Shown: piece after piece, positions 1 to 53,466 of the stretch | Layout: the number at the start of each line of letters is the position of its first letter | Numbering within the stretch: position 1 is the first letter of the stretch | NCBI RefSeq assembly: GCF_003095375.1 | Contig: NZ_QEHR01000012.1 | Span: 1 to 53,466 of the forward strand | Source: Marixanthomonas spongiae | GTDB taxonomy: Bacteria > Bacteroidota > Bacteroidia > Flavobacteriales > Flavobacteriaceae | DNA: 53,466 bases | Reading direction: 5' to 3' | Notes under the pieces: generated by a model | Databases searched by the model: none | Told to the model about the DNA's origin: nothing | The model's input: only the letters and a program-made list of their open reading frames with translations | Made by a program: the position numbers and the translations under genes

Positions 1-120
1 AGCGAATACAGGATAAGGGAAATTGAAAGACTGATAAATAACAGAAGAGTGAGAAAGTTTGGCTACATTAGCCCAATAGAAAAATTAAAATCAACTTGGC
101 CAGTTGCACTTATAACTTGA
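1..120 (+). mobile_element. Transposase C-terminal end (cut by window edge)
   Basis: Frame 1 is open from the first base and gives 39 residues before TGA at 118-120. The residues include NNRRVRKFGYISPIEKL, which resembles the C-terminal tail of IS3/IS481-type DDE integrase-core transposases (pattern: N, R-rich stretch, GY.SP.E). Only the tail is inside the window, so whether the element is intact cannot be judged. No terminal inverted repeat could be recognised after the stop; the next gene begins almost at once (123). The family assignment is inference from a short stretch. Confidence 0.5.
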
Positions 121-211
121 ACATGGCAATAAATCAAAAAAGAACACGAAAAAAACGTGGATCCAATATGCAATTTTTGCTGTAATAGCGATTACGTTAT
201 ACGCCACAGGG

Positions 212-751
212 ATGCATACCGAAGTAATTGGCTTCGCACAGCGAGGCTTGCTTGCCACTGGTTTAATGAACCCAGATGTTGAAGAGATTGCACACGTAAG
301 AAACAATCAAAGCATTCAGGAAGAGCCAGTATCTTCCAATCTTACAAAAGTAGATTATAACCTAATATTTACAGATAGGGATGGCAATACAAGGTCTCTA
401 GAGGAATTTAAAGGAAAAGTGATATTCTTGAATTTCTGGGCCACTTGGTGCCCCCCATGTATTGCCGAAATGCCGAGTATCGATAGTTTGCACGAAGAAA
501 TGGGCGATGAGGTTGCTTTTGTTTTATTATCCTTCGATGATGATTTTGAAAAGGCTAAAGCTTTTGATAAACGTAAAGGGTATAACCTACCTATTTACGC
601 ACCTGCGAGTAATCTTCCACAAATGTTTCAATCATCTGCTTTACCTACAACCTACGTTATTGATGCTAAAGGTAATTTAGCTTTAACCCATAAAGGAATG
701 GCAGATTATAGTGATCCAGAATTTAAAAAATTCTTAGAAAGCTTGAAGTAG
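212..751 (+). CDS. TlpA/ResA-like thioredoxin-fold protein
   Basis: Thioredoxin-fold protein with the active site WCPPC (Cys80, Cys83 counted from this start), a preceding NFWATW strand and the cis-proline segment LPTTYVID near residue 145. Such proteins reduce or oxidise periplasmic disulfides and are usually membrane-anchored by an N-terminal helix. The helix is encoded here too, but upstream of this ATG: the same frame is open from 116 and encodes a basic stretch followed by WIQYAIFAVIAITLYATG (to 211), without a start codon. An ATG at 123 (MAINQKRTRKK) is in another frame and would join the helix if the A7 run at 149-155 had one more A. The true protein is therefore probably 123-751 with a frameshift or sequencing error. 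The dsbD-like gene follows 77 bp downstream, and DsbD proteins supply electrons to such thioredoxins. Confidence 0.85.
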   Translation: MHTEVIGFAQRGLLATGLMNPDVEEIAHVRNNQSIQEEPVSSNLTKVDYNLIFTDRDGNTRSLEEFKGKVIFLNFWATWCPPCIAEMPSIDSLHEEMGDEVAFVLLSFDDDFEKAKAFDKRKGYNLPIYAPASNLPQMFQSSALPTTYVIDAKGNLALTHKGMADYSDPEFKKFLESLK

Positions 752-763
752 TATTTTTTTTTT

Positions 764-803
764 GAAATGGGATGGAAACATTTCACATCCATCCCATTCA
801 AAA
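764..803 (+). terminator. Hairpin between tlpA-like and dsbD-like genes
   Basis: ATGGGATGG at 767-775 pairs perfectly with CCATCCCAT at 789-797, and flanking T/A runs (from 755 and to 803) extend the stem with one bulged base. The T tract lies inside the stem rather than after it, so it could be a weak or bidirectional terminator, or an mRNA-processing hairpin lowering read-through into the dsbD-like gene. Confidence 0.35.
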
Positions 804-828
804 ATAATTATGATAAATAAAACGTAGT

Positions 829-2916
829 ATGCGACATTTAAAATTAATACTGATAATCGTACTTGGCCTATTGAGCAAATTTGGGCAATCGCAAGTAATG
901 AAAGCACCAGATTGGAAAGCTGAAATTCAGGAGAACACTGTTGCCAAAGGCGATACGATAACGGTACTGTACACATCTAAAATACCAGAAGATTGGTATA
1001 TGTACTCCAGCGATTTTGATCCTAACCTTGGGCCAATGGTTACCGAATTTAAGTTCAATGAGTCTGAACAATTTGAAAAATTGGGCAACCTGCAACCCAT
1101 TGGTCAAAAAAAAAAATACGACGAACTTTTTGAAGGTGAATACACTTATTTCAAAAAAGAAGCAAAATTTAAACAACGGTTTATAATCCATTCCGATAGT
1201 CCTGATATCAAAGCAATGGCTTCCTATCAAATTTGTTCAGATATTAATGGGCAGTGTATTCCTTTTGAAAGTGACATTTCCCTTTTCGGAAACAATGTGG
1301 ATCAAGCTTCCAACATAGAGTTAGATGAAACGAATGCCAACGCTCCAAAATCTTTGAAGGCGTTTAAAAACGATTTTAAAACAACAGAAACCGAAGGACA
1401 AGGCGTTTCATTTTTGTTAACCTTTTTCTTTCTATCCTTTGGCGCAGGTCTGGTAGCGTTGCTTACTCCTTGTGTGTTTCCTATGATTCCTATGACTGTT
1501 AGTTTCTTTACCAAATCTAACACCAGTCGTAAAAAAGGAGTCATGCAAGCTATTTTGTACGGTGTTTCCATTATAGCGATTTACACTATAGTTGGCACGT
1601 TGTTTTCAGTATTGTTTGGGGCAGATTTTGCTAACTTTTTAAGTACCCATTGGATACCAAACCTATTTTTCTTTGCCATATTTGTATTATTTGCGCTTTC
1701 TTTTTTCGGTTTATTTGAAATACGACTGCCCAACAAGTTTGTAAACCAAATGGATTCCAAATCTGATAAAGGTGGGGTGCTCGGCATCTTTTTTATGGCC
1801 TTTACCTTGGTTTTGGTGAGTTTTAGCTGTACAGGACCCATTGCAGGAACCATTCTCTTACAAGCCGCCAGCGGCGATACCGTACAACCCTTGGTAGGGA
1901 TGTTAGGTTTTTCGTTGGCATTTGCATTGCCGTTTACCTTGTTTGCCATTTTTCCGAACTGGATAAAATCGTTACCTAAAAGTGGTGGTTGGTTAAACAC
2001 TGTTAAGGTGGTGCTTGGTTTTGTGGAATTGGCACTTGCGTTAAAGTTTTTAAGTATTGTAGATCAGGTCTATCATTGGGAAATATTAAACCGCGATGTG
2101 TACCTTGCTTTATGGATTGTTATATTCGCTTTTCTTGGTTTTTATCTTTTGGGAAAAATCACGTTCCCACACGAAGAGAAAAAGGAAAATACATCGGTAG
2201 GTCGTGTCATATCAGCCTTATTGGTCTTCAGTTTTGTTATTTATCTTATCCCTGGCTTGGTGGGTGCACCTTTGAAGGCATTGGCCGGATATATGCCCCC
2301 AATGAGTACCCAAAGTTTTGTGATGAACTCGCCTCAGGTTACAACCACGGCATCCACTTCTCCTGAGATTTCAGAATGTGGTGCACCAAAGTTCGGCAAC
2401 CTGTTGGAACTGCCCTACGGTATTCAAGGTTATTTTGATTACGACCAAGCTTTGGCCTGTGCCAAAAAACAGGACAAACCTTTATTTATAGACTTTACCG
2501 GTCACGGTTGTGTAAACTGTAGGGAAATGGAAGCTGCTGTTTGGTCAGATCCCAAAGTGCTGAAAAGACTAAAGGAAGATTATGTGGTCGTGGCGCTTTA
2601 TGTGGATGAGAAAACCGAATTGCCTGAAAACGAATGGTACGTTTCGGCATACGATGATCGGGTAAAGAAAACCATTGGCGGACAAAACCTCGATTTTATG
2701 ATACAGCGGCTCAACGCCAATGCCCAACCTTATTATACTTTGGTTGACACTAACGGCTCCTTATTAAGCGCGCCGAAAGGCTATGACCTAAACGTAGATA
2801 ATTTTGTAGAGTTTTTGGACAACGGTTTAAAGGAATTTCAAAATAGGTCGTCTGTAATGGAAGTTGCAGGAAATGAAAAATCACAAGATACCGAACCAAA
2901 TTTATTCGTAAATTAA
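829..2916 (+). CDS. DsbD-like thiol:disulfide interchange protein
   Basis: 695 residues with the three-part DsbD layout: signal peptide (to about residue 22), an N-terminal beta domain (about 25-155), a multi-helix membrane domain (about 190-490) and a C-terminal thioredoxin domain (about 535-670). The membrane domain keeps the paired redox cysteines in LTPCVFPM (Cys215) and SFSCTGP (Cys334). The thioredoxin domain has CVNC at Cys561/Cys564. DsbD carries electrons from cytoplasmic thioredoxin to periplasmic thiol proteins, so the TlpA-like protein just upstream is a likely partner. Length and cysteine positions fit the family; no truncation seen. Confidence 0.93.
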   Translation: MRHLKLILIIVLGLLSKFGQSQVMKAPDWKAEIQENTVAKGDTITVLYTSKIPEDWYMYSSDFDPNLGPMVTEFKFNESEQFEKLGNLQPIGQKKKYDELFEGEYTYFKKEAKFKQRFIIHSDSPDIKAMASYQICSDINGQCIPFESDISLFGNNVDQASNIELDETNANAPKSLKAFKNDFKTTETEGQGVSFLLTFFFLSFGAGLVALLTPCVFPMIPMTVSFFTKSNTSRKKGVMQAILYGVSIIAIYTIVGTLFSVLFGADFANFLSTHWIPNLFFFAIFVLFALSFFGLFEIRLPNKFVNQMDSKSDKGGVLGIFFMAFTLVLVSFSCTGPIAGTILLQAASGDTVQPLVGMLGFSLAFALPFTLFAIFPNWIKSLPKSGGWLNTVKVVLGFVELALALKFLSIVDQVYHWEILNRDVYLALWIVIFAFLGFYLLGKITFPHEEKKENTSVGRVISALLVFSFVIYLIPGLVGAPLKALAGYMPPMSTQSFVMNSPQVTTTASTSPEISECGAPKFGNLLELPYGIQGYFDYDQALACAKKQDKPLFIDFTGHGCVNCREMEAAVWSDPKVLKRLKEDYVVVALYVDEKTELPENEWYVSAYDDRVKKTIGGQNLDFMIQRLNANAQPYYTLVDTNGSLLSAPKGYDLNVDNFVEFLDNGLKEFQNRSSVMEVAGNEKSQDTEPNLFVN

Positions 2917-3077
2917 GATACTTTCTTTCAATTACAGGTTTGATTTAAAGAAATCTGAACGGATTCTTCTACCTGAAATTTTGAAGTGATAAAACTGAAT
3001 ATATTATTTATAAATGATGTGCACGGTTTTGATTGTAATATTTAATGCGGTTTGCTTTTTTGGGCAGATAATCAATT

Positions 3078-3683
3078 TTATTTTTTCACGCCTACAAACC
3101 GTATTACTTCTGCTTTTCCTTTGTGATGGTTTCCTTCTGAAAGTTCAATCGACTCCTCTTTTAGGATTTGAAAACTTAAGGATGAAAATTCCTCCTTAAT
3201 TTCTTCAATTGAAAAGAGCATCGCTTCGTCTTTAGGGCCGCCTGAATCCTTTTCTATTTGTGCTTTTGCAAAGCCTTCAAAAATTACAATCCCGCCAGGT
3301 TTTAAGAATTGCAGCAAGCCCTGGTTTGCCGATTTACGGATTTCAGCTGGAAAATGGACGTAACTCAATCCTATAACATCAAATTTTTTATCGGTGCTAA
3401 AATCTAGTACACCAGTAACTTCATAACCTATTGAAACATTTTTTTCTTTTGATAAGCGTAGTGCTTTTTGTTTTCCTTCCGTACTAATGTCAAAAGCAAC
3501 CACATTCCACCCTTTGGAAGCTGCATATACGGCATTGCGACCTTCGCCTTCTGCTGGTAGTAGTATGTTTCCTATTTCTAATTTATCAAGTTGTTCTTTA
3601 AAGAATGTATTGGGATTGGTACCATACCTGAATTCATCGGTACCATACATTTCATTCCAAAATTCTGCGGGATATTTCTTCAT
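3078..3683 (-). CDS. Class I SAM-dependent methyltransferase (TehB-like)
   Basis: 201 residues without signal peptide. The motif ILLPAEGEGRNAVYAA (about residues 40-55), followed by an acidic strand end (VVAFDIS), is the SAM-binding motif I and II region of small class I methyltransferases. FLKPGGIVIFEG is the usual post-motif strand. The N-terminal FWNEMYGTDEFRYGTNPN resembles TehB/thiol-methyltransferase-like proteins. It is last in a tight operon with the isoprenylcysteine-methyltransferase-like gene (5 bp away) and the MBL/rhodanese gene, so a sulfur or thiol substrate is plausible; that is inference. Confidence 0.8.
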   Translation of the reverse strand: MKKYPAEFWNEMYGTDEFRYGTNPNTFFKEQLDKLEIGNILLPAEGEGRNAVYAASKGWNVVAFDISTEGKQKALRLSKEKNVSIGYEVTGVLDFSTDKKFDVIGLSYVHFPAEIRKSANQGLLQFLKPGGIVIFEGFAKAQIEKDSGGPKDEAMLFSIEEIKEEFSSLSFQILKEESIELSEGNHHKGKAEVIRFVGVKK

Positions 3684-3688
3684 ATTTT

Positions 3689-4138
3689 CTAAATAAATCG
3701 TCTTGTTCTTTTTTTGTAATCTGTGTATGCTGGGAATTTCTCAATTAGCAGCTTTTCTTCGTAGATGGATTTGTAATAAAATAAAACCAATAACAATAAC
3801 GTAATCAACAGTTTAAATAAAGATACCTGATATATTGCATAACCCACTCCCGAGAACACCACGGCGGTATATATAGGATGTCTCGCTATAGCAAACGCAC
3901 CATTGGTAATCAACTTCCCATTTGCAACTGGGGTAGGAAAAGGGGAAAGGTTGGTATTGAGTTGCAGTAATGCTACGGCACCTAAGATCAGCCCCAATCC
4001 CAAAATAAAAAATCCCGAATAGCGTAGCCATTCGGGATAAGATATTTTAGCCAAACTAATTGGCAATACATAGACTACAAATAATATTATTTGAACACCT
4101 ACATAGAAGTAGTCTTTGCCTGGTTTTGGCAGCTTCAA
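3689..4138 (-). CDS. Isoprenylcysteine carboxyl methyltransferase-like membrane protein
   Basis: 149-residue membrane protein with about four hydrophobic segments. The C-terminal half has the ICMT/PEMT signature: GAFAIARHPIYTAVVFSGVG (an RHP-Y core) and, near the end, the acidic stretch YEEKLLIEKFPAYTDYKKRTRRF. In the family these parts bind SAM and the substrate headgroup. Its start overlaps the stop of the upstream MBL/rhodanese gene by 4 bp (ATGA type), so the two are translationally coupled. The substrate in bacteria is generally unknown; the sulfur context is the only hint. Confidence 0.82.
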   Translation of the reverse strand: MKLPKPGKDYFYVGVQIILFVVYVLPISLAKISYPEWLRYSGFFILGLGLILGAVALLQLNTNLSPFPTPVANGKLITNGAFAIARHPIYTAVVFSGVGYAIYQVSLFKLLITLLLLVLFYYKSIYEEKLLIEKFPAYTDYKKRTRRFI

Positions 4139-5466
4139 TCCTTAAATTGTTCTACATCATCACTTAAATCATACACAGTAACTCCGTCTAATTTCTTTTG
4201 AAGGATACTGCTTCCTGCAGCACTACGGTAACCACCGGCACAATGCACTACAATAGGCTTATCGGTAGGTATCTCGTTTGCTGTTTCTCTTAATTCATTC
4301 AATGGGTGCGCAATCGCATTATCGAAAAATTTGCCTTGTTCTATTTCGCTTGTATTGCGGATATCAACAATCGTATAATTGTCAGGATTTTTCTTGAAAT
4401 CGGTTACATCCAATTTTTCGGTTGTTACCAGATTTTCATCCGAAAGCGTAATTACTTTTTCAAGCAATTTTTCATAGCCTATTTTTGCTACGCGATGCAA
4501 CAATGCATCTTTATTTTCTTTGCTGTCAATTACCAGCGTAAATGTATCTTCAGGTTTTATAATGGAACCTAGCCAGGTTTCAAATTTTGCATTTTCTGAA
4601 ACCGCCTGTATGTTGATACTGCCTTCTAAATGACCATTTTTAAAGGTGGCTTCATCGCGTGTATCTACGATAATACCTTCTGCTGTGGTATTTTCAGAAA
4701 AAGAGACTCTTGCGATAGAAGGTTCTAAATCTTCTGCTCCCGCTTTGTTGGTATCTACATCAAAACCAAAATAATGAGGAATAAAAGGCTGCCCATCTAA
4801 GATAGTGCTCATAAATTCTTCTTTGGTTTGATCCTTAAACGCCCAATTTCCCATACGTTCATTGCCCAACGTGCTACTTGCAGCGTCGCTCAAATTCTTT
4901 CCACAAAGCGAACCTGCACCGTGTGCCGGATAAACAAGTGCATCATCTGGTAAATCGGTAAATTTATTCTGAATGGTTTCGTACATCATCTCCGCAAGCT
5001 CTTCACGCTTGGCTTTCATATTGCCCGCTTTTTCGCGCAAGTCTGGTCGGCCTACATCACCTATAAACAGCGTGTCGCCTGTAAACAGGGCAGTATCGTT
5101 TCCTTCTGTAGCTACAATAGTAATACTATCTGGCGAATGGCCTGGTGTGTTTATAGCTTTTAACGTTACATTTCCCAAAGCTATAGTATCGCCTTCGTCA
5201 AAAGCATTGTGCGGATAATCTGCTCCCAATTTTTCACTGTTATAAATAGTGGCGCCGGTTTTCTTGTGAATTTCTAAATGCGAGCTCACAAAATCGGCGT
5301 GTGGGTGTGTTTCTATTACGGCTACAATTTCTGCATTGTTCGCTTTCGCGAAATCATAATATTGCTCAGGATTTCTCTCTGGGTCTATAACCGCCATTTT
5401 ACCATCACTTACAATGGCGTAGCTGTAGTGTGCGAGTGGTTTGTACTCAAATTGTTTGATATTCAT
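4135..5466 (-). CDS. MBL-fold metallo-hydrolase with two rhodanese domains (persulfide-dioxygenase-like)
   Basis: 443 residues: a metallo-beta-lactamase domain (about 1-225), then two rhodanese domains (about 245-335 and 345-440). Metal-site residues are visible in THPHADF (His54, His56, Asp58), TPGHS, FTGDTLF and YPAHGAG; the last His of the classic HxHxDH is Phe. The first rhodanese domain lacks an active-site Cys; the second has HCAGGYRS with Cys409. ETHE1-type relatives oxidise persulfide to sulfite, and rhodanese domains transfer sulfane sulfur. First gene of the operon 5466-3078. A GTAAC-N4-GTTAC palindrome lies 60 bp before the ATG. A paralogue lies at 8846-10264. Confidence 0.9.
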   Translation of the reverse strand: MNIKQFEYKPLAHYSYAIVSDGKMAVIDPERNPEQYYDFAKANNAEIVAVIETHPHADFVSSHLEIHKKTGATIYNSEKLGADYPHNAFDEGDTIALGNVTLKAINTPGHSPDSITIVATEGNDTALFTGDTLFIGDVGRPDLREKAGNMKAKREELAEMMYETIQNKFTDLPDDALVYPAHGAGSLCGKNLSDAASSTLGNERMGNWAFKDQTKEEFMSTILDGQPFIPHYFGFDVDTNKAGAEDLEPSIARVSFSENTTAEGIIVDTRDEATFKNGHLEGSINIQAVSENAKFETWLGSIIKPEDTFTLVIDSKENKDALLHRVAKIGYEKLLEKVITLSDENLVTTEKLDVTDFKKNPDNYTIVDIRNTSEIEQGKFFDNAIAHPLNELRETANEIPTDKPIVVHCAGGYRSAAGSSILQKKLDGVTVYDLSDDVEQFKD

Positions 5467-5525
5467 AACTGTATATGTGTTTTATAATTATAGTATAAAT
5501 ATAATGATTAAAAAACCTATAATGA

Positions 5526-5539
5526 GTAACTTAGGTTAC
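5526..5539 (-). promoter_or_regulatory. Crp/Fnr-type operator (site A)
   Basis: Perfect inverted repeat GTAAC-TTAG-GTTAC, 60 bp upstream of the MBL/rhodanese start at 5466. One of six identical half-site pairs in this locus. The 5-4-5 geometry equals that of FNR sites (TTGAT-N4-ATCAA), which points to the Crp/Fnr protein encoded at 11327-11953. Confidence 0.7.
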
Positions 5540-5585
5540 ACTATGGGTAGTTTAAAACTTCTTTAACATTAAACATGAAGTGATA

Positions 5586-5612
5586 ATGAAAAACCTGCCA
5601 TTGACGGCAGGT
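5586..5612 (-). terminator. Rho-independent terminator after the DsrE-like gene
   Basis: On the minus strand ACCTGCC and GGCAGGT (5593-5599 and 5606-5612) form a 7-bp stem with a 6-nt loop, followed by a T run. It lies about 113 bp beyond the stop of the DsrE-like gene and would end the 7203-5726 transcription unit. Confidence 0.65.
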
Positions 5613-5725
5613 ATATGAATTGATCGTAAGTAATTTAACAAACAGAGAACACTATATTACATTAAAAATTCTCTAACATATCAGCAACTTTATTTGAGAA
5701 CTTTTTAGCATTCAGATGTTTTGGG

Positions 5726-6184
5726 TTAAGGGATAATAACATTATATCCATTTGCCTGAATTTGCAAAAGTCTTAAAAATGCGTTTTCTACAGAAATGAC
5801 GCCTTCTGGCAAATCTTCTTCGGTTACGTTTAATCTTTTCATTGCTTGTTGGCATACGCTTACACGCAGTTTGGCATGTTGGTTTTCCTCGATAATGCGG
5901 GAAAGTTCAGAGTCCTTTCCTAATTCTTCAACCACATTTCCCCAAATTACGATTTCAAAATTTTCAAACTCAATATCACTTGCGAGCAGGCGGTCAAAAA
6001 ACTTGAACGCGCCTTTAATATGGCGTTCTTTCTGTAATCCCAACGCCATATTTGGGGTTTTGCTCAAATCTGATACCAATTGCGTTTCCAATGGTTTGGC
6101 TGCTGTGTCCTGAGCCGAAACGGAAAAAGAAAACAAGACGATAAATACGGTTAAGATGCTTTTTGTGAGATTTATTAGTTTCAT
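5726..6184 (-). CDS. Periplasmic DsrE-like sulfur relay protein
   Basis: 152 residues with a clear Sec signal peptide ending SFSVSAQD (cleavage near residue 25). The mature part fits the DsrE/DsrF-like fold: FKFFDRLLASDIEFENFEIVIWGNVVEEL, then a single conserved-looking Cys in RVSVCQQAMKRLNV, and a C-terminal LLQIQANGYNVIIP. DsrE-like proteins carry sulfur atoms as Cys persulfides. It lies 92 bp downstream of the YeiH-like exporter gene on the same strand and shares a terminator with it, so they are probably cotranscribed. The exact sulfur donor and acceptor are unknown. Confidence 0.82.
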   Translation of the reverse strand: MKLINLTKSILTVFIVLFSFSVSAQDTAAKPLETQLVSDLSKTPNMALGLQKERHIKGAFKFFDRLLASDIEFENFEIVIWGNVVEELGKDSELSRIIEENQHAKLRVSVCQQAMKRLNVTEEDLPEGVISVENAFLRLLQIQANGYNVIIP

Positions 6185-6276
6185 AATTTAAAAGTTTTTA
6201 AGATTATTAAAATGAGTCTGATTATTCAGGTTATAGGTTTAATTTTTGATTGAGTGATTTCTGTGTTTTTGTATTT

Positions 6277-7203
6277 CTAAAAATTATTTAAGATTAATAC
6301 CAATGAAAAAATAGATATCACAATCCAAAGCCCTGTGGCATAAAAAATGGATTTTGCCCCAACTTTCTTAATTTGCGAAAGTGAAATTCCCGAGCCGATA
6401 AAAAATAAAGTGGTCACCAAAAGCTGTCTGGAAACTGCCGAAATAGAATCGTAAACAACTTGTCCTTGGGAAAAAATTGTGGCAATAACGGTCGCCGCTA
6501 TAAAAGCAAGAATAAATGACGGAATTTTGATTCCTGTTGCGCCTTTAGATTTGTTATGAAAATATGAAATAATGAGCGTTACCGGAACGATCCATAAGGC
6601 TCGGCTCAACTTTACGGTGGTAGCAACTTCCAAAGCCTCTTTTCCAAAAGCCTGTGCGGCACCTACAACCGAACTTGTATCGTGAATGGCAATGGCAGAC
6701 CACAGCCCGAATTGATATTGTGACAGTTCGAAGAAATGACCAATAAACGGAAAGATCAACAAGGCAAGGGCATTGAGTAAAAATACCACGCCAATAGCAA
6801 TACTAATTTGTTCGTTTTTGGCTTTCACTATAGGCGATACCGAAGCAATGGCGCTACCACCACAAATGGCCGTTCCTGAAGAAATCAATAAAGCGGTTAT
6901 TTTTTCAATTTTAAAGAATTTGTTGAACAAATACCCTAAACCAAATACCAGTGAAATAGTGACAATGGTAATTAAAAACCCGTCTTTACTTACCTCAAAA
7001 GCGTTGATGGCATTCAGGCCAAACCCCAAACCCACGATGGAGAGTTTCAGTAAAACTTTAGAAAACTTTGCAGTCTGCTCCGCAAAAGGATTTCCCAGTA
7101 AAAGTGAGAATGCAATGCCCGCCACAAGGGCTATTGGCGCATTTATTATTGGCAACAGGGTTAATAAAGCCAATAGGATATAAAAAATTTTCTTTAACTG
7201 CAT
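6277..7203 (-). CDS. YeiH-family putative sulfate exporter
   Basis: 308 residues, about ten hydrophobic segments and no cytoplasmic domain. The pattern SSGTAICGGSAIASVSPIVKAK and SAIAIHDTSSVVGAAQAFG is typical of the YeiH / UPF0324 (Cons_hypoth698) family, often annotated as putative sulfate exporter. Next to a DsrE-like protein and in the same apparent regulon as the persulfide-dioxygenase-like genes, export of oxidised sulfur is a sensible role; transport itself cannot be proven from sequence. Palindrome GTAAC-N4-GTTAC lies 74 bp before the ATG. Confidence 0.88.
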   Translation of the reverse strand: MQLKKIFYILLALLTLLPIINAPIALVAGIAFSLLLGNPFAEQTAKFSKVLLKLSIVGLGFGLNAINAFEVSKDGFLITIVTISLVFGLGYLFNKFFKIEKITALLISSGTAICGGSAIASVSPIVKAKNEQISIAIGVVFLLNALALLIFPFIGHFFELSQYQFGLWSAIAIHDTSSVVGAAQAFGKEALEVATTVKLSRALWIVPVTLIISYFHNKSKGATGIKIPSFILAFIAATVIATIFSQGQVVYDSISAVSRQLLVTTLFFIGSGISLSQIKKVGAKSIFYATGLWIVISIFSLVLILNNF

Positions 7204-7276
7204 ATTTATTTTGAAATTGGAGCTAATATTTTCTTTAATTATGGCACAAAATTATTAAAAGAAAGGTAGGCAATTG

Positions 7277-7290
7277 GTAACACAGGTTAC
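7277..7290 (-). promoter_or_regulatory. Crp/Fnr-type operator (site B)
   Basis: Perfect inverted repeat GTAAC-ACAG-GTTAC upstream of the YeiH-like gene (start 7203). Confidence 0.7.
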
Positions 7291-7413
7291 ACTAGCGGTT
7301 TTTATTACAATATTTTAAAGAGGGTTAACAATAGCATATATGATCAATATAAATAACTGTATATCATTACATTATATGTTTTAAGCTCTAATAAACTAAT
7401 GTTTTATATATCA

Positions 7414-8124
7414 TCATAGCGTAAACACTAAAGATGTTTCCCAAATATGGTTGTTAAGTGTAAAGTTATTGCGAGGAATATTGATGTAATGATAACCTGA
7501 TGTAATTGTGATATGGTCGTTATTACGGAAACGCAACCCAACAAACATCCAGTTTTGGTCTAGTGTTTTAGGTTGCAGGGTTTTCTCAAAATCAAGAAAA
7601 ACCTCGTCATATACCAAAGCTGATATGTTGTACTTTTTAATTAGTAGAATCTCAACGATAAAACGATAGCGCAGTCTATTTGAATAATCCGTTCCGTTAA
7701 TTTCAAGCACATTATTTATTGACGAAATTTTATCCCGAAACCGTTCTTCAAAACGGATTCTATGGGAAACTTTAAAGGTTTTAAATGGTTGGGTTATATA
7801 TACTTGCTGCCAAACGTTGTTTTCACGGTTATCGATTGGAGCAGAATAGTCTGAAAAAGAATAATTTTGACTGAAGGTGTAGCCTATGGCAACTTTAATG
7901 AATGGATTAATTTTATGTTGAATGGAGGGGCGTAATAGAATCTGTTGCCAATCTTCAATAAAATTAGTACGTCTAAAACTGAACTCGGATTTAACAAACC
8001 AATTCTTATTTATAGCTGCTTTAATAGTCAAAGTGTTCCAACTACTATAGTGGTCAACTTGTTCTTGCTGTGCATGTAGGGAAATGGCAAAGATTAAGAA
8101 TACTATGACTAGACTATTTTTCAT
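7414..8124 (-). CDS. DUF2490-type outer-membrane beta-barrel protein
   Basis: 236 residues with signal peptide (MKNSLVIVFLIFAISLHAQ). The mature part consists of alternating strands such as NWFVKSEFSFRRTN, HKINPFIKVAIGYTFSQN, FKVSHRIRFEERFRD and NRLRYRFIVEILL, and ends in a C-terminal strand WETSLVFTL, as in DUF2490 porin-like barrels. Function unknown. It has its own GTAAC-N4-GTTAC palindrome 50 bp before the start, so it seems co-regulated with the sulfur genes and could be an outer-membrane route for a sulfur compound (inference). Confidence 0.8.
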   Translation of the reverse strand: MKNSLVIVFLIFAISLHAQQEQVDHYSSWNTLTIKAAINKNWFVKSEFSFRRTNFIEDWQQILLRPSIQHKINPFIKVAIGYTFSQNYSFSDYSAPIDNRENNVWQQVYITQPFKTFKVSHRIRFEERFRDKISSINNVLEINGTDYSNRLRYRFIVEILLIKKYNISALVYDEVFLDFEKTLQPKTLDQNWMFVGLRFRNNDHITITSGYHYINIPRNNFTLNNHIWETSLVFTL

Positions 8125-8173
8125 TTGTAAACATTTATACTTTCAAATTTATGGAACACAGTAAATGAAAGAC

Positions 8174-8187
8174 GTAACGAGTGTTAC
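8174..8187 (-). promoter_or_regulatory. Crp/Fnr-type operator (site C)
   Basis: Perfect inverted repeat GTAAC-GAGT-GTTAC, 50 bp before the DUF2490 gene start at 8124. Confidence 0.7.
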
Positions 8188-8210
8188 ATAACTTGTAATT
8201 AATCAATATA

Positions 8211-8243
8211 AAAAAAGAGCAAACCAAAAAAGTCTGCTCTTTT
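8211..8243 (-). terminator. Rho-independent terminator after the rhodanese gene
   Basis: AAAAGAGCA (8213-8221) pairs with TGCTCTTTT (8235-8243). On the minus strand the stem is followed by a T-rich run. It lies about 97 bp beyond the stop of the rhodanese gene at 8340. Confidence 0.65.
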
Positions 8244-8339
8244 ATATAAGATTTTTCTTTGTTTAATATAGCATTGTCAGCACCGTCAGGTGGTTAACCA
8301 TTAATGCAAGAGTACGCTCTGTATGGGTAAGGATACTCA

Positions 8340-8732
8340 CTATTTTTTATAAGGCCATTTCATATAACCTCCTTTTAAATCATAGATTTTTTTAAAGCCT
8401 AAGGCATCTAACTTTGCAGCTGCTTTTTTGCTACGGTTACCAGAATGGCAATAGAGATAGACGGGTTGCTCTTTATCCAACTTGTTAAATTCAGCATTAA
8501 AATTTTCTTGCTGAAAATAATCGATGTTTAATGCACCTTTTATTGCGCCTCCTTTAAATTCCCTCGCAGTACGTACATCTACTAATTGAACATTCTTTTT
8601 TGCAATGGCTTCCCTAAATTCTGAAGCCGACAAGATTTTTATAGCGTCGGTTTGTTGTGCCTTAACGCCAAAAAGCGTGCTTAAAAGTGTCATAATTATG
8701 ATATATTTTCTCATTGATTGTAAGTATTTCAT
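8340..8732 (-). CDS. Secreted single-domain rhodanese
   Basis: 130 residues with an N-terminal signal peptide (MRKYIIIMTLLSTLFGVKAQ from the second Met) and one rhodanese domain. The active-site loop is YCHSGNRSKKA with the catalytic Cys; the CH2A motif is LVDVRTAREFKGGAIKGALNI. It would move sulfane sulfur in the periplasm. The start could be the second ATG at 8714, which gives a more typical signal peptide. The gene has its own palindromic operator and terminator, so it is a monocistronic member of the sulfur regulon. Confidence 0.88.
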   Translation of the reverse strand: MKYLQSMRKYIIIMTLLSTLFGVKAQQTDAIKILSASEFREAIAKKNVQLVDVRTAREFKGGAIKGALNIDYFQQENFNAEFNKLDKEQPVYLYCHSGNRSKKAAAKLDALGFKKIYDLKGGYMKWPYKK

Positions 8733-8770
8733 TTTCAGTGTAAAATTATGCTTTATAAACTGGAAAGTGC

Positions 8771-8784
8771 GTAACCAATGTTAC
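8771..8784 (-). promoter_or_regulatory. Crp/Fnr-type operator (site D)
   Basis: Perfect inverted repeat GTAAC-CAAT-GTTAC, 39 bp before the rhodanese start at 8732. Confidence 0.7.
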
Positions 8785-8791
8785 CGTAATC

Positions 8792-8820
8792 AAAAAAAAG
8801 CGACAATCTCTTGCCGCTTT
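8792..8820 (-). terminator. Rho-independent terminator after the second MBL/rhodanese gene
   Basis: AAAGCG (8797-8802) pairs with CGCTTT (8815-8820), with a further CAA/TTG pairing inside. On the minus strand the stem is followed by a run of Ts. Lies 26 bp beyond the stop at 8846. Confidence 0.6.
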
Positions 8821-8845
8821 CACTACTAACCAAAAACCAATCTAA

Positions 8846-10177
8846 TTATTTTAATGTGGATGGACACACATAGTTTGTAGTTTCAACACCAGCTTCTTTA
8901 ATAGCGTTATAACCACCTTGTATATCTATTAAGTTATGGATGCCACGACTTTTTAAGATAGAAGAAGCAATCATACTGCGGTAACCGCCGGCACAATGAA
9001 CGTAAAAGGTTTCTTCCTCCGGAAATTCGGCAAGGTGATCATTTAATTCTGAAAGCGCGGTATGGTGTGCATTAACCACGTGCTCGCTTTGAAACTCTCC
9101 AGGTTTGCGTACATCAAAAATGGGAACAGCATTATTTTTATCGCTTATCACTTGTTTAAATTCGGTTGCAGGAATTGATGTTACCGTATCATATTCTTTT
9201 GCAGCTTTTTTCCAAGCATCAAAACCACCGTTAAGATAGCCTATGGTATTATCAAAACCTACACGAGAAAGTCGAGTGATAGCCTCTTCAATCCGGTCTT
9301 TATCTGCAATTAACAAGATGGGCTGATGCACATTTTTAATCAAATCGCCCACCCAAGGTGCAAAGCTATCATCGAGACCTATAAAAATAGAACCTGGTAT
9401 ATGACCTTTAGCAAAATCGGTTTGATGTCTCGTATCCAGAATTACAGCACCTGTTTCATTGGCTGCTGCTTCAAAGGCATTAGCTGAAAGTGCATTTTCA
9501 CCTTGAGCAATAACTTCTTCAATATTTTTATACCCTTCTTTGTTCATCTTAACATTCATAGGGAAATAAGCCGGAGGAGGCAAGAGGCCATCTGTTACTT
9601 CCTTGATGAATTCATCTTTGGTCATATTGGCACGCAGGGCGTAATTCATTTCTTTTTGATGCCCAAGGGTATCTACTGTTTCTTTCATCATATTCTTCCC
9701 GCAAGCACTGCCTGCACCGTGCGCTGGGTAAACCATTACGTCGTCTGCCAAAGGCATTATTTTGCTATGAAGGCTATCATAAAGCGTAGCTGCTAGCTCT
9801 TCTTGGGTCATATTGGTAGCTTTTTGCGCTAAATCGGGTCTTCCAACGTCTCCTAAAAAGAGGGTGTCGCCTGTAAAAATGGCGTGATCTTTTCCATTTA
9901 TATCTCGTAATAAATATGTGGTGCTTTCCATGGTATGTCCTGGGGTATACAGCGCTACAAAAGTGAGTTGCCCCAACTTAAATTCTTGTCCGTTTTTAGC
10001 TGTAATAGCGTCAAAGTCAGAATTGGCATTTAGACCATAAATAATAGGTGCGCCAGTTTTTTCTGAAAGGGTTAAGTGTCCCGAAACAAAATCGGTTTGA
10101 AAGTGAGTCTCAAAAATGTATTTAATTGTTGCCCCAGCAGCTTCAGCCTTGTCAATATAAGGTTGCACTTCGCGCAA
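8846..10177 (-). CDS. MBL-fold/rhodanese protein with 5' end broken by two stop codons
   Basis: 443 residues from a TTG at 10177, paralogue of 4135-5466: MBL domain then two rhodanese domains, the second with HCAGGYRS (Cys395 here). The TTG is the Leu of an interrupted upstream part. From ATG 10264 the frame reads MKIEQI-stop-TGCLVKVAY-stop-IESQGEVAIIDPLREVQ, matching the family N-terminus with both stops where Tyr is expected. The restored protein would be 472 residues. As read, the first beta strands of the MBL fold are lost. The metal motif reads THFQTDF, so Gln replaces the second His. TIPGH-like, FTGDTLFLGD and YPAHGAGS segments remain. It is either a decaying copy or translated from TTG with a crippled MBL domain. 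Confidence 0.7.
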   Translation of the reverse strand: MREVQPYIDKAEAAGATIKYIFETHFQTDFVSGHLTLSEKTGAPIIYGLNANSDFDAITAKNGQEFKLGQLTFVALYTPGHTMESTTYLLRDINGKDHAIFTGDTLFLGDVGRPDLAQKATNMTQEELAATLYDSLHSKIMPLADDVMVYPAHGAGSACGKNMMKETVDTLGHQKEMNYALRANMTKDEFIKEVTDGLLPPPAYFPMNVKMNKEGYKNIEEVIAQGENALSANAFEAAANETGAVILDTRHQTDFAKGHIPGSIFIGLDDSFAPWVGDLIKNVHQPILLIADKDRIEEAITRLSRVGFDNTIGYLNGGFDAWKKAAKEYDTVTSIPATEFKQVISDKNNAVPIFDVRKPGEFQSEHVVNAHHTALSELNDHLAEFPEEETFYVHCAGGYRSMIASSILKSRGIHNLIDIQGGYNAIKEAGVETTNYVCPSTLK

Positions 10178-10264
10178 TGGGTCAATAATTGCTACTTCTC
10201 CTTGGCTCTCAATTTAATAAGCAACTTTAACAAGACATCCGGTCTAAATTTGTTCTATTTTCAT
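10178..10264 (-). pseudogene. Interrupted 5' end of the second MBL/rhodanese gene
   Basis: Starting from ATG at 10262-10264 on the minus strand, codon 7 is TAG (10244-10246) and codon 17 is TAA (10214-10216). The surrounding residues match the start of MBL/rhodanese proteins, where both positions are normally Tyr. No change of frame is needed to join the downstream open frame. Confidence 0.75.
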
Positions 10265-10354
10265 AATTTTTGATTTTTATATTCGGTGCGCTACAAAAGC
10301 ACAGCTATTAAAATAAATATGAAGTAAAAGTAATAACTTCTTGATTGAAAGTTT

Positions 10355-10368
10355 GTAACCGTTGTTAC
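10355..10368 (-). promoter_or_regulatory. Crp/Fnr-type operator (site E)
   Basis: Perfect inverted repeat GTAAC-CGTT-GTTAC, 91 bp before the original ATG (10264) of the second MBL/rhodanese gene. The operator is intact although the 5' coding part is not. Confidence 0.7.
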
Positions 10369-10465
10369 CGTTCCTTTTTTTTTTGAAAGGAAATACTATA
10401 TGTTCAAAGAAAGTTCCATTATGGAAGCGAGGCATCAACAATGTAGGTGTGCTTTTTTAAAATTC

Positions 10466-11266
10466 TTATGCGGTCAATTCCTTATAGATAATATAAACAC
10501 CCATTACTAATACGAACCAACCAAAACCCTTTTTCAATTTTTTACCGTCGATAAAATTATTAAGCCATATACCAATGAATATACCTACTATTGATAATCC
10601 AGAAAAGACAAGTAGAAAAAGCCAGTCAATATTCAAGTTTTGTACGTCGCCTATAAATCCAATTAGCGATTTTATTGCGATAATGAGCAAAGAAGTGGCT
10701 ACTGCTTTTTTCATAGGTAATTTGGCGAAAAGTACGAGTGCAGGAATAATTAAAAAGCCGCCGCCAGCACCTACGATACCCGTTATTGTACCTACTACTA
10801 AACCTTCAACAATTATTAGTGGATAGTTATAAGTGATTTGGGCATTTTCATCAACCTCTTTCCTGTTGTTGCGTATCATTGAAACAGAAGCCAAAAGCAT
10901 TATAACGGCAAAAAAGAGCATAATAGCCAGATTCTTTGTGACCGTAAAGTTGCTCCACTCAAAGAGTTCATCAGGTATTGCAGGAATTAAAAATGCTCGG
11001 GTAAGATATACTGCAATAAATGCAGGGATGGCGAAGATAATGGCTGTTTTATAATCAACCATTCCTTTAGACATATTTTTTATGGCACCCACAAGAGAAG
11101 TGATACCTACAACAAATAGTGAATATGCCGTTCCAATTATTGGGTTGAGCGAAAGTGCATAAACCAAAATTGGTACAGTAAGAATAGAACCACCACCGCC
11201 AATTAATCCTAGAACAACCCCAATAAATAGTGCTCCTATATATCCTAGAATTTCTATTATTTCCAT
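10466..11266 (-). CDS. TauE/SafE-family sulfite exporter
   Basis: 266 residues, about eight hydrophobic segments in two halves. Each half begins with the glycine-rich signature of the TauE/SafE (DUF81) family: GVVLGLIGGGGSILTVPILV near the N-terminus and GTITGIVGAGGGFLIIPALV in the second half. Members export sulfite, sulfoacetate or other small organosulfur anions. Here it would remove the sulfite made by the MBL/rhodanese enzymes (inference). Its operator (site F) overlaps the last codon of the crp/fnr-like gene just upstream. Confidence 0.92.
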   Translation of the reverse strand: MEIIEILGYIGALFIGVVLGLIGGGGSILTVPILVYALSLNPIIGTAYSLFVVGITSLVGAIKNMSKGMVDYKTAIIFAIPAFIAVYLTRAFLIPAIPDELFEWSNFTVTKNLAIMLFFAVIMLLASVSMIRNNRKEVDENAQITYNYPLIIVEGLVVGTITGIVGAGGGFLIIPALVLFAKLPMKKAVATSLLIIAIKSLIGFIGDVQNLNIDWLFLLVFSGLSIVGIFIGIWLNNFIDGKKLKKGFGWFVLVMGVYIIYKELTA

Positions 11267-11316
11267 TTGTTAAATTAATTATGGAGCAAATGTACTTTCT
11301 TGCATATTATATATTT

Positions 11317-11330
11317 GTAACCCTTGTTAC
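11317..11330 (-). promoter_or_regulatory. Crp/Fnr-type operator (site F)
   Basis: Perfect inverted repeat GTAAC-CCTT-GTTAC, 51 bp before the TauE-like start at 11266. The right arm overlaps the stop codon of the regulator gene. Confidence 0.7.
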
Positions 11331-11953
11331 AAGACTTCAATAAAACTACGGTGTAATTTTATTTTTTTATTATTTTCCATTTTTTTGAGCAATCTAGAAA
11401 TTACTACTCGGCTGGTATGTAAATCACTTGCTATTTGTTTATGGGTTGTATAGATATGTTTACTATTTAAAATTTCAATTCGGTTTTGAAGATAGTTTTC
11501 CAGTCGTTCATCCATGTTATTGAAAGCTATATTATCAATGCTTTCGAGCATTTCCATCATACGATTGTGATAGTTAGAAAAAACAAAATTGCGCCAAGTT
11601 TTATATTTTCTAGACCATTCTTCCATCTTGCCGATAGGAATCATTAGCAGTTTTACCGGTGTTTCGGTTACTGCGTGTATCTCACTTTTTTTATCACCCA
11701 TACAACAGGTCATTGTCATTGCGCAGGTATCACCACGTTCAAGATGGTATAACAAGAGTTGTTCACCTTCATCGTCAGGTCGCAATATTTTTATACTTCC
11801 CAATAATAATAATGGCATGGATTTAATGTATTGACCGGGACGCATTAGGTCTTGCCCTTCGGGAACTTCCATAAATGTCCCCACATTATCTATTTCTTCA
11901 ATAAGCTCGGGTTCAAATTGACCGCCATAATATGTTTTAAGTTCTTGAATCAT
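11327..11953 (-). CDS. Crp/Fnr-family transcriptional regulator (probable sulfur regulator)
   Basis: 208 residues: an N-terminal cyclic-nucleotide-binding-type beta barrel (about 20-110), a long dimer helix and a C-terminal Crp-type winged helix with the recognition region THKQIASDLHTSRVVISRLL (about 169-188). Three cysteines sit together in TCAMTMTCCMG (Cys77, Cys83, Cys84), where a classic cAMP-site signature is not evident, so sensing may be by thiol chemistry (inference). It is surrounded by genes bearing GTAAC-N4-GTTAC sites, the geometry expected for a Crp/Fnr dimer. No such site precedes its own start, so autoregulation is not indicated. Confidence 0.9.
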   Translation of the reverse strand: MIQELKTYYGGQFEPELIEEIDNVGTFMEVPEGQDLMRPGQYIKSMPLLLLGSIKILRPDDEGEQLLLYHLERGDTCAMTMTCCMGDKKSEIHAVTETPVKLLMIPIGKMEEWSRKYKTWRNFVFSNYHNRMMEMLESIDNIAFNNMDERLENYLQNRIEILNSKHIYTTHKQIASDLHTSRVVISRLLKKMENNKKIKLHRSFIEVL

Positions 11954-12196
11954 TTCTTTGTTTTGAAATTATAGGATTTTTTAAAAGTAAAAATATACGC
12001 AAATAGATTTTGATAATATATGTATATAGCATCAACAAAAATAACCCTAACAATTAAAAGGAATAAAAACAGAACCTGCTTTTTCTAAACTACTGGGATT
12101 GGATGGAAAACCATATACCGAATTATTAAATTTGGAAAAGACAAGTATGAATTTTCTTCCTGTCATTTAGAAGATTTCCAAAAAATAGAATTCTCA

Positions 12197-13903
12197 TTAA
12201 ACGTCTTTCACATAAAGTTCATCAAAACTATTTCTCATTTCGATGTTACCAAGCATCACGATTTCGGCTCCCTGGGGAAGGATGGTTTTTGCCGATAATA
12301 ACGTGGTCACTTCATTGTTTTCTTTTACCGCAATAACAGACAAGCCTGTTTTAGCTCCTATACCAGATTCCCCGAGTGATTTTCCCGCCAAGGAAGGAGG
12401 TGTTGGAATATTGAACAATTTAATGCCTTCACCCAATATATTTAATTTTTGGTTTTTGGAAATGGACAATACGGCTTCAGACCCCAATGTGGCATAACTC
12501 AACACAAAATCAGCCCCAGCCCTATGAATGATATCGATATTTCGAGCTTCCGATATCCGGCTAACAATCCGTACTTCTTGGTTCAATTTACGGCAATAGG
12601 AGGCCAAATGGATGTTCATAGCGTCGTCGTGGGTAGAAAGCAATACCGAAGGCGCTTCCATGATGCCAGCTTCTTTCAGCAATTCATAATCTGAAGCCCT
12701 CCCAATGAAAACATTGTTGCAATAGGGCCTCGCTTTTTTGCATACCGCTAATTCTTTATCGATCAAATTGACCGAAATACCGTTTTTGTGCAGGGATTTT
12801 GCCGCAGCCAACCCTACCCTTCCCCCTCCAATAAGGAGTACGGGATTGGTGTTAGTAGGAAGATCGTGAAAGAGTGCATCAATGCTTTGAAGCTGTTTTT
12901 CATTACCTATGACAACAAGTACACTTTCGCTGGTTAGTATTTCACTTCCTGTTATAGGCTCTAATTTTCCTCGCTCCCAAATACCTACAATGCTTACCCC
13001 AAACTTTTGCCTAAGCCCCGTCTCACGGATGGTTTTAGAAACCAAAGAGGTTTGATGAATGGGCAGTTCGGCAATCATTAAGTCTTCGTATTGGCCTATG
13101 GGCTGTGATTTTGCGTGTTGTGCATTGACCCTGTTGGCCAACTGTTCTCCCAACCATTTTTTAACCGGTAATACGTGATTCGCACCGCTCAATTCCTGGA
13201 CATCCACTGTTTCGTCATCTTTGGCCAAGGCAACGATAGGGACATGGGGAGCAATATCCCGGATGGTAAGGATAATTTTTGTGTTTTCCACGTCATCCCT
13301 ATTTACCAAAACCAACTTCGCATCCTTAATATTGGCACGCAAGAAGGTTTTCTCGCTGTCCAATTCGCCAAACAGTACAGGGACCCTGGCATCATAACTT
13401 TCAATTGCCTTTTTGAGGTCTTTTTGAATTACAAAATATGGAGTGTTCTCCTGTTTCAACCGTTTTGTGAAATCACGTGCTATAACATCAAACGAACATA
13501 TTAAAATATGGTTTTTTGTCTTGGGAGGGACTTGCCGTGGAACCCTATTTTTCTTTTTCGACTCTAAAAGCGGTACATAAAAGTGCCTTATAAAAGCAAA
13601 AGGCAAAAGGATCAATAACATGAAAATACCCGAAAGCAGTACCACGATGCTGAACAGGCGCCCAAGGTCCGATTGAAAGGTGATATCCCCGAAACCCAAC
13701 GTACTCATTACGGTAAGCGTCCAGTAAAAACCTGTTATCCAGGAATGATACTGTCCTTCAAGTTCCATTATGTAATGAAATAAAACGGAATAGATGACAA
13801 TTACAATGCCTAAAACGGCCAAAAACTTGAAGAGTATTTTTGAATTTCTCTTAAAATCCCTGTCACTCAAATAATAGGCTAACTGACTACCTACAAATTT
13901 CAT
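12197..13903 (-). CDS. Potassium channel with TrkA-type RCK domains
   Basis: 568 residues. Two membrane helices (about 24-46 and 84-106) flank a pore loop with the selectivity filter TLGFGD (68-73). Two cytoplasmic RCK/TrkA-N domains follow: the first begins HILICSFDVIARDF (about 132) and the second VLLIGGGRVGLAAAKSL (about 353) with the Rossmann GGGRVG motif. TrkA-C-like segments come after each. Such channels open in response to nucleotide or Ca2+ binding at the ring of RCK domains. A degenerate version of the locus palindrome (CTCAC-N4-GTTAC, 13949-13962) lies 46 bp before the start, so membership in the sulfur regulon is possible but weak. Confidence 0.9.
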   Translation of the reverse strand: MKFVGSQLAYYLSDRDFKRNSKILFKFLAVLGIVIVIYSVLFHYIMELEGQYHSWITGFYWTLTVMSTLGFGDITFQSDLGRLFSIVVLLSGIFMLLILLPFAFIRHFYVPLLESKKKNRVPRQVPPKTKNHILICSFDVIARDFTKRLKQENTPYFVIQKDLKKAIESYDARVPVLFGELDSEKTFLRANIKDAKLVLVNRDDVENTKIILTIRDIAPHVPIVALAKDDETVDVQELSGANHVLPVKKWLGEQLANRVNAQHAKSQPIGQYEDLMIAELPIHQTSLVSKTIRETGLRQKFGVSIVGIWERGKLEPITGSEILTSESVLVVIGNEKQLQSIDALFHDLPTNTNPVLLIGGGRVGLAAAKSLHKNGISVNLIDKELAVCKKARPYCNNVFIGRASDYELLKEAGIMEAPSVLLSTHDDAMNIHLASYCRKLNQEVRIVSRISEARNIDIIHRAGADFVLSYATLGSEAVLSISKNQKLNILGEGIKLFNIPTPPSLAGKSLGESGIGAKTGLSVIAVKENNEVTTLLSAKTILPQGAEIVMLGNIEMRNSFDELYVKDV

Positions 13904-14066
13904 AATCTGCTTTTTAACTGAAATTTACCAATTTCACTATTATAAACCCTCACGCAAGTTACATTATCTTTTCGCATTTCAGCAAGAAGATTTCACATAT
14001 GCAATTCCATGCAAACATACATTTACAAAAAATTCACATTCAACCTATTATTGCAGGGGCACGACG

Positions 14067-15275
14067 TTACATTCCAAACGGGTTTTCAATACTGTGCGCT
14101 GGCTCTGTAAACCATTTTGGACCACTATTCGTCATATAGATATGGTCTTCCAATCGGATGCCGAATTCCTCTGGCACCACAATCATAGGTTCAATGCTAA
14201 AAGCCATTCCTGCTTGTATTTTTATATCGTTTCCTCTCAAAATAAAAGGATGTTCATGGATCTCAAGGCCAATCCCATGACCTGTTCGGTGAGGTAATCC
14301 TGGTAGATTGTAATCAGGGCCGAGTCCGTCTTTTTCCAGTTGTACGCGCACTTGATCGTCAATATAACCACAGGGCTTGCCTAGCTGTGCAGCGTCAAAA
14401 GCGGCCAGTTGAGCGGCTTTCTCATTGTTCCATATTTCCTTTTCTTTATTGGTTGCATCACCATAACTATAGGTTCTGGTGATATCTGAGATATAACCGT
14501 TGTACTGCGTACCCGTATCTACCAAAACGATATCGTTTTCTTCCAATGGTTTGGGTGATTTTACCCCGTGCGGAAAACTGGAATCCTTACCAAATAATAC
14601 AATGCAAAAATAAGAGCCGCTTGCAATACCCAGTTTTTGATGTGCTTTATGAATAAACTCTTCTACTTCGGAAGTAGTAATGCCGGGTTTTAAAATCCGT
14701 GCCGCCGCTTGATGTACTTGCATCGTTAAATCCATCGGGTACTGAATGTGTGCAATTTCAGCATTGCTTTTAATCATTCTGATGTCCCTAATGAGTTCTT
14801 CGGCACTGCTGGTTTTAAATTTGTGGTGTTCCTGAAAACGGGAAACCAATGTAAAGGGAGTGGAATCATCAATGGCCAGGTTTGTACCTTCTTTTAAAGC
14901 TTCAGAAATTTTCTGTACGGGGCACTCATGTTCCAACCACGGAATAAGCTCGCCCTTACTTCCTATAAAATCATTAAAAGTGCCTATTTCAAATTCAGGC
15001 ACTACATAATGAAGCCTTCCATCGGCAAAAAGAAGGGCGCCAACTAAGCGTTCTGACGGGTTCCATTGTGTATTGGTGAAGTAATATAAGTTGGTTCCGG
15101 CGTTGATGTAAAGTGCGTCCAGCCCTTTTTCTTTTAAAACCACACAAGCTTTGTCGCGTCTGTTTTGAAATTCTTTATCAGTAATGGGACTTGGCTTGTT
15201 GGTTGGTGCTTTTAACTTAGAAAGCTCTTCTTCTGGTGTACTGCCACCAATACCGTATTTTCGGTTACTGTTCAT
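14067..15275 (-). CDS. M24-family Xaa-Pro peptidase
   Basis: 402 residues with a creatinase-like N-terminal domain (about 35-160) and a pita-bread M24 domain (about 175-395). The five metal ligands are visible in LVDTGTQYNGYISDITRTY (two Asp), HRTGHGIGLEIHEHP (His), FSIEPMIVVP (Glu) and GIRLEDHIYMT (Glu). Enzymes of this type remove N-terminal residues before proline; it has no signal peptide and is probably cytoplasmic. It stands alone with 160 bp before the channel gene and about 460 bp after its start. A degenerate palindrome (GTGAC-N4-GTTGG) at 15321-15334 lies 46 bp before the ATG. Confidence 0.92.
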   Translation of the reverse strand: MNSNRKYGIGGSTPEEELSKLKAPTNKPSPITDKEFQNRRDKACVVLKEKGLDALYINAGTNLYYFTNTQWNPSERLVGALLFADGRLHYVVPEFEIGTFNDFIGSKGELIPWLEHECPVQKISEALKEGTNLAIDDSTPFTLVSRFQEHHKFKTSSAEELIRDIRMIKSNAEIAHIQYPMDLTMQVHQAAARILKPGITTSEVEEFIHKAHQKLGIASGSYFCIVLFGKDSSFPHGVKSPKPLEENDIVLVDTGTQYNGYISDITRTYSYGDATNKEKEIWNNEKAAQLAAFDAAQLGKPCGYIDDQVRVQLEKDGLGPDYNLPGLPHRTGHGIGLEIHEHPFILRGNDIKIQAGMAFSIEPMIVVPEEFGIRLEDHIYMTNSGPKWFTEPAHSIENPFGM

Positions 15276-15738
15276 ATTGCTTGTTATTTTAAAAATCAGT
15301 CAACGGCTTGAAACCATTATGTGACCAACGTTGGTTGAAATATATACAATGCGGATTAAACTTACATAAAATATGATGACCAATACTTAAAATTTAGCTA
15401 AAAAAACCTGTGCAATCATCTTATTTAATCCTGTTGGAATATAACCCATGCTTAGCCACATTCAACATTTTTACAACAATACCCTCCCCCAACTTAGAAC
15501 ATTTAGATTTACTATTACGAGTTATTTTGGGAAGCATAAGATTATTCTTGTAAATAAGGTGGGGTATATTAGGGGAAACACCTATCTATTATACTAATTA
15601 TATATACATAAAATACAATATAAGCCCGTTATAACCTCATAATAACCATATTATAACCACGCTATAACCTTTGCTTTATTTTTTATTATATTTACTGTTG
15701 TAATTTGAAAAAGGGGTGGTTTGATAATTTAAAAATTA
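15276..15738. other. Intergenic region with phased repeats
   Basis: 463 bp without a supportable gene between the divergent M24 peptidase and DUF6266-like genes. It is very AT-rich and holds the degenerate palindrome at 15321-15334 and the phased ATAACC array at 15629-15669. Confidence 0.6.
15629..15669 (+). repeat. Four ATAACC repeats at 11-bp spacing
   Basis: ATAACC occurs at 15631, 15642, 15653 and 15664, exactly 11 bp apart, with varied spacers. The repeats end 70 bp before the DUF6266-like gene. Same-face spacing on the helix suggests cooperative protein binding; an alternative is DNA bending. Confidence 0.75.
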
Positions 15739-16494
15739 ATGATTATGGCAAAACAAAAAGGGATTATTCCGTTAACGGGAACTATTGGAGGTATTAACTT
15801 TTATTATTTAAATGGAAAGCCGATTGCACGGCGTGCCGGTGGTGGTTTTAATGGCAAGGCTATTAAAGAAAAGGCAAGCATGCAGCGCGTACGGGAAAAC
15901 GGAAGTGAGTTTGGACATTGTTCCCGTGTGAATAAAGCGTTTAGGTTGGGATTGCGTCCCTTTTATGCCGGGCATACCTTTACGCACTTTCATAGCCGAT
16001 TGATGAAGTTATTTACGAGGTTAAAAGATTTAGATACAGTGAACGAACGTGGAAAGCGGCGTGTAGGAACCGGTATGGCTACCGATACCGGAAAAAGGGT
16101 GTTGCGGTCATTCCTGTTTACGCCTGCTTGTCCTTTGAGTACCGTATTGCCTTTTACTTATACCTATGATTCTACGGCCCATACTTTGGTGATTCCACAG
16201 GTTGCTTCTTCTGAAATTAATTGGGTTGCTGGTTCGGATTGTATTTCACTTACCTTGGGAGTGCTGGTTTTTGATTTTGAAGATTTGACGTATCGGCTTT
16301 TTGAAAGCTCCCCTCATTTTATAGAAGCTGATGGTGCAAAACAATCGGTTACCCTCTCTCCTACTCAAGCTGTTAGTGGGACAGGGATGGAAATCGCATT
16401 TTTAGGCATTCGGTTTTATCAATTTGTAAATGGGGAGCGGTATGTATTAGCCAGTGATGATGCAGTAGGTTTTGAGATTGTGGGACTTGAGTAA
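15739..16494 (+). CDS. DUF6266-like protein of unknown function
   Basis: 251 residues, no signal peptide; the first ATG is at 15739, but the ATG at 15745 (MAKQKGII) gives the more natural start. The N-terminal 70 residues follow the plan of DUF6266: G.I..TG.IGG..FY..NGK...R, then Q..R.N..EFG..SR....FR..L..FY. The C-terminal half (from about 135) is strand-rich and less conserved. A clearer DUF6266 member is at 39961-40602, and both follow long gene-free leaders with repeats. No biochemical role is known for the family. Confidence 0.75.
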   Translation: MIMAKQKGIIPLTGTIGGINFYYLNGKPIARRAGGGFNGKAIKEKASMQRVRENGSEFGHCSRVNKAFRLGLRPFYAGHTFTHFHSRLMKLFTRLKDLDTVNERGKRRVGTGMATDTGKRVLRSFLFTPACPLSTVLPFTYTYDSTAHTLVIPQVASSEINWVAGSDCISLTLGVLVFDFEDLTYRLFESSPHFIEADGAKQSVTLSPTQAVSGTGMEIAFLGIRFYQFVNGERYVLASDDAVGFEIVGLE

Positions 16495-16528
16495 CGGCCT
16501 GTTAAAAAGAGAGTTTGGTAGGTAAAAC

Positions 16529-17140
16529 CTAATTAATGGTTACATTTTCAATTACATCAATATATTGCCATATGTGCTTAATATGTTTTTTTGGCTGTAT
16601 GGCATGATCAAAGGGATGGTAGTTCTTTAATATGAATTCTTGTATATTCTTTTCTGAAATAGCTTTTTGGAATTCATCAATAATCAATTCTTTTGTTTCA
16701 AATTTAATTATATATATGACACCGTCTGTAGTTTGATTCTTCCTTATTTTTTGTCCCATTACCATGCTATTTGCGTGCACCGTGGGGTGATAAGAATGAA
16801 TGGATTGAAACAATGCAATATTTCGATTGGTATTAATAAGTTGGAATTCTTTAAAAATTTTAACCTCTGGTGGTTCCGCCAAAAATGTATCTGTTTTTAA
16901 TGGTGATTTTTCTTTCTCATTATCAGCACTAAAATTCTTTTCATTGAAGAATATATAGTTTAAATCTAGATTTTTCGATTCGCATAATGCGATTACCTTA
17001 TTAAAATCTAGAGAATCTCTTTTTTTCCAAGTTGAAAGCGTATTAGGCTTAATATCAATCAATTTACATAAGTTTTTATCAGTATTAATCGATAATTCTT
17101 CTTTTAATCGATCAATTATATTAATCGCATTTTGAGACAT
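16529..17140 (-). CDS. Phage CI-repressor-like regulator
   Basis: 203 residues. The first 65 match the bacteriophage CI repressor helix-turn-helix family: IIDRLKEELSI...LCKLIDIKPNTLSTWKKRDSLDFNKVIALCESKNLDLNYIFF. The rest (about 85-203) has the size of an S24-like domain but without a clear Ser/Lys protease pair, so self-cleavage is not supported. It converges with the DUF6266-like gene (34 bp between stops) and is divergent from the adhesin operon. No other phage genes are near, so it is probably a solitary regulator; the 200 bp shared with the adhesin start make that operon a possible target. Confidence 0.8.
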   Translation of the reverse strand: MSQNAINIIDRLKEELSINTDKNLCKLIDIKPNTLSTWKKRDSLDFNKVIALCESKNLDLNYIFFNEKNFSADNEKEKSPLKTDTFLAEPPEVKIFKEFQLINTNRNIALFQSIHSYHPTVHANSMVMGQKIRKNQTTDGVIYIIKFETKELIIDEFQKAISEKNIQEFILKNYHPFDHAIQPKKHIKHIWQYIDVIENVTIN

Positions 17141-17339
17141 TTAACGTTTTTTTAATAAAACAATAAGATATTTAGGATAGCTTTATAATAATATAATGAT
17201 AGAAAGGTTCAGCTTTTTTGACTTTTTTAATAGAGTCAGAACAAGTTCAATATAGAAAAATTTTTAACAAACATTACCTCTTTCATAAAATTATTTTTTG
17301 AAATATCACTAAAGCTTGTTTAATCTAAATGTGACCCCA

Positions 17340-20300
17340 ATGATAACAAAACTACCTAACCCTTGTATCTCTAGATTTAAATACTTACTACTATGTGTAG
17401 TAGTTTTATTTGACCTTGCACAAAACGACCTTTATGCCCAAACACAAGTATATGCTAACCAAGTTACGTTTGAAGATCACGTAGATAACGCCGCAGAAGC
17501 TACTCAAGCCAATGGTAATTTTGCCACTTTAAACTCTTATGGAGGGATAGCAGTAGGTGTATTATCCTATACAGGAGAACTAGAGCTTCAATTCCCCAGT
17601 ACTGTACCTGCCAACACCACAACTTTTGTAAGAATAGATTTTGACAATGATGTATTAAACAGCTTACTGGGCGGTTCATTAGGAAACTTACTGGCCGATG
17701 TACTGGGAAATGTTATTTTAGGCAATCATTATTTTGATATAGAAGCACGCTATTTTGATGGTAATTCATCCAATACTGTTTTTTCTTCTACTTCAAGAAT
17801 ACCACCCTCTAATGCTCGATATCGAATTGTAAAAGACGCAGATAGCAATTTCTATATAGCCATTACTCCAGATGAAGATTATAATAGAATATATATTGAA
17901 GATAATACCGATGCACTTTTAGTTGGATTATTTCATAGTATGAATGTCTATAATATATCATACTTTACCGACAACCAATGTGCTATTGATCCTTTGTTTA
18001 CCGATTTTGATGGACAAGGGTTAACTGTAGACCTTCTTGATATAGGTGGTGCCGGGGTTACCAATCCAGAATATGTAATTGATGAAAATCCAGATAATTT
18101 TTCTGAAGTAAGTTTAGGCGTTATTGGCATTTTAGCCTCTATACGTCAAAACGTATATTTCCCTACCTCTTATCAACCTGATAAAGAATTCTCCGTTACT
18201 TTAAAAACCGAGCCTACCTTAGTTACATTAGGGCTTTTAAACAACGTTCAAGTGATAGCCCATAATGACGGGGTTGAAGTATATTCAGAAAACCTATCTT
18301 CAATTTTAAGCCTTGATTTATTAACCTTATTACAAAATGGTGAAAAAGCTGAAATAGTTTTCGCTCCCGGAGTAGCTTTTGACAGGGTAAGTGTTCGTCT
18401 TACTTCTTTATTAAATGTGAATATTGCGCAGTCAATTGATGTCTATGAAATAGCTGTTGTAGGACCAGATGCTCCCACAGCTGATGAAACGGACCAACAA
18501 TTTTGTGCTGTTGATAATCCTACTGTAGCTGATATTGATGTGAATGAACCAAATGTAATTTGGTACGACCAAGCGACAGGGGGAACAGCATACGACCCAA
18601 CCGATGAATTAATCGACGGAAACTCCTATTATGGTGCACAAATTGTCGATGGTTGTGAAAGCGAGGATAGACTTGAAGTTACTATTATTATCGAAGATGC
18701 GCCCACCCCGACTACCGATGAGACCACCCAGGATTTCTGTCTGGTTGATAATCCAACAGTAGCCGATATTGATGTAAACGAAACCGATGTCACTTGGTAC
18801 GACCAAGCCACCGGGGGGACACCGTACGACCCAACCGATGCCTTGATCGATGGCACTATTTATTATGCATCGCTTACCGATGCAACAAGCGGTTGTGAAA
18901 GTTCAGTACGGTTGGAAGTAACCGTGAACGTAGGCGATGCACCTACTCCTACCACAGATGAGACCATTCAGGATTTCTGTTTGGTTGACAACCCTACCGT
19001 AGCCGATATTGATGTAAACGAACCAGATGTTACTTGGTACGACCAAGCCACTGGCGGAACCCCTTACGACCCAACCGATGCCTTGATCGATGGCACTATT
19101 TATTATGCATCGCTTACCGATGCAACTTCAGGATGTGAGAGCTCAGTACGGTTGGAAGTAACCGTAAACGTTGGTGATGCACCTACTCCTACCACAGATG
19201 AGACCACCCAGGATTTCTGTTTGGTTGACAACCCTACAGTAGCCGATATTGATGTAAACGAACCAGATGTTACTTGGTACGACCAAGCCACTGGCGGAAC
19301 ACCGTACGACCCAACCGATGCCTTGATCGATGGCAACATCTATTATGCGTCGCTTACCGATGCAGCTTCGGGCTGTGAGAGCTCAGTACGGTTGGAAGTA
19401 ACCGTGAACGTAGGTGATGCACCTACTCCTACCACAGATGAGACCATTCAGGATTTCTGTTTGGTTGACAACCCTACCGTAGCCGATATTGATGTAAACG
19501 AACCAGATGTCACTTGGTATGACCAACCCACTGGCGGAACCCCTTACGACCCAACAGATGCCTTGATCGATGGCAACATCTATTATGCGTCGCTTACCGA
19601 TGCAACTTCAGGATGTGAGAGCTCAGTACGGTTGGAAGTAACCGTGAACGTTGGTGATGCACCTACTCCTACCACAGATGAGACCATTCAGGATTTCTGT
19701 TTGGTGGACAACCCAACAGTAGCCGATATTGATGTAAACGAAACCGATGTCACTTGGTACGACCAAGCCACTGGCGGAACACCGTACGACCCAACCGATG
19801 CCTTGATCGATGGCAACATCTATTATGCGTCGCTTACCGATGCAGCTTCGGGCTGTGAGAGCTCAGTACGGTTGGAAGTAACCGTGAACGTAGGTGACGG
19901 AAGCGGTCCTGTGATAACATCAAGCACACAAGATCCTGTTTGTTTAGAAACCACTATTACCTATTCAACAGAGCCCGGCCATCAAAATTACCTTTGGACG
20001 ATAACAGGAGGCATTGTAATGAGTGGCGGAGATGCAACCGACAGTACCGTTACCGTTCTTTGGGATTCTACTGACGATACAACAGTAAGTGTTTCTTACG
20101 ATAGTACGAATACTTGTACCACGGGAGGTACGACAACATTTGTAGAAACTGTTTCAGTTTGTGCCGATATTACGATAGATAAAACAGTGGACAAGCCGGA
20201 ACCTATGATAGGAGAAACAGTAACGTTTACCATTACTGTGGCCAATGCAGGGCCTAATGATTTTACAGATCTTGAAATTTCTGAAGATATACCTTCAGGA

Positions 20301-20801
20301 TTCGAATTAGTAGACTATACCGCTTCAATAGGCACCTATAATCCTTCCACCTCAATATGGCAAATAGACTTACTTCCAGCTGAAGTTACCGCTACACTAG
20401 AAGTTAGAGCCGAAGTTTTAGGGCAAGGAGATTATACCAATATTGCCTCTATTATATCTTCGAACCCCACAGATTCAGATGTTTCAAATAATAGCTCTGA
20501 AATTAGTGTAGACCCTCTTTGCCTTATCGTTTACAATGAGTTCACCCCTAACGGAGATGGTGTGAATGACCGGTTTGTTATTTCTTGTATTGAAAACTAT
20601 CCAAATAATAAATTACAAATTTTCAACCGCTATGGTTCTGTAGTATATAAAGCTAACAACTATAGCAATGAATGGGACGGAAGGGCAAATGTGAGCGGTA
20701 TTTCCAATAAAGGAGAAGTACTGCCCGCCGGAACCTACTTTTATATTTTAGAGTTCGATACTATAAAATCAAAAAGCGGATGGATCTATCTAGCTAAATA
20801 A
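17340..20801 (+). CDS. Repeat-rich adhesin with type B T9SS sorting domain
   Basis: 1153 residues from ATG 17340, chosen over an in-frame TTG at 17316 because the signal peptide (ISRFKYLLLCVVVLF...YAQ) follows it directly. Layout: signal peptide; a beta-rich N-terminal region to about 375; a divergent Ig-like unit (18468-18695); five near-identical 80-residue Ig-like repeats (18696-19895); a PKD-like piece; a DUF11-type domain (about residues 944-1055); and a gliding-motility-type C-terminal domain beginning YNEFTPNGDGVNDRFVI. That last domain is the type B sorting signal for secretion by the type IX system. The two genes downstream encode the matching SprF-type and OmpA-type partners. Confidence 0.9.
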   Translation: MITKLPNPCISRFKYLLLCVVVLFDLAQNDLYAQTQVYANQVTFEDHVDNAAEATQANGNFATLNSYGGIAVGVLSYTGELELQFPSTVPANTTTFVRIDFDNDVLNSLLGGSLGNLLADVLGNVILGNHYFDIEARYFDGNSSNTVFSSTSRIPPSNARYRIVKDADSNFYIAITPDEDYNRIYIEDNTDALLVGLFHSMNVYNISYFTDNQCAIDPLFTDFDGQGLTVDLLDIGGAGVTNPEYVIDENPDNFSEVSLGVIGILASIRQNVYFPTSYQPDKEFSVTLKTEPTLVTLGLLNNVQVIAHNDGVEVYSENLSSILSLDLLTLLQNGEKAEIVFAPGVAFDRVSVRLTSLLNVNIAQSIDVYEIAVVGPDAPTADETDQQFCAVDNPTVADIDVNEPNVIWYDQATGGTAYDPTDELIDGNSYYGAQIVDGCESEDRLEVTIIIEDAPTPTTDETTQDFCLVDNPTVADIDVNETDVTWYDQATGGTPYDPTDALIDGTIYYASLTDATSGCESSVRLEVTVNVGDAPTPTTDETIQDFCLVDNPTVADIDVNEPDVTWYDQATGGTPYDPTDALIDGTIYYASLTDATSGCESSVRLEVTVNVGDAPTPTTDETTQDFCLVDNPTVADIDVNEPDVTWYDQATGGTPYDPTDALIDGNIYYASLTDAASGCESSVRLEVTVNVGDAPTPTTDETIQDFCLVDNPTVADIDVNEPDVTWYDQPTGGTPYDPTDALIDGNIYYASLTDATSGCESSVRLEVTVNVGDAPTPTTDETIQDFCLVDNPTVADIDVNETDVTWYDQATGGTPYDPTDALIDGNIYYASLTDAASGCESSVRLEVTVNVGDGSGPVITSSTQDPVCLETTITYSTEPGHQNYLWTITGGIVMSGGDATDSTVTVLWDSTDDTTVSVSYDSTNTCTTGGTTTFVETVSVCADITIDKTVDKPEPMIGETVTFTITVANAGPNDFTDLEISEDIPSGFELVDYTASIGTYNPSTSIWQIDLLPAEVTATLEVRAEVLGQGDYTNIASIISSNPTDSDVSNNSSEISVDPLCLIVYNEFTPNGDGVNDRFVISCIENYPNNKLQIFNRYGSVVYKANNYSNEWDGRANVSGISNKGEVLPAGTYFYILEFDTIKSKSGWIYLAK
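18696..19895 (+). repeat. Five 240-bp tandem repeats in the adhesin gene
   Basis: Units begin at 18696, 18936, 19176, 19416 and 19656, each coding for 80 residues starting DAPTPTTDET. They differ at few bases (for example ACTATTTATTATGCATCG versus AACATCTATTATGCGTCG). A divergent 76-residue unit precedes them. Near identity at DNA level means unequal crossing-over can change copy number. Confidence 0.95.
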
Positions 20802-20851
20802 TTACGTGCACACCTATTTAAAACAGTATAGCAATTAAATCCCAAATCATC

Positions 20852-21808
20852 ATGATATATAAATCAATACCCCGAAAAGAAACGATAGCACCCCTAGTAC
20901 GGCTATGTATGCTAATAGCAATTGGGATCATGTCTTTCCAAATGACCGCACAGCAGGAGGCTCAATATACACAGTATATGTATAATACCTCCGTAATTAA
21001 TCCAGCTTACGTTGGCTCCTTGGGTACATTGGACATTGTTGGCACCTATAGAGACCAATGGACAGGATTAGATGGAGCACCCGTAACCCAAAACCTCGGA
21101 ATACACGCTCCCCTACGCAATGATAAAATAGGTATTGGTCTCAATATTCAGAATGAAACCATTGGGCCAGCCAAAGAGTTTAATGCGGTAGCTAATTTTT
21201 CTTATACCGTTATGGTCAGCCCCAATACCAAATTGGCTTTTGGGTTAGGTGCCGGAGTTAACCTTTATGATGTAGATTTTTCCAAAGGGTTGTTTTTAGA
21301 TCCCAATGACTTTTTATTGATGAACAAAATTGACCAAAGGGTTACGCCAGTTATAGGTGCAGGTACCTACTTATATGGTGAAAAATGGTATGTAGGGCTA
21401 TCTGTCCCAGATTTTAAGACCGATGATTTATATGATGACGAAGAGCGATCCATTGCAGAAGAGCAAATTCAATATTATTTAATGGGTGGGTATGTGTTTG
21501 ATTTAAACCCTCGGTTTAAGTTTAAACCTGCCTTTTTAGTTAAATATCAAACCGATTATCCTTTTGTGGTTGATGTTTCCGCCAACTTTCTATACAATGA
21601 GCGTTTCATGTTAGGGGTATCCTACCGGTATGATGATGCGGTAAGTGCGCTAGCAGGTATCGAATTGTTTTCAGGCTTTTTTGTAGGCTATTCGTACGAT
21701 TATACCTTAACCGAATTAACCAACTTTAATTCCGGTAGCCACGAAATTGTATTGCGATTTACATTACCCAGTAAACTTAAAAGAATTAACTCACCCAGAT
21801 TTTTTTAA
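20852..21808 (+). CDS. PorP/SprF-family type IX secretion membrane protein
   Basis: 318 residues with signal peptide (ending FQMTAQ) and the family opening QEAQYTQYMYNTSVINPAYVGS, followed by a beta-barrel-like body and a strand-rich C-terminus (SGSHEIVLRFTLPSK). PorP/SprF proteins sit in the outer membrane and hold or help secrete T9SS products. SprF-like genes directly after a large type B substrate gene usually serve that substrate. It begins 50 bp after the adhesin stop and ends 9 bp before the OmpA-type gene. Confidence 0.92.
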   Translation: MIYKSIPRKETIAPLVRLCMLIAIGIMSFQMTAQQEAQYTQYMYNTSVINPAYVGSLGTLDIVGTYRDQWTGLDGAPVTQNLGIHAPLRNDKIGIGLNIQNETIGPAKEFNAVANFSYTVMVSPNTKLAFGLGAGVNLYDVDFSKGLFLDPNDFLLMNKIDQRVTPVIGAGTYLYGEKWYVGLSVPDFKTDDLYDDEERSIAEEQIQYYLMGGYVFDLNPRFKFKPAFLVKYQTDYPFVVDVSANFLYNERFMLGVSYRYDDAVSALAGIELFSGFFVGYSYDYTLTELTNFNSGSHEIVLRFTLPSKLKRINSPRFF

Positions 21809-21817
21809 AACTTAATT

Positions 21818-23755
21818 ATGAAACTACTTATACAACTCTCGTTAATACTATTTGTTAGCACTTGTTATTCGCAAGCATCACTCAATAAAGCGGAACGGTT
21901 ATTTAAAAAAAACGCTTTTAAAAGTGCGGCTACTACCTATAATGAGTATATAGAAAATGCGGATAAAGTTTCAGAGGAAACCTTATTACAAGCAGCTGAA
22001 GCCAACTATAACGTTAACAACAATAGGAAAGCTGCCATGCTTTATGAACGTGCTTATAACATGAATGCCAACCTAGACGAAGAAAACCTATATAGGTATG
22101 TACGAAGCTTACGAAGCGTTCGGGAATATAAAAAAGCAGACCGCGTTTTCCTTCAGTTTCTCGAAAATAACGATAAACCTAAAGTAAAAGAACAGTTTAT
22201 AAAAGAACGGGACTCCTTTTACGCATTATTGAATTCGTCAAAAGAATCTAGATACACCATTTCCAATAGTACCATAAACTCTGAATATTCAGATTTTGGA
22301 CCGGTACTTTATAGGGACAGTCTTATTTTTTCATCCTCTAGGCCGGGTGCTGCAAAGGAATTATATTTATGGAACGAACAGCCTTTCTTAAGTCTCTTTG
22401 TGTCCGAAAAAGCAGAAAATGGTATGCTGGAAAAACCAACTCTGTTTTCTAAGCAGATAAAATCTGATTTTCACGATGCCACCATTGCCTTTGCGCCCAA
22501 TAGCCATGTAGTCTATTTTACATCGAGCCATACAGAAAAACACAAGTTGATACTGGACAATAACCGCAGCAACCAGTTTGTGCTCTATAAAGCGACGATG
22601 GAGGATGGCAAAATTAAAAACAAAGAAGAACTTTTTTTCAATAGTAAAGAATATTCAGCCGGGCATCCTTCTGTAAGTCCAGACGGTACATTCCTCTTTT
22701 TTGCGTCCGATATGCCAGGGGGATATGGCCAGGCAGATATTTATTATTCTGAAATATACAAGGACGGTATGCTTTCCGAACCTAAGAACGCAGGGCCTAC
22801 TATTAATACAGCAGGAAACGACTTTTTTCCGTTTTTGGCAAGCGATGGTTCTTTCTACTTTTCATCCAACGGACACGTAGGTTTTGGTGGACTAGATATT
22901 TTTGAAGCCTCTTTTAACAATGCTACCAAAAGCTTTTCTGATGTAAAAAACATAGGGAAAGTGGCCAACACCAGCTATGATGACTTTTCTATAGTATTTG
23001 ATGACGATGTAACTTCTGGCTATTTTGCCTCGAACAGACCTGATGGAAAAGGCGATGATGACATTTATCACTTTACCAGAAAACCCCTTACCTGCAATCA
23101 AGTGGTAAGCGGAAATATAAAAGACCAAAAAGACAATAACAACTTAGCAGATGTTACGGTAACCGTACGGGATAGCACCAACGCCATTATCCACACCCTT
23201 ATAACCGATGCAAACGGTAATTTTAAGGTTACAATACCATGTAACAACACAATAACACTTACCGCAACCAAACCTGATTATTTTGAACAGACCAAGGATG
23301 CACAAACTGGCAATAAAGACCAAGGTATTACTGATCCTGTAAACTTTATACTAGAAAAAGCTACCGATATGATTGTGAAAGACGAAGAAGGCTTTGAGAA
23401 GATTAAAATGGATCCTATTTATTTTGAATACGATAAAGCCAATATAACACCACAAGCTGCTAAAGCCTTAGATGGTGCTGTTAAGTTAATGAATTTTTAC
23501 CCAAATATGGTTATTAAAATTGAAGCTCATACCGATTCAAGAGGATCTGATAGTTATAACCTCTCTCTTTCTGATAAAAGAGCAAAAGCGACTCAAGAGT
23601 ATTTATACTCAAAAGGAATAGCCACCAATAGAATACTTAGTGCGAAAGGATTTGGAGAATCCCGTTTACTTAATAAATGTTCCAACGGTGTAAAATGTTC
23701 AGATGAAGAGCATGAAAAGAACAGACGATCTAATTTTATTATTCTAGAAAAATAA
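21818..23755 (+). CDS. OmpA-family protein with PD40 propeller (PorE-like)
   Basis: 645 residues: signal peptide; TPR-like helical part (about 20-135); PD40/WD40-like beta-propeller repeats (about 145-420, e.g. SAGHPSVSPDGTFLFFASDMPGGYG); a carboxypeptidase-regulatory-like Ig domain (about 428-515, VSGNIKDQKDNNNLADVTVTV); and a C-terminal OmpA peptidoglycan-binding domain (about 530-645, IYFEYDKANITPQA and IEAHTDSRGSDSYNLSLSDKRA). This is the PorE-type layout that ties the T9SS to peptidoglycan. Third gene of the adhesin operon. Confidence 0.92.
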   Translation: MKLLIQLSLILFVSTCYSQASLNKAERLFKKNAFKSAATTYNEYIENADKVSEETLLQAAEANYNVNNNRKAAMLYERAYNMNANLDEENLYRYVRSLRSVREYKKADRVFLQFLENNDKPKVKEQFIKERDSFYALLNSSKESRYTISNSTINSEYSDFGPVLYRDSLIFSSSRPGAAKELYLWNEQPFLSLFVSEKAENGMLEKPTLFSKQIKSDFHDATIAFAPNSHVVYFTSSHTEKHKLILDNNRSNQFVLYKATMEDGKIKNKEELFFNSKEYSAGHPSVSPDGTFLFFASDMPGGYGQADIYYSEIYKDGMLSEPKNAGPTINTAGNDFFPFLASDGSFYFSSNGHVGFGGLDIFEASFNNATKSFSDVKNIGKVANTSYDDFSIVFDDDVTSGYFASNRPDGKGDDDIYHFTRKPLTCNQVVSGNIKDQKDNNNLADVTVTVRDSTNAIIHTLITDANGNFKVTIPCNNTITLTATKPDYFEQTKDAQTGNKDQGITDPVNFILEKATDMIVKDEEGFEKIKMDPIYFEYDKANITPQAAKALDGAVKLMNFYPNMVIKIEAHTDSRGSDSYNLSLSDKRAKATQEYLYSKGIATNRILSAKGFGESRLLNKCSNGVKCSDEEHEKNRRSNFIILEK

Positions 23756-23763
23756 GGGTACAT

Positions 23764-23858
23764 ACATAAACTTCTTATCAAGATTTGGGAGTCACACAGT
23801 TTATGTATTTTCGCAACAGGTATTGGTCATATATCTTTTTATGACCTCCTGTTGTTTT
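23764..23858 (+). terminator. Two hairpins after the T9SS adhesin operon
   Basis: ACATAAACT (23764-23772) pairs with AGTTTATGT (23798-23806). CAACAGG (23814-23820) pairs with CCTGTTG (23848-23854), with GGTCAT/ATGACC pairing inside; this second stem is followed by TTTT. The second is the more convincing terminator. Confidence 0.6.
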
Positions 23859-23965
23859 AAAAAAATAATGCATTTAATCTATTTTTTTTGTATCTTAATC
23901 GATAAATAACTCCTCCCTTTAATTGGCAAAACTAATATTCATTAAGTTTTAATGATGATTTTTGT

Positions 23966-24661
23966 ATGAACAATAAAGTTATTTTATCGACAACCAAGGT
24001 TGTAGAACCTACAAGTTTCGGAAAGATCACGCATAGGATTAGTGATAAGTTTCGTCCCCTGCCAGAGGTGTATCCATTCAGGTCTTTTTTAGCTTTGCAA
24101 GAGTTTTTCTTGAAACCTGGGCTGGGCATCTTGCCCCATACCCATGAAGATGTTACCGCTATTTTAATACCCCTTAGCGGTTCATTAACCCAACGATCTC
24201 TTAAAGATGGCAACACAACTATTACTAAAGGAGAAGTGCAGTTGCTATGTTATGAAAAAGGCGACATGCATTTAGAATACAATCAGGATAAAAAAGAAAA
24301 CCTAGACTGTTTGGTCTTTGCTTTAGCTTCAAAGAACAAAGAAAATTGCACAGAGATCTTTAAGCTAACGGATAAACCCAATACCATTAGTAAAGTGTTT
24401 GACAGTAAGCTTATCAATGATCAAGAAAAAAACATTTCTTTTTATTTTGTAAACTATAATGCTGGTGTACACAAAACACATACATTTCATAACAACAAAA
24501 AAGGTGCTATTATCTATATGGTATATGGAAAAATCATGCTTCATAACGACACTAATAGTCCTATCCTAAAAAACAGAGACACCTTAGCGATATGGAATGA
24601 AAGCACCATCACGTTTACCACCCATCAAAACTCCAAGTTTTTTATTTTAGAACTATCCTAA
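23966..24661 (+). CDS. Pirin-like bicupin protein
   Basis: 231 residues without signal peptide. The N-terminal cupin has the pirin-type signature RPLPEVYPFRSFLALQEFFLKPGLGILPHTHEDVTAILIPLSGSL, including a PHTHED segment where metal ligands sit in pirins, and KGEVQLLCYEKGDMHLE. A second, less conserved cupin half (about 140-231) contains a KTHTFHN histidine pair. Pirins are non-haem Fe proteins acting as quercetinases, redox sensors or regulators; the role here is unknown. It stands alone, 210 bp after the T9SS operon. Confidence 0.78.
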   Translation: MNNKVILSTTKVVEPTSFGKITHRISDKFRPLPEVYPFRSFLALQEFFLKPGLGILPHTHEDVTAILIPLSGSLTQRSLKDGNTTITKGEVQLLCYEKGDMHLEYNQDKKENLDCLVFALASKNKENCTEIFKLTDKPNTISKVFDSKLINDQEKNISFYFVNYNAGVHKTHTFHNNKKGAIIYMVYGKIMLHNDTNSPILKNRDTLAIWNESTITFTTHQNSKFFILELS

Positions 24662-24979
24662 TTGGTCTATACAATTTTTTTAGACATGTTTCATATCATT
24701 TTACGTATTATACGCAAAACAATACGGGTTACTGTTGTCGTTATATTTCCATAACCATAGAGCTGTTGGTCTTTGGTGTTGATTATTTGCCCTATCGTTT
24801 TTTTTTAAAGTATCTCCCACTTTATCAAACTGTGAATAGCAAAATGATATCCATTACAAGAAGATGACGAATTTTTTCGGTTGTGGTTACTTTGTCTTTT
24901 TTAGATCAATGGCTTTATTATAAATTTAGTATCGTTTGTGTAGCCTATTATTCGGCACCCAATAGATCGTGCTCATTAT
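24662..24979. other. Gene-free interval
   Basis: 318 bp between the stops of convergent genes. AT-rich, with no open frame, repeat or clear terminator that can be supported. Confidence 0.5.
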
Positions 24980-25924
24980 TTAATTATTGACATTTAGAGA
25001 AGACATAGATTCAATTCGTACTATGGCCCCGGCATTTTCCAACATTCGTTTATATTGTTCTGCAACCTTTTTTGTTAGGCCTTCTTCCACTACGTCTAAA
25101 TTATCAACAATATCTTTAGATTGCTTTAGGCTCAAATTTGTCAAGTTTCGAACTACTTTAATCACGTTTACCTTATTTTTGCCAGACGACAGCATTTTTA
25201 CCAAGTATTTTACTTTAGGAACTTCACTGCTCATAGTATTTACTTCAGCCGTTACTCCCAATTTTTGAAGTTGATTAGCCATACTATTAGCTGCCTGTTG
25301 GTTCAGGTTTTGGGTTACGGTGCCACCGTGTTTTATGAGTATTGAAACTTTATTTTTTTCATTGGTACCTAATTGATGCAATAAAAATTTAAGAACAGCG
25401 GCCTGATTACTTTTTACTGGCTTAATATTAACTTCATACATAGAAGTTTGATTCTGACCATTATCGTTATCGTTTATATTGGCCTCTAAAGACGATGCAC
25501 TGTTATTTGTTGAGAGTACTTCTGCCCTAACGCCTAATTTTCGAAGTTCATTGGCCACGTTAGTCGCTGCCTGTTGGTTCAGGTTTTGCATCACGGTTCC
25601 GCCATTTTTAACCAGCATATTGACCTTTCCTTTTTTATCTGAACCTAAAAATCTAATTAAAAGCTTAGTAACAGCCGGTTTATTTTTAGTAACCGGTGCT
25701 ATCCTAACTTCGTATTTTGCAGTTTCAACCGCTGCAAAAGCTTCAGAGCTTTTATTATTTTCCTTTAACACCATCATCTGCTGTCCTTTGTGCGGTTTTT
25801 GCACCTTATTGGGTTGTTTGGCTTGGGTATCACTATTGGTATCATCACCGTTCCATTCTTGGGAAATAGCAAAAAACGAAGCAAATATCAGCACTACGGA
25901 AAATAATAATTTAATTTTTTTCAT
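24980..25924 (-). CDS. Secreted protein with three L7/L12-C-terminal-like modules
   Basis: 314 residues from ATG 25924; an upstream in-frame ATG would add 16 residues before the signal peptide MKKIKLLFSVVLIF...AISQ. Three modules follow a low-complexity linker: about 70-138, 162-230 and 239-307. The third (KVNVIKVVRNLTNLSLKQSK, then EEGLTKKVAEQYKRMLENAGAIVRI) matches the ribosomal protein bL12 C-terminal domain pattern (KI.VIK.VR..T.L.LKEAK, then K..AE..K..LE.AGA.V.). The first two share NGGTV.QNLN.QAA with each other and the same predicted strand/helix order. An exported bL12-like array is unusual; function unknown. Monocistronic. Confidence 0.8.
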   Translation of the reverse strand: MKKIKLLFSVVLIFASFFAISQEWNGDDTNSDTQAKQPNKVQKPHKGQQMMVLKENNKSSEAFAAVETAKYEVRIAPVTKNKPAVTKLLIRFLGSDKKGKVNMLVKNGGTVMQNLNQQAATNVANELRKLGVRAEVLSTNNSASSLEANINDNDNGQNQTSMYEVNIKPVKSNQAAVLKFLLHQLGTNEKNKVSILIKHGGTVTQNLNQQAANSMANQLQKLGVTAEVNTMSSEVPKVKYLVKMLSSGKNKVNVIKVVRNLTNLSLKQSKDIVDNLDVVEEGLTKKVAEQYKRMLENAGAIVRIESMSSLNVNN

Positions 25925-26349
25925 AATTAATATTCTTGTGTTTAAGGTCCTTAATTTAATTATAGTTAACAAGTTTGACCAAAGTTAATTAAAATTACTT
26001 TAAGCCTAATTTTACTGGTTTTAAGGAACTTAAGCTGAAACATTAATTATAATTTTGAAAAATTACATTGCATATTCATATCCATAATTACCAGTAGGTT
26101 CTTGAATTGCAGTCCAATCTTCGGATTTTCGCCTCAAAAGTTTTCCTTGAGTTTTGCTTGATCCCATATATTGATTTAACTTGAATAATGGATAAACCTT
26201 TTTTTGTTGAAAATTATATTTCCCTATCCCTAAAGGGTAATAATTTTCTCTGTTTGAACAATTGTATAGAATTTTCCCTCCCTTTTAGAATCGGGGAAAA
26301 GGAAAATTCGTCTTATGGTGTTATCCATCATTCACTTTGATTTAGTTTT
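25925..26349. other. Intergenic region with a possible gene remnant
   Basis: 425 bp between two minus-strand genes. It contains the promoter side of the L12-like gene and the orphan frame at 26063-26281; nothing else could be recognised. Confidence 0.5.
26063..26281 (-). pseudogene. Possible C-terminal remnant of a lost gene
   Basis: On the minus strand a frame stays open for about 72 codons from just after a TAA near 26284 to TAA at 26063-26065, with protein-like composition (e.g. KLLRRKSEDWTAIQEPTGNY) and no start codon except an internal ATG that would give 34 residues. It could be the tail of a deleted gene or a chance open frame. Confidence 0.25.
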
Positions 26350-27804
26350 CTAAATTTTATTTAAACTATGCCGAGCCACATTTAAAGTCTTTCCAGCCAC
26401 ATCGGTTAGCCAACTTATATGTGCCTTGGGGTTTTTGGCTAATTCGGTAACAGTATTACGGGTGGTTACGGCAAATTTGGCACCATCGGCAACCAATTGT
26501 CCCGGCTGAGCCAATCCGTTAAGTAGGTATCCATTGGCATCCAGCCCAGCCTGAAAAAGGATTTTCATGATAAAATCTGGAGTAAGTGCTTTATACGATG
26601 GATACGTCCCTTCAAATATACCTGCAATAATGGCGGCAAACTTGGGATCGTGTTTGCAACGGGAAATAAGGATGTTTAAAAAGTTCATCCATAGCGGAGT
26701 AAGGGTTTTGTTACGCCCAAACTGCACCAGTAAATTGGACAAGGAAAAATCATAGGCCAGCTCCTTTTCCAGTTGATTTTTATACCCTTCCAAAGCATCT
26801 GCCGAGCAATCGTCTTGCTGTATGCAATCAATTAAACTTTCTGCTGCCCAGCGAGCACTTAACACGGCATATTGAATACCATCGCCGCTCAAGGGATTTA
26901 TAAGTCCAGCGGCTTCACCTACCAGCATCGCACGGTCTGCCGTTATAGGGTTCCGGGAATCGTAAAAGGTAATGGGCCAGCCCTGTATTTTTTCGGTTGC
27001 TTTGCCATTGCCCAATCGTTTCCGTAAATCGGGGTTGGTGGCTATATGGTTGGCAAAACATTGCCGTACTTCTGAAGCCTCTTTCGGACAGGTTTTAAAA
27101 ATCATCGCCATCCCTACGTTGGCTCCTGTTTCCCCTTTTGGGAACAACCAATAAATCCCAGGGAAGTTTTCTTCACTAAAATAAACATCCACCCGGTTGC
27201 GTGGGCCATTGACACCTTCATAATACGACCGCAACCCCAACAATTGATACGCGGGGTCTGGCTGATAGCCGCGTAATTTTCGCCCTACCAATGATCGGCT
27301 TCCGTCTGCCCCTACAATCAGTTTTGAAATCAGCCGCCCTTCTTTCTTTCCATTTTTATAGGTCGTTACCACCTTGTTGGCATAGACCTTATAATCGATC
27401 ATCCTACAGTTTTCATAAAAGACAGCGCCCTCCTTTTTTGCTGTATCATAAATCATAGCATCCAATTCCATTCGGGGTATTATGCGTGCATGAAATGGCA
27501 GGTCATCTGGCTTTTCCAAGTTAATATGGGCTTGGTCGTTTTTCATAAACAGGCCAACCGTATCAATACTGTTTGCTTTTTTAAATGTATTGGTTTGGGT
27601 GATGCCCATGGTATGAAGTTCGCGCAATGCAACAGGGCTCACGCCATCGCCACATACCTTATCCCGGGGAAACTTTTTAGCCTCTATAACAATAGTCTTG
27701 ATGTTGGCTTTCGCCAAATGATACGCCAAGGCACTACCAGCAGGCCCTCCCCCAACGATGAGCACATCGCAATCATATTCTATTTTTTGGCGTATCTGTA
27801 CCAT
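26350..27804 (-). CDS. Geranylgeranyl-reductase-family FAD oxidoreductase
   Basis: 484 residues. The N-terminus has the dinucleotide-binding motif VLIVGGGPAGSALAYHL with an acidic strand end (VIEA), then the family motif FPRDKVCGDGVSP. ADGSRSLVGRKL and LVGEAAGLINPLSGDGIQYAV are the second and third FAD-contact motifs of the GGR/phenol-hydroxylase group. Such enzymes saturate prenyl chains of lipids, chlorophyll or quinones. It is the last gene of a seven-gene operon and begins 2 bp after the polyprenyl synthase gene, so its substrate is probably that enzyme's product or a derivative. The C-terminal 110 residues (about 375-484) go beyond the FAD domain. Confidence 0.85.
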   Translation of the reverse strand: MVQIRQKIEYDCDVLIVGGGPAGSALAYHLAKANIKTIVIEAKKFPRDKVCGDGVSPVALRELHTMGITQTNTFKKANSIDTVGLFMKNDQAHINLEKPDDLPFHARIIPRMELDAMIYDTAKKEGAVFYENCRMIDYKVYANKVVTTYKNGKKEGRLISKLIVGADGSRSLVGRKLRGYQPDPAYQLLGLRSYYEGVNGPRNRVDVYFSEENFPGIYWLFPKGETGANVGMAMIFKTCPKEASEVRQCFANHIATNPDLRKRLGNGKATEKIQGWPITFYDSRNPITADRAMLVGEAAGLINPLSGDGIQYAVLSARWAAESLIDCIQQDDCSADALEGYKNQLEKELAYDFSLSNLLVQFGRNKTLTPLWMNFLNILISRCKHDPKFAAIIAGIFEGTYPSYKALTPDFIMKILFQAGLDANGYLLNGLAQPGQLVADGAKFAVTTRNTVTELAKNPKAHISWLTDVAGKTLNVARHSLNKI

Positions 27805-27806
27805 AG

Positions 27807-28835
27807 CTAATAATCACGGTTTATCATATATAAAATAATGCTTTCCAAAAAAGCTTTGTCCTCGCTCTCTTCCAAATGTGAAAAATGCGAGTAAAACTCT
27901 TTAAGGGCCGCTCCTGCCAAATACTTGCTGGTCGTTTTTGCGTAGGTAATGGAACCGTAGTCATGCATTAATTCCAAAATTGTTTTCGCTTCAGCCAAGT
28001 TGCGGTCTAAAATGGGAATTTTTAAAAATCCTTTTATGAACCTTCGTTCAGAAGCTGAACAATGTAGGAGCAGATGAATAAGCATCAAGGTGCGTTTGCC
28101 TTCCATAATATCGCCGCCTATTTCCTTTCCGTATGCGCTTTCTTCCCCTACCAAGTTGAGCACATCATCTTGTATTTGAAAGGCCGCGCCCATAAAATAA
28201 CCCAACCTATTGAAATCGTCCGGTTTTACACTGCCCTTGCTCCCAATAAGTGCCCCAATACGTATTGGGTGGATACAGGTGTACCAGCAAGTTTTTTTAA
28301 GGATCATCCGCAGGTAGTCGGTTTCGGTGAGGTCGCAGCGGTTGTCTTTGCGCCATCCCAGTTCGAGGGCTTGCCCTTCTGCCGATTCGGTTATTAAATG
28401 CTGAATTTCCAAAAAGATACGTTGTGACAGTTTTTCTCCCAACAAATCCCGGTTGCGCCATAAAGGGGATAAACTGAGGGCATTGAACATATCGCCAACG
28501 TTTATGGCTATGGCACGGCTGGTGGCTTCGTGCATGGTCGGTTTTTTGCGCCTATAAAAACTCTCGTCTTCCACATCGTCATGGATCAAGAATGCGTTGT
28601 GCAACATCTCTAAGGCAACTGCTGAAAACTTGGCTTCTTTCAACTTTCCCCCAAATGCTTTACAACTTGCGATGCACAGCCCCGGACGGAACCCTTTGCC
28701 GCCTCGATTGGGGTAATCTGATAACAAACCATAGAGGTATTGATCGGGCTCTTTTTCAGGAATAAACGCATGGATCCCCAAGAGGGTCTCGGTGCCGTAA
28801 TCGGCCAGCTTTTGTTTCATGTGCGTGGTATCCAT
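27807..28835 (-). CDS. Polyprenyl diphosphate synthase
   Basis: 342 residues, all-helical trans-isoprenyl synthase fold. The first aspartate-rich motif is HDDVEDESFYRRKKPT (Asp86, Asp87, Asp90); the second is QIQDDVLNL, giving DDxxN rather than DDxxD. GGKGFRPGL near residue 45 corresponds to the usual GGKRxRP motif with Gly and Phe at the variable places. It condenses IPP with allylic diphosphates; chain length cannot be set with confidence. Placement between structural-protein genes and a geranylgeranyl-reductase-like gene ties it to one pathway. Confidence 0.88.
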   Translation of the reverse strand: MDTTHMKQKLADYGTETLLGIHAFIPEKEPDQYLYGLLSDYPNRGGKGFRPGLCIASCKAFGGKLKEAKFSAVALEMLHNAFLIHDDVEDESFYRRKKPTMHEATSRAIAINVGDMFNALSLSPLWRNRDLLGEKLSQRIFLEIQHLITESAEGQALELGWRKDNRCDLTETDYLRMILKKTCWYTCIHPIRIGALIGSKGSVKPDDFNRLGYFMGAAFQIQDDVLNLVGEESAYGKEIGGDIMEGKRTLMLIHLLLHCSASERRFIKGFLKIPILDRNLAEAKTILELMHDYGSITYAKTTSKYLAGAALKEFYSHFSHLEESEDKAFLESIILYMINRDY

Positions 28836-28903
28836 AACGTGTTGCTTATTGAATATTAGGTTGTTTGCATTGCCTACACCTACCCGTTAACTAGCTATAT
28901 CTT

Positions 28904-29647
28904 TTATGTTTCCAATACTTCCAAAGCGATCAACACCCGCACCAACGGGTCGTTTTTATCGGTCAATAAGGCGTTGTAACATCCCGGCTGACTGTTTTTC
29001 GGCAGGTCTAACGTGATATTCAGGTCTTTTTCTTTTTTTGGTCTGAGCGAAAAGGATTTAGGTTCTATTTTTATGGCCCTTTTATAGATTACGTGTTCGC
29101 CCGGCCCAATCAAATCGCTTTTTCTAAGTTCAATTTTTTTAGGGCTTTCCAGATGGTCTTCAAACATGCTTATTGTCAAAGTAACCGTTTCGCCCGGTTT
29201 CATTGGGGCATCGGGTTCTAATGTAATAATAGCGGGGGTGCTTTTTGAAGTTTTGGATGGTGGTTTTGTGCTCGATGCTTTGCCGTTTTTTTTTGCCTGT
29301 TCCTCTGTTTCTTTTTTAAGAGCTTCCACCACACTGTTCATTTGGCCTGTTAAGGAAGCAAAGGCGTCGATAAATAAGTCTAACACTTCATGCGAATCCC
29401 GCCGAATCCGGTTCATTAAGGCGTCGGGGTCTTCCCGGATTTCATCGACATCTATTAATTTTTTCTCAATCTTTTTGGCCGCTAAAATACCTGCGGCTAT
29501 TTCTTCTTCCAGTACGTTCACTGCGGAATTAACGATACGCTGCGCCTTGTTCACCACACGGTCTGTATCGATCCACGAGGCGTCTTCCTGTTTGCTTTGC
29601 TTACCGGAATTACTTTTTTTTCGTGGTCCTTTTTTTGACGTTCCCAT
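28904..29647 (-). CDS. Unknown cytoplasmic protein: helical N-terminus plus Ig-like domain
   Basis: 247 residues, no signal peptide or membrane helix. A basic start (GTSKKGPRKK) is followed by a long amphipathic helical part (about 25-125, VVNKAQRIVNSAVNVLEEEIAAGILAAKK and FIDAFASLTGQMNSVVEALKKE), a Lys/Ser/Thr/Pro linker (about 126-145), and a C-terminal beta module with the sequence style of NEW3/Ig-like domains: FSLRPKKEKDLNITLDLPKN, then PGCYNALLTDKNDPLVRVLIALEV. The helical part resembles phasins in size and composition only. Overlaps the upstream gene by 38 bp. Family not recognised. Confidence 0.75.
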   Translation of the reverse strand: MGTSKKGPRKKSNSGKQSKQEDASWIDTDRVVNKAQRIVNSAVNVLEEEIAAGILAAKKIEKKLIDVDEIREDPDALMNRIRRDSHEVLDLFIDAFASLTGQMNSVVEALKKETEEQAKKNGKASSTKPPSKTSKSTPAIITLEPDAPMKPGETVTLTISMFEDHLESPKKIELRKSDLIGPGEHVIYKRAIKIEPKSFSLRPKKEKDLNITLDLPKNSQPGCYNALLTDKNDPLVRVLIALEVLET

Positions 29648-30269
29648 TGGCTTGTTTTTTAACTGGTGGTGCTATGTGCAGTAGGATACGGAAGAAGGAA
29701 GGCTCAAAGCCCACTACTTCCACATCGCTACTATAGGTTGCGCTGGGGGTCTTTTTTGGAATATGAAGCTCAATGGCCACGGTATCTTTTTCGCCTGGCT
29801 CTTGAGTAAAGGATTGTGGTTTAAAAGTGGTTTTAATATTGATTTCGTTAGCAGGTTCCGCAGTATCCGTAAAAGGGGAATTGACCAGTTCGCAACTCGC
29901 GGTTTCTGTTTTGGTGTTTTCCAGAACAAACTGCAAGCTAAGCCGTTCTCCGGCTTTGGCGGTTTCTTCCAGTACAAATGCAGGTTGTGTCTCGGTATGA
30001 CCAGAAGGTTCTTCTTTATCGATCATTTCATTGGCGAATGAAAAGCCCATTTCCAACGCCTTATTGTAGTATTCTAAATTCATTTTGGCAAACTCGGTAA
30101 AGGCTTTGCTGTACGCTTCGGGCTTGAAAACAAATGGGCTTTTGCCTGTTTTGGGCTTTTGGCTCATCTCGCTCCATATCTTAAACCCCTGACCCATAAA
30201 TTTTTTATTGAGCGCAACGGTTTTTCTGAAAAGTTCTTCAAACGGTATTTGGTCGTTGTTTGATGCCAT
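29610..30269 (-). CDS. Unknown phasin-like protein with Ig-like domain
   Basis: 219 residues from ATG 30269; a longer in-frame start at 30314 would run into the previous gene and lacks support. Helical first half: FEELFRKTVALNKKFMGQGFKIWSEM and FTEFAKMNLEYYNKALEMGFSFANEMI, aromatic-rich amphipathic helices of the kind seen in granule-coating phasins and PhaE-like proteins (similarity by eye only). The second half is an Ig-like module (FKPQSFTQEPGEKDTVAIELHIPKK, then SFFRILLHI), and the end is strongly basic (VKKRTTKKK). No export signal. Paralogous in plan to its neighbours. Confidence 0.75.
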   Translation of the reverse strand: MASNNDQIPFEELFRKTVALNKKFMGQGFKIWSEMSQKPKTGKSPFVFKPEAYSKAFTEFAKMNLEYYNKALEMGFSFANEMIDKEEPSGHTETQPAFVLEETAKAGERLSLQFVLENTKTETASCELVNSPFTDTAEPANEINIKTTFKPQSFTQEPGEKDTVAIELHIPKKTPSATYSSDVEVVGFEPSFFRILLHIAPPVKKQANGNVKKRTTKKK

Positions 30270-30279
30270 GGGCTTGGTG

Positions 30280-30939
30280 TTATCGGTCTTGGTCTTGGTC
30301 ACGGATGGGCTCACAATAATAATGCGATTTCCAGCTTTGCCATCTTAGCTTGTATTTTTTCTCCTCGTGGGGCGTTACCGTAATGCCGGGATGATCGGCG
30401 ATTTCCACGGTAAGGCAGATGTTTTGATTGTATTCTTTTTCTCGCAGTACGATTTCCGAAGTATAGGTGCCATTTTCCAATTTTCCCGTATCTAAATGCA
30501 ACAACACCCTTTCTTTACCAAAGGGAGCCAATTGGACCGCGTTTTTATTTAAATTAAGTTGCACGCCGGCATCATTCCCATCTTGATCGATCAAAGGCCG
30601 GGCTCCTACCCTATATTTTTTAGGTGCATTGCAATCATTTTTCACATAAAATGGGATGATAATTCGCTCTCCCTTCATAGCTGTTCTATGCATGCTGGTC
30701 AAGCAATGCGGCGGACATTCTTCTTGGGGTGGACAACAATCCCCAGTATTGAACATGGTTTTTAAAGGCTGAAGGACGTTTTTGCCCAACTGTCCGGCAT
30801 TTTTACTGAACTGGTTGCTGTTTCCCGTCATATTGTCCAGCATGGTACCATAGAATTCCATGGACATATTGGTAAGTCCCTGAAGGTTTTTCATGACCGA
30901 ATCGCTGAACACATTGGACTGTAAAGGTTTATTTTCCAT
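30280..30939 (-). CDS. Unknown phasin-like protein with Cys cluster and Ig-like domain
   Basis: 219 residues from ATG 30939 (MENKPLQ); the longer frame start at 31002 overlaps the previous gene and is less likely. Helical N-terminus MKNLQGLTNMSMEFYGTMLDN...NVLQPLKTMFN resembles phasins in style. A cysteine cluster follows (DCCPPQEECPPHC, about residues 67-79), then an Ig-like domain (YVKNDCNAPKKYRVG; VQLAPFGKERVLLHLDTGKLENGTYTSEIVL). Without a signal peptide the cysteines are more likely metal-binding than disulfide-forming. Sits 10 bp from the next gene of the operon. Confidence 0.75.
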   Translation of the reverse strand: MENKPLQSNVFSDSVMKNLQGLTNMSMEFYGTMLDNMTGNSNQFSKNAGQLGKNVLQPLKTMFNTGDCCPPQEECPPHCLTSMHRTAMKGERIIIPFYVKNDCNAPKKYRVGARPLIDQDGNDAGVQLNLNKNAVQLAPFGKERVLLHLDTGKLENGTYTSEIVLREKEYNQNICLTVEIADHPGITVTPHEEKKYKLRWQSWKSHYYCEPIRDQDQDR

Positions 30940-30950
30940 TTTTTCTCGTT

Positions 30951-31727
30951 TTATGGGTTTGTGGTATGTGACTTGAACGAACATGACACTTGCTCCTCCC
31001 AAAACCGGATGGTAAGGTCGTAATCGTTTTCTGCCTTGGCGTTCTCGGGGATGGTGATTTCAATGTTCACCAACATGCTCTTTCCAGGTTCTAAAACCTG
31101 CCCGGCCTCTTTTACTTTAGAGTTGGCCCAATTAGGCATGTTTTCTTTTAGGTTTCGGGTTACGTGGTCCATGGTATCGGTAAAGCCTTCCTCTTTATCG
31201 TACCGGAAACCATAGCCAAAAGCCCGGCACAGCAAGTCCATATCCAATGGGGCGACGTGGGTCACCTTGGGTATTTCAAACGGCATATTGCCGGTGTTGA
31301 CCACTGTAAATGTTGCGGTGTGCTTTGTTTCGGGGGCTGTTCCTTGAAAGGTAAATTCGGTGGGGTTGATCGCTACCGAAATAGTAGGCTGCACTACCAT
31401 GGTCACCTTGCGTTTTTTGCCACCGATGTCTATTTGGTTTTCGTAGGTGCCCGGACGTGTGTTAGGGTCTATGGAAAGCATAAGGTGTTCCATACGTTTT
31501 TCGCCGGGTCGCAACTTGCTGTTGATATAAAGCGGAACAGTGTTGAGGCTTTCGGTCTTTTTGCTTTTTGTGGCTTTAAGGTCAAGGAATTTTATACGGG
31601 TCTTGCTCTCGTTTTTATTGTGCAGTTCAATACTGCCCATTAAGTTGCCGGGAGGGCCGTTCAAGATGATTTCCTCCTCGCCAACAGCGATGTTCTTCAA
31701 CTGGGAATCGGGCACTTTTTTTAACAT
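30951..31727 (-). CDS. Unknown cytoplasmic protein with two Ig-like modules
   Basis: 258 residues, no export signal. Module 1 (about 15-110) reads IILNGPPGNLMGSIELHNKN, LRPGEKRMEHLMLSIDPNTRPGTYENQIDIGGKKRKVTMVV. Module 2 (about 112-255) reads ISVAINPTEFTFQG, TFTVVNTGNMPFEIPKV and, after an inserted helical stretch, LEPGKSMLVNIEITIPENAKAENDYDLTIRFWEE. Both carry the pattern of bacterial Ig-like/NEW3 domains (a strand, PG-K/E-, a strand, P-G-Y). Unlike its neighbours it lacks a phasin-like N-terminal helix part. Second gene of the operon, 17 bp after the first. Confidence 0.75.
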   Translation of the reverse strand: MLKKVPDSQLKNIAVGEEEIILNGPPGNLMGSIELHNKNESKTRIKFLDLKATKSKKTESLNTVPLYINSKLRPGEKRMEHLMLSIDPNTRPGTYENQIDIGGKKRKVTMVVQPTISVAINPTEFTFQGTAPETKHTATFTVVNTGNMPFEIPKVTHVAPLDMDLLCRAFGYGFRYDKEEGFTDTMDHVTRNLKENMPNWANSKVKEAGQVLEPGKSMLVNIEITIPENAKAENDYDLTIRFWEEQVSCSFKSHTTNP

Positions 31728-31744
31728 AACGCAACAGATTTTAA

Positions 31745-32218
31745 TTATCCTTGGGGCTCATTGGAATCCCTTTCGGGGAAAGGTCGGGTATCGGGCTTGC
31801 AGCATGGGTCTTCTTCGCAACGTTCAGCGGCGTTGGGCACGTAGGGTTCGGTGATGATCTGGCTTTCGCCGCCTACGCAGATGCTGAAAAACTCTACGCC
31901 CAACATTTTAAAGCACACATTGGAATAATTGGGAATGCGCACCCGTTGTTTCATCAAGTCCTTGATGTCTTTTAAGGTAAAGCGCGGCAGGTTCATAAGT
32001 TCCAGCTTGTTGTCTGTGGCTACGGGTTCGTTGGTATCTCCGGTTAGTTTCAAGGTGTTTGTGGTGGATAGGCTTCCGCTTATCTTGTTTTCCACACTGC
32101 CGGAAAGTTCGGTCGCAATCTTGCCCGAATGTTTGGCGTCCAGATCGGCATCTATATCAAACGGGCGTATCGGGTTGAGATTGTGCGTGTAAGTGGTTGG
32201 AATTTTTGGAACGCTCAT
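31745..32218 (-). CDS. Unknown first protein of the isoprenoid operon
   Basis: 157 residues, no signal peptide or clear membrane segment. The first 75 residues are polar and rich in Ser/Thr/Asp (HSGKIATELSGSVENKISGSLSTTNTLKLTG). A more ordered part follows (FTLKDIKDLMKQRVRIPNYSNVCFKMLGVEFFSICVGGESQIITEPYVP), and the C-terminus has a cysteine cluster CEEDPCC and a Pro/Arg-rich tail. Family not recognised. It opens the seven-gene operon that ends with the prenyl synthase and reductase; the 180 bp before it should hold the promoter. Confidence 0.7.
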   Translation of the reverse strand: MSVPKIPTTYTHNLNPIRPFDIDADLDAKHSGKIATELSGSVENKISGSLSTTNTLKLTGDTNEPVATDNKLELMNLPRFTLKDIKDLMKQRVRIPNYSNVCFKMLGVEFFSICVGGESQIITEPYVPNAAERCEEDPCCKPDTRPFPERDSNEPQG

Positions 32219-32398
32219 ACTATTTGATTTATTTGGTTACAACCCAATAAATTTAATCAATAATATCTAAAGCATTAGCATTTAACCCTCTAAATTTAAG
32301 CTGATTACGTATATTTTTACAACTTTCAAATTTTTCTTACAAAAGAAGAACGGTATAGACAATAATTGGAAGGGGTTTTCTGAAACTTTCCTTACCTT

Positions 32399-33139
32399 TT
32401 ATCGTTTTAAGTGTTCTAAGAATTGTTCTTTCCGCCGGGTCGAAACTTCGATACTGTGATTGTTTGTCATAATTACATAACCCCCCTTTCCCTTGACATA
32501 TTTTTTTACTTCGTTCAGGTTGATCAAGTGCGAATTGTGTACCCTGAAAAACTGTTCCGTAGCCAACAGTTCTTCAAAGGTTTTCAATGTTTTAGACACC
32601 GTTATTTTCTTTCCGTTTTTTAAATGAATGTGGGTATAATTTTTATCGGCTTCACATCGTAAAATTTGGTCAACTTCCAAGAATTCGTACCCTTCGCTGG
32701 TAGGCACGGTTATTTTTTTTAACGCATTTTGGTGTTCCATATTCTGAAGCAATACAGCAATACGCTGTGCCATATGTTGTGTGGTATGGGTTTTAAAACG
32801 TTCCAAGGCGGTGGCGAACTCTTTTGTGCCTATTGGTTTCAGCAAATAATCCAATGCGCTAAACTTTATGGCTTTAAGGGCATACCGGTCGTAAGCAGTG
32901 GTAAAAATCACATCAAAAGAAGCAGGGCCTACCTGCTCCAGAAAGTCAAAGCCTGTGTTTGGCCCTATTTGCACATCTAAAAAAACAAGGTCTGGCCGTT
33001 GTTCCTTCGCTATTTTTAAAGCGTCGGCAACTGTTTTTGCCGTAGCCACAAGAACATACTCCTCTTTGTAGGACGCCAACAGCTCCACCACATGGTCTAT
33101 GCAGTGTTGTTCGTCATCTATGACCATTACTTTTACCAT
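32399..33139 (-). CDS. LytTR-family response regulator
   Basis: 246 residues: receiver domain (1-120; acidic pocket VMVIDDEQ, phospho-acceptor Asp55 in LVFLDVQIG, conserved Lys in LLKPIG) and a C-terminal LytTR DNA-binding domain (about 142-245, EGYEFLEVDQILRCEADKNYTHIHLKNGK, ending FFRVHNSHLINLNEVKKY). It starts 3 bp after the sensor kinase gene, so the two form a pair. LytTR proteins bind direct repeats in front of their targets; the adjacent isoprenoid operon or the divergent secreted-protein operon are the nearest candidates. Confidence 0.93.
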   Translation of the reverse strand: MVKVMVIDDEQHCIDHVVELLASYKEEYVLVATAKTVADALKIAKEQRPDLVFLDVQIGPNTGFDFLEQVGPASFDVIFTTAYDRYALKAIKFSALDYLLKPIGTKEFATALERFKTHTTQHMAQRIAVLLQNMEHQNALKKITVPTSEGYEFLEVDQILRCEADKNYTHIHLKNGKKITVSKTLKTFEELLATEQFFRVHNSHLINLNEVKKYVKGKGGYVIMTNNHSIEVSTRRKEQFLEHLKR

Positions 33140-33142
33140 ACC

Positions 33143-34930
33143 TTAAAATGCCAGTTGCAGGGGGAGTCCTACTTCTACCCGCACCCCCTGTTTTTTGTCT
33201 ATCAACCTAACATGCCCTTGGACACTGTTTCGTTTATTAATGATTGCTATGCGGTTTTTGGTGAGCTTCATGCCATATGATTTGTTCGTCTTTCCATTTT
33301 TGGTTGCATCTTTTAACTGCCCTACACCGTCATCATCAATAGAATAAAGAATCATCTCTTCCTTTTTTTGAACCTGAACCAAAATATGGCCGGTGCCGGT
33401 TTTTTGTGATATACCGTGCCAAATACTGTTTTCGGCAAAAGGTTGCAGGATCAACGGCGGCACCAAAGTGTTTTCCACATCAATAGACGGGTCGACCGTA
33501 ATTTTGAAAGAAAATTTGTGTTGCAGCCGCTTTTGCTCTATTTCAAAATATGTAGTCAATAACTCTAAGTCCTCTTTTAAGGGAATCGCTTCCTTTTCTG
33601 AATTTTCCAAAGTCTGACGCATCAAGGTTGCAAATTTCACCAAATAAGCCTTTGCCTCCGTTTTTTCGTTTTTGGCGACAAAATCGTGGATAGAGTTAAG
33701 CGAATTGAAGATAAAATGCGGGTTCAGCTGCGACCGAAGCGCTTTAAGCTTGGTTTTATCAACTTTAGATTCAAACTGTGATACCGTTTTTGCTTCTACG
33801 GCATCGCGCTTTTTCTTGTACAGGACAAGAATCACGACCAGTGCAAGCAATAGCCCACTGCCCCCAAGGATTACCGTTTTCTTTAGGGTGCGCTGCCTGT
33901 CGATTTCGGCTTGGGAAAGCGCCTGCTCTTTTTGATGCTCATAGCTTAGGTCTTTTTTTACCAGCTCCACTTGCTGTTCCCTGTCTTGGATGCTATCGTT
34001 GAGCACAATATATTTTTTATAGGCTGCTAAGGCTTCAGTGCCTTTTCCCTGGTTTTGATATGTTTCGCTCAAGGCCAGCCAAGACTCTGCTTCCCGATCC
34101 AGTGCCCCGGTTTCTGCGTTTAAGTCAATGCTTTTTAGCAAGGTGGTTTCGGCTTTTCTTGTTTGTTCTTGGTACCCGTAAATTTTGCCCATATTGGTCA
34201 ATACAATGGCCATCGTTGCTTTATCTTCTATAATTTCGGCTTGCTTCAAGGCTTTATCGTAATAGAGAAGTGCTTTTTCATAATCTTCTAAGTGTTGGTA
34301 AGCCAATCCTAAATTATTGCAAACCGTGGGATAATAAATTTGAAGGGGTTTTTCTTCGGAAAGCGACAGTGCTTTTTGAAGGTTTTCAACGGCCAAGGAA
34401 TCTTTCCCTTGGTCCATTTGCACAGTGGCTATGTTGAAAATGGCAATCAATTGTTGGGGTTTTGAATCGGTTTCTTCGGCAATTTGAAGCAGCTTGCTAT
34501 AGTTTTCCAAAGCCCTGTCAAACTCTTCCATATCGGCATAGATGTTGGCGATGTTGCTATATACCGTAGCATCGAAGAGGTTTTTCCCTTCAAAATGGGC
34601 TGCATCCAAGGCTCGGTGGTACTGCTGTAAAGCTTGGGTAAAATCAGACTTTAAATAATACACGTTCCCTTGTTGCCGGTAGGCTTTTGCAATGCCTACG
34701 TTCCAATTATTGCTTTTGGCAATTTTTAAAGCCTCTTGGGTATATTGGGTTGCCTTCGGTTTATTGGTTGTGGCAATGGCGTGGGCCATGTTCAATAGGT
34801 AAATGGTCCGCAGCGTATCGGGAACCTCCTTTTTATCCAGCAGGGTTTTAAGGGAATCTACTACGGTCTGCTGGGCCATACCCAAACAGGACACCATGAA
34901 GAAGACCAACAAAAATAATTTTGTTTTCAT
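33143..34930 (-). CDS. TPR-containing LytS-type sensor histidine kinase
   Basis: 595 residues: signal peptide (to about 20), a large periplasmic TPR region (about 40-320, at least six repeats such as ATVYSNIANIYADMEEFDRALENYSKLL), coiled-coil linker, one membrane helix (about 352-371, VILGGSGLLLALVVILVLY), and a cytoplasmic His_kinase domain with LNPHFIFNSLNSI (His405) and an ATPase part (LVPPLILQPFAENSIWHGI; YSIDDDGVGQL). This layout is common in Bacteroidota and pairs with LytTR regulators, as here. The signal sensed by the TPR region is unknown. Confidence 0.92.
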   Translation of the reverse strand: MKTKLFLLVFFMVSCLGMAQQTVVDSLKTLLDKKEVPDTLRTIYLLNMAHAIATTNKPKATQYTQEALKIAKSNNWNVGIAKAYRQQGNVYYLKSDFTQALQQYHRALDAAHFEGKNLFDATVYSNIANIYADMEEFDRALENYSKLLQIAEETDSKPQQLIAIFNIATVQMDQGKDSLAVENLQKALSLSEEKPLQIYYPTVCNNLGLAYQHLEDYEKALLYYDKALKQAEIIEDKATMAIVLTNMGKIYGYQEQTRKAETTLLKSIDLNAETGALDREAESWLALSETYQNQGKGTEALAAYKKYIVLNDSIQDREQQVELVKKDLSYEHQKEQALSQAEIDRQRTLKKTVILGGSGLLLALVVILVLYKKKRDAVEAKTVSQFESKVDKTKLKALRSQLNPHFIFNSLNSIHDFVAKNEKTEAKAYLVKFATLMRQTLENSEKEAIPLKEDLELLTTYFEIEQKRLQHKFSFKITVDPSIDVENTLVPPLILQPFAENSIWHGISQKTGTGHILVQVQKKEEMILYSIDDDGVGQLKDATKNGKTNKSYGMKLTKNRIAIINKRNSVQGHVRLIDKKQGVRVEVGLPLQLAF

Positions 34931-35114
34931 AAAAACCGTTCACAATGGAAAAATATGAGGAGTTGACTTGAGGAGTACCCAATTTACTAATTTTCAGCAA
35001 AAATCCACCATAGGGTTGCAGAAAATAATTGAACCCGTGCAGTTGCTCATTTGTGGTTGCCTTATCCCTGTTTGTTGTATAGTTTTAATTATCAGTTACT
35101 TAAAACCATACAAT

Positions 35115-35660
35115 ATGCGCACTTCACTACTTATTATCGCTGTTTTCTTTTTCTTTTTTAATGTTGACGCACAAAACAACTCGCTCAAAGAAATTTACAA
35201 AGGAACGTTTGCGGTCAATTCTATAACCGCCTGGCGGGGAAAGACCCGGGTAGCCGTCCCGTTACAGATCCCGGCCAACGCTACAGGTTTTTATTATACG
35301 GTTTATGTGAGCAAACGCAAAACCTTTAGGCCCGAAGCCCGGAAACTTGTTTTCGATGTTTTGGCCGATAGGATGGGCACGAGCTCGGAAAATGCAGACC
35401 GGGCCAATGAGATCCTGGTAAAAGAGCAAGGAAAATACGAAGACATCAACATTTACCTCCTGCCCAGCGAACAGGACAGCCAATTGTTCGAAAAACGGAT
35501 GAACTATGACTTTAAGGCTTTAAAAGCATGGAAGGACATAGGTGAAGAAGTGACGTTTGTACCTACAAACGGAACTCGACAGACTCTATATCTAGGGTTT
35601 TTAAACACCAACAACACCATAGGATTAGACGTGTATTTAAAAGTGGCGGCGAAATATTGA
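35115..35660 (+). CDS. Secreted protein of unknown function
   Basis: 181 residues from ATG 35115, preferred over an in-frame ATG at 34968 because the signal peptide MRTSLLIIAVFFFFFNVDAQ starts here. The mature part begins with strand-like segments (FAVNSITAWRGKTRVAVPLQIPANATGFYYTVYVSK), then a helical stretch, and ends in LYLGFLNTNNTIGLDVYLKVAAKY. Not recognised. First of four closely spaced plus-strand genes, divergent from the LytTR pair. Confidence 0.75.
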   Translation: MRTSLLIIAVFFFFFNVDAQNNSLKEIYKGTFAVNSITAWRGKTRVAVPLQIPANATGFYYTVYVSKRKTFRPEARKLVFDVLADRMGTSSENADRANEILVKEQGKYEDINIYLLPSEQDSQLFEKRMNYDFKALKAWKDIGEEVTFVPTNGTRQTLYLGFLNTNNTIGLDVYLKVAAKY

Positions 35661-35688
35661 AGAAAGAACCAAATAACTCACACATATT

Positions 35689-37380
35689 ATGAAAACAACA
35701 ATTAATTCAATCATACTCGCTATTTTATTAATAACGGGCGGCACGGCACACGCACAGTTTCTTAAAAAACTGAAGAAGAAAGTGACACAAGCTGTTGAAA
35801 ATACAATTGTAAACACAGCAGATGAAGCCGTAAACGATGTCATAGGAAATAAAGAAAACAATACTAGCGAAAGGGAAAACCCGGCATCTCTTTCCATTAC
35901 CGAAAACAAAACCATTACAAACCGACAGCATCAAAAACCCACTTCAAGAACTACCGAGGGCATAGTAAAATCCACTGATAAATTTTCAGCAGTATCCACA
36001 ATGACCATCCCGACCATTGATGAAGACTTTGAGTCTATTTCCTTACTTACTTTTAAAGGACTGCCCCTCTTGGGCGAACCGGACAAAAATTTAATAGGGC
36101 TTACTGTAGGTAAGGAATACGAAAAGTACAACGGCTTGCTCAAGGTGAAGTTTTACCGTCCGCTGTTCGATACCATGGACAAGGAGGTATGGTATCCCAA
36201 CAGGTATGCTGGGGAAATAAGGTATCCGAGGGAAGGCGTGAATTCGGTCATCGCCCAAAAAGCACTCTTTGCGGCCGCAACCAGCTTGAGTTCGCGTACG
36301 GCTTGCGAAATCTATTATGACAGACCGGGAGAACACAAAAGTTACAGAAACGACAACAAAACATGGGGTGGGTACAATGCCAGCGATATACGCCAGAATA
36401 CCCTTTATAAAAAATACATTGCCGAACAATTGGGCAATTTGCAACGCTATGCCGAAAAAATCCCAACCACGGCCTACGTGGTCGATAAAATGGGGTTAAT
36501 GCGGTATGATTTTGACCAAAACGGTTTTATACTGGAAATACCTGTAGCTACGCCCAATGTAATCTATACCAAAAGAAGTTTTGGTGGGTATGCCCCGCGC
36601 CACGAATATGAACAAGTGTTCAAGACAAAAAGACGACGCAGTTTTGATTACCTTTTTAAAATAAAGCCCGAAAAAGTAGAACAGTTGTTTGAAGGCAAAA
36701 CACGTTCGGGCAGATCGGCCTATTTCGTACATAAAATTGAATGGTACGGAGCTGACCACACCCCAACATATAAAGAATACGTAAAGTACCCCCAACTTAA
36801 AACGGTGCGCAAAGCAATAAACTACCATAGACTGCAGTACAGCTATGCAGACCCACTTATAGAAATTTACCTGGATCCCGAGCTTACCCAAAAAATAGGC
36901 GAAATAGACCTTGCTAAAATAGATACGAAACAATTAAAAAATGAAAATGAAAATGAAACAGAACAAAAGCCAACCCTCCGCAAAGAGCCTCATGTAAATT
37001 TTGAAAATGCAATACCACTCAGTGTTGTTCACGAAAAGCCAGAAATACCCTTCTGTACCGACAGCAAGGACCGCCGTTGCCAAGAAAAATACATTAACGA
37101 ATGGTTACAGGACAAAATAACGAATGACAAGCTTAAAGAATGGTTTAAACCCTACAACAATAGCAACCATCGAAAGGTTTCAATAGGCATGGTTCTTGAC
37201 ACCAATGGAAAATTCCATATTAAGAATATGCGTCCGTTTAATGAAAAAGCGTCCAATGGCATACAAAAAATACTCAATGCCCATACGTTAAACATGAAGC
37301 CCGCACGGCAACGGGGAAAACCGGTTCATGTTATGTTTGTCCACAATGCCCTTATCTCATACAACATACGGAAGTATTGA
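35689..37380 (+). CDS. Secreted protein with TonB-C-like C-terminal domain
   Basis: 563 residues with signal peptide (TINSIILAILLITGGTAHAQ). After a charged coiled-coil-like stretch (FLKKLKKKVTQAVENTIVN...) comes an uncharacterised central part (about 100-410). The last 90 residues resemble the TonB C-terminal domain: GMVLDTNGKFHIKNMRPFNEKASNGIQKILN, then MKPARQRGKPVHVMFVHNALISY. TonB-C-like tails without a TonB membrane anchor or ExbB/D link occur in Bacteroidota and need not drive transport. Lies 28 bp after the preceding gene. Central family not recognised. Confidence 0.75.
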   Translation: MKTTINSIILAILLITGGTAHAQFLKKLKKKVTQAVENTIVNTADEAVNDVIGNKENNTSERENPASLSITENKTITNRQHQKPTSRTTEGIVKSTDKFSAVSTMTIPTIDEDFESISLLTFKGLPLLGEPDKNLIGLTVGKEYEKYNGLLKVKFYRPLFDTMDKEVWYPNRYAGEIRYPREGVNSVIAQKALFAAATSLSSRTACEIYYDRPGEHKSYRNDNKTWGGYNASDIRQNTLYKKYIAEQLGNLQRYAEKIPTTAYVVDKMGLMRYDFDQNGFILEIPVATPNVIYTKRSFGGYAPRHEYEQVFKTKRRRSFDYLFKIKPEKVEQLFEGKTRSGRSAYFVHKIEWYGADHTPTYKEYVKYPQLKTVRKAINYHRLQYSYADPLIEIYLDPELTQKIGEIDLAKIDTKQLKNENENETEQKPTLRKEPHVNFENAIPLSVVHEKPEIPFCTDSKDRRCQEKYINEWLQDKITNDKLKEWFKPYNNSNHRKVSIGMVLDTNGKFHIKNMRPFNEKASNGIQKILNAHTLNMKPARQRGKPVHVMFVHNALISYNIRKY

Positions 37381-37402
37381 TCAATAAGCCAATAAAAGTA
37401 TT

Positions 37403-38392
37403 ATGAAGGCAAAATTCAAACACAAAGCTATATTGTTCATTGCAACCATGATTTTTACACTGCATGGTTGCCGGGTAGTGTACTCCAACCGCCCTTTGCC
37501 CAGCGAGCAACCTGTTCTTAAAGCTTTTCCGTCCAACTTTAAAGGGGAATACAAGGTTATTGGCCCTATGGACAAATCTGATGTGTTGGATAAGAAATAC
37601 CCCCAAAATCTTTTTGATATGTTCTGGAACATTGAGGTAAACAAGGGTGTCTGTACCATAAAGCATTATTTTGGTTTTCATCCTTCAAATACTGCACAAA
37701 TTAACGACCATCGCGATTTTAAGGTTGAAAACAGCATCCTTTTTTACAGGAACGACAGCATTAAAAACCGTATGCTGAAACTATTGAATAAAAGCACAAA
37801 ATTGACCGAGAATGAACAATACGATTTGGAAGACCTTCTTAACCGTGACAAAAAAGGGGAACTCGAGCAAAACTTTCCCTTGACAAAAAAACAGGGACGC
37901 TATACCTTCAACACAAAAACGGCTTACAAAATAGACCTGCTGAACAACGACTTTACCGACTATACTTGGACCGACAAACCGGTTGAAGTAAAAGTAGCCT
38001 TTAAAAAAGCAGGGGATTATTTGTTTTTTAACCTAAAAGAAAGCAAAAAAGATTGGCTGCCCATCATTGTAAAACAAAACGGGAACCACATAACGGTCTC
38101 ACGCATTGACCACAGTAACCTATCGGACCAATACTCCTATTACAGCTCCATTACCGAAGTTATGAAAGAGAAAGATAAAAGTGACGACTACGTTATTAAC
38201 CCTTCGCAGGCCAACCTTCTCTCTTTTTTAGAAGAGCCTCATTTTCTAAATACCATAGCGATATTAGAAAAATCACCAGTCATTTTTTATCAAGAGACTT
38301 GGTTTCTTTATGGGGTAGGTTTATTTGTGATAATAGTGATAACCGTTTTAATAAACAGCCTTATTTCAAAAAATAAAAAAAAACCAAAATAG
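37403..38392 (+). CDS. Lipoprotein of unknown function with C-terminal membrane helix
   Basis: 329 residues. The N-terminus ends in a lipobox (IFTLHGC, Cys23). The body is polar with strand-like segments (NFKGEYKVIG; LFDMFWNIEVNKGVCTIKHYFGF; VKVAFKKAGDYLFFNLKESKKDWLP). A second hydrophobic helix near the end (FLYGVGLFVIIVITVLI, about 301-317) is followed by a basic tail SKNKKKPK, consistent with inner-membrane anchoring at both ends and a cytoplasmic C-terminus. Not recognised; 22 bp after its upstream neighbour and 7 bp before the next gene. Confidence 0.75.
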   Translation: MKAKFKHKAILFIATMIFTLHGCRVVYSNRPLPSEQPVLKAFPSNFKGEYKVIGPMDKSDVLDKKYPQNLFDMFWNIEVNKGVCTIKHYFGFHPSNTAQINDHRDFKVENSILFYRNDSIKNRMLKLLNKSTKLTENEQYDLEDLLNRDKKGELEQNFPLTKKQGRYTFNTKTAYKIDLLNNDFTDYTWTDKPVEVKVAFKKAGDYLFFNLKESKKDWLPIIVKQNGNHITVSRIDHSNLSDQYSYYSSITEVMKEKDKSDDYVINPSQANLLSFLEEPHFLNTIAILEKSPVIFYQETWFLYGVGLFVIIVITVLINSLISKNKKKPK

Positions 38393-38399
38393 AGAGATT

Positions 38400-39239
38400 A
38401 TGATACGTATTTGCAAATTACATTTTGTTTTGGCCGTACTGCTTTTTCCATTGGCCTTAATGGCACAAGAGCTACCCGGTATAAATGCTATTGAAGAGAT
38501 TTATAGAGCTTACAACAATGAAGATTACTACCAAGTAAACACCTATCTAAAAAAATTTGGTATGAACGAAAAAGACAGGACCAAAAAGAATGACGCCACT
38601 ATTTATTTCAATAAATACAATTTAAAAAACAACATCGGGAAAAGGAATTTGTCCATTACGTTAGGGGATAATGGAAAAGTAGGCGTGATGATTCGAAATG
38701 CAGATGAAGAACTTTATAAATATTATATAAACACCTATATTAAAGCGGCCGATACTTATGACATGAGAGATAATGTGTATTTTTTTAAGAAGGACAATAT
38801 AAATATTGCCACTATTTTTTCCGAACAAAAAATCTATTTTGTCCTAACCTCGCTTAACAAAACTAAATTAGAAAAATCTACAAAATCCAAATCTCCCGTT
38901 TCGAGCGGCACGATTACCGTAAATTCAACTAAATTAACAGGTATTTACCTCAACAAAGGCGATAAAATCAATTTAAAAGCCTCTGGGAGGATAACTTTAG
39001 GCTTTTTTGCCGGTGCTGCCGGACCAGAAGGCATCAACGGATTTGAAATTTACAATATCGTGCGCAATTACCGCCACGGCAGCCTTATCGCCACCATTGG
39101 CGAAAACGGCACATGGTTTTATGTAGGCAAAAAAGCCACATTAACGGCCGATACCTCGGGGTACTTAAAACTGTATGCCAACGATGTGGACCCCGGCAAT
39201 AATTCTGGGAGTTTTAAGGTCGCTTATACGAAATTGTAA
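38400..39239 (+). CDS. Secreted protein with PA-IL/LecA-like C-terminal domain
   Basis: 279 residues with signal peptide (LHFVLAVLLFPLALMAQ). The first half resembles small domains predicted in other Bacteroidota envelope proteins (IEEIYRAYNNEDYYQVNTYLKKFG). The C-terminal part (about 170-279) follows the PA-IL/LecA pattern: TGIYLNKGDKINLKASGRITLG, GPEGINGFEIYNI, GSLIATIGENGTWFYVGKKATLTADTSGYLKLYANDVDPGNNSGSFKVAYTKL. In LecA, Asp and Asn of the last loop bind Ca2+ and galactose, and a NDVDPGNN stretch is present here. Last gene of the four-gene secreted operon. Confidence 0.78.
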   Translation: MIRICKLHFVLAVLLFPLALMAQELPGINAIEEIYRAYNNEDYYQVNTYLKKFGMNEKDRTKKNDATIYFNKYNLKNNIGKRNLSITLGDNGKVGVMIRNADEELYKYYINTYIKAADTYDMRDNVYFFKKDNINIATIFSEQKIYFVLTSLNKTKLEKSTKSKSPVSSGTITVNSTKLTGIYLNKGDKINLKASGRITLGFFAGAAGPEGINGFEIYNIVRNYRHGSLIATIGENGTWFYVGKKATLTADTSGYLKLYANDVDPGNNSGSFKVAYTKL

Positions 39240-39416
39240 TACCTACTTATTGGGTTTCTAATAGTACGTCGTTTTTAATTGTACCATGATATATTAAAGA
39301 AAAGATGTTGAACATCATCCTTAAAGCAAAAGGATAAGAAATACATCCAATTTTGATTTATAGAAAAAACAATACATTCCTCCACAATTTACCTACCTAA
39401 AATAGGTTTTCCAGTA

Positions 39417-39510
39417 GTTTTCTTCGACTTTACCCCCTATTTTCTTCGACTTTTGTACGTAAAATAAGGGGTCATGTCGAACAAAAGTCGAAGAACACTC
39501 GAAGAAAACT
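39417..39510. repeat. Nested inverted and direct repeats
   Basis: TTCTTCGACTTTTGT (39442-39456) is perfectly inverted at 39481-39495 (ACAAAAGTCGAAGAA), 24-nt loop. Another copy of TTTTCTTCGACTTT starts at 39418, and an inverted CTCGAAGAAAACT lies at 39498-39510. ACCCCCTATTTT and AAAATAAGGGGT form a further inverted pair inside. Confidence 0.85.
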
Positions 39511-39892
39511 GGGACAAAATCCAAAGGAAACTTGGTGGTGGTTTGTGTAAAAACAGGAAGAAGTATTATTTTAATCTTAATAACTTATTTGTTCATTTTT
39601 TCCATTGATGAAAAAACGAACCAAAAAAATCTAGGCTTACGAAACGGTATCTAAATTTATCATTCGGTGCCTAAATTTTAGGAACTCGCTTTACTACACT
39701 TGCTAGGGTGAACTAGTCGTCTTGCTCAAACAGCCTAAAATTCTTAACGGCACTTTCATTTCAAATTTGACGATACCTTTTCGATAGGCCAAAGGCAGGA
39801 TTTTTTAAAATACTTCCTCATTGTGTAATAGTTAGCTGGAAAAAAGTAATAACTTTATCATGTAGCTCAAACAGCAAAAATCACCCTATCCA

Positions 39893-39924
39893 TTTGCAAA
39901 TTAGTCCCATACCTATTATATTAG
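39893..39924 (+). promoter_or_regulatory. Possible Bacteroidota promoter before the DUF6266 gene
   Basis: TTTG at 39893-39896 and TATATTAG at 39917-39924, 20 nt apart, resemble the TTTG / TAnnTTTG elements of flavobacterial sigma-A promoters. The ATG follows 36 bp later. Confidence 0.4.
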
Positions 39925-39960
39925 CCATTCCCCTTTATATAATCTAACTAACTTAACCGT

Positions 39961-40602
39961 ATGGGAACACTACAAAATGGCCTCATGGGAGGCTTCTCTG
40001 GAAAAGTAGGTCCGGTCGTGGGCGCTACTTGGCGAAACAAAAACATTATACGCTCGGCACCGCAACTTTCTAACAAACCACGTAGCCAAGCACAATTGAG
40101 CAACCAAAGTAACTTTGGGCTGGTAAGTACCTTTTTAGCAAAGTACCGTGCCTTTATCAACGCCTATTTTATACCTGATGCAGACGGCAAAGCGGCTTAT
40201 GGCAGTGCGATGTCCTACCATAGAAAACATGCCACCATTAAAATAAATGGGCTGTATTACATGAACTACCTCAAAGTACTCATAAGCAAAGGCCCCTTAC
40301 CTGGTGTATGGAACCTCACTTTCACTCAAGGAGCAATTAACAGTTTTCAACTAACTTGGGACGATAATAGCGAGCAACCCCTCGCCGCCCCTAATGATCT
40401 ATTGACCGTAGCCACATACGCCCCAGCGTTACATACTTTTTATTTTTTTGAAGCCTGTGCCGAACGCCAAGACACTAGCGTACAACTAACGATACCCGCT
40501 GGTTTTACCGAACAAAACCTACAGCTTTGGGCGACCTTTACCGACCAAGCCAAACACCCTACGGCAGCGACGAGTTGTTATGTTGGGGAAGTGAATGGGT
40601 AA
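39961..40602 (+). CDS. DUF6266-family protein
   Basis: 213 residues, no signal peptide. The opening MGTLQNGLMGGFSGKVGPVVGATWRNKNIIRS...P...Q..L...FG.VS.FL.K.R.FIN.YF is the typical DUF6266 start, followed by a strand-rich half (about 115-213, NSFQLTWDDNSEQPLAAPNDLLTVATYA). Function unknown. A distant relative is encoded at 15739-16494. The gene is isolated: a 721-bp repeat-rich leader before it and an AT-rich module after it. Confidence 0.85.
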   Translation: MGTLQNGLMGGFSGKVGPVVGATWRNKNIIRSAPQLSNKPRSQAQLSNQSNFGLVSTFLAKYRAFINAYFIPDADGKAAYGSAMSYHRKHATIKINGLYYMNYLKVLISKGPLPGVWNLTFTQGAINSFQLTWDDNSEQPLAAPNDLLTVATYAPALHTFYFFEACAERQDTSVQLTIPAGFTEQNLQLWATFTDQAKHPTAATSCYVGEVNG

Positions 40603-40775
40603 GGAATTGAAATATTTGGGTATATTTGAAGTATTATCTCCCTAGTTTTTTTAAATAAATAATGTTTAAACCAAATTCTACTTACAGTAATGTTTAGGTT
40701 TTTTTTAAAAGCATCTTTAAAATTATAATATATATCTAATTATCTTTTGAATTTGACAATACTTAAAACACTTTT

Positions 40776-42284
40776 ATGAATAGAAACTATGATTGGCTTG
40801 TAAAAAAAACACCACGTTCCGTTGACCAATTAAAACTGTGGCCAGAAAATCCAAGATTAAATCCAGAGGAGACACACTTGACACTCAAGGAATATGCAGA
40901 AGATTTGACCATTGATAAAGGAGAAAAAAATGATTTTTTCGCACTCGTAAATTCAATTGTAGCAGATGGTTTTGTGCCAGCAGACCCAGTTGTAGTTTGG
41001 CAGAATAAAAAAAATAAAAAATACTACGTTGCAGAAGGTAATCGTCGTGTAATAGCTTTAAAATTATTACGTGAACCAAAGAAATCACCAAAATCAATAC
41101 GTAGTTTTATTCGTAAAGCCTCTTCAAAAATAAATATTACGACGATTGAAAAAATACCAGTTAATGTTGCACCATCTTTCGAGGATGCAGAATGGTATAT
41201 TAATCAAAGGAACAGTTCATCAACACTTCAAAGAAGATGGTCAAGAGTACAACAACAAAGATGGATAGTTACTCTGTACCAAAAACACAATGGTGACCTT
41301 GATAGAATTTTGTCGGTTACAAAACTTACAAAGAGTGAAATCGAAGGAATTATAAGAACTTTAAAAATCAAAGATTTTGTCAAACTAGATATAGTAAAAG
41401 ACAATCTCTCAACAGAAGAATTTGAATTGGCAGACTCTTACCGTTTTCCAATAACCGTTTTAGAAAGGTTTTTCAGTTTTGCAGACGTAAAGGAAAAATG
41501 GGGTATAGAATATGACGGACTTGATGTTAATATAATTTCAAATGAAGATAGTTTTTACGCTTCTTTCACAGAATTAATAAAAAGGATAGTAAACAAAGAT
41601 GATGATAAAATAAATACTAGACTAAGAAAAGAAGACTTAGAAGAAGTGCTTGATTCATTACCTACAGTAATTTTTGCATCCGATCAAGTTGAAGAAAAAG
41701 ATGATAAGGTAGAGGAAAAAATAATTAATAATGATAAATCTACAAATGGTGCGGACACAAGTGGAGGTTCTACGGGTGAGGAAACTGAAGACAAGCCAGA
41801 GCCAGGCCCAGAGCCAATAAATCATTTAAAAGATAACCCAGACAGAACGAAAATGGTTTTAAAGATTTATAGTTTAAACACAGATAGTTATAGACTTTTA
41901 GGTCTTTTTAATGAGTTTAAAAGAATATCATTAGGTTATAAAAATATTGTTTCATCCTCATTAAGAGTTTTTGTAGATTTAGCAGTTTTTAAATATATAG
42001 AAACAGAAGGTATAGAAAGTGACTTAAGCCGGTTTTATCGAGATGATTTGAGAAATATTCCTTTAAAAAAACGTTTGGAATATATTAAAACAAATAAATT
42101 GGCTGGAAAACCCCAAAATATAGTCGGTAGATTATTAGACCCAACTTCTCAATATTCATTAGATGTTTTGAATGGGTTTATTCATAGTCAAGACACTCAT
42201 TATTTAAACCGACAGTTTTTAAATAGCTTTTGGGATTTCTTATTTCCACTATTTCAGGAATTATTAGATATTAGAGAAATATAA
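40776..42284 (+). CDS. ParB/Srx-like domain protein of a DNA-modification module
   Basis: 502 residues. The N-terminal 100 residues form a ParB/sulfiredoxin-like domain: LWPENPRLNP, IVADGFVPADPVVVWQ and the nucleotide-binding box YVAEGNRRVIALKLL (GNRR at 88-91). A helical DNA-binding-like part follows (about 145-200). An acidic, low-complexity linker rich in Asp, Glu and Gly/Pro (about 305-350) separates a C-terminal helical domain. ParB-type domains use CTP or ATP. The stop codon overlaps the start of the Dam methylase gene (TAATG), so both are coupled. Base composition is much more AT-rich than flanking genes, suggesting transfer. Confidence 0.82.
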   Translation: MNRNYDWLVKKTPRSVDQLKLWPENPRLNPEETHLTLKEYAEDLTIDKGEKNDFFALVNSIVADGFVPADPVVVWQNKKNKKYYVAEGNRRVIALKLLREPKKSPKSIRSFIRKASSKINITTIEKIPVNVAPSFEDAEWYINQRNSSSTLQRRWSRVQQQRWIVTLYQKHNGDLDRILSVTKLTKSEIEGIIRTLKIKDFVKLDIVKDNLSTEEFELADSYRFPITVLERFFSFADVKEKWGIEYDGLDVNIISNEDSFYASFTELIKRIVNKDDDKINTRLRKEDLEEVLDSLPTVIFASDQVEEKDDKVEEKIINNDKSTNGADTSGGSTGEETEDKPEPGPEPINHLKDNPDRTKMVLKIYSLNTDSYRLLGLFNEFKRISLGYKNIVSSSLRVFVDLAVFKYIETEGIESDLSRFYRDDLRNIPLKKRLEYIKTNKLAGKPQNIVGRLLDPTSQYSLDVLNGFIHSQDTHYLNRQFLNSFWDFLFPLFQELLDIREI

Positions 42285-43186
42285 TGTACTATTCACCACT
42301 TAGATATCCAGGAGGAAAAAATAAGCTTTCCGCATTTATTGCTAAAGTATGTCTTGACAATAATGTAAATGGACATTATGTTGAACCTTATTCTGGTGGA
42401 GCTTCGGTAGCATTATTTCTATTAATGGAAGGCTTTGTCCAGAAAATAACAATAAATGATAGAGACAGGTCAATTTATGCTTTTTGGCACTCTGTACTAA
42501 AAAATACAAATAAGTTATGTGAAATGATTGAAAGTACAGAATTAACAATTGAAGAATGGAAAAAGCAAAGAGATGTCCAAAGTAATAAAAAAACAGTTGA
42601 TTTACTTACACTTGGTTTTTCCACTTTTTACTTAAATCGCACAAATAGATCAGGGATAATTAATGCAGGTGTAATGGGAGGCATTGAACAAAATGGAAAT
42701 TATCTTATGGATTGTAGGTTTAATAAAACCGCCTTAACCCAAAGAATTAGAAAAATAGCTAAACATAAAAAGAATATACGTCTCTATAAAAAAGATGCTA
42801 TCAAATTAATTGATAAAATCCAACAAGAAGCTCAAGATGACAACTTTATTTTCTATTTTGATCCACCATACTATCTAAAGGCAAGTTCACTATATATGAA
42901 TCATTATGAGGATAAAAATCATAAAAAAGTAAGTGACAAAATTAAATCAATTGAAAATATCAAATGGATAGTTTCTTATGACAATGTTCCTGAAATCCAA
43001 AAGCTTTATTCAGACTGTCCAAAAAAAGAGTTTTCTTTTAATCATACTGCCTATGAAATAAGAGAGGGAAAAGAGGTTTTGTTTTTTAGCAATAATATTG
43101 AGCAGCCAAAAATTAGTGATTGGAATCCATTAAAGTTCAAACTAAAAAAAGGAAAAAAAACCTCTAAACTTGTTCACACAAAATAG
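42284..43186 (+). CDS. DNA adenine N6-methyltransferase (Dam/DpnM family)
   Basis: 300 residues with the family's motif order: YSPLRYPGGKNKL (motif X, PGGK at 9-12), YVEPYSGGASVAL (motif I, SAM binding), FYLNRTNRSGI, and the catalytic DPPYY at 193-197 in FIFYFDPPYY. D12-class adenine methylases of this sort often recognise GATC or related sites; specificity cannot be read from sequence. It is coupled to the ParB-like gene and followed by an unknown gene after 24 bp. No linked endonuclease of a known family is visible. Confidence 0.92.
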   Translation: MYYSPLRYPGGKNKLSAFIAKVCLDNNVNGHYVEPYSGGASVALFLLMEGFVQKITINDRDRSIYAFWHSVLKNTNKLCEMIESTELTIEEWKKQRDVQSNKKTVDLLTLGFSTFYLNRTNRSGIINAGVMGGIEQNGNYLMDCRFNKTALTQRIRKIAKHKKNIRLYKKDAIKLIDKIQQEAQDDNFIFYFDPPYYLKASSLYMNHYEDKNHKKVSDKIKSIENIKWIVSYDNVPEIQKLYSDCPKKEFSFNHTAYEIREGKEVLFFSNNIEQPKISDWNPLKFKLKKGKKTSKLVHTK

Positions 43187-43210
43187 TTTCTACAGTTTAA
43201 TAAAAAATAA

Positions 43211-43864
43211 ATGCCTTTATTAGTATCAAAAAGGGAATTAAATAGTAACTATTTAATCAATAATACCTATGAAAATTTAGCATTTAAACCCGTTACAAAA
43301 ATAGCTAATATCACTTTTATTCCTCCTAAGACAAAAATTAAATTCTCAAATTACAACAACTGGGTATATCTTAAACTAGATTCTTCTAATAATGAAACAT
43401 TATCAGTTCTGAGATTAAAAAAAATTATATTGAATAAAGAGAAGTTTTACGAAGCAAATAAGTCTATATCCTTTAAAAAAAGAAAAGGTTATGCACAATG
43501 TTTATATGAATATGCTTTTCAAAATTTAGACCTACCAATAATCTGTGATGGTATACAAACAAAACCAGGTTCATCAGATCTTTGGTTAAAATTTCAAAAA
43601 AGACAGGATGAGTATGGTTATGAAATTGTAGTTTTTAATACGCAAACAAACCATAAAAGTAAATTTATACGCAGGAACTATAATGAATATGATATTTGGG
43701 GTTGGTATGCTGATTTTACTGATATGGCTAAAAACATTCCAAAATTTTTGGAAGATGCAGTTAGCGAAGGAGATATGGAACTTGAACTTTACCAATTTTT
43801 AAAGAAAAACATTAATAAGGTTAAAGATCGTTCCCATATCAGGTTAATTGGAAGAAAAAATTGA
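43211..43864 (+). CDS. Unknown third protein of the ParB-Dam module
   Basis: 217 residues, no signal peptide or membrane helix, basic overall. Notable parts: a strand-rich N-terminal half (ITFIPPKTKIKFSNYNNWVYLKLDSS), SLSFKKRKGYAQCLYEYAF-like helix (about 95-112), then CDGIQTKPGSSDLWLKFQKR (about 121-140), an aromatic segment YNEYDIWGWYADF, and a basic helical end. I do not recognise the family. Its place directly after a methylase makes a restriction, effector or accessory role possible; no PD-(D/E)xK or HNH motif could be identified with confidence. Confidence 0.7.
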   Translation: MPLLVSKRELNSNYLINNTYENLAFKPVTKIANITFIPPKTKIKFSNYNNWVYLKLDSSNNETLSVLRLKKIILNKEKFYEANKSISFKKRKGYAQCLYEYAFQNLDLPIICDGIQTKPGSSDLWLKFQKRQDEYGYEIVVFNTQTNHKSKFIRRNYNEYDIWGWYADFTDMAKNIPKFLEDAVSEGDMELELYQFLKKNINKVKDRSHIRLIGRKN

Positions 43865-44036
43865 GAAAACGTTGTTATTAAATTTAAGAGGTTTAAAAAG
43901 TTAATTAATTTGATTAAAATACGAATAGTAAAACAAAAAACACAAAGTAACTTATTGAATTTAAGTATTTATTTAAATAATGAATAAGAATAATAGAAGA
44001 AGTTATTTTGTAAATAATAATTTACTGAGTAGGTTT

Positions 44037-44071
44037 TGCAACCCAATTGCATCCATATTTCCCTATATTTG
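44037..44071 (+). promoter_or_regulatory. Promoter/operator of the first DUF6660 gene
   Basis: Short palindrome TGCAACCCAATTGCA (44037-44051; arms TGCAA/TTGCA) followed by TATATTTG (44064-44071), a good flavobacterial -7 element. The GTG start lies 4 bp after it, implying a leaderless or nearly leaderless message. Repeated at 47063-47098 and, decayed, at 45135-45165. Confidence 0.5.
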
Positions 44072-44075
44072 TAGC

Positions 44076-44351
44076 GTGAAAATTTTGGCAGTCATATTAT
44101 CTATCTACTTTTTGGGGCTCAATATAGTGCCCTGTAGCGATACGGCCCCTACCCAAGACGATACACAAACCGAGATGGTTTTAACCCAAGACATCGACCA
44201 CGAACATCCAGATAGCGACGAGTGCACGCCCTTTTGCCAATGCCATTGTTGCCACGTACATACGCTGGATATCGGCACCGCGGCTTTTGAGCCCATTGCC
44301 CTTGCCATTTCAAACCATATATTTCTACATTTTGACAGTTTACTTCTTTAG
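44076..44351 (+). CDS. DUF6660-like Cys/His-rich envelope protein, truncated copy
   Basis: 91 residues from GTG 44076 (MKILAVILSIYFLGLNIVPC), which equals the start of its duplicate at 47103; an ATG at 43980 would add residues not in the duplicate. N-terminal signal-like helix, polar middle (TQDIDHEHPDSDE) and a probable metal site CTPFCQCHCCHVHT. The last residues (HFDSLLL) differ from the copy (HFDSLGEHIPRT...), so this copy seems cut at its 3' end. Such small proteins occur just upstream of CusA/CzcA pumps, which fits the second copy; the first is 3 kb away from that pump. Confidence 0.75.
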   Translation: MKILAVILSIYFLGLNIVPCSDTAPTQDDTQTEMVLTQDIDHEHPDSDECTPFCQCHCCHVHTLDIGTAAFEPIALAISNHIFLHFDSLLL

Positions 44352-44515
44352 AACTGAGACGAATGTCTCGTCATAAGGCCCAAAATTGCTTTAGAGTTTT
44401 TTCGCCTGAAAATTCCTATAAAAACCAAATGTTCACGTTTTTTAGTTAAATTAGTACAAAACTAAATGCAACCGAGGGTTATACAAACACGTTGTAACAA
44501 TTAAAAAACTTACTT

Positions 44516-45028
44516 ATGAAAACAAAAATTCTATATTTAATAGCAATGGTTATTTTTATGAATTACTCATTTGGACAAACTTTTGAAACGGATTCTATAT
44601 CGCAATCGGAAGTTTCAAAACTTCATTTTATTACAGGCAAATGGAAAGGAACCGGTTGGATGATGGGTCCCAATGGGGAAAAAACTGAATTCGACCAGAC
44701 CGAAAACATTCAATTTAAGTTGGATAGCACCGCAATTTTAATAGAAGGATTGGGAAAGAAAAATGAAAAGGTCATACACAATGCGATGGCCATTGTATCG
44801 TATAATAAATCAGAGGAAAACTACTCTTTCCAATCATACCTGCAAAATGGGAAAAAAGGTGAGTTCAAAGCAGAACTGATTGGTGAAAAATTTTATTGGT
44901 ACCCAAACAGTACTATGCGATATATAATTGAACTCAATGATAAAGACCAATGGTACGAAATTGGGGAAATTAAAAGAGGTGAAAATTGGTTTCAATTTTT
45001 TGAAATGACTCTTGACCGAATGAAATAA
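44516..45028 (+). CDS. Secreted lipocalin/DUF1579-like protein
   Basis: 170 residues with signal peptide (ILYLIAMVIFMNYSFGQ). The mature part looks like an up-and-down beta barrel: LHFITGKWKGTGWMMGPNGEKTEFDQTENIQF at the start (the KWKG-G-W opening of DUF1579 and lipocalin-like proteins), alternating strands, and EIKRGENWFQFFEMTLDRM at the end. It may bind a small hydrophobic ligand. It lies alone between the two DUF6660 copies. Confidence 0.7.
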   Translation: MKTKILYLIAMVIFMNYSFGQTFETDSISQSEVSKLHFITGKWKGTGWMMGPNGEKTEFDQTENIQFKLDSTAILIEGLGKKNEKVIHNAMAIVSYNKSEENYSFQSYLQNGKKGEFKAELIGEKFYWYPNSTMRYIIELNDKDQWYEIGEIKRGENWFQFFEMTLDRMK

Positions 45029-45134
45029 CTGCTATCAACCAGCTCCACTCAATCATTCATAAATTATAAAAACTATAACGATAGAAAAGAATACAAAATA
45101 GCAAAAAGCTTAACGAAATGCATTCGCTGCCTTC

Positions 45135-45167
45135 TGCAACCCAATTGCACCCGTTTTTTCCCTAAAT
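45135..45167 (+). repeat. Decayed third copy of the DUF6660 promoter element
   Basis: TGCAACCCAATTGCA at 45135-45149, then CCCGTTTTTTCCCTAAAT, nearly identical to 47063-47095, but the TATATTTG element is lost and no DUF6660 frame follows. Confidence 0.7.
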
Positions 45168-45230
45168 ACAGTTAACCATAACACAACAGAAATCAAGTTT
45201 CCCTGTGTTACCTATTATGTACTATAACCG

Positions 45231-45953
45231 CTATAATTTGGATATCCCTATATTAAAAAACTTGGCGGTAATAGTGTCGTTGCCATCTAAGGTATATTTA
45301 ATCTCCACCACATCGTTGGCTTCTAAAAGAAGTACCGAGTTGCCACTGCTGCCCCAATAATCCCTTTTGGTTAAATTTACATTACCGCTGGTTAAATAGG
45401 ACTGTAGGGCGCCATTTACAAACACAAGGAGTTTGTACTTTTTGGGCCCTGCGGGAAGGTTGGTCGTGGACATGCCCGCTGTAATTAAGTATAAACCTTC
45501 TTGTAATACTTTAATGGTGCTGTTTTTGTTTTGGTCCACCCCAGTTCCGCTCACTTCAAAATAATCGGCTACATTATGCAGAATATGTGAATTATTAAGT
45601 GGTAATGGCAAAGGTGGGCTTTCTTGTAAGGTAAGTTTGCCTCCTGTTTTATTAAGGATAACAGAAGGGGTGTCGTATAATTGCACATTCCGTACCCACT
45701 TAGTGTTAACATAAAGGTATAAACTGTTATCTGTTGTGTTAAAAACCATAGCACCTTCAAGTGGACCATCGATTGCTTCCATTTGAGCGGTCGTCATACG
45801 GGGTATCACAACAGTGCCTGTGGTACTTTCCACTTGTAATGCACTGCCGTCATCTAAATTTGTGGTGTTGATCCCCACTCCTTTTTGGGCAAAAGTGGGT
45901 ATTATGGCAGCAGACAGAAAAAAAACGATGAGTATTTTCTTACAATATATCAT
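45231..45953 (-). CDS. Secreted C1q/TNF-like jelly-roll protein (copy 2)
   Basis: 240 residues with signal peptide (IVFFLSAAIIPTFAQ). The stalk-like beginning GVGINTTNLDDGSALQVESTTGTVVIPRMTTAQMEAI...GAMVFNTTDNSLYLYVNTKW is typical of Bacteroidota surface proteins. The C-terminal part (about 105-240) has the strand order of a C1q/TNF-like trimeric jelly roll (VLQEGLYLITAGMST; KLLVFVNGALQSYL; SVLLLEANDVVEIKYTL). Follows its paralogue by 6 bp in one operon. Confidence 0.75.
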   Translation of the reverse strand: MIYCKKILIVFFLSAAIIPTFAQKGVGINTTNLDDGSALQVESTTGTVVIPRMTTAQMEAIDGPLEGAMVFNTTDNSLYLYVNTKWVRNVQLYDTPSVILNKTGGKLTLQESPPLPLPLNNSHILHNVADYFEVSGTGVDQNKNSTIKVLQEGLYLITAGMSTTNLPAGPKKYKLLVFVNGALQSYLTSGNVNLTKRDYWGSSGNSVLLLEANDVVEIKYTLDGNDTITAKFFNIGISKL

Positions 45954-45959
45954 AGCCGC

Positions 45960-46700
45960 TTAAATTTTAATAATTCCTATTTTAAAGAAACGGGCGTCTA
46001 ATGGTTTGTTATCATTATTAAGCACATACCGTAAGATTATTTTGTCATGTTTCTTAAAAGGTAACGTCATTACCCCACTGGTACCAAACTCGTCTGCGGT
46101 TTCCATAACCACATTACCGCGTACCAAATAGCCAATAAGATTGTTATTACTGTTTTTATAAACGCCAATAATGTATTTATGGCCACCCATAGGCAAGCTG
46201 TTCACGGCAAAACCAGCGGTAATCATATAATTACCGTCTTTTTCTACTTGCACCGTACCATCTGCCGTAACCGTAAAGAAGTTGTGCTCGATAGCTGCTA
46301 TTTCATCGGTATTGAGCGGAAAATTATAATAGGTGTTGAGATCTGTTTGTACTAGGTTATTATCGTCGTTCGCACCCCAGTCCTTGCTCAAAACAATAGA
46401 CGGAAGGTCTGGCCGCGTGATATTGTTCCACGTTTGTGAGGAATACATAAACAAGGCTGAATGTGTGGTATTATACACAACAGACCCTTCCAGTGGCGTG
46501 GGGATAGCATTCATTTGTGCATTGGTCATTCGCGGCGGTACAAATCCTCCAGTGGTGCTATCTATCTGTAAAGCACTACTGGGTGCTGGGTTGGTAGTGC
46601 CTATCCCTACTTGTGCCATAACCGGCATAGCAGTTAAAAGAAGAATAATCAAAATTGTACAGGCACCTTTTTTTTGGTGTACTCGTGTAGTATTTTTCAT
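45960..46700 (-). CDS. Secreted C1q/TNF-like jelly-roll protein (copy 1)
   Basis: 246 residues with signal peptide (LIILLLTAMPVMAQ). Same plan as the downstream gene: VGIGTTNPAPSSALQIDSTTGGFVPPRMTNAQMNAI...GSVVYNTTHSALFMYSSQTWNN, then a jelly-roll part (VEKDGNYMITAGFAVNSL; YIIGVYKNSNNNLIGYLVRGNV; LPFKKHDKIILRYVL). Trimeric surface modules of this type often serve in binding or as fibre tips. A tandem duplication by sequence, already diverged. Confidence 0.75.
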   Translation of the reverse strand: MKNTTRVHQKKGACTILIILLLTAMPVMAQVGIGTTNPAPSSALQIDSTTGGFVPPRMTNAQMNAIPTPLEGSVVYNTTHSALFMYSSQTWNNITRPDLPSIVLSKDWGANDDNNLVQTDLNTYYNFPLNTDEIAAIEHNFFTVTADGTVQVEKDGNYMITAGFAVNSLPMGGHKYIIGVYKNSNNNLIGYLVRGNVVMETADEFGTSGVMTLPFKKHDKIILRYVLNNDNKPLDARFFKIGIIKI

Positions 46701-47062
46701 CGGGGGCTTGAATTAAATACATAAATAGGTTAACATTTTCAACAGCAAAGATATAAGATATTTTGAAATGATCATTTTTTATTGCAGATAATCGTTGTAA
46801 TACAGTTTTTTAGCGATTAAAAATTAGAATTTTGTAAGATAAATCTAATTTTATGTACTGTTTTGTTAGGTGTTCAAAATCTCGATTGGCATCATCAGCC
46901 TATAACCGAAACAGTATCACCTCGCTATTTTTCATGGCTTTTATCCATAACCAGTTGAGCTTCTTCCAGCTCCTGCAAGAGCGGACTCTTTTACGGTATG
47001 AATCTTGCCTTAACGAGAATGAAACTTGTATTATCGCATCATAGAATGGCGTGAATACATTT
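46701..47062. other. Intergenic region
   Basis: 362 bp between the C1q-like operon and the second DUF6660 gene. A 63-codon frame at 46853-47044 has no protein-like features and was not accepted. The rest is AT-rich promoter-side sequence. Confidence 0.5.
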
Positions 47063-47098
47063 TGCAACCCAATTGCACCCGCTTTTTCCCTATATTTG
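47063..47098 (+). promoter_or_regulatory. Promoter/operator of the second DUF6660 gene
   Basis: TGCAACCCAATTGCA (47063-47077) and TATATTTG (47091-47098). The spacing from TATATTTG to the GTG start is again 4 bp, exactly as in the first copy. Confidence 0.5.
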
Positions 47099-47102
47099 TA
47101 AC

Positions 47103-47414
47103 GTGAAAATTTTGGCAGTCATATTATCTATCTACTTTTTGGGGCTCAATATAGTGCCCTGTAGCGATACGCCCCCTACCCAAGACGACACACAGACCGA
47201 GGTGGTCAGTACCCAAGACATCGACCACGAACATCCAGATAGCGACGAGTGCACGCCCTTTTGCCAATGCCATTGTTGCCACGTACATACGCTGGATATC
47301 GGCACCGCGGCTTTTGAGCCCATTGCCCTTGCCATTTCAAACCATATATTTCTACATTTTGATAGTTTGGGAGAACATATTCCACGTACTTTATTACAAC
47401 CCCCCAGAGCCTAA
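47103..47414 (+). CDS. DUF6660-like Cys/His-rich envelope protein, full copy
   Basis: 103 residues from GTG 47103; an in-frame ATG at 47073 would lie inside the promoter element. Signal-like N-terminal helix, polar Asp/His-rich middle and the cluster CTPFCQCHCCHVHT (four Cys in the CQCHCC core region plus His), followed by an extended C-terminus GEHIPRTLLQPPRA absent from the first copy. It stands before the heavy-metal efflux operon, so a periplasmic metal-binding or sensing role is likely (inference). Confidence 0.75.
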   Translation: MKILAVILSIYFLGLNIVPCSDTPPTQDDTQTEVVSTQDIDHEHPDSDECTPFCQCHCCHVHTLDIGTAAFEPIALAISNHIFLHFDSLGEHIPRTLLQPPRA

Positions 47415-47455
47415 TACCTGCGTACTTGCCTACCGTTTAAGGTAGGGGCAGGTAT
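47414..47455 (+). terminator. Long hairpin after the second DUF6660 gene
   Basis: ATACCTGC (47414-47421) pairs with GCAGGTAT (47448-47455), and CCTACC (47429-47434) with GGTAGG (47441-47446). No T run follows, so it may be an attenuating or stabilising hairpin rather than a full terminator. Confidence 0.4.
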
Positions 47456-47616
47456 CTTGTCCTTCAAATGCACATAACTTATTTAGTGCGATAATTCTTT
47501 AAACATTTTTATCAAGCTACGCTTTTTTTCATTGTCATTGCCGACACTGTCAATGCAAGTAAACAACAATCGAATTAATGACGATACATTTGAAAACAAA
47601 TTGCACGAGGTAAAGA

Positions 47617-47698
47617 GTCCTCCCCTAACCCCTCCAAAGGAGGGAGATAACATATGGTAGCCCACTCCTCCCCCTTGGGGAGGCCAGGGAGGGGACAA
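47617..47698. repeat. GC-rich palindromic intergenic repeat
   Basis: GTCCTCCCCTAACCCCTCC followed by AAAGGAGGG, then CTCCTCCCCCTTGGGGAGG and CAGGGAGGGGAC. Two adjacent hairpins whose outer ends are imperfectly inverted. This type of CCTCCCC/GGGGAGG repeat is scattered in flavobacterial intergenic DNA. Lies 37 bp before the cusA-like ATG. The gene-free stretch 47415-47735 otherwise holds only the hairpin at 47414-47455. Confidence 0.7.
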
Positions 47699-47735
47699 CA
47701 TAAAAAAAAGCCACAGCTACATTAAAACAACACCT

Positions 47736-50700
47736 ATGATCAACAAAATCATTGATTTTTCCATCAATAACAAGTTTATAGTGGGACTCATGACCCTCGC
47801 ACTCATTGGGGCGGGTATTTGGAGCATGACCAAAGTCCCCATTGATGCCGTGCCCGACATCACCAACAATCAGGTACAAGTAATTACCCAATCGCCCAAT
47901 CTGGGCACCGAAGATATTGAACAGTTTGTTACCTATCCCGTAGAAGTGGCGATGAGCAACCTGCCCAATGTTTCGGAAATACGCTCGGTATCCCGCTTTG
48001 GGCTGTCGGTCGTTACCATTGTGTTTGACGATGATATGGGTATTTACCTCCCCCGGCAACTGGTTGCCGAAAAGCTCACCGAAGTACAAGAACAGATTCC
48101 CAATGAGTTTGGGCGGCCTTTTATGGGCCCTATTTCCACCGGGCTGGGCGAAATATACCAATACACCTTGGAAGTGGACGAAGCCTACAAAGACGAGTAC
48201 ACCGCTACCGAGTTGCGCAGTATGCAAGACTGGATCGTCCGCAGGCAGATGGCAATGGTGCCCGGTGTAATTGAAGTAAATGCCGTGGGCGGAAACAAAA
48301 AGCAGTACGAAGTAGCCGTCGATCCAGACGAGTTGCGGGCCATCGGCATTACGATTTCCGATGTATATACCGCTTTGGAAAACAACAACCAAAACACCGG
48401 AGGTGCCTATATCGAAAAAAACCACCAAGCCAACTTTATCCGTGGCGAAGGCTTGGCACGTACCGTAAGCGACATAGAAAATATCGTGGTACAAAACCGC
48501 AAAGGCATCCCCATTACCATTAAAGATGTGGGAACGGTCACCATTGGCAGTGCGGTGCGGTATGGTGCGCTTACCAAAAATGGCAAGGGCGAAGCTGTTG
48601 GCGGGATGATTTTAATGCTGAAAGGTGCCAACTCCAACGAAGTGATCGAGAACGTAAAAGAACGCGTGGCACAAATTCAAAAATCACTGCCCGAAGGGGT
48701 CACCATCGTACCGTTTTTAGACCGTAGTGAACTCATTGCCGAAACCACCGGCACGGTCACCGGCAACCTTTTGGAAGGGGGATTGATCGTCATCTTCGTC
48801 TTGGTGTTGCTATTAGGAAACTGGCGGGGCGGCTTGATCGTGGCTTCCACTATTCCATTATCGTTACTGTTCGCTTTTATCTTGATGAGCGTATTTGACG
48901 TCTGGGCCAACTTGATGAGCTTGGGTGCCATTGACTTCGGAATTATAGTGGATGGTGCGGTGATTATTGTGGAAGGAACGGTCTTTATGCTGTACTCCTA
49001 CCTTCGGAAAAATAAAACCATCACAAAAGAGACCAAAAATGAAGTAACCGCCAAGGCATCCAAAAAGATGATGAATGCGGCTTTCTTTGGACAGCTTATC
49101 ATTTTAATTGTATTCCTGCCCATTTTAGCCTTGGAAGGTGTGGAAGGCAAGATGTTTAAACCCATGGCCTTGACCTTTATCTTTGCGATGATCGGTGCGA
49201 TGATCCTTTGTTTAACTTACGTACCAATGGTTTCATCCTTATTCCTGAAAGTCTCAAAACCTGAAAAACGTTCATACGGAGACAAATTTGTAAACTGGGT
49301 AGAGCGCAAATACCAACCCTTACTGAACACATCCCTTAAAAAAGGAAAACTGATTATTGGAATTGCGATTGGCTTCTTTGCCCTGGCAATCATTACGTTT
49401 ACCCAAATGGGAGGCGAGTTTATTCCGCAGTTGGATGAAGGCGATATTGCCTTTCACGCCATCTTAAAACCCGGAAGTTCGCTTTCAGAAAGCATTGAAA
49501 CTACCACCAAGGTAGAACGAATTGTCAAAGCACAGTTTCCCGAGGCCACAGACGTCATTAGCCGAATTGGGGTAGCCGATGTCCCCACCGACCCCATGCC
49601 GATGGATATTGCGGATGTCTTCGTAATTTTAAAACCTACCGATGAATGGACCTCAGCGGACTCGAAAGAAGAGCTGGTCAATAAAATAAAAGAGGCGGTC
49701 AGCGTCGTGCCCGGTGTAAACTTCGAGTTTACCCAACCCATCGAGATGCGTTTTAACGAATTACTGACCGGGGTTCGGGAAGATGTTGCGATTAAATTGT
49801 TTGGGGAAGATTTGGATATCCTCGCCAGTAAAGCCGAAGAAATGGGGAAACTCATTGGTGATATTCCCGGCGTAGCCGATATGAAAGTGGAAGCCACCGA
49901 CGGCCTGCCACAAATAACCATAGACTACAACCGAAGCAAAATAGCGCAATACGGCTTGGACATCCATACATTGAACAATACGGTGCAAGCTGCTTTTGCA
50001 GGAGGTACCGCAGGCGTGATTTTTGAAGGGGAAAAACGGTTCGATTTGGTCGTTCGCTTAAAAGAACAAAACCGAACCAATATCTCGGATATTGAAAATC
50101 TCTATGTAAACATACCCAACGGGTCACAAATACCCTTACGCGAATTGGCGAAGATAAGTTACGAACCCGGCCCGATGCAGATTAGTAGGGACAACACCAA
50201 CAGACGTACCTATGTAGGGATCAACATTCGGGATCGCGATGTGAAATCGGTAGTAAAAGACATTCAGGCGAAGTTAGATGCTGAGTTTGAATTACCGCCG
50301 GGTTATTATATACGCTATGGCGGTGCCTTTGAGAACTTAGAGCGCGCCAGTAACAAGCTGCAAACGGTGGTGCCCATTGCCTTGATTTTGATATTTATTC
50401 TAATCTACTTTGCCTTGCAGTCGTTCCCTCAAACGGTAATGATTTACCTTGCCATCCCTATGGCAACCATTGGTGGGATCTTTGCGTTGTGGCTACGGGA
50501 TATGCCGTTTAGCATTTCGGCGGGGGTAGGTTTTATCGTCCTCTTTGGGGTGGCCGTCTTAAACGGGCTGGTGATGATCAGTGGCTTAAATGAACTGAAA
50601 GAAGAAGGGGTCACCAATTTAAAAGACCGCATTATACAAGGGACCAAACGGCGTATCCGCCCCATTATGCTGACCGCCTTTACCGATATCTTAGGGTTCT

Positions 50701-52100
50701 TGCCTATGGCGATCTCTACATCGGCCGGAGCGGAAGTACAACGCCCTTTGGCAACGGTAGTGATTGGTGGATTGGTCACCTCTACCCTATTGACCTTGTT
50801 TATTCTGCCTATCTGTTACCAATGGATAGAAAAACGAAAAGAACGAAAAATGATGAGAAAACCCGCACTTGCAACCACGGTGTTGCTTATTGGTTTATTG
50901 GGAAGCTCGGCTTTTGTCCCTACGTATGGACAGGAAGTTTCAGAAACCCAAACAAACCTCACAAAAGACCTATTGCTCATTACCTTAGCAGAAGCCGTTG
51001 AAACCGCCCAAGAAAATTATCCGCTGTTAAAACAAAAACAGTTGGAAATAGAACGGGAATCGGCTATGAAAGCTGCGGCATACGACTTCGGAACAACCAC
51101 GGTATTCACCAGTGGCGAAGAACTGAATGACGAACGGGGCGTTTATACCACTATTGGAATCGGGCAACAAAACATCGACCTGCTGGGTATTGGCGCTAAG
51201 AACAAACAGCGCAAGCAACATATCGCTTTAGCCGAAACCGCCTTGGAACTATCGGAATTACAAGTGGCTCAAGCGGTAAAAGAAGCGTGGTCGAAAGCCT
51301 TTCAGGAAAAGCGGAAGTATCAGTTGTATAAAGAATTGGATTCCATTTATACGCGTTTTACAGAAGCCGTATCGCTCAACTATGAAGTAGAAGCAATTTC
51401 AAAATTGGAATATGCTTCGGCGAAAAACCAAGCATTTCAAATAAAGAACAAAAAGCAACAAACCTGGAGCGATTACCAAGTGGCATTGCAACAGCTCAAT
51501 ATTTGGTTGGTGTCCGATACGTTTTACACGGTGCCTGATTCTTTTGAAGCTAATACCTTAAAAATGCAAGCGCTTTCATCAACGCTAACGGAACACCCCG
51601 AGCTACAGCTTTCCGAACAGCAAATAAAAACCGCTGAAGCCGATTACAAAGCCGCCCGTGCTAATTTATTGCCGACGTTCAATTTACAAGGTGGCCTACA
51701 AAAGGTAAATGGTTCGACGGGCTTTTATAAATATCAGGTAGGGATATCCGTTCCGTTGTTTTCAGGCACCGAACGCAGTAAAGCAAAGGCCGCCAGAATA
51801 GATGCTGAAATTGCTAAAAACCAAGCCACTTTCAACAAACAACAACTAGAAGCCACGTATCAACAAGCAGTTCAGACTTTTCAGAAATGGGAAGATTCGT
51901 GGCAGTTTTATAAAGAAGAAGCCTTGCCGCTTGCCAAGGAGCAACGACAAGGCGCCTTATTGGCATATAAAGAAGGCGCGGTGGACTATGCCGCTTTCAC
52001 GCAATTGATACGCGATGCCATACAAACCGAACTGGACGCACTCGATGCCTTACATAACTATTTACAAGCCGTATTTCAACTACACTATTTTAATAATTAA
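47736..52100 (+). CDS. CusA/CzcA heavy-metal RND pump fused to a TolC-like outer-membrane factor
   Basis: 1454 residues. Residues 1-1035 are a complete heavy-metal RND pump: 12 membrane helices in two halves, the TM4 motif DFGIIVDGAVIIVEG and large periplasmic loops. Residues about 1065-1454 are a TolC-type outer-membrane factor with long coiled-coil helices (LAEAVETAQENYPLLKQKQLEIERES; TAEADYKAARANLLPTFNLQGGLQK). Between them lies a perfect-looking signal peptide beginning at Met1039/1040 (MRKPALATTVLLIGLLGSSAF...YGQ). Exports Cu/Ag or Zn/Co/Cd-type ions; which one cannot be told. The CusB-type adaptor gene follows 1 bp later. Confidence 0.93.
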   Translation: MINKIIDFSINNKFIVGLMTLALIGAGIWSMTKVPIDAVPDITNNQVQVITQSPNLGTEDIEQFVTYPVEVAMSNLPNVSEIRSVSRFGLSVVTIVFDDDMGIYLPRQLVAEKLTEVQEQIPNEFGRPFMGPISTGLGEIYQYTLEVDEAYKDEYTATELRSMQDWIVRRQMAMVPGVIEVNAVGGNKKQYEVAVDPDELRAIGITISDVYTALENNNQNTGGAYIEKNHQANFIRGEGLARTVSDIENIVVQNRKGIPITIKDVGTVTIGSAVRYGALTKNGKGEAVGGMILMLKGANSNEVIENVKERVAQIQKSLPEGVTIVPFLDRSELIAETTGTVTGNLLEGGLIVIFVLVLLLGNWRGGLIVASTIPLSLLFAFILMSVFDVWANLMSLGAIDFGIIVDGAVIIVEGTVFMLYSYLRKNKTITKETKNEVTAKASKKMMNAAFFGQLIILIVFLPILALEGVEGKMFKPMALTFIFAMIGAMILCLTYVPMVSSLFLKVSKPEKRSYGDKFVNWVERKYQPLLNTSLKKGKLIIGIAIGFFALAIITFTQMGGEFIPQLDEGDIAFHAILKPGSSLSESIETTTKVERIVKAQFPEATDVISRIGVADVPTDPMPMDIADVFVILKPTDEWTSADSKEELVNKIKEAVSVVPGVNFEFTQPIEMRFNELLTGVREDVAIKLFGEDLDILASKAEEMGKLIGDIPGVADMKVEATDGLPQITIDYNRSKIAQYGLDIHTLNNTVQAAFAGGTAGVIFEGEKRFDLVVRLKEQNRTNISDIENLYVNIPNGSQIPLRELAKISYEPGPMQISRDNTNRRTYVGINIRDRDVKSVVKDIQAKLDAEFELPPGYYIRYGGAFENLERASNKLQTVVPIALILIFILIYFALQSFPQTVMIYLAIPMATIGGIFALWLRDMPFSISAGVGFIVLFGVAVLNGLVMISGLNELKEEGVTNLKDRIIQGTKRRIRPIMLTAFTDILGFLPMAISTSAGAEVQRPLATVVIGGLVTSTLLTLFILPICYQWIEKRKERKMMRKPALATTVLLIGLLGSSAFVPTYGQEVSETQTNLTKDLLLITLAEAVETAQENYPLLKQKQLEIERESAMKAAAYDFGTTTVFTSGEELNDERGVYTTIGIGQQNIDLLGIGAKNKQRKQHIALAETALELSELQVAQAVKEAWSKAFQEKRKYQLYKELDSIYTRFTEAVSLNYEVEAISKLEYASAKNQAFQIKNKKQQTWSDYQVALQQLNIWLVSDTFYTVPDSFEANTLKMQALSSTLTEHPELQLSEQQIKTAEADYKAARANLLPTFNLQGGLQKVNGSTGFYKYQVGISVPLFSGTERSKAKAARIDAEIAKNQATFNKQQLEATYQQAVQTFQKWEDSWQFYKEEALPLAKEQRQGALLAYKEGAVDYAAFTQLIRDAIQTELDALDALHNYLQAVFQLHYFNN

Positions 52101-52101
52101 T

Positions 52102-53295
52102 ATGATGAAAAAAACAATAAACCCTATATACAGTCTATTCGTACTCGCTAGTATCGTACTGGTTTCTTGCGGGGATTCGAATACCAAGTCTGAAGAAAAA
52201 AGTGCTTCAGAAGAAACAGCAAACAAAAAGCCGCACATAGAAGAAGTGATGCTTTCGGCACAACAATATGAAGCTTTGCAAATGGAAACCAACACCCTAC
52301 AAGACCGTAAAATGAGCGGTTTTGTAGAAGCCAATGGCCAACTGGAAGTACCGCCACAAAACGAAGCGATGGTGACTTCGGTCGTGGGTGCCAATGTAGT
52401 TTCCATAGAAGTGATAGAAGGCGATGAAGTAAAAAAAGGACAGATACTCGCCTATTTGTCGCACCCCAACATCATCGATAAACAAACGCAGTATTTAGAT
52501 GCGTACAGCAATGAGCAGTTCCTTCAGAAAGAATACGAAAGGCAACAAAAGCTATACGAAGCAGGTGTAGGCTCAGGGATGAACTTCCAAAAAACGGAAG
52601 CCCAATACCAAGCCGCAAAAAGCTTGGCACAAGGCTTAAAAGCACAATTGCAGCAATTGAACATTAGCGCAGCCGGAGTAGAAAAAGGAACCATTTACCA
52701 ACGCGTAGCATTACGTAGCCCGATAGAAGGGGCGGTGCAAAAAGTACAGGTAACAACAGGACAGTATGTCGATCCGCAGACCAATCTGTTTGAAATCGTC
52801 AATACCCATCACGTCCACGCTGATTTAATGGTATTTGAAAAAGATGTGCATAAAGTAAAAAAGGGACAGACCGTTACTTTTGAGGTGCAGTCCATCCCTG
52901 GAAAAGAATTGAAAGCGACCATCTATTCGGTTGGGCAAACCTTTGAGGAGAATCCAAAAGCCTTACATGTGCACGCCGAGATAGAAAACAAAGAAGGACA
53001 TTTAATCCCCGGCATGTATATTCAAGGCCGTATATTAACAGACGACCAACAAACAAAAGCCTTGCCCGAAAGTGCCATCGGTACGGACGGTGACAAAAAA
53101 TACGCTTTTACGGTGGAAAAAGAGGGTGATGCGTGGAGTTTAAAACCCGTAGAAATCACCACCGGTGCCAAAGATGGCGAATGGGTAGCGGTTAATTTCT
53201 TAAAACCAATTGCCCCCGACACCCAATTGGCTTTCAATAACGCATATTACCTATTAGCCGAATGGAAAAAAGGAGAAGCTGGGCATAGTCATTGA
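52102..53295 (+). CDS. CusB/CzcB-type periplasmic adaptor lipoprotein
   Basis: 397 residues from ATG 52102; an earlier in-frame start lies inside the pump gene and precedes the signal sequence. Lipobox VLVSC (Cys23). Membrane-fusion-protein domains: barrel-sandwich start (VTSVVGANVVSIEVIEGDEVKKGQILAYLSHP), alpha-hairpin (about 135-200, TQYLDAYSNEQFLQKEYERQQKLYEAGVGSG), then lipoyl return, beta-barrel and membrane-proximal parts (VFEKDVHKVKKGQTVTFEV; GMYIQGRILTDDQQTKALPESAI). It links the inner-membrane pump with the outer-membrane factor. A C-terminal GHSH may bind metal. Confidence 0.92.
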   Translation: MMKKTINPIYSLFVLASIVLVSCGDSNTKSEEKSASEETANKKPHIEEVMLSAQQYEALQMETNTLQDRKMSGFVEANGQLEVPPQNEAMVTSVVGANVVSIEVIEGDEVKKGQILAYLSHPNIIDKQTQYLDAYSNEQFLQKEYERQQKLYEAGVGSGMNFQKTEAQYQAAKSLAQGLKAQLQQLNISAAGVEKGTIYQRVALRSPIEGAVQKVQVTTGQYVDPQTNLFEIVNTHHVHADLMVFEKDVHKVKKGQTVTFEVQSIPGKELKATIYSVGQTFEENPKALHVHAEIENKEGHLIPGMYIQGRILTDDQQTKALPESAIGTDGDKKYAFTVEKEGDAWSLKPVEITTGAKDGEWVAVNFLKPIAPDTQLAFNNAYYLLAEWKKGEAGHSH

Positions 53296-53298
53296 TGC

Positions 53299-53336
53299 AG
53301 ATGTTGGATGCTGGATGCTGGATGCTGGATGCTGGA
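53299..53336. repeat. GGATGCT heptamer tandem array
   Basis: Four exact GGATGCT units from 53306 to 53333, preceded by an imperfect unit and followed by GGA. It begins 3 bp after the adaptor stop. Similar-looking AGAAGTC/GGAAGTC words follow (53335-53365). The sequence to the window end has no supportable gene. Confidence 0.9.
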
Positions 53337-53466
53337 AGTCAGAAAACGGGAGTTAGAAGTCGGACCTTCGATACAGCCCTCCTATCGTCGGGCCACTCAG
53401 GCACCAGAGGTTTAAAGCTCAATGATAGGTGTTTGAGTGAATTCGGGAGACCGGCAGGGATCACGA

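What the first reader, a model, noticed from the sequence alone, without database searches (positions are those of the whole stretch)
26350..32218. Isoprenoid enzymes in one operon with five unknown, cytoplasmic Ig-like/phasin-like proteins
Seven minus-strand genes run with gaps or overlaps of a few bases (one 68-bp gap). Two are recognisable: a trans-polyprenyl synthase and a geranylgeranyl-reductase-like flavoprotein. The other five lack export signals. Three combine an amphipathic, phasin-like helical N-terminus with a C-terminal Ig-like beta module, one is two such modules, and two have Cys clusters (CCPPQEECPPHC, CEEDPCC). Ig-like modules are usually extracytoplasmic, so a family of cytoplasmic ones beside prenyl-lipid enzymes is odd. 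A reasonable model is a prenyl-lipid body or membrane domain whose surface is organised by these proteins. I know of no described system of this layout.
Basis: partly seen in the sequence, partly recalled or inferred. Interest (0 to 1): 0.82.

Follow-up and report, generated by a model that had tools for sequence, protein, structure and literature searches.

The report
Prenyl-synthase operon with cytosolic scaffold proteins
A rare, strictly conserved set of seven bacterial genes pairs two enzymes that build and reduce isoprenoid chains with five uncharacterised proteins that probably hold them together inside the cell; pieces of that scaffold turn up beside the same kind of enzyme in unrelated bacteria, once next to a protein nano-shell.

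Summary
Seven minus-strand genes (26350-32218) form one tight operon. All 9 of 9 loci found (window plus 8: Flavobacteriaceae, Chitinophagaceae, two MAGs of unstated family) carry the same seven genes in the same order; flanks mostly differ. The cassette is rare (P7 profile: 1 of 395 phylum genomes), possibly acquired horizontally (GC 45.0% against 38.3%), and every gene is under purifying selection. The five unknown proteins lack signal-like segments. New here: the prenyl synthase belongs to a distinctive group (HN[AG]F..HDD and KKT[CS][WA]Y) whose members outside the cassette sit beside a stand-alone helical half of P3 (Kitasatospora, one other Bacteroidota genome) or a stand-alone Ig half (two Ruegeria plasmids, near an encapsulin shell gene). 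P3 looks like the fusion of the two. 0 of 10 control prenyl-synthase loci had a P3-P7 hit. Best reading: a dedicated scaffold or coat for making and reducing a roughly C20 prenyl lipid in the cytosol. The conserved unit is shown; body, product and coat are inferred. I found no description of it in the papers searched.

The parts
31745..32218 (-). P7, first gene: 157 aa, no known family; Gly-rich N-terminal region, then LPRFTLKDIKDLMK..RVRIPNYSNVC..GGESQIITEPYVPN and C-terminal C-x4-CC
   Evidence: 60 columns invariant in 9 homologues; all 5 Cys invariant in 9 of 9; AF2 model failed, pLDDT 43.8; no Pfam/NCBIfam hit
30951..31727 (-). P6: 258 aa, probably two Ig-like modules (NEW3/NPCBM_assoc-like)
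   Evidence: PF10633 25.9 bits, cut-off 24.4; hhalign to P4 84.7%; no model made
30280..30939 (-). P5: 219 aa, N-terminal helical segment, Cys cluster CCPPQEECPPHC, PapD/ASH-type Ig module, C-terminal W..W.SH.YC
   Evidence: AF2 residues 81-180 at block-mean pLDDT 81-90; fold matches; 6 invariant Cys in 9 of 9
29610..30269 (-). P4: 219 aa, two amphipathic segments, then Ig-like module; its single Cys is invariant in 9 of 9
   Evidence: Ig module related to P3, hhalign 98.1% E 8e-14
28904..29647 (-). P3: 247 aa, conserved helical domain (VLEEEIAAGILAAKKIEKK..RIRRD.HE..D.F.DA) fused to an Ig-like module
   Evidence: helical half alone beside PPS in L026 and L017, Ig half alone beside PPS in L016 and L033
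27807..28835 (-). PPS: trans-polyprenyl diphosphate synthase of a distinct group (HNAF..HDD; KKTCWY)
   Evidence: PF00348 189 bits; tree and motifs; one of three PPS genes of the genome
26350..27804 (-). GGR: geranylgeranyl-reductase-superfamily flavoprotein with a C-terminal extension conserved among the cassettes
   Evidence: TIGR02032 206 bits over cut-off 158.8; only over-cut-off member in the genome; alignment of 9

Best explanation
A self-contained, probably mobile seven-gene cassette makes and handles a reduced prenyl chain in the cytosol. (1) PPS elongates to about C20; the residues before the first Asp-rich motif (Ala at -5, Phe at -4) suggest GGPP, by recall of chicken FPPS mutants. 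(2) GGR reduces double bonds of this chain or of a lipid built from it. (3) P3-P6 are scaffold proteins: amphipathic helices (P3, P4, P5) bind the hydrophobic product or a lipid surface and the prenyl synthase, and Ig-like modules (P3, P4, P5, probably two in P6) join into an outer protein layer, so the intermediates stay in a small coated body or membrane patch. (4) P7 and the Cys cluster of P5 act as an anchoring or metal-bound assembly site. SHOWN: one conserved genetic unit, the enzyme families, the Ig fold of P5, lack of signal segments, relatedness of P3 and P4 Ig modules, and recurrent pairing of this PPS group with the helical or Ig half of P3. INFERRED: chain length, what GGR reduces, physical contact, coat or body formation, roles of P7 and Cys.
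For: 9 of 9 loci keep all seven genes in order, flanks mostly unrelated; dN/dS 0-0.28 for every gene in two pairs. P3 directly precedes PPS in the cassette, and its helical half alone directly precedes PPS in Kitasatospora (4-bp overlap) and G094 (54-bp gap) (profile E 2e-7 and 3e-13). The Ig half alone lies beside PPS in two Ruegeria plasmids (E 9e-13 and 4e-11), four genes from an encapsulin shell gene. A helix+Ig protein follows PPS in G164 (hhalign to P4 E 1e-5). 0 of 10 control PPS loci have any P3-P7 hit. Amphipathic segments. P5 fold.
Against: No known coat, phasin or scaffold family is matched. There is no contact, assembly or lipid evidence. No cyclase, phosphatase or prenyl acceptor enzyme is recognisable in the cassette, so the end product is unknown. 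Ig profiles can match generic Ig domains: P3's hits a secreted protein of G269 at 22 bits, so the 39-45-bit Ruegeria hits show relatedness less firmly than the helix hits do. The G164 protein matched the P4 profile only, not P3, and no profile. Kitasatospora's hhalign probability is only 64%. The 15-row PPS group has support 92/98, under the tree tool's 95 mark, and the tool warned of long branches. P7 has no model. The two Ruegeria loci are near-copies. G575 shows no accessory gene, but its contig ends beside PPS. The 9 cassettes were found through P5, P6 or P7, so their co-occurrence with each other is partly selected for.
Confidence: 0.5

Rival explanations
1. A terpenoid natural-product cluster: PPS and GGR make a reduced diterpenoid precursor, and P3-P7 are product-specific enzymes, carriers or chaperones rather than a scaffold.
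For: Other PPS-group loci look like small biosynthetic clusters: FAD amine oxidase and DUF3237 in Ruegeria; radical SAM and a ferritin-like/FAD/Rieske protein in G164; a methyltransferase-like ORF (by eye) in G575.
Against: No terpene cyclase or tailoring enzyme was recognised in the cassette; P3-P6 carry Ig-like and helical regions without recognisable enzyme signatures.
Confidence: 0.22
2. A module that feeds archaeal-type ether lipids: GGPP goes to the genome's GGGP synthase and GGR saturates the chains, making a mixed membrane; P3-P7 organise this membrane.
For: The genome has a GGGPS-family gene (PF01884, 125.7 bits, cut-off 23.9; 238-aa ORF; the family match runs over one stop codon, which I take for the gene's end). 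FCB bacteria (Ca. Cloacimonetes) encode GGGP and DGGGP synthases, polyprenyl synthases and GG reductases (PMC7852524, passages).
Against: GGGPS lies on another contig and was not searched for in the other cassette hosts; DGGGP synthase was not tested; GGR is far below the DGGGPL-reductase cut-off (102.2 of 580 bits).
Confidence: 0.12
3. Quinone side-chain elongation and saturation (MenJ-like) with accessory proteins.
For: GGR scores 124.9 bits with the MenJ model.
Against: MenJ cut-off is 700 bits; the genome has two other PPS genes; the cassette is rare while menaquinone is general (recall).
Confidence: 0.06
4. Protein prenylation: the prenyl diphosphate is attached to the invariant cysteines of P4, P5, P6 or P7.
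For: Invariant Cys in P4 (1), P6 (1), P5 (6) and P7 (5) in 9 of 9 loci, P4 having only that one.
Against: No protein prenyltransferase was recognised in the cassette; the CxxxxxxCxxxC spacing suits metal binding equally well.
Confidence: 0.06

Closest known systems
Family 2B encapsulins with polyprenyl transferase cargo (PMC8346489, passages read; NF041169)
   Same: A polyprenyl synthase handled by dedicated co-encoded proteins; window PPS scores 151 bits with the cargo model; one PPS-group locus (Ruegeria) does sit near an encapsulin shell gene, of family 1 type.
   Different: Score far below the cut-off of 450; no shell family among the Pfam hits of the cassette proteins; Ig-like and helical proteins instead. 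Encapsulin-associated PTs are described there with a disordered 50-100-residue N-terminus; here the PF00348 match starts at residue 32.
Polyhydroxyalkanoate granules with phasins (recalled)
   Same: Small proteins with amphipathic helices encoded beside lipid-polymer enzymes.
   Different: No phasin Pfam hit, no PHA synthase in the operon, Ig modules not known from phasins (recall).
Archaeal-type lipid pathway of FCB bacteria (PMC7852524, passages)
   Same: Polyprenyl synthase plus GG reductase in relatives of Bacteroidota.
   Different: GGGPS and DGGGPS are not in the cassette; the passages I read mention no Ig-like or helical partner proteins.
PapD / ASH / MSP-type Ig domains (CEP192, VAP-A, OCRL, HYDIN)
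   Different: 7-18% sequence identity over the 50 listed rows, bacterial; joined to a helical segment and a Cys cluster; function not transferable.

Membership tests
Encapsulin family 2 polyprenyl transferase cargo (NF041169) | model score at or above curated cut-off (450 bits) | tested here: not met
   151 bits
Encapsulin system | HK97-fold shell gene in the operon | tested here: not met
   No shell family in the Pfam lists (E up to 1) of the 7 cassette proteins and 2 neighbours; the rest of the genome was not searched. Present near the PPS of Ruegeria L016 (NF041155 100.3 bits, cut-off 100; PF04454 90.7 bits).
Geranylgeranyl reductase superfamily (TIGR02032) | model score over cut-off (158.8) | tested here: met
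   206 bits
MenJ menaquinone reductase (NF045655) | score over 700 bits | tested here: not met
   124.9 bits
Archaeal DGGGPL reductase (NF041080) | score over 580 bits | tested here: not met
   102.2 bits
Trans-polyprenyl synthase (PF00348) | score over cut-off and first Asp-rich motif | tested here: met
   189 bits, cut-off 27; motif listed
GGPP synthase (C20 product) | product chain length | not testable with these tools
   Ala/Gly at -5 and Phe at -4 in all 15 group rows; fits neither type I (bulky -5) nor type II (small at both) as described in PMC9385802 (passages)
Phasins | match to a phasin family | tested here: not met
   no phasin Pfam family listed at E 1 for window P3, P4, P5
PapD/ASH/MSP Ig fold (P5) | fold match over the domain | tested here: met
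Secreted Ig proteins | N-terminal signal segment | tested here: not met
   hydropathy test only

The most novel reading that the evidence does not exclude
A previously undescribed class of bacterial prenyl-lipid compartment, found in at least three phyla: a group of polyprenyl synthases is organised by its own helical and Ig-like coat proteins (P3 type), with an encapsulin shell in one branch and a shell-less coat of four Ig-like proteins plus P7 in the Bacteroidota branch, holding a reduced C20 lipid.
Probability: 0.33. Interest if true: 0.87.

Novelty: categorically new. Interest (0 to 1): 0.72.

Why it matters
If right, bacteria have a dedicated way to hold isoprenoid intermediates on a protein scaffold without a virus-derived shell, with natural variants (helix alone, Ig alone, fused, with a shell) that let the parts be tested separately. 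It also gives a sequence signature (HN[AG]F..HDD plus KKT[CS][WA]Y) that finds such clusters, and five protein families to characterise.

Tried and rejected
Export: rejected by hydropathy. Chance ORFs: rejected by 9 of 9 conservation and dN/dS. MenJ, ChlP/BchP and archaeal reductase membership: scores far below cut-offs. Phasin membership: no Pfam hit. P7 structure: AF2 pLDDT 43.8, nothing learned; PDB sequence search with the P7 profile gave only E 0.6 and worse. PDB profile searches with P3 and P6 gave a weak GH123-type match (E 0.008) and chance-like hits. Viral contigs: none for P6 or P3. Plasmids: none for P6 or P3; GGR only distant hits, 15 of 141 records listed; nothing further for the Kitasatospora helix protein or the Ruegeria Ig protein beyond the two Ruegeria. 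Promoter and terminator scan: no more than shuffles, and Bacteroidota promoters are not of the type scanned (recall). The LytTR gene upstream was considered as a regulator; among flanks within 6 kb only a distant LytTR on the other side in L006 resembles it (28%). G269 hit of the P3 profile: a secreted 580-aa protein, GH123-like only in that GH123 structures also match. The G164 protein did not match P3; the P7 profile did not match the G094 protein. G575 could not be assessed.
Full report
OBSERVATION. Names used here, in transcription order: P7 (31745-32218), P6 (30951-31727), P5 (30280-30939), P4 (29610-30269), P3 (28904-29647), PPS (27807-28835), GGR (26350-27804). Gaps are 17, 11, 10, -38, 68 and 2 bp. 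PPS is a polyprenyl synthase (PF00348, 189 bits), one of three in the genome. GGR is over the TIGR02032 cut-off (206 bits, cut-off 158.8) and is the only gene of the genome that is.

CONSERVATION. P6 was found in 2 of 149 related genomes, the window's own and G319; none of the 6 same-genus genomes examined has it, one of these being only 55% complete. All 9 of 9 loci (window, L006, L008-L014) carry the seven genes in the same order. Named hosts are Aequorivita vitellina, Arcticiflavibacter luteus, Terrimonas ginsenosidimutans and a Chitinophagaceae strain; the rest are MAGs, uncultured or unnamed. Within 6 kb, flanking ORFs of 110 aa or more match between loci only on the upstream side of the close pair L006/L011, in one LytTR pair (window/L006, opposite sides), in one homologous pair at different distances upstream (L010/L013, 35%), and in one 86-residue match (L008/window). 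Identities of window to L006 range from 40% (P6) to 68% (PPS); P7 at 64% is more conserved than GGR at 54%. dN/dS is 0 to 0.17 for L006/L011 and 0.07 to 0.28 for L006/L012. GC is 45.0% in the cassette against 38.3% in the rest of the window; equal-sized windows range from 32.6 to 45.5%. Rarity: P6 sequence 1 of 296 phylum genomes, P7 profile 1 of 395, P3 profile 3 of 296, P5 profile 1 of 282; P4 was not searched outside the own genome. These samples come from one phylum and overlap.

BEYOND THE CASSETTE. A tblastn of PPS against plasmids gave two Ruegeria and one Kitasatospora protein at 45-49% identity, then Collinsella at 37% and the rest at 33% or less among the 30 rows listed of 240. Searches of 296, 178 and 98 genomes at E 1e-55 to 1e-60 added G094, G164 and G575. 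These six and the nine cassette PPS form one group of 15 in a 25-row tree; support is 92/98, under the tool's 95 mark, and the tool warned of long branches. All 15 have HN[AG]F before the first Asp-rich motif and KKT[CS][WA]Y later; none of the other 10 rows has either. Their neighbours: Kitasatospora, a 139-aa protein overlapping the PPS start by 4 bp that matches the P3 helix profile (E 2e-7; hhalign 64%); G094, a 156-aa protein 54 bp upstream (E 3e-13; hhalign 97%); two Ruegeria plasmids, a 156-aa protein on the other strand matching the P3 Ig profile (E 9e-13 and 4e-11; hhalign 97%), with an encapsulin shell gene, DUF3237 and an FAD oxidase upstream of PPS. G164 has a 199-aa protein overlapping PPS that only hhalign links to P4 (82%, E 1e-5); the P3 comparison failed. 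G575's contig ends beside PPS. So of six PPS-group loci found through PPS, four have a significant P3-type neighbour, one a weak one, one cannot be judged; the two Ruegeria loci are near-copies. Of 10 control PPS loci (two with only about 1.4 kb flanks) 0 have any P3-P7 hit; an eleventh (L035) was fetched and left out. P3 thus looks like the fusion of two proteins that occur singly beside the same enzyme group elsewhere, which is the best evidence that it acts on or with PPS. Caution: the P3 Ig profile also hits a secreted protein of G269 at 22 bits, so the Ig link alone is softer than the helix link.

MECHANISM. Shown: genetic unit, enzyme families, Ig fold in P5, lack of signal segments, recurrent PPS-P3 linkage. 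Inferred: PPS makes about C20 (A/G at -5, F at -4; by recall of chicken FPPS mutants; it fits neither GGPPS type described in PMC9385802, passages read); GGR reduces the chain; P3-P6 form a scaffold or coat; P7 and the Cys cluster hold the assembly or bind metal. The genome has a GGGPS-family gene on another contig, so a fate in ether lipids is possible; FCB bacteria with such pathways are described (PMC7852524, passages).

KNOWN SYSTEMS. Encapsulin family 2B with polyprenyl transferase cargo is the nearest idea (PMC8346489, passages), but the PPS fails the cargo model (151 of 450 bits) and no shell family is among the Pfam hits of the cassette proteins. Ten paper searches were made. Phasin + geranylgeranyl reductase + polyprenyl synthetase, encapsulin + polyprenyl + geranylgeranyl, and geranylgeranyl + phasin-like returned nothing. 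Encapsulin + polyprenyl transferase returned two papers; phasin + geranylgeranyl + granule five, unrelated by title; the others showed no such operon in the titles and abstract starts listed, though searches listed only 8 of 45 and 8 of 54. Passages were read in four papers, no paper in full. Only open-licence PMC papers were searched, so "undescribed" is limited to that.

Noticed in passing
L016:6091-11463 and L033 (Ruegeria plasmids): Encapsulin family-1-like shell gene, DUF3237, FAD oxidase, PPS-group synthase and a free Ig-like protein without signal segment in one cluster, with an adenylate/guanylate cyclase upstream: a possible isoprenoid encapsulin system.
   Followed up: partly
L027:6974-16319 (G164): PPS-group synthase beside a probable helix+Ig protein, three unknown proteins, a radical SAM protein and a 1080-aa protein joining ferritin-like, FAD amine-oxidase and Rieske domains.
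   Followed up: partly
window 24980-25972: Protein with a signal-like start and a ribosomal L7/L12 C-terminal-type domain (PF00542, 70 bits), next to but not part of the cassette.
   Followed up: no
window 26350-32218: Cassette GC 45.0% against 38.3% for the rest of the window, suggesting horizontal transfer; no transposase or integrase was looked for.
   Followed up: partly
L042:1504-2220 (own genome, contig C1): GGGP synthase (PcrB family) gene of 238 aa on another contig, a possible user of GGPP.
   Followed up: partly
L006:113-3206: PLP-dependent decarboxylase-like and AMP-ligase-like ORFs (by eye) downstream of the L006 cassette; not shared with the other loci.
   Followed up: no
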